Assembly: GCA_046727435.1 (NCBI GenBank)
Contig: JBKPCR010000047.1
Span: 1 to 7,615 of the forward strand
Reading direction: 5' to 3'
DNA length: 7,615 bases
Source: CAVPRW01 sp046727435 [NCBI: bacterium]
Lineage (GTDB): Bacteria; Tectomicrobia; Entotheonellia; J063
Shown: in pieces, positions 1 through 7,615 of the stretch
How the letters are laid out: each line of letters begins with the position of its first letter
How positions within the stretch are numbered: the first letter of the stretch is position 1
Made by a program: the position numbers and the translations under genes
Notes under the pieces: model-generated
Told to the model about the DNA's origin: nothing
The model's input: the letters and a program-made list of their open reading frames with translations, nothing else
Database searches by the model: none

Positions 1-1
1 C

Positions 2-361
2 TATATCAACTCAAATGCCGCGGATTTTCAGGTTCCCGAGCTGCGCCCCTATTTGGATAAGTACCTCCGCGGCTCCAATGGTTATGACGCAGAGCAGCGC
101 ATCAAGCTCCTGAAGCTCCTGTGGGATGCCATCGGCACTGAATTTGGCGGGCGTCACGAGCTATATGAGCGCAATTATGCCGGCAACCACGAGAACATCC
201 GCATGGAGATGCTATTCACGGCAATGGCTAATGGCTCAGCAGATGCCTGTAAGGGATTGGCCGAGCAGTGCTTGCAGGAGTATGATCTAGACGGCTGGAC
301 CGTCCCCGACCTCATCAACTCGGACGACGTGAATGTCATCAAGAAAAGTGCTGAGCGATGA
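2..361 (+). CDS. 4-hydroxyphenylacetate 3-monooxygenase, oxygenase component (HpaB family), C-terminal part
   Basis: The gene enters from the left edge; 119 residues remain of a family that is usually about 480-520 aa. The frame stays open to the window start, so the TTG at 53 is internal and not a start. The segment [20 protein letters not shown] followed by [13 protein letters not shown] is the characteristic C-terminal helix and FGxRHELYERxYAG block of HpaB/PvcC/HpaH flavin-dependent aromatic hydroxylases. The ending, a helix rich in small residues and then a W-T-V-P-D-L segment, also fits. Family enzymes use FADH2 from a partner reductase to ortho-hydroxylate phenols such as 4-hydroxyphenylacetate in the cytoplasm; other members act on related phenols, so the substrate is not fixed here. 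The last codons (K-S-A-E-R-stop) lie inside a repeat-built hairpin, so the extreme C-terminus may be repeat-derived. It faces the HEPN gene tail to tail. Confidence 0.88.
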
Positions 362-430
362 GTGCTGAGGACTGTGGACCGTGTCTTTGCCCGCTTCTGA
401 CTCAGCACTCAGTCCTCAGCACTCAGCACT
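347..430. terminator. Long repeat-built hairpin between convergent genes, probable bidirectional terminator
   Basis: Two copies of AGTGCTGAG (347-355 and 361-369) face three copies of CTCAGCACT (401-409, 415-423, 422-430). A 16-bp perfect stem forms between 359-374 (TGAGTGCTGAGGACTG) and 410-425 with a 35-nt loop; outside it AGTGC at 347-351 can pair with GCACT at 426-430. It sits exactly between the end of the HpaB gene and the end of the convergent HEPN gene, where a bidirectional terminator would be expected. There is no clean U-tract, so it may be a dispersed repeat that also works as a terminator. The stop codon of HpaB is inside the 5' arm. Confidence 0.55.
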
Positions 431-501
431 GTCTTTGTCTTTGGGAGGCCTGGGCTGATGCCGAGCCGGCACCTGGGGATATTCATCTGCTATGCCCCTG
501 G

Positions 502-788
502 TCAGGAGGCGGGAGAGGCGTGGCGAACCTTCATACCTCGGATCAGATACCGATGAAACTCGGAAGGCATGACACCGGTCTTGACAAAGTGCTCTCCGAA
601 GGCCGCATGCACGGCACTATGCCTTGAAAGGCCAGCCCTTGACCCAACAGAAAGGCGTCCGTGATGTAGAACATTGTGAAGTAAGCGCGGGAGGCTGCAA
701 AACCGTGATAGCCCTGTGTGTCCAGAATCTTTGCCGCGGCCAGGCTGTCATGTGCTTGACGAAGCAAGTCCGCTTGCTCTGGCATCAT
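502..788 (-). pseudogene. HEPN-domain toxin, frameshifted and shortened
   Basis: The first 54 residues from the ATG at 788-786 read as a HEPN-domain protein: a helix starting PEQADLLRQAHDSLAAAKIL, then GYHGFAASRAYFTMFYITDA, typical of PF05168-like HEPN proteins. After GLAF (codon ending at 627) the frame should continue as S-R-H-S-A-V-H-A-A-F-G-E-H-F-V-K-T-G; this lies in the next frame and is reached if one T is added to the TTT at 629-627. The second frame runs to a TGA at 504-502. HEPN toxins are usually RNases with an R-x4-6-H motif; RHSAVH fits and falls right after the shift. The end after HRYLIRG also looks eroded, with scraps of family-like sequence in the other frames. The start overlaps the stop of the upstream nucleotidyltransferase (ATGA at 788-785), so the two are translationally coupled. 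As read the toxin is inactive; a sequencing error could give the same picture. Confidence 0.8.
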
Positions 789-1105
789 ATCGGCACACCT
801 TCGCGGCGAATATTGAGCAAAAGAGGGCTGCATTCGCGCTCGAACTGCTCTACCGAAACGAACACACAACAGACCACTTCGTTATGGTGAAGCGAGACGT
901 CAGCGACGTCCTCGATGGTCCTGCCGATCTCCTCACACGGTGACACCTCGCCCCTGAGCACCACCAGCACATCAATATCCGAGCCTGGTTCAGCATCGCC
1001 GCGAGCCTGCGACCCAAACAGCATCATCTCTACTAACCGAGTGCTATAGAGAACCTCGAACCGCCGCCGCAGTTCAGCGAGAATAGTGGTCAACTTATCG
1101 TTCAT
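785..1105 (-). CDS. MNT-type nucleotidyltransferase, antitoxin partner of HEPN
   Basis: The 106-aa product is a minimal nucleotidyltransferase of the DNA polymerase beta superfamily. The signature GSQARGDAEPGSDIDVLV spans residues 31-48 and gives the GSx10DxD motif: Gly31-Ser32 bind the NTP, and Asp43 and Asp45 bind metal. Length and motif spacing are normal for the family and there is no break. The ATG at 1105 has an AGGA site at 1113-1110, four bases upstream. It is the first gene of a two-gene unit on the minus strand, its TGA overlapping the HEPN start. In studied MNT/HEPN modules (MntA-HepT) the MNT protein inactivates the HEPN RNase by adding AMP to it. That role is inferred here from order and motifs. 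With the HEPN partner frameshifted, this may be an orphan antitoxin. Confidence 0.9.
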   Translation of the reverse strand: MNDKLTTILAELRRRFEVLYSTRLVEMMLFGSQARGDAEPGSDIDVLVVLRGEVSPCEEIGRTIEDVADVSLHHNEVVCCVFVSVEQFERECSPLLLNIRREGVPI

Positions 1106-1116
1106 GGTATCCTATA

Positions 1117-1155
1117 GCCTGGCCACGCCATGTGCCATATCGCTGCCAGCCAGGC
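1117..1155. promoter_or_regulatory. Inverted repeat upstream of the MNT gene
   Basis: GCCTGGC at 1117-1123 and GCCAGGC at 1149-1155 form a 7-bp inverted repeat with a 25-nt spacer, ending 12 bases before the MNT start codon. The spacer also holds a short direct repeat, GCCAT-GT-GCCAT (1127-1138). The position suits an operator or a 5'-leader hairpin for an autoregulated toxin-antitoxin operon, but no convincing -35/-10 pair was found. The rest of 1106-1227, between the two minus-strand genes, shows nothing else recognisable. Confidence 0.3.
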
Positions 1156-1227
1156 GTCAATGTGAGAGATGAGGCCTAAAACGATCCATGAGATCTCCTC
1201 GATAGCTCAATCCTACTATACCCAGAA

Positions 1228-2538
1228 CTATGCGGACCTTTCTTCAAGGAAAGTATACAACAGCTTGCCGATCGCAAAACCGCTCGGAAACAGCAGGAAG
1301 CCCCACCAGAGCGAGAACTCAAACCCGAGCAGAAGCGCGATTGGCAATACTCCCGGCATCAGGAAAAAGCACGTATTGAGGATCAAGCCTTCCTTGTGGA
1401 AAAAGTCGACCAGGAGCGACCACACAAGGAAAAGTAGCAGACGCAGACTCATCCAAAGACCGATCCGCCCAAGGCTTTTGCCCAGGAGCCAACACGTGAG
1501 CAGGAAGGCGATGCCTGCAGTGTACCAGGAAGCGAGTGGCAGGTGGAACCACCCAACGCCGACCCCCATGAGGAGCGCATACAGCAACCAGGTGCCCAGG
1601 CCAGTACCCAACAAGATCCCCGTGCGAACCATCGCCAGCTGGTCCAGCGTTATCAAGCCTGCCTGGAGCATGAGATCGAGGACATAGCTGGCGAGGTCGG
1701 GCTGATGCGTGAGGGTGTCGAGGGGCGCTGAGCCTGGGGCCCAATCCGCATGGACCCGGCAGAATGGGGAGGAAGGTTGTGCCCGGTTTTTACATTGCCG
1801 GCCAGCCCTTGTGGTCGCCTGACATCGGTGAGAGCGATGGCTGCGGAGCAGGTCAGCGAGTGGGATGGGTTGTGCATCCTCCTGAGGCCTGGTGGCTAGC
1901 TCGCCTGCCATGTGAGGTACCGTCTCCCGATGCGATCCACCGTGGCGGCGCCCTGCCCTTGTCCGACGGGTCGATGTCCGGGCCGATCGCCTGTCACGGC
2001 GCCGGGAGGTGGTAGATGGCGGGGCGAGCGTGTTCCACCCCTCCTGCACCCGGTCCAAGACCGGATATTGGCAGGCATCAAAGAGCTGAATGACCTCTGG
2101 GTAGGTATGCGCCCGTAACTCCAAGGTCCTCGCATCGATCTGGTCAGCGATGAATGCGCCAAGAGTGCGATGACTACGTACGGCGGTGATAACTAGAGGA
2201 TTATCACTCCGCAGGAACAGTCGGCCCTCGTCGGCCTCGAGCGTCAGGCGGTCGATCTGCTTGCTCCACCGCTCGATGTCGGCGCGAACGTTGGCTGGGA
2301 TTTCGATTTGGCTATGTGTCTCAAGCGTCTGCAAAATGTCGGCGAGTGAGAGGCCCTGGCGCCTGGCTCGCCAGGTCGAGGCCGCGGTGAGCTGGTAGAG
2401 GCCTTGTGTCTCAGTCGTGCTGGCCGGTTCCGCAAAGGTGGACAAAGTCGCGTCTAAGGCGGCCGTGTCTTCTCCCGGGTGCTTATTCACCGCGAGTGAG
2501 CCATCAGGCTGAACTGTGAGGGAACCCTCAGGTGCCAT
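1228..2538 (-). CDS. Membrane protein with XPB/Ssl2 N-terminal-like domain and DUF5763-like zinc motif
   Basis: The ATG at 2538 is preferred because GGGAG (2550-2546) lies seven bases upstream; an ATG 13 codons earlier has no such site. The product is 436 aa. Residues about 5-165 resemble the Helicase_C_3 (XPB/Ssl2 N-terminal-like) domain: a SLTVQPDGSLAV strand, a YQLTAAS segment, LSLADILQTLETHS, NVRADIERW, then a strand pair and a helix ending in YPVLDR. Residues 178-199 form an Arg-rich, probably disordered linker. Residues 239-263 (CQATTRAG...FCRVH) give C-x9-C-x10-C-x2-H (C239, C249, C260, H263), as in the small DUF5763 zinc-binding motif. Residues about 306-428 are very hydrophobic and hold roughly five membrane segments. 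No helicase motor is present. Function is unknown; a membrane-anchored nucleic-acid or protein binding role is only a guess. It is transcribed away from the DUF499 gene. Confidence 0.8.
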   Translation of the reverse strand: MAPEGSLTVQPDGSLAVNKHPGEDTAALDATLSTFAEPASTTETQGLYQLTAASTWRARRQGLSLADILQTLETHSQIEIPANVRADIERWSKQIDRLTLEADEGRLFLRSDNPLVITAVRSHRTLGAFIADQIDARTLELRAHTYPEVIQLFDACQYPVLDRVQEGWNTLAPPSTTSRRRDRRSARTSTRRTRAGRRHGGSHRETVPHMAGELATRPQEDAQPIPLADLLRSHRSHRCQATTRAGRQCKNRAQPSSPFCRVHADWAPGSAPLDTLTHQPDLASYVLDLMLQAGLITLDQLAMVRTGILLGTGLGTWLLYALLMGVGVGWFHLPLASWYTAGIAFLLTCWLLGKSLGRIGLWMSLRLLLFLVWSLLVDFFHKEGLILNTCFFLMPGVLPIALLLGFEFSLWWGFLLFPSGFAIGKLLYTFLEERSA

Positions 2539-2666
2539 ACTTGGACTCCCATGGGGCATGCAACGAGCGCCCTGCACTCTTCTTGCCTATAGTAATTCCA
2601 ACAACACGCATCATATCACACCTGTCACGTCGCGAGTTGTCCCCCCATCCTCCCTCTCGTGGTACG

Positions 2667-2760
2667 TTGACCATCCGCTAGTGCCATATAGTTATATTTT
2701 TATATCAATATTGATCTTTATTTGATAGGATAGCGCGGTCGTAATGGTCACCCCATGACC
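2667..2760 (+). promoter_or_regulatory. AT-rich promoter/operator region ahead of the DUF499 gene
   Basis: The 246-bp gap between the two divergent genes turns sharply AT-rich from about 2684 to 2727. A TTGACC at 2667-2672 could be a -35 box; possible -10 boxes (TATAGT at 2687 or TTATAT at 2692) give poor spacing of 14 or 19, so the exact promoter is unclear. Nearer the gene, GGTCA (2746-2750) and TGACC (2756-2760) form a 5-bp inverted repeat with a 5-base spacer, nested inside CGGTC (2736-2740) / GACCG (2757-2761). Such a site just upstream of the ribosome site could bind a regulator. No promoter for the minus-strand gene could be fixed. Confidence 0.35.
2704..2715. promoter_or_regulatory. 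12-bp perfect palindrome ATCAATATTGAT
   Basis: ATCAATATTGAT is perfectly self-complementary and lies in the AT-rich part of the divergent intergenic region, about 70 bases before the DUF499 start. The size and place fit a binding site for a dimeric regulator, but in AT-rich DNA such palindromes also arise by chance. Confidence 0.3.
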
Positions 2761-2784
2761 GGCTTGACCCAGAGGAACCGCGCG

Positions 2785-3789
2785 ATGCTACCTATTCGGC
2801 ATACCTGCCAACCCCGCCAGGATATCTTGCAAGGCTTCTTCAACCCAGAGATCTTCACCGCCAGCTTGAGCCAGGTGGTGGATCACTATCGTGGGAAACC
2901 GGCCGTCACGCATGCTCTCTACACCGACGCCGAGCAGTTCTTTCGCGACGCGACGTATGCCACGGAGGGCCTGCGCATGGTCCTCACCGATGTCTTCAGC
3001 CGTGCTGCCGGCGAGCATAGTGTCCCAGCCCTGTACCGCCTGGAGACGGCATTCGGTGGGGGCAAGACACATACCCTGATCGCCCTGACCCATATGGGCT
3101 TCTGCGGCCGCGAGCTGGCGGCGGTGACGCAGGGCATCATCGATCCGCAGCTGCGCCATGCACCGGGTGAGGTCACGGTGGTCGGCATCGCCGGCGATGA
3201 GATCCCGGTCCACAAGCCGCAGGGAAGCGACCTGGCCCCCTATACCATCTGGGGCGAGCTGGCCCATCAGATTGGCGGCGAGTCCCTCTACCGTCAGGTG
3301 AAAGCCTCTGCGACATCGCCAGCGGCGCCAGATCGACGATTCTTCGAGCACATCCTGGAGGGGCGCAAAGTCCTCATCATGCTGGATGAATTGGCCCAGT
3401 ATGCCGCTCGCCTGGAGGCGGCGCGCCCGCATGGCAGCGAGCAACTGGCGGCCTTCCTGTTAGCCTTACATGGATACGCCCGCACCCACGCTGGGATTGC
3501 CGTCGTGCTTACACTCGCCAGCCAGTCCGATGCCTTTGCCCGCCAAACCGGTCGCCTGGTCGAGCTCATCTCCACGGTGCGGGGCGAGGACGTGGCCGAG
3601 GACACGGCCCTCGGCATGGCGGAGCAAGCCGAGCGTGGTATCCGCAGCGTCGTGGCCCGCGACGCGGTGACCGTGGTGCCGGTGCAGGCCGCAGAGATCT
3701 CGCGGGTGCTGGCCCGGCGATTGTTCGATCGCATCGATCAGCAGGCCGCCCGCGAGACAGCAAACGCCTATATGGATATGTACAGCTAG
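2785..3789 (+). CDS. DUF499-like ATPase, truncated after the N-terminal ATP-binding part
   Basis: The ATG at 2785 is chosen because GAGGA (2772-2776) lies eight bases upstream; the ATG at 2755 has no ribosome site. The 334-aa product opens with RQDILQGFFNPEIFTASLSQV, typical of DUF499 (large AAA/P-loop ATPases). Walker A is FGGGKTH with Lys94; Walker B is VLIMLDEL with Asp201-Glu202. A later segment, VVLTLASQSDAFAR, fits a sensor strand. DUF499 proteins are usually about 900-1,100 aa, so some 600 residues are missing: the frame ends in TAG just after LARRLFDRIDQQAARETANAY, in the middle of what should be a continuing domain, and the DNA beyond changes to AT-rich repeats. DUF499 ATPases are often found in phage-defence operons with DUF1156 methyltransferases; no such partner is present. 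The stump keeps both nucleotide-binding motifs and could fold, but the full activity is surely lost. Confidence 0.82.
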   Translation: MLPIRHTCQPRQDILQGFFNPEIFTASLSQVVDHYRGKPAVTHALYTDAEQFFRDATYATEGLRMVLTDVFSRAAGEHSVPALYRLETAFGGGKTHTLIALTHMGFCGRELAAVTQGIIDPQLRHAPGEVTVVGIAGDEIPVHKPQGSDLAPYTIWGELAHQIGGESLYRQVKASATSPAAPDRRFFEHILEGRKVLIMLDELAQYAARLEAARPHGSEQLAAFLLALHGYARTHAGIAVVLTLASQSDAFARQTGRLVELISTVRGEDVAEDTALGMAEQAERGIRSVVARDAVTVVPVQAAEISRVLARRLFDRIDQQAARETANAYMDMYS

Positions 3790-3825
3790 CTTAGGGACTA
3801 GCCGGATGGAGTTGGCCTAGAAAAA

Positions 3826-3945
3826 AGCATCTGGTACTAGATGCTGAAGGCTGGAGGCAAAACATCCATTGATATATGCTTTTGTAGGATCTGGCTATAG
3901 ATGCTTCTGTCCAATAATAGACGCAAGCATCTAATGCTAGATGCA
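3826..3945. repeat. Array of 20-bp inverted repeats AGCATCT-N6-AGATGCT (operator-like)
   Basis: Three strong copies are visible: 3826-3845 (AGCATCT GGTACT AGATGCT, 7-bp perfect arms), 3886-3905 (AGGATCT GGCTAT AGATGCT, one mismatch) and 3926-3945 (AGCATCT AATGCT AGATGCA, one mismatch). A weaker copy lies at 3861-3880 (AACATCC ATTGAT ATATGCT, 11 of 14 arm bases). The spacer is always six bases and the base before the right arm is T in all four. Centres of the strong copies are 60 and 40 bp apart. The array fills the gap between the DUF499 stump and the AIPR gene, where operators would be expected. The arms contain GCATC/GATGC, so a methylation or restriction target cluster is another reading. 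Confidence 0.65.
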
Positions 3946-3954
3946 ATGATTCGA

Positions 3955-3990
3955 CGTCTAATTAATAGTTTGCATGAAAGGAATTAGACG
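3955..3990 (+). promoter_or_regulatory. Leader hairpin enclosing the AIPR ribosome binding site
   Basis: CGTCTAATT (3955-3963) is perfectly complementary to AATTAGACG (3982-3990), a 9-bp stem with an 18-nt loop. The 3' arm ends on the base just before the ATG at 3991, and the likely Shine-Dalgarno AAAGGA (3977-3982) sits at the loop-stem border. Folded RNA would place the start codon against a stem and limit ribosome access. This looks like translational control of a toxic product; the pairing is seen directly, the effect is inferred. Confidence 0.5.
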
Positions 3991-5748
3991 ATGTACGACC
4001 GAATTGTGGAGGATATTGGCCAAGAATACTACCAACAGAACTTCCCTAACGATGGGCAGCGTTTCGTCGCATGGTACCTGAGAAACGTTCATCTGCGTGA
4101 TCAGATCCAGACCAGGGACGACATCACCGATGGTCCCGACGATAAGCAGATCGATGCCGTCTTCGTTGATGACGACAAGTCCACTGTATTCATTCTCCAA
4201 GGCAAGTTTCTGGCGATGGACTCGGTCGATGCCGAACCGCTACGCGAGGTGCTATCGGCATGGATTCAGATGAGAGACCTCGTCAGACTATAAGAGGTCG
4301 GGAACCAGAAGCTCAAACGCAAGCTTGCTGAGATCGCCCGTGCTCTGGAAGACGAGTACGAGGTAAGCTTCGAGTTGCTCACAACCGGTGTGCTAACCCA
4401 CGGAGCCAAGCAGGACCTTGCGACCTTCCAGGAGCAACTGGCAGAGATATCCGCAAGAGATGACTTTCCTGCCACTATCCGACTGATTGACGAAGACGAG
4501 ATTCGTCGCAGGTATGACATGGCCCTTGAGCGGGAGAACCCGTCCCTCTCGCATGTGCTGGACCTAAGCAAGTGCAGCGTCTTGCCCATGAAGGTCGCCG
4601 GGACGCAGGTGGTTGTTGCAGTGGTTCCGCTTTCCGAGTGCATCAGGTTTCCGGGCATCAAAGATGGCACTCTCTTCCAGAAGAATGTGCGCCAGAGCTT
4701 GGGACTCAGCAACGCTGTCAACAAAGGTATCCGTAACACCATCTACAGCGACAGACATCGTGATTTTTTCTTCTTTCACAACGGCATAACAGCGATCTGC
4801 AATCGTCTCGAAATGAAAGATTCCCGTCTTCATCTGCACGGATTGAGCGTCGTGAACGGTTGCCAATCGCTCAATACCATCCTCAGCTGCAGCGAGCGTG
4901 CCAAGACATTGGACGACACCAGTGTCTGGTTTCGATTCTATGAGATTCCACAGCGAGACAGAGCCGACAAGATAAGCATCAACACAAACTCTCAAAGTGC
5001 GGTGAAACCGCGGGACCTACGCAGTAACGACAAACGGGTGCTGAACCTGAGGCGAGCATTTAACCAGAGATACCCGCGGGGCTACTTCATCACACAGCGA
5101 GGCGAGCAGGCACCTGCCGACAAGGACAAGGCACAGGTTGTTGACCTTGCCGAGCTGGGTAAGTACCTGATCACATGGCACTCCCAGCGGCCAAACGTCG
5201 CGTATAGCGAAACTATGATATTTGACAAGTACTTCGAGCAGCTTTTCAGGCGAGAGTATAGGCCGGAGAACATCAACGCGCTGAATCAATGGATGCAGGC
5301 CGTTATGCGAACATGGGGGAAAGAGAATCCGCTCGGTCTTAATGAGAGTCTTTTGGTTATGCGCGCCTATGCGCCATACCACCATCTTTATGCCGTCTCT
5401 ATGTGCTTTGCGATTGCCAACAATCAGCCTGATCGCGTGCCGAGTCCGGAGGAATGCCTCGCGCGGTCGAAGAGCGCCGGAATGGTTGACGACATCGTCA
5501 AGATAGCTGGCGCCAGCCTGAACATGGCTCTGGAGGCTGCGGCGAACGAGCCCCAGCCTGCGAACAGGGTATTCAGTCCGCAGAACTGGATTAAAACAAA
5601 GACATGCCTTGCGGGGATCAACTTCGCCATTCGCAATTACTTCAACATGCTACCGCTGATGCCCGGCGGGAATGATATGAAGGCGCGACTGGATGGTGCC
5701 CTGGCACTTGATGTAGAAGCCTTCGAGTACAGGTGGGCAGCGGATTGA
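3991..5748 (+). pseudogene. AIPR-family (abortive phage infection) protein interrupted by one in-frame TAA
   Basis: One reading frame of 585 codons carries a single stop, TAA at 4291-4293 (codon 101), between ...MRDLVRL and EVGNQKLKRKL.... Sequence on both sides fits one protein, so a CAA-to-TAA change is likely. The start has AAAGGA eight bases upstream. The N-terminal 100 residues resemble a PD-(D/E)xK nuclease core: Asp55 (KQIDAVFVD) then Gln70-x-Lys72 (FILQGKF). The AIPR domain (PF10592) follows: FFFHNGITAIC around residues 260-270, VVNGCQS at 287-293, and NTNSQSAVKPRDLRS at 331-345. AIPR proteins are linked to abortive infection, where an infected cell dies or stops growing. If read as it stands, a 100-aa nuclease-like stub forms; restarts at TTG 4375 or ATG 4519 would lack that part. 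It follows the inverted-repeat array and leader hairpin. A sequencing error at one base would restore the gene. Confidence 0.85.
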
Positions 5749-5858
5749 GGATGCGAACCAATGGCCGTACTTGACGGTTATTTCGTGGCGCTCCATAGCC
5801 GCAAGTGATCTTGGCGATAGCCAACCCCTTTGGAGGTTGAGATAGGAGGGCGATGAGG
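5749..5858 (+). promoter_or_regulatory. Spacer between AIPR and NERD genes with weak promoter and strong ribosome site
   Basis: The spacer holds AGGAGG (5844-5849), nine bases before the ATG at 5859, which decides that start. A TTGACG at 5771-5776 with CATAGC 17 bases further on is a poor promoter candidate. No terminator stem follows the AIPR stop, so the two genes may have been cotranscribed. Confidence 0.25.
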
Positions 5859-6033
5859 ATGGCCCATGTCTACACCTAGATGTCGGCCCACGAGGGTGAA
5901 CTCCGCCTTGCCAAGCAGTTGCAGGCTATTCCCGACCCGCAGCTCCATCTGTGGTTCGGGTTGAACATGATTCCGCGTGTCAACGACGTCGACATCCTCC
6001 TGTGGCACCAGGCCGCAGGGATCTTCCTCATCG
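5859..6033 (+). pseudogene. NERD-like (nuclease-related domain) gene, 5' fragment with early TAG
   Basis: The frame opens as M-A-H-V-Y-T, hits TAG at 5877-5879, and continues in phase from ATG 5880 as M-S-A-H-E-G-E-L-R-L-A-K-Q-L. Then come PDPQLHLWFGLNM, PRVNDVDILLWHQAAGIFLI. The order GExxLAxxL, then a strand, then NDVDILL and GIFLI is that of the NERD domain, a PD-(D/E)xK-like nuclease fold where the aspartate of (V/I)DxLL and a following E-x-K would be catalytic. The expected I-E-V-K is absent: after the codon for Ile the sequence turns into TGACTAATTTTTC, the proposed left end of an insertion sequence. Its continuation was not found beyond the insertion sequence. The AGGAGG site suits the ATG at 5859, so the TAG is a nonsense mutation unless translation begins at 5880. 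Family assignment rests on about 50 residues. Confidence 0.6.
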
Positions 6034-7409
6034 TGACTAATTTTTCCGGGAGAAGTCGCGGGAAGGTCTTGACCGCGGCGGCGGGAGAGGCCATCCTCGG
6101 CCCATGGCTAGGGAGCGTGTGTCATGGCCCGTTCACCCTCGGCTCCGGGAGCATGGCCGCATGTTGCGCATCATCCGTGTGCCCCGCTCGCTTGACCAGT
6201 TCTTTCGTCCCCTGCACCAGCACTTTCATGGGGACCATGTCGAGTCTTGCCGCTGGCTGGTCGTGGTGATGGCCTTCGCCTGGGGCCGGCCTCATGTCGC
6301 CAACTGATCCCGTGATCTGGAGACCCCGCACCACCGGACCCGCTTCCATAACTTCTTCCTGGTGCAGCGCTGAGACCCCGAAGCCGCACTGCGGCCGAAG
6401 GCGCAGGAACGGCTCCGGACCCTGGCCCCACCGCCGGGAGACACGGGGTAGCTGCTTCTCGATGATGCCACGCATGCTACACGGGGGAAGCCTAGGGCCG
6501 CCGTCGCCACGATGAAGGACCCCACAACCGACGCGTCTATCCGGGGTCACCCATACGTCTGTGGCCTGTTGCGCTTCCGGCAGCACGTGAGTCCTTGGGG
6601 CATCCGCCGGTCTGTCAAAAAAGAGGCGTGTACAGGGGTCGGCGTCCCTTTCCGAACAACCACCGAGGTGGCGGCGCCACTCATGCGGGAGTTTCAGGCC
6701 CCCGCGAGGATCAAGGTGCTGGTCGGGTTTGAGGCCTACGATCTCTGTCCTCCCGTGGTCAAGGCCTGCCGGGAGAAGCGCTTGCACTTGACCTCCACGC
6801 TCCAGAGCAAGCGCCGCCTCTGCAAGCCCGGCTGGAAACTCCACGCTGGCCGGTATGGGCGGAATCAGTGTCGGCGGCACCGCACCGAGCCCCTCGTGAG
6901 TGCCAAACCGCATGGCAGCGCCCGGTACCGCGATCTCGATGCCGGGTGGCTGCAGGTCAGCAAACTTGGCGGCCTGCACGTCGTCTTCTCGCGCAAAGGG
7001 GCGGCGCGGAAGATCCTCGGGCTGGCGACCGACGACCCGGACCTCTCAGCCGCAGACGTGATCCGGACAGACGACAAACGCTGGACGATTGAACCGTGGG
7101 TGCAAGACGTCAAGCAACGGCTGGGGCTCGGCCAGTACCAGCATCGCTCCTATGGGGCGGCAGTTACACACCTGCATCTGGTTGGGTTCGCCTCTGCCCT
7201 CCTGACCCACCGGCGCCTCGTGCGCACAGGTGCCCAAGGCCAACGGACACGTGACAAGGCTGCTGGCATCTCGACCGCCACTGCTCAAGATCAGCTCCGC
7301 AGTCTGCTCTGGGAGGACCTTGTCACCGACCTGAAAGAGGAGCGCTCGGGTTAGCCTGTGATCCAAGAGCTGGAGCGGCTTCGCGTCGCCTGAAAAATGC
7401 GAAAGTCAG
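6034..7409 (+). mobile_element. Decayed IS4-type insertion sequence
   Basis: The element is set by a transposase pseudogene (6161-7393) and by candidate ends: TGACTAATTTTTC at 6034-6046 on the left and, read on the minus strand from 7408, TGACTTTCGCATTTTTC on the right. They share TGACT and ATTTTTC if four bases are missing from the left end. This gives about 1.38 kb, normal for the group, with a 127-nt leader before the transposase. The left end cuts the NERD frame at its expected catalytic motif. No clear target-site duplication was seen, and the right flank is another insertion sequence. Exact ends are uncertain. Confidence 0.55.
6161..7393 (+). pseudogene. IS4-type DDE transposase with four nonsense codons
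   Basis: A single frame of 411 codons starts at ATG 6161 (GGGAG at 6147-6151) and ends at TGA 7391-7393, broken in phase by TGA at 6305 and 6371, TAG at 6449 and TAG at 7352 but with no frameshift. The order of parts is that of a 410-aa DDE transposase: N-terminal helices (RSLDQFFRPLHQHFHGDH), LLLDDATH with the first catalytic Asp (6461-6466), VLVGFEAYDLCPPVV where the second catalytic Asp is expected but GAG (Glu, 6731-6733) is found, and RWTIEPWVQDVKQRLGL with the catalytic Glu (7091-7093). The IS4 Y-x2-R-x3-E-x6-K signature is nearly complete, with Asp in place of the Tyr (TDDKRW). Stops likely came from TGG, CAG and similar codons. The transposase cannot act. Family label IS4-type rests on the YREK-like motif; IS701 or a related group is possible. 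Confidence 0.82.
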
Positions 7410-7429
7410 TCAACATTGCTCTGTCGAAA

Positions 7430-7467
7430 ACCTCCTCTCCCTGGGCAATATTGAGGGTTGAGGAGGT
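7430..7467 (+). promoter_or_regulatory. Inverted repeat covering the Shine-Dalgarno site of the second transposase
   Basis: ACCTCCTC (7430-7437) is the exact complement of GAGGAGGT (7460-7467), and CCCT (7439-7442) can pair with AGGG (7454-7457), extending the stem across a small internal loop. The 3' arm contains AGGAGG (7461-7466), part of a perfect AGGAGGTGAT Shine-Dalgarno. RNA entering from outside the element would fold and hide it, a known way for insertion sequences to avoid activation by read-through transcription. Just past it lies ATG-TAA (7469-7474), a start codon followed at once by a stop. Confidence 0.5.
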
Positions 7468-7475
7468 GATGTAAG

Positions 7476-7615
7476 GTGAAACGCCATGACTTACTCTGCT
7501 TTGCACACCTGGCTGTGCAGATCGCACGCAAACAATTGCCTGACGATGGCAGCACATTCGCCCCGAAGCGCTCTAGGCAACCGTCGCTGCTGGCCTGTCT
7601 GGGCCTGAAGGCGTA
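7476..7615 (+). CDS. Transposase N-terminus of a second insertion sequence, cut by the window end
   Basis: The frame starts at GTG 7476, nine bases after AGGAGG (7461-7466), and stays open to the window edge (46 codons). It reads HDLLCFAHLAVQIARKQLPD, then TFAPKRSRQPSLLACLGLKA, which resembles the N-terminal region of IS4/IS5-type transposases: a helix ending in a LP motif, then FxPxRFxQPQLLACLxLKAY. It differs from the N-terminus of the neighbouring transposase, so this is another element and not a duplicate. The other forward frame from ATG 7486 closes at a TGA and is not family-like. Catalytic residues lie outside the window. Confidence 0.6.
   Translation, partial: MKRHDLLCFAHLAVQIARKQLPDDGSTFAPKRSRQPSLLACLGLKA

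What the first reader, a model, noticed from the sequence alone, without database searches (positions are those of the whole stretch)
3826..3945. Array of 20-bp inverted repeats with regular spacing ahead of an abortive-infection gene
Three near-perfect AGCATCT-N6-AGATGCT units, plus one weak unit, fill the leader of the AIPR gene. The six-base spacer is constant and the strong copies are centred 60 and 40 bp apart, close to whole helical turns, as expected for cooperative binding of a dimeric repressor. No regulator gene is adjacent, so a trans-acting regulator or self-binding by the AIPR protein would be implied. The arms also hold GCATC/GATGC, which could be a methylation-sensing cluster.
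Basis: partly seen in the sequence, partly recalled or inferred. Interest (0 to 1): 0.62.

Follow-up and report, generated by a model that had tools for sequence, protein, structure and literature searches.

The report
Palindrome array before broken defence gene
A cluster of three matching DNA palindromes, probably docking sites for a gene-switch protein, sits in front of an anti-phage gene that is itself broken here, and the relatives examined lack that cluster, so it looks like a local add-on rather than part of the gene family.

Summary
The palindromes are real: AGCATCT-N6-AGATGCT at 3826 (0 mismatches), 3886 (1), 3926 (1), plus a weak unit at 3861 (3). The window has six matches at <=3 mismatches; 0 of 200 shuffles reach six. 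They fill an AT-richer gap between a truncated DUF499 gene and an AIPR gene. Corrections: the AIPR gene has an in-frame stop at 4291-4293, sense in 34 of 34 relatives printed. Spacings of 60 and 40 bp are 5.7 and 3.8 turns. The motif is no AIPR-family trait: 0 of 75 relatives have a unit (<=1 mismatch in 12 arm bases) within 300 bp upstream, five having shorter leaders. Best reading: operators for a trans-acting dimeric regulator, gained locally, now before a decaying gene (0.5). One relative, L070, shows like anatomy with another motif: a divergent BlaI-type gene and three GACTAT-N4-ATAGTC palindromes. AIPR self-binding and methylation sensing are not supported; RNA hairpins or a dispersed repeat remain open. 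The host genome is not held, so the decisive count could not be made.

The parts
3826..3845 (.). palindrome unit 1, perfect AGCATCT-N6-AGATGCT
   Evidence: 0 mismatches; also scores as a terminator-like site on the minus strand
3861..3880 (.). weak unit, 3 mismatches
   Evidence: a 3-mismatch match is near chance level on its own (0.47 expected at <=3 mismatches in the window)
3886..3905 (.). palindrome unit 2, 1 mismatch (left arm)
3926..3945 (.). palindrome unit 3, 1 mismatch (last base of right arm)
3955..3990 (+). perfect 9-bp inverted repeat (3955-3963 / 3982-3990) with Shine-Dalgarno-like AAAGG in its loop, abutting ATG 3991
   Evidence: 7 of 2000 shuffles as good; not seen in the leaders of L001-L003
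3991..4293 (+). first part of the AIPR gene, up to an in-frame TAA
   Evidence: 34 of 34 relatives printed have a sense codon there
4294..5748 (+). rest of the AIPR gene, same frame
   Evidence: Pfam AIPR E 2.3e-35, PADLOC AbiU E 3.1e-35; 79 relatives
2755..3789 (+). truncated DUF499 ATPase gene (344 aa against a profile of 1024)

Best explanation
The three strong palindromes (perhaps four units) are operators for a dimeric DNA-binding regulator encoded elsewhere in the host genome. It would bind each 20-bp site through the two 7-bp arms and hold down transcription of the AIPR anti-phage gene until some signal releases it. The array was gained locally in this lineage, not carried by the AIPR family, and the gene it served has since acquired a stop codon, so the array is probably a relic or close to one. 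Shown: the sites, their place, their absence in the relatives examined, the interrupted gene. Inferred: that a protein binds them, that it represses, and that it is encoded in trans.
For: Clustered palindromes far above chance, in this window only in the leader apart from two weak matches in coding sequence. The two imperfect strong units each differ in one arm only, which breaks hairpin pairing without compensation but leaves the other half-site intact. L070, an AIPR relative with 50% identity, has a divergent BlaI-type gene (PF03965, E 2e-24) and three GACTAT-N4-ATAGTC palindromes 31 bp apart between it and AIPR, one of them with 2 mismatches; 0 of 200 shuffles reach three. L020 and L076 carry an XRE-type HTH gene 5 bp upstream of AIPR. 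Literature: CapW binds imperfect palindromes of 19-24 bp overlapping the -10 site of CBASS promoters (PMC9122588, passages seen); BrxR binds 11-bp inverted repeats with a 5-bp spacer (PMC9122601, passages seen).
Against: No regulator gene found in the window. No sigma-70-like promoter in 3700-4100 (0 found, 0.5 expected). Spacing is not in whole turns at 10.5 bp. Unit absent from the 75 relatives at <=1 mismatch within 300 bp. Adjacent regulators are uncommon: 5 of 69 upstream neighbours match a regulator or DNA-binding antitoxin family at E <= 0.001 among the families shown (2 XRE, 1 BlaI-type, 1 RelB, 1 TacA-type, 8 of 81 family rows not shown), 6 with a weak ribbon-helix-helix match in L058. 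The L070 sites lie nearer the BlaI-type gene's start (39 bp) than AIPR's (150 bp), so they may mainly regulate the regulator.
Confidence: 0.5

Rival explanations
1. The leader works as RNA: unit 1 forms a hairpin, units 2 and 3 pair with each other, and a last hairpin encloses the ribosome-binding site, damping translation of AIPR.
For: RNA fold of 3815-3990: -54.3 kcal/mol, z -4.07, 0 of 200 shuffles as stable; 23-nt arms at 3889-3911/3920-3942, 78% complementary; 9-bp repeat round the ribosome-binding site, 7 of 2000 shuffles; unit 1 scores as terminator-like on the minus strand (1 found, 0.2 expected).
Against: Any array of like palindromes folds well, so the z-score is not independent; arm changes are not compensated; no Rfam family at the gathering score; no like structure in the leaders of L001-L003, though L002 has an unrelated 15-bp hairpin there. 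No transcript start is known.
Confidence: 0.17
2. The units are copies of a short dispersed palindromic repeat (REP-like) of the host that landed in this gap beside broken genes.
For: The surroundings are a scrapyard (truncated DUF499, split AIPR, IS701-like remnant), and the motif is not tied to AIPR. Exact units are commoner than the reversed control pattern in the genomes searched (17 against 1 in 12 genomes; 9 against 2 in 8 genomes).
Against: No other intergenic copy in 7.6 kb; the 17 units in 12 genomes lie apart from one another; 0 of 400 genomes of the phylum has two units 5-35 bp apart by a pattern that units 2 and 3 of the window fit; a shared directional flank was tested and is not significant (p 0.20). 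The true host genome was not available.
Confidence: 0.17
3. The AIPR protein binds the array itself (autoregulation), as DndB does at its own promoter.
For: DndB's N-terminal domain is placed in the AbiU1/AIPR family (PMC3506569, passages seen), and DndB binds two TACG-N10-CGTA palindromes in its own promoter in Salmonella (PMC4507180, passages seen).
Against: L001, L002 and L003 encode AIPR proteins 76-79% identical to the window's, and L002 and L003 are 91% and 86% identical to L001, yet none has the unit and no palindrome is shared among the three. No DndB match by Pfam at E<=1. No solved relative at E<=0.1.
Confidence: 0.06
4. GCATC/GATGC cluster acting as a methylation sensor.
For: Five such sites within 120 bp, 41 in the whole window.
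Against: They are a by-product of the arms; no methylase among the 13 window ORFs scanned.
Confidence: 0.03
5. Chance or decayed noncoding sequence with no function.
For: Genes on both sides are broken.
Against: 0 of 200 window shuffles reach six matches, and no unit with <=1 mismatch in 2000 leader shuffles.
Confidence: 0.07

Closest known systems
Operators of defence-island WYL regulators (BrxR, CapW)
   Same: Palindrome or inverted repeat in the promoter region of an anti-phage gene, bound by a homodimer
   Different: CapW sites are 19-24 bp and overlap the -10 site; BrxR sites are 11-bp repeats with a 5-bp spacer, two sets on pEFER (passages); here three or four 20-bp units and no regulator gene in view
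BlaI-type gene with three palindromes before an AIPR gene in L070
   Same: Three like palindromes in the leader of an AIPR relative
   Different: Different motif (GACTAT-N4-ATAGTC), regular 31-bp steps, regulator gene adjacent, AIPR frame without a stop over the 582 aa scanned
DndB at the dndBCDE promoter
   Same: Two palindromes before a gene whose N-terminal domain is reported as AIPR-like
   Different: Motif TACG-N10-CGTA; self-binding shown there, not supported here

Membership tests
Operator array of a dimeric repressor | Several like palindromes with constant spacer near one gene start, above chance | tested here: met
Operator array of a dimeric repressor | Whole-turn spacing for cooperative binding (usual, not required) | tested here: not met
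   5.71 and 3.81 turns at 10.5 bp
Operator array of a dimeric repressor | Overlap with a recognisable promoter | tested here: inconclusive
   0 sigma-70-like sites in 3700-4100; host promoter type unknown
Operator array of a dimeric repressor | A cognate regulator binds it | not testable with these tools
   needs a binding assay and the host genome
AIPR-family regulatory element | Present upstream of close AIPR homologues | tested here: not met
   0 of 75 at <=1 mismatch within 300 bp; 1 of 75 (L056) at 2 mismatches, single and overlapping the start codon; five of the 75 have under 300 bp of leader
BrxR/CapW-type WYL control | WYL regulator gene adjacent | tested here: not met
   no WYL or HTH hit among the 13 of 49 window ORFs scanned; a gene beyond the window cannot be excluded
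Dispersed REP-like repeat | Many intergenic copies in the host genome | not testable with these tools
   host genome not held; no intergenic copy elsewhere in the window
Cis-acting RNA | Structure kept by compensatory changes in relatives | tested here: inconclusive
   no homologous leader found to test; arm changes between units are uncompensated; fold z -4.07

The most novel reading that the evidence does not exclude
AIPR genes move between distant bacteria without their switch, and each host fits its own: here a host-wide regulator acts through a three- or four-site operator plus a hairpin over the ribosome-binding site, while relatives use a BlaI-type repressor with its own three palindromes (L070) or an XRE-type partner (L020, L076). 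The AIPR family would then be a toxin-like defence gene with exchangeable, lineage-specific control.
Probability: 0.15. Interest if true: 0.45.

Novelty: new member of a known kind. Interest (0 to 1): 0.25.

Why it matters
If the operator reading holds, it shows an abortive-infection gene kept under control by a regulator outside its own locus, and how such genes are re-wired after horizontal transfer. The palindromes alone, before a broken gene, are of modest interest; the comparison with L070 and L020/L076 gives a testable idea about how AIPR genes are regulated.

Tried and rejected
Directional repeat: I first saw a shared flank beyond the palindromes; a permutation test gave p 0.20, so I dropped it.

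Array elsewhere: the strict pattern in viral contigs gave 0; a looser one gave 13 stretches, of which 8 lie in a stop-free frame of 700 nt or more; L106 has three tandem units at 21-bp steps (0, 1 and 2 mismatches) inside short overlapping frames, so coding or not is unclear, and L107 has two. I take both for unrelated tandem repeats, which is a judgement. In the phylum of the genome behind L008 (record title: Chloroflexota) 0 of 400 genomes matched the two-unit pattern. The 201-bp leader by blastn gave weak matches only (E 0.2-0.6) over 39 query bases: 4 Listeria phage records and 1 Listeria record in the plasmid collection.

Motif in print: searching both arms in full text gave 645 papers; the 15 listed are by title on other subjects and were not read.

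Host: the HpaB fragment is up to 74% identical in DNA to members of one order; the XPB-like ORF found only distant matches (45 of 158 genomes of the class; the six best 29-34% identical). No close genome was found, so Chloroflexota is tentative.

AIPR-like genes in plasmids (107 records) and phages (10 records) are all under 60% identical and none covers 80% of the query; their leaders were not examined.

Corrections to my notebook: entry 1 says none of 74 homologues has a unit at <=2 mismatches; the right count is 1 of 75 (L056). Five of the 75 (L011, L026, L029, L044, L062) have less than 300 bp of leader, L029 none. L052, L077, L078 and L079 were left out as partial matches. AIPR starts were placed 384 bp before the matched stretch, not mapped one by one. 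In one search the window's own line was printed out of frame by my slip; the window reading comes. The array test counted two units in L070; one search finds three. Upstream neighbours: one search lists 69; I first scanned 54 of them and on rechecking all 69. Downstream neighbours were listed but not scanned.

Full report
What is there. The unit AGCATCT-N6-AGATGCT occurs without mismatch at 3826-3845, with one mismatch at 3886-3905 and 3926-3945, and with three at 3861-3880. Two further matches (194 with two mismatches, 5055 with three) lie in the HpaB and AIPR frames. The window has six matches at three mismatches or fewer where 0.47 are expected; 0 of 200 shuffles reach six. In 2000 shuffles of the leader no unit with at most one mismatch appeared; the leader has three. 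The palindromes are sound. Centres of the strong units are 60 and 40 bp apart, which at 10.5 bp per turn is 5.71 and 3.81 turns, so the sites do not share a helix face exactly.

Surroundings. The array fills the gap between a DUF499 gene cut to 344 aa (profile length 1024) and an AIPR gene. GC falls from 0.667 (3401-3800) to 0.455 (3801-4200). The AIPR frame opens at 3991, meets TAA at 4291-4293 and goes on in the same frame to 5748. In 34 of 34 relatives printed that codon is a sense codon. The part from 4375 on departs from 4 of 119 columns that are at least 97% conserved in the others; of 70 relatives treated the same way, 64 depart from 0-2, three (L025, L058, L066) from 3, and L053, L057 and L070 from 4, 5 and 6. 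Yet 330 of 503 nucleotide differences from L001 are at third codon positions. So the gene evolved under constraint and was broken lately, unless the stop is an assembly error. Nearby are a nucleotidyltransferase (PADLOC PDC-S09, E 1.2e-34; NCBIfam MntA below its cut-off), an XPB-like helicase fragment and an IS701-like transposase remnant below that family's cut-off. No regulator gene was found in 13 of 49 ORFs scanned.

Relatives. One scan of genome contigs with six peptide patterns gave 79 AIPR relatives, 49-79% identical, from Thiocapsa, Desulfocapsa, Acidobacteria, Bacteroidota, Chloroflexota, archaea and others: a widely moved gene. Of 75 with a usable match, none has a unit with at most one mismatch (12 arm bases counted) within 300 bp upstream; one (L056) has a two-mismatch match overlapping the start codon; five of the 75 have less than 300 bp there. 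Among the 70 leaders of full length, 16 have some perfect inverted repeat with arms of 7 or more and a 3-8 base gap, none of them the window's; 68 have at most one palindrome of any one kind and two have two (L023, AT-rich; L070). The array is therefore not a family trait. Exact single units occur 17 times in 12 genomes of the Chloroflexota sample (reversed control once) and nine times in eight AIPR-bearing genomes (control twice), so the motif is commoner than its control, but no array was seen; the two-unit pattern gave 0 of 400 genomes.

A parallel. L070 has a divergent BlaI-type gene (PF03965, E 2e-24) and, between it and AIPR, three GACTAT-N4-ATAGTC units at 4390 (two mismatches), 4421 and 4452. 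They lie 39 bp from the BlaI-type gene's start and 150 bp from AIPR's. L020 and L076 have the same XRE-type HTH protein encoded 5 bp before AIPR. L058 has a weak ribbon-helix-helix match (E 0.0052, below the family's cut-off). A full scan of 69 upstream neighbours shows five with a regulator or DNA-binding antitoxin family at E <= 0.001: the two XRE, the BlaI-type, one RelB and one TacA-type; 8 of 81 family rows were not shown. The other families shown are of many kinds (integrases, restriction, helicase, metabolic). So AIPR genes sometimes sit beside a local regulator, with different solutions in different lineages, but this is the minority case.

Mechanism. I favour operators for a dimeric regulator encoded in trans (0.5). 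The two imperfect strong units differ in one arm only, which suits half-site recognition and not a conserved hairpin. The RNA reading is next: the leader folds well (z -4.07), units 2 and 3 can pair with each other, and a 9-bp repeat brackets the ribosome-binding site (7 of 2000 shuffles as good, found after the fact). But palindromes always fold, and no relative is close enough in the leader to test covariation. Unit 1 also scores as a terminator on the minus strand (1 found, 0.2 expected). AIPR self-binding has a precedent in DndB (PMC3506569 and PMC4507180, passages seen; in Streptomyces lividans an inverted repeat near dndB acts positively, PMC6186775, passages seen) but predicts conserved sites in L001-L003, which are absent.

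Novelty. A putative operator array before a defence gene is a known kind of thing; BrxR and CapW sites are the nearest studied cases that I saw. Full-text searches for AIPR with operator or with phage defence showed no title or abstract start on AIPR regulation among the rows listed (15 of 255; 8 of 8). The arms appear in 645 papers, of which the 15 listed are by title on other subjects.

Noticed in passing
window 4291-4293: In-frame stop splits the AIPR gene; 34 of 34 relatives printed are open there.
   Followed up: yes
L070 3989-4467: BlaI-type repressor gene divergent from AIPR with three GACTAT-N4-ATAGTC palindromes at 31-bp steps between them.
   Followed up: partly
L020 674-967 and L076 4316-4609: XRE-type HTH gene ending 5 bp before an AIPR gene, a likely regulator or antitoxin partner.
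   Followed up: partly
window 3955-3990: Perfect 9-bp inverted repeat round the ribosome-binding site, abutting the start codon.
   Followed up: partly
window 3826-3845 (-): Unit 1 followed by a T run scores as terminator-like on the minus strand.
   Followed up: no
L106 9266-9327: Three tandem GCATCT-N6-AGATGC-like units at 21-bp steps in a viral contig, within short overlapping frames.
   Followed up: partly
window 543-1105 (-): Nucleotidyltransferase (PADLOC PDC-S09, E 1.2e-34) with a 108-aa neighbour that has no Pfam match, perhaps a HEPN-type partner (recalled, not tested).
   Followed up: no
window 1228-2577 (-): N-terminal piece of an XPB-like helicase joined to a tail without a Pfam match.
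   Followed up: no
window 345-433: Short repeats that match other genomes of the Chloroflexota sample at up to 97% over about 30 bp.
   Followed up: no
L002 4551-4587: Unrelated perfect 15-bp hairpin just upstream of the AIPR gene.
   Followed up: no
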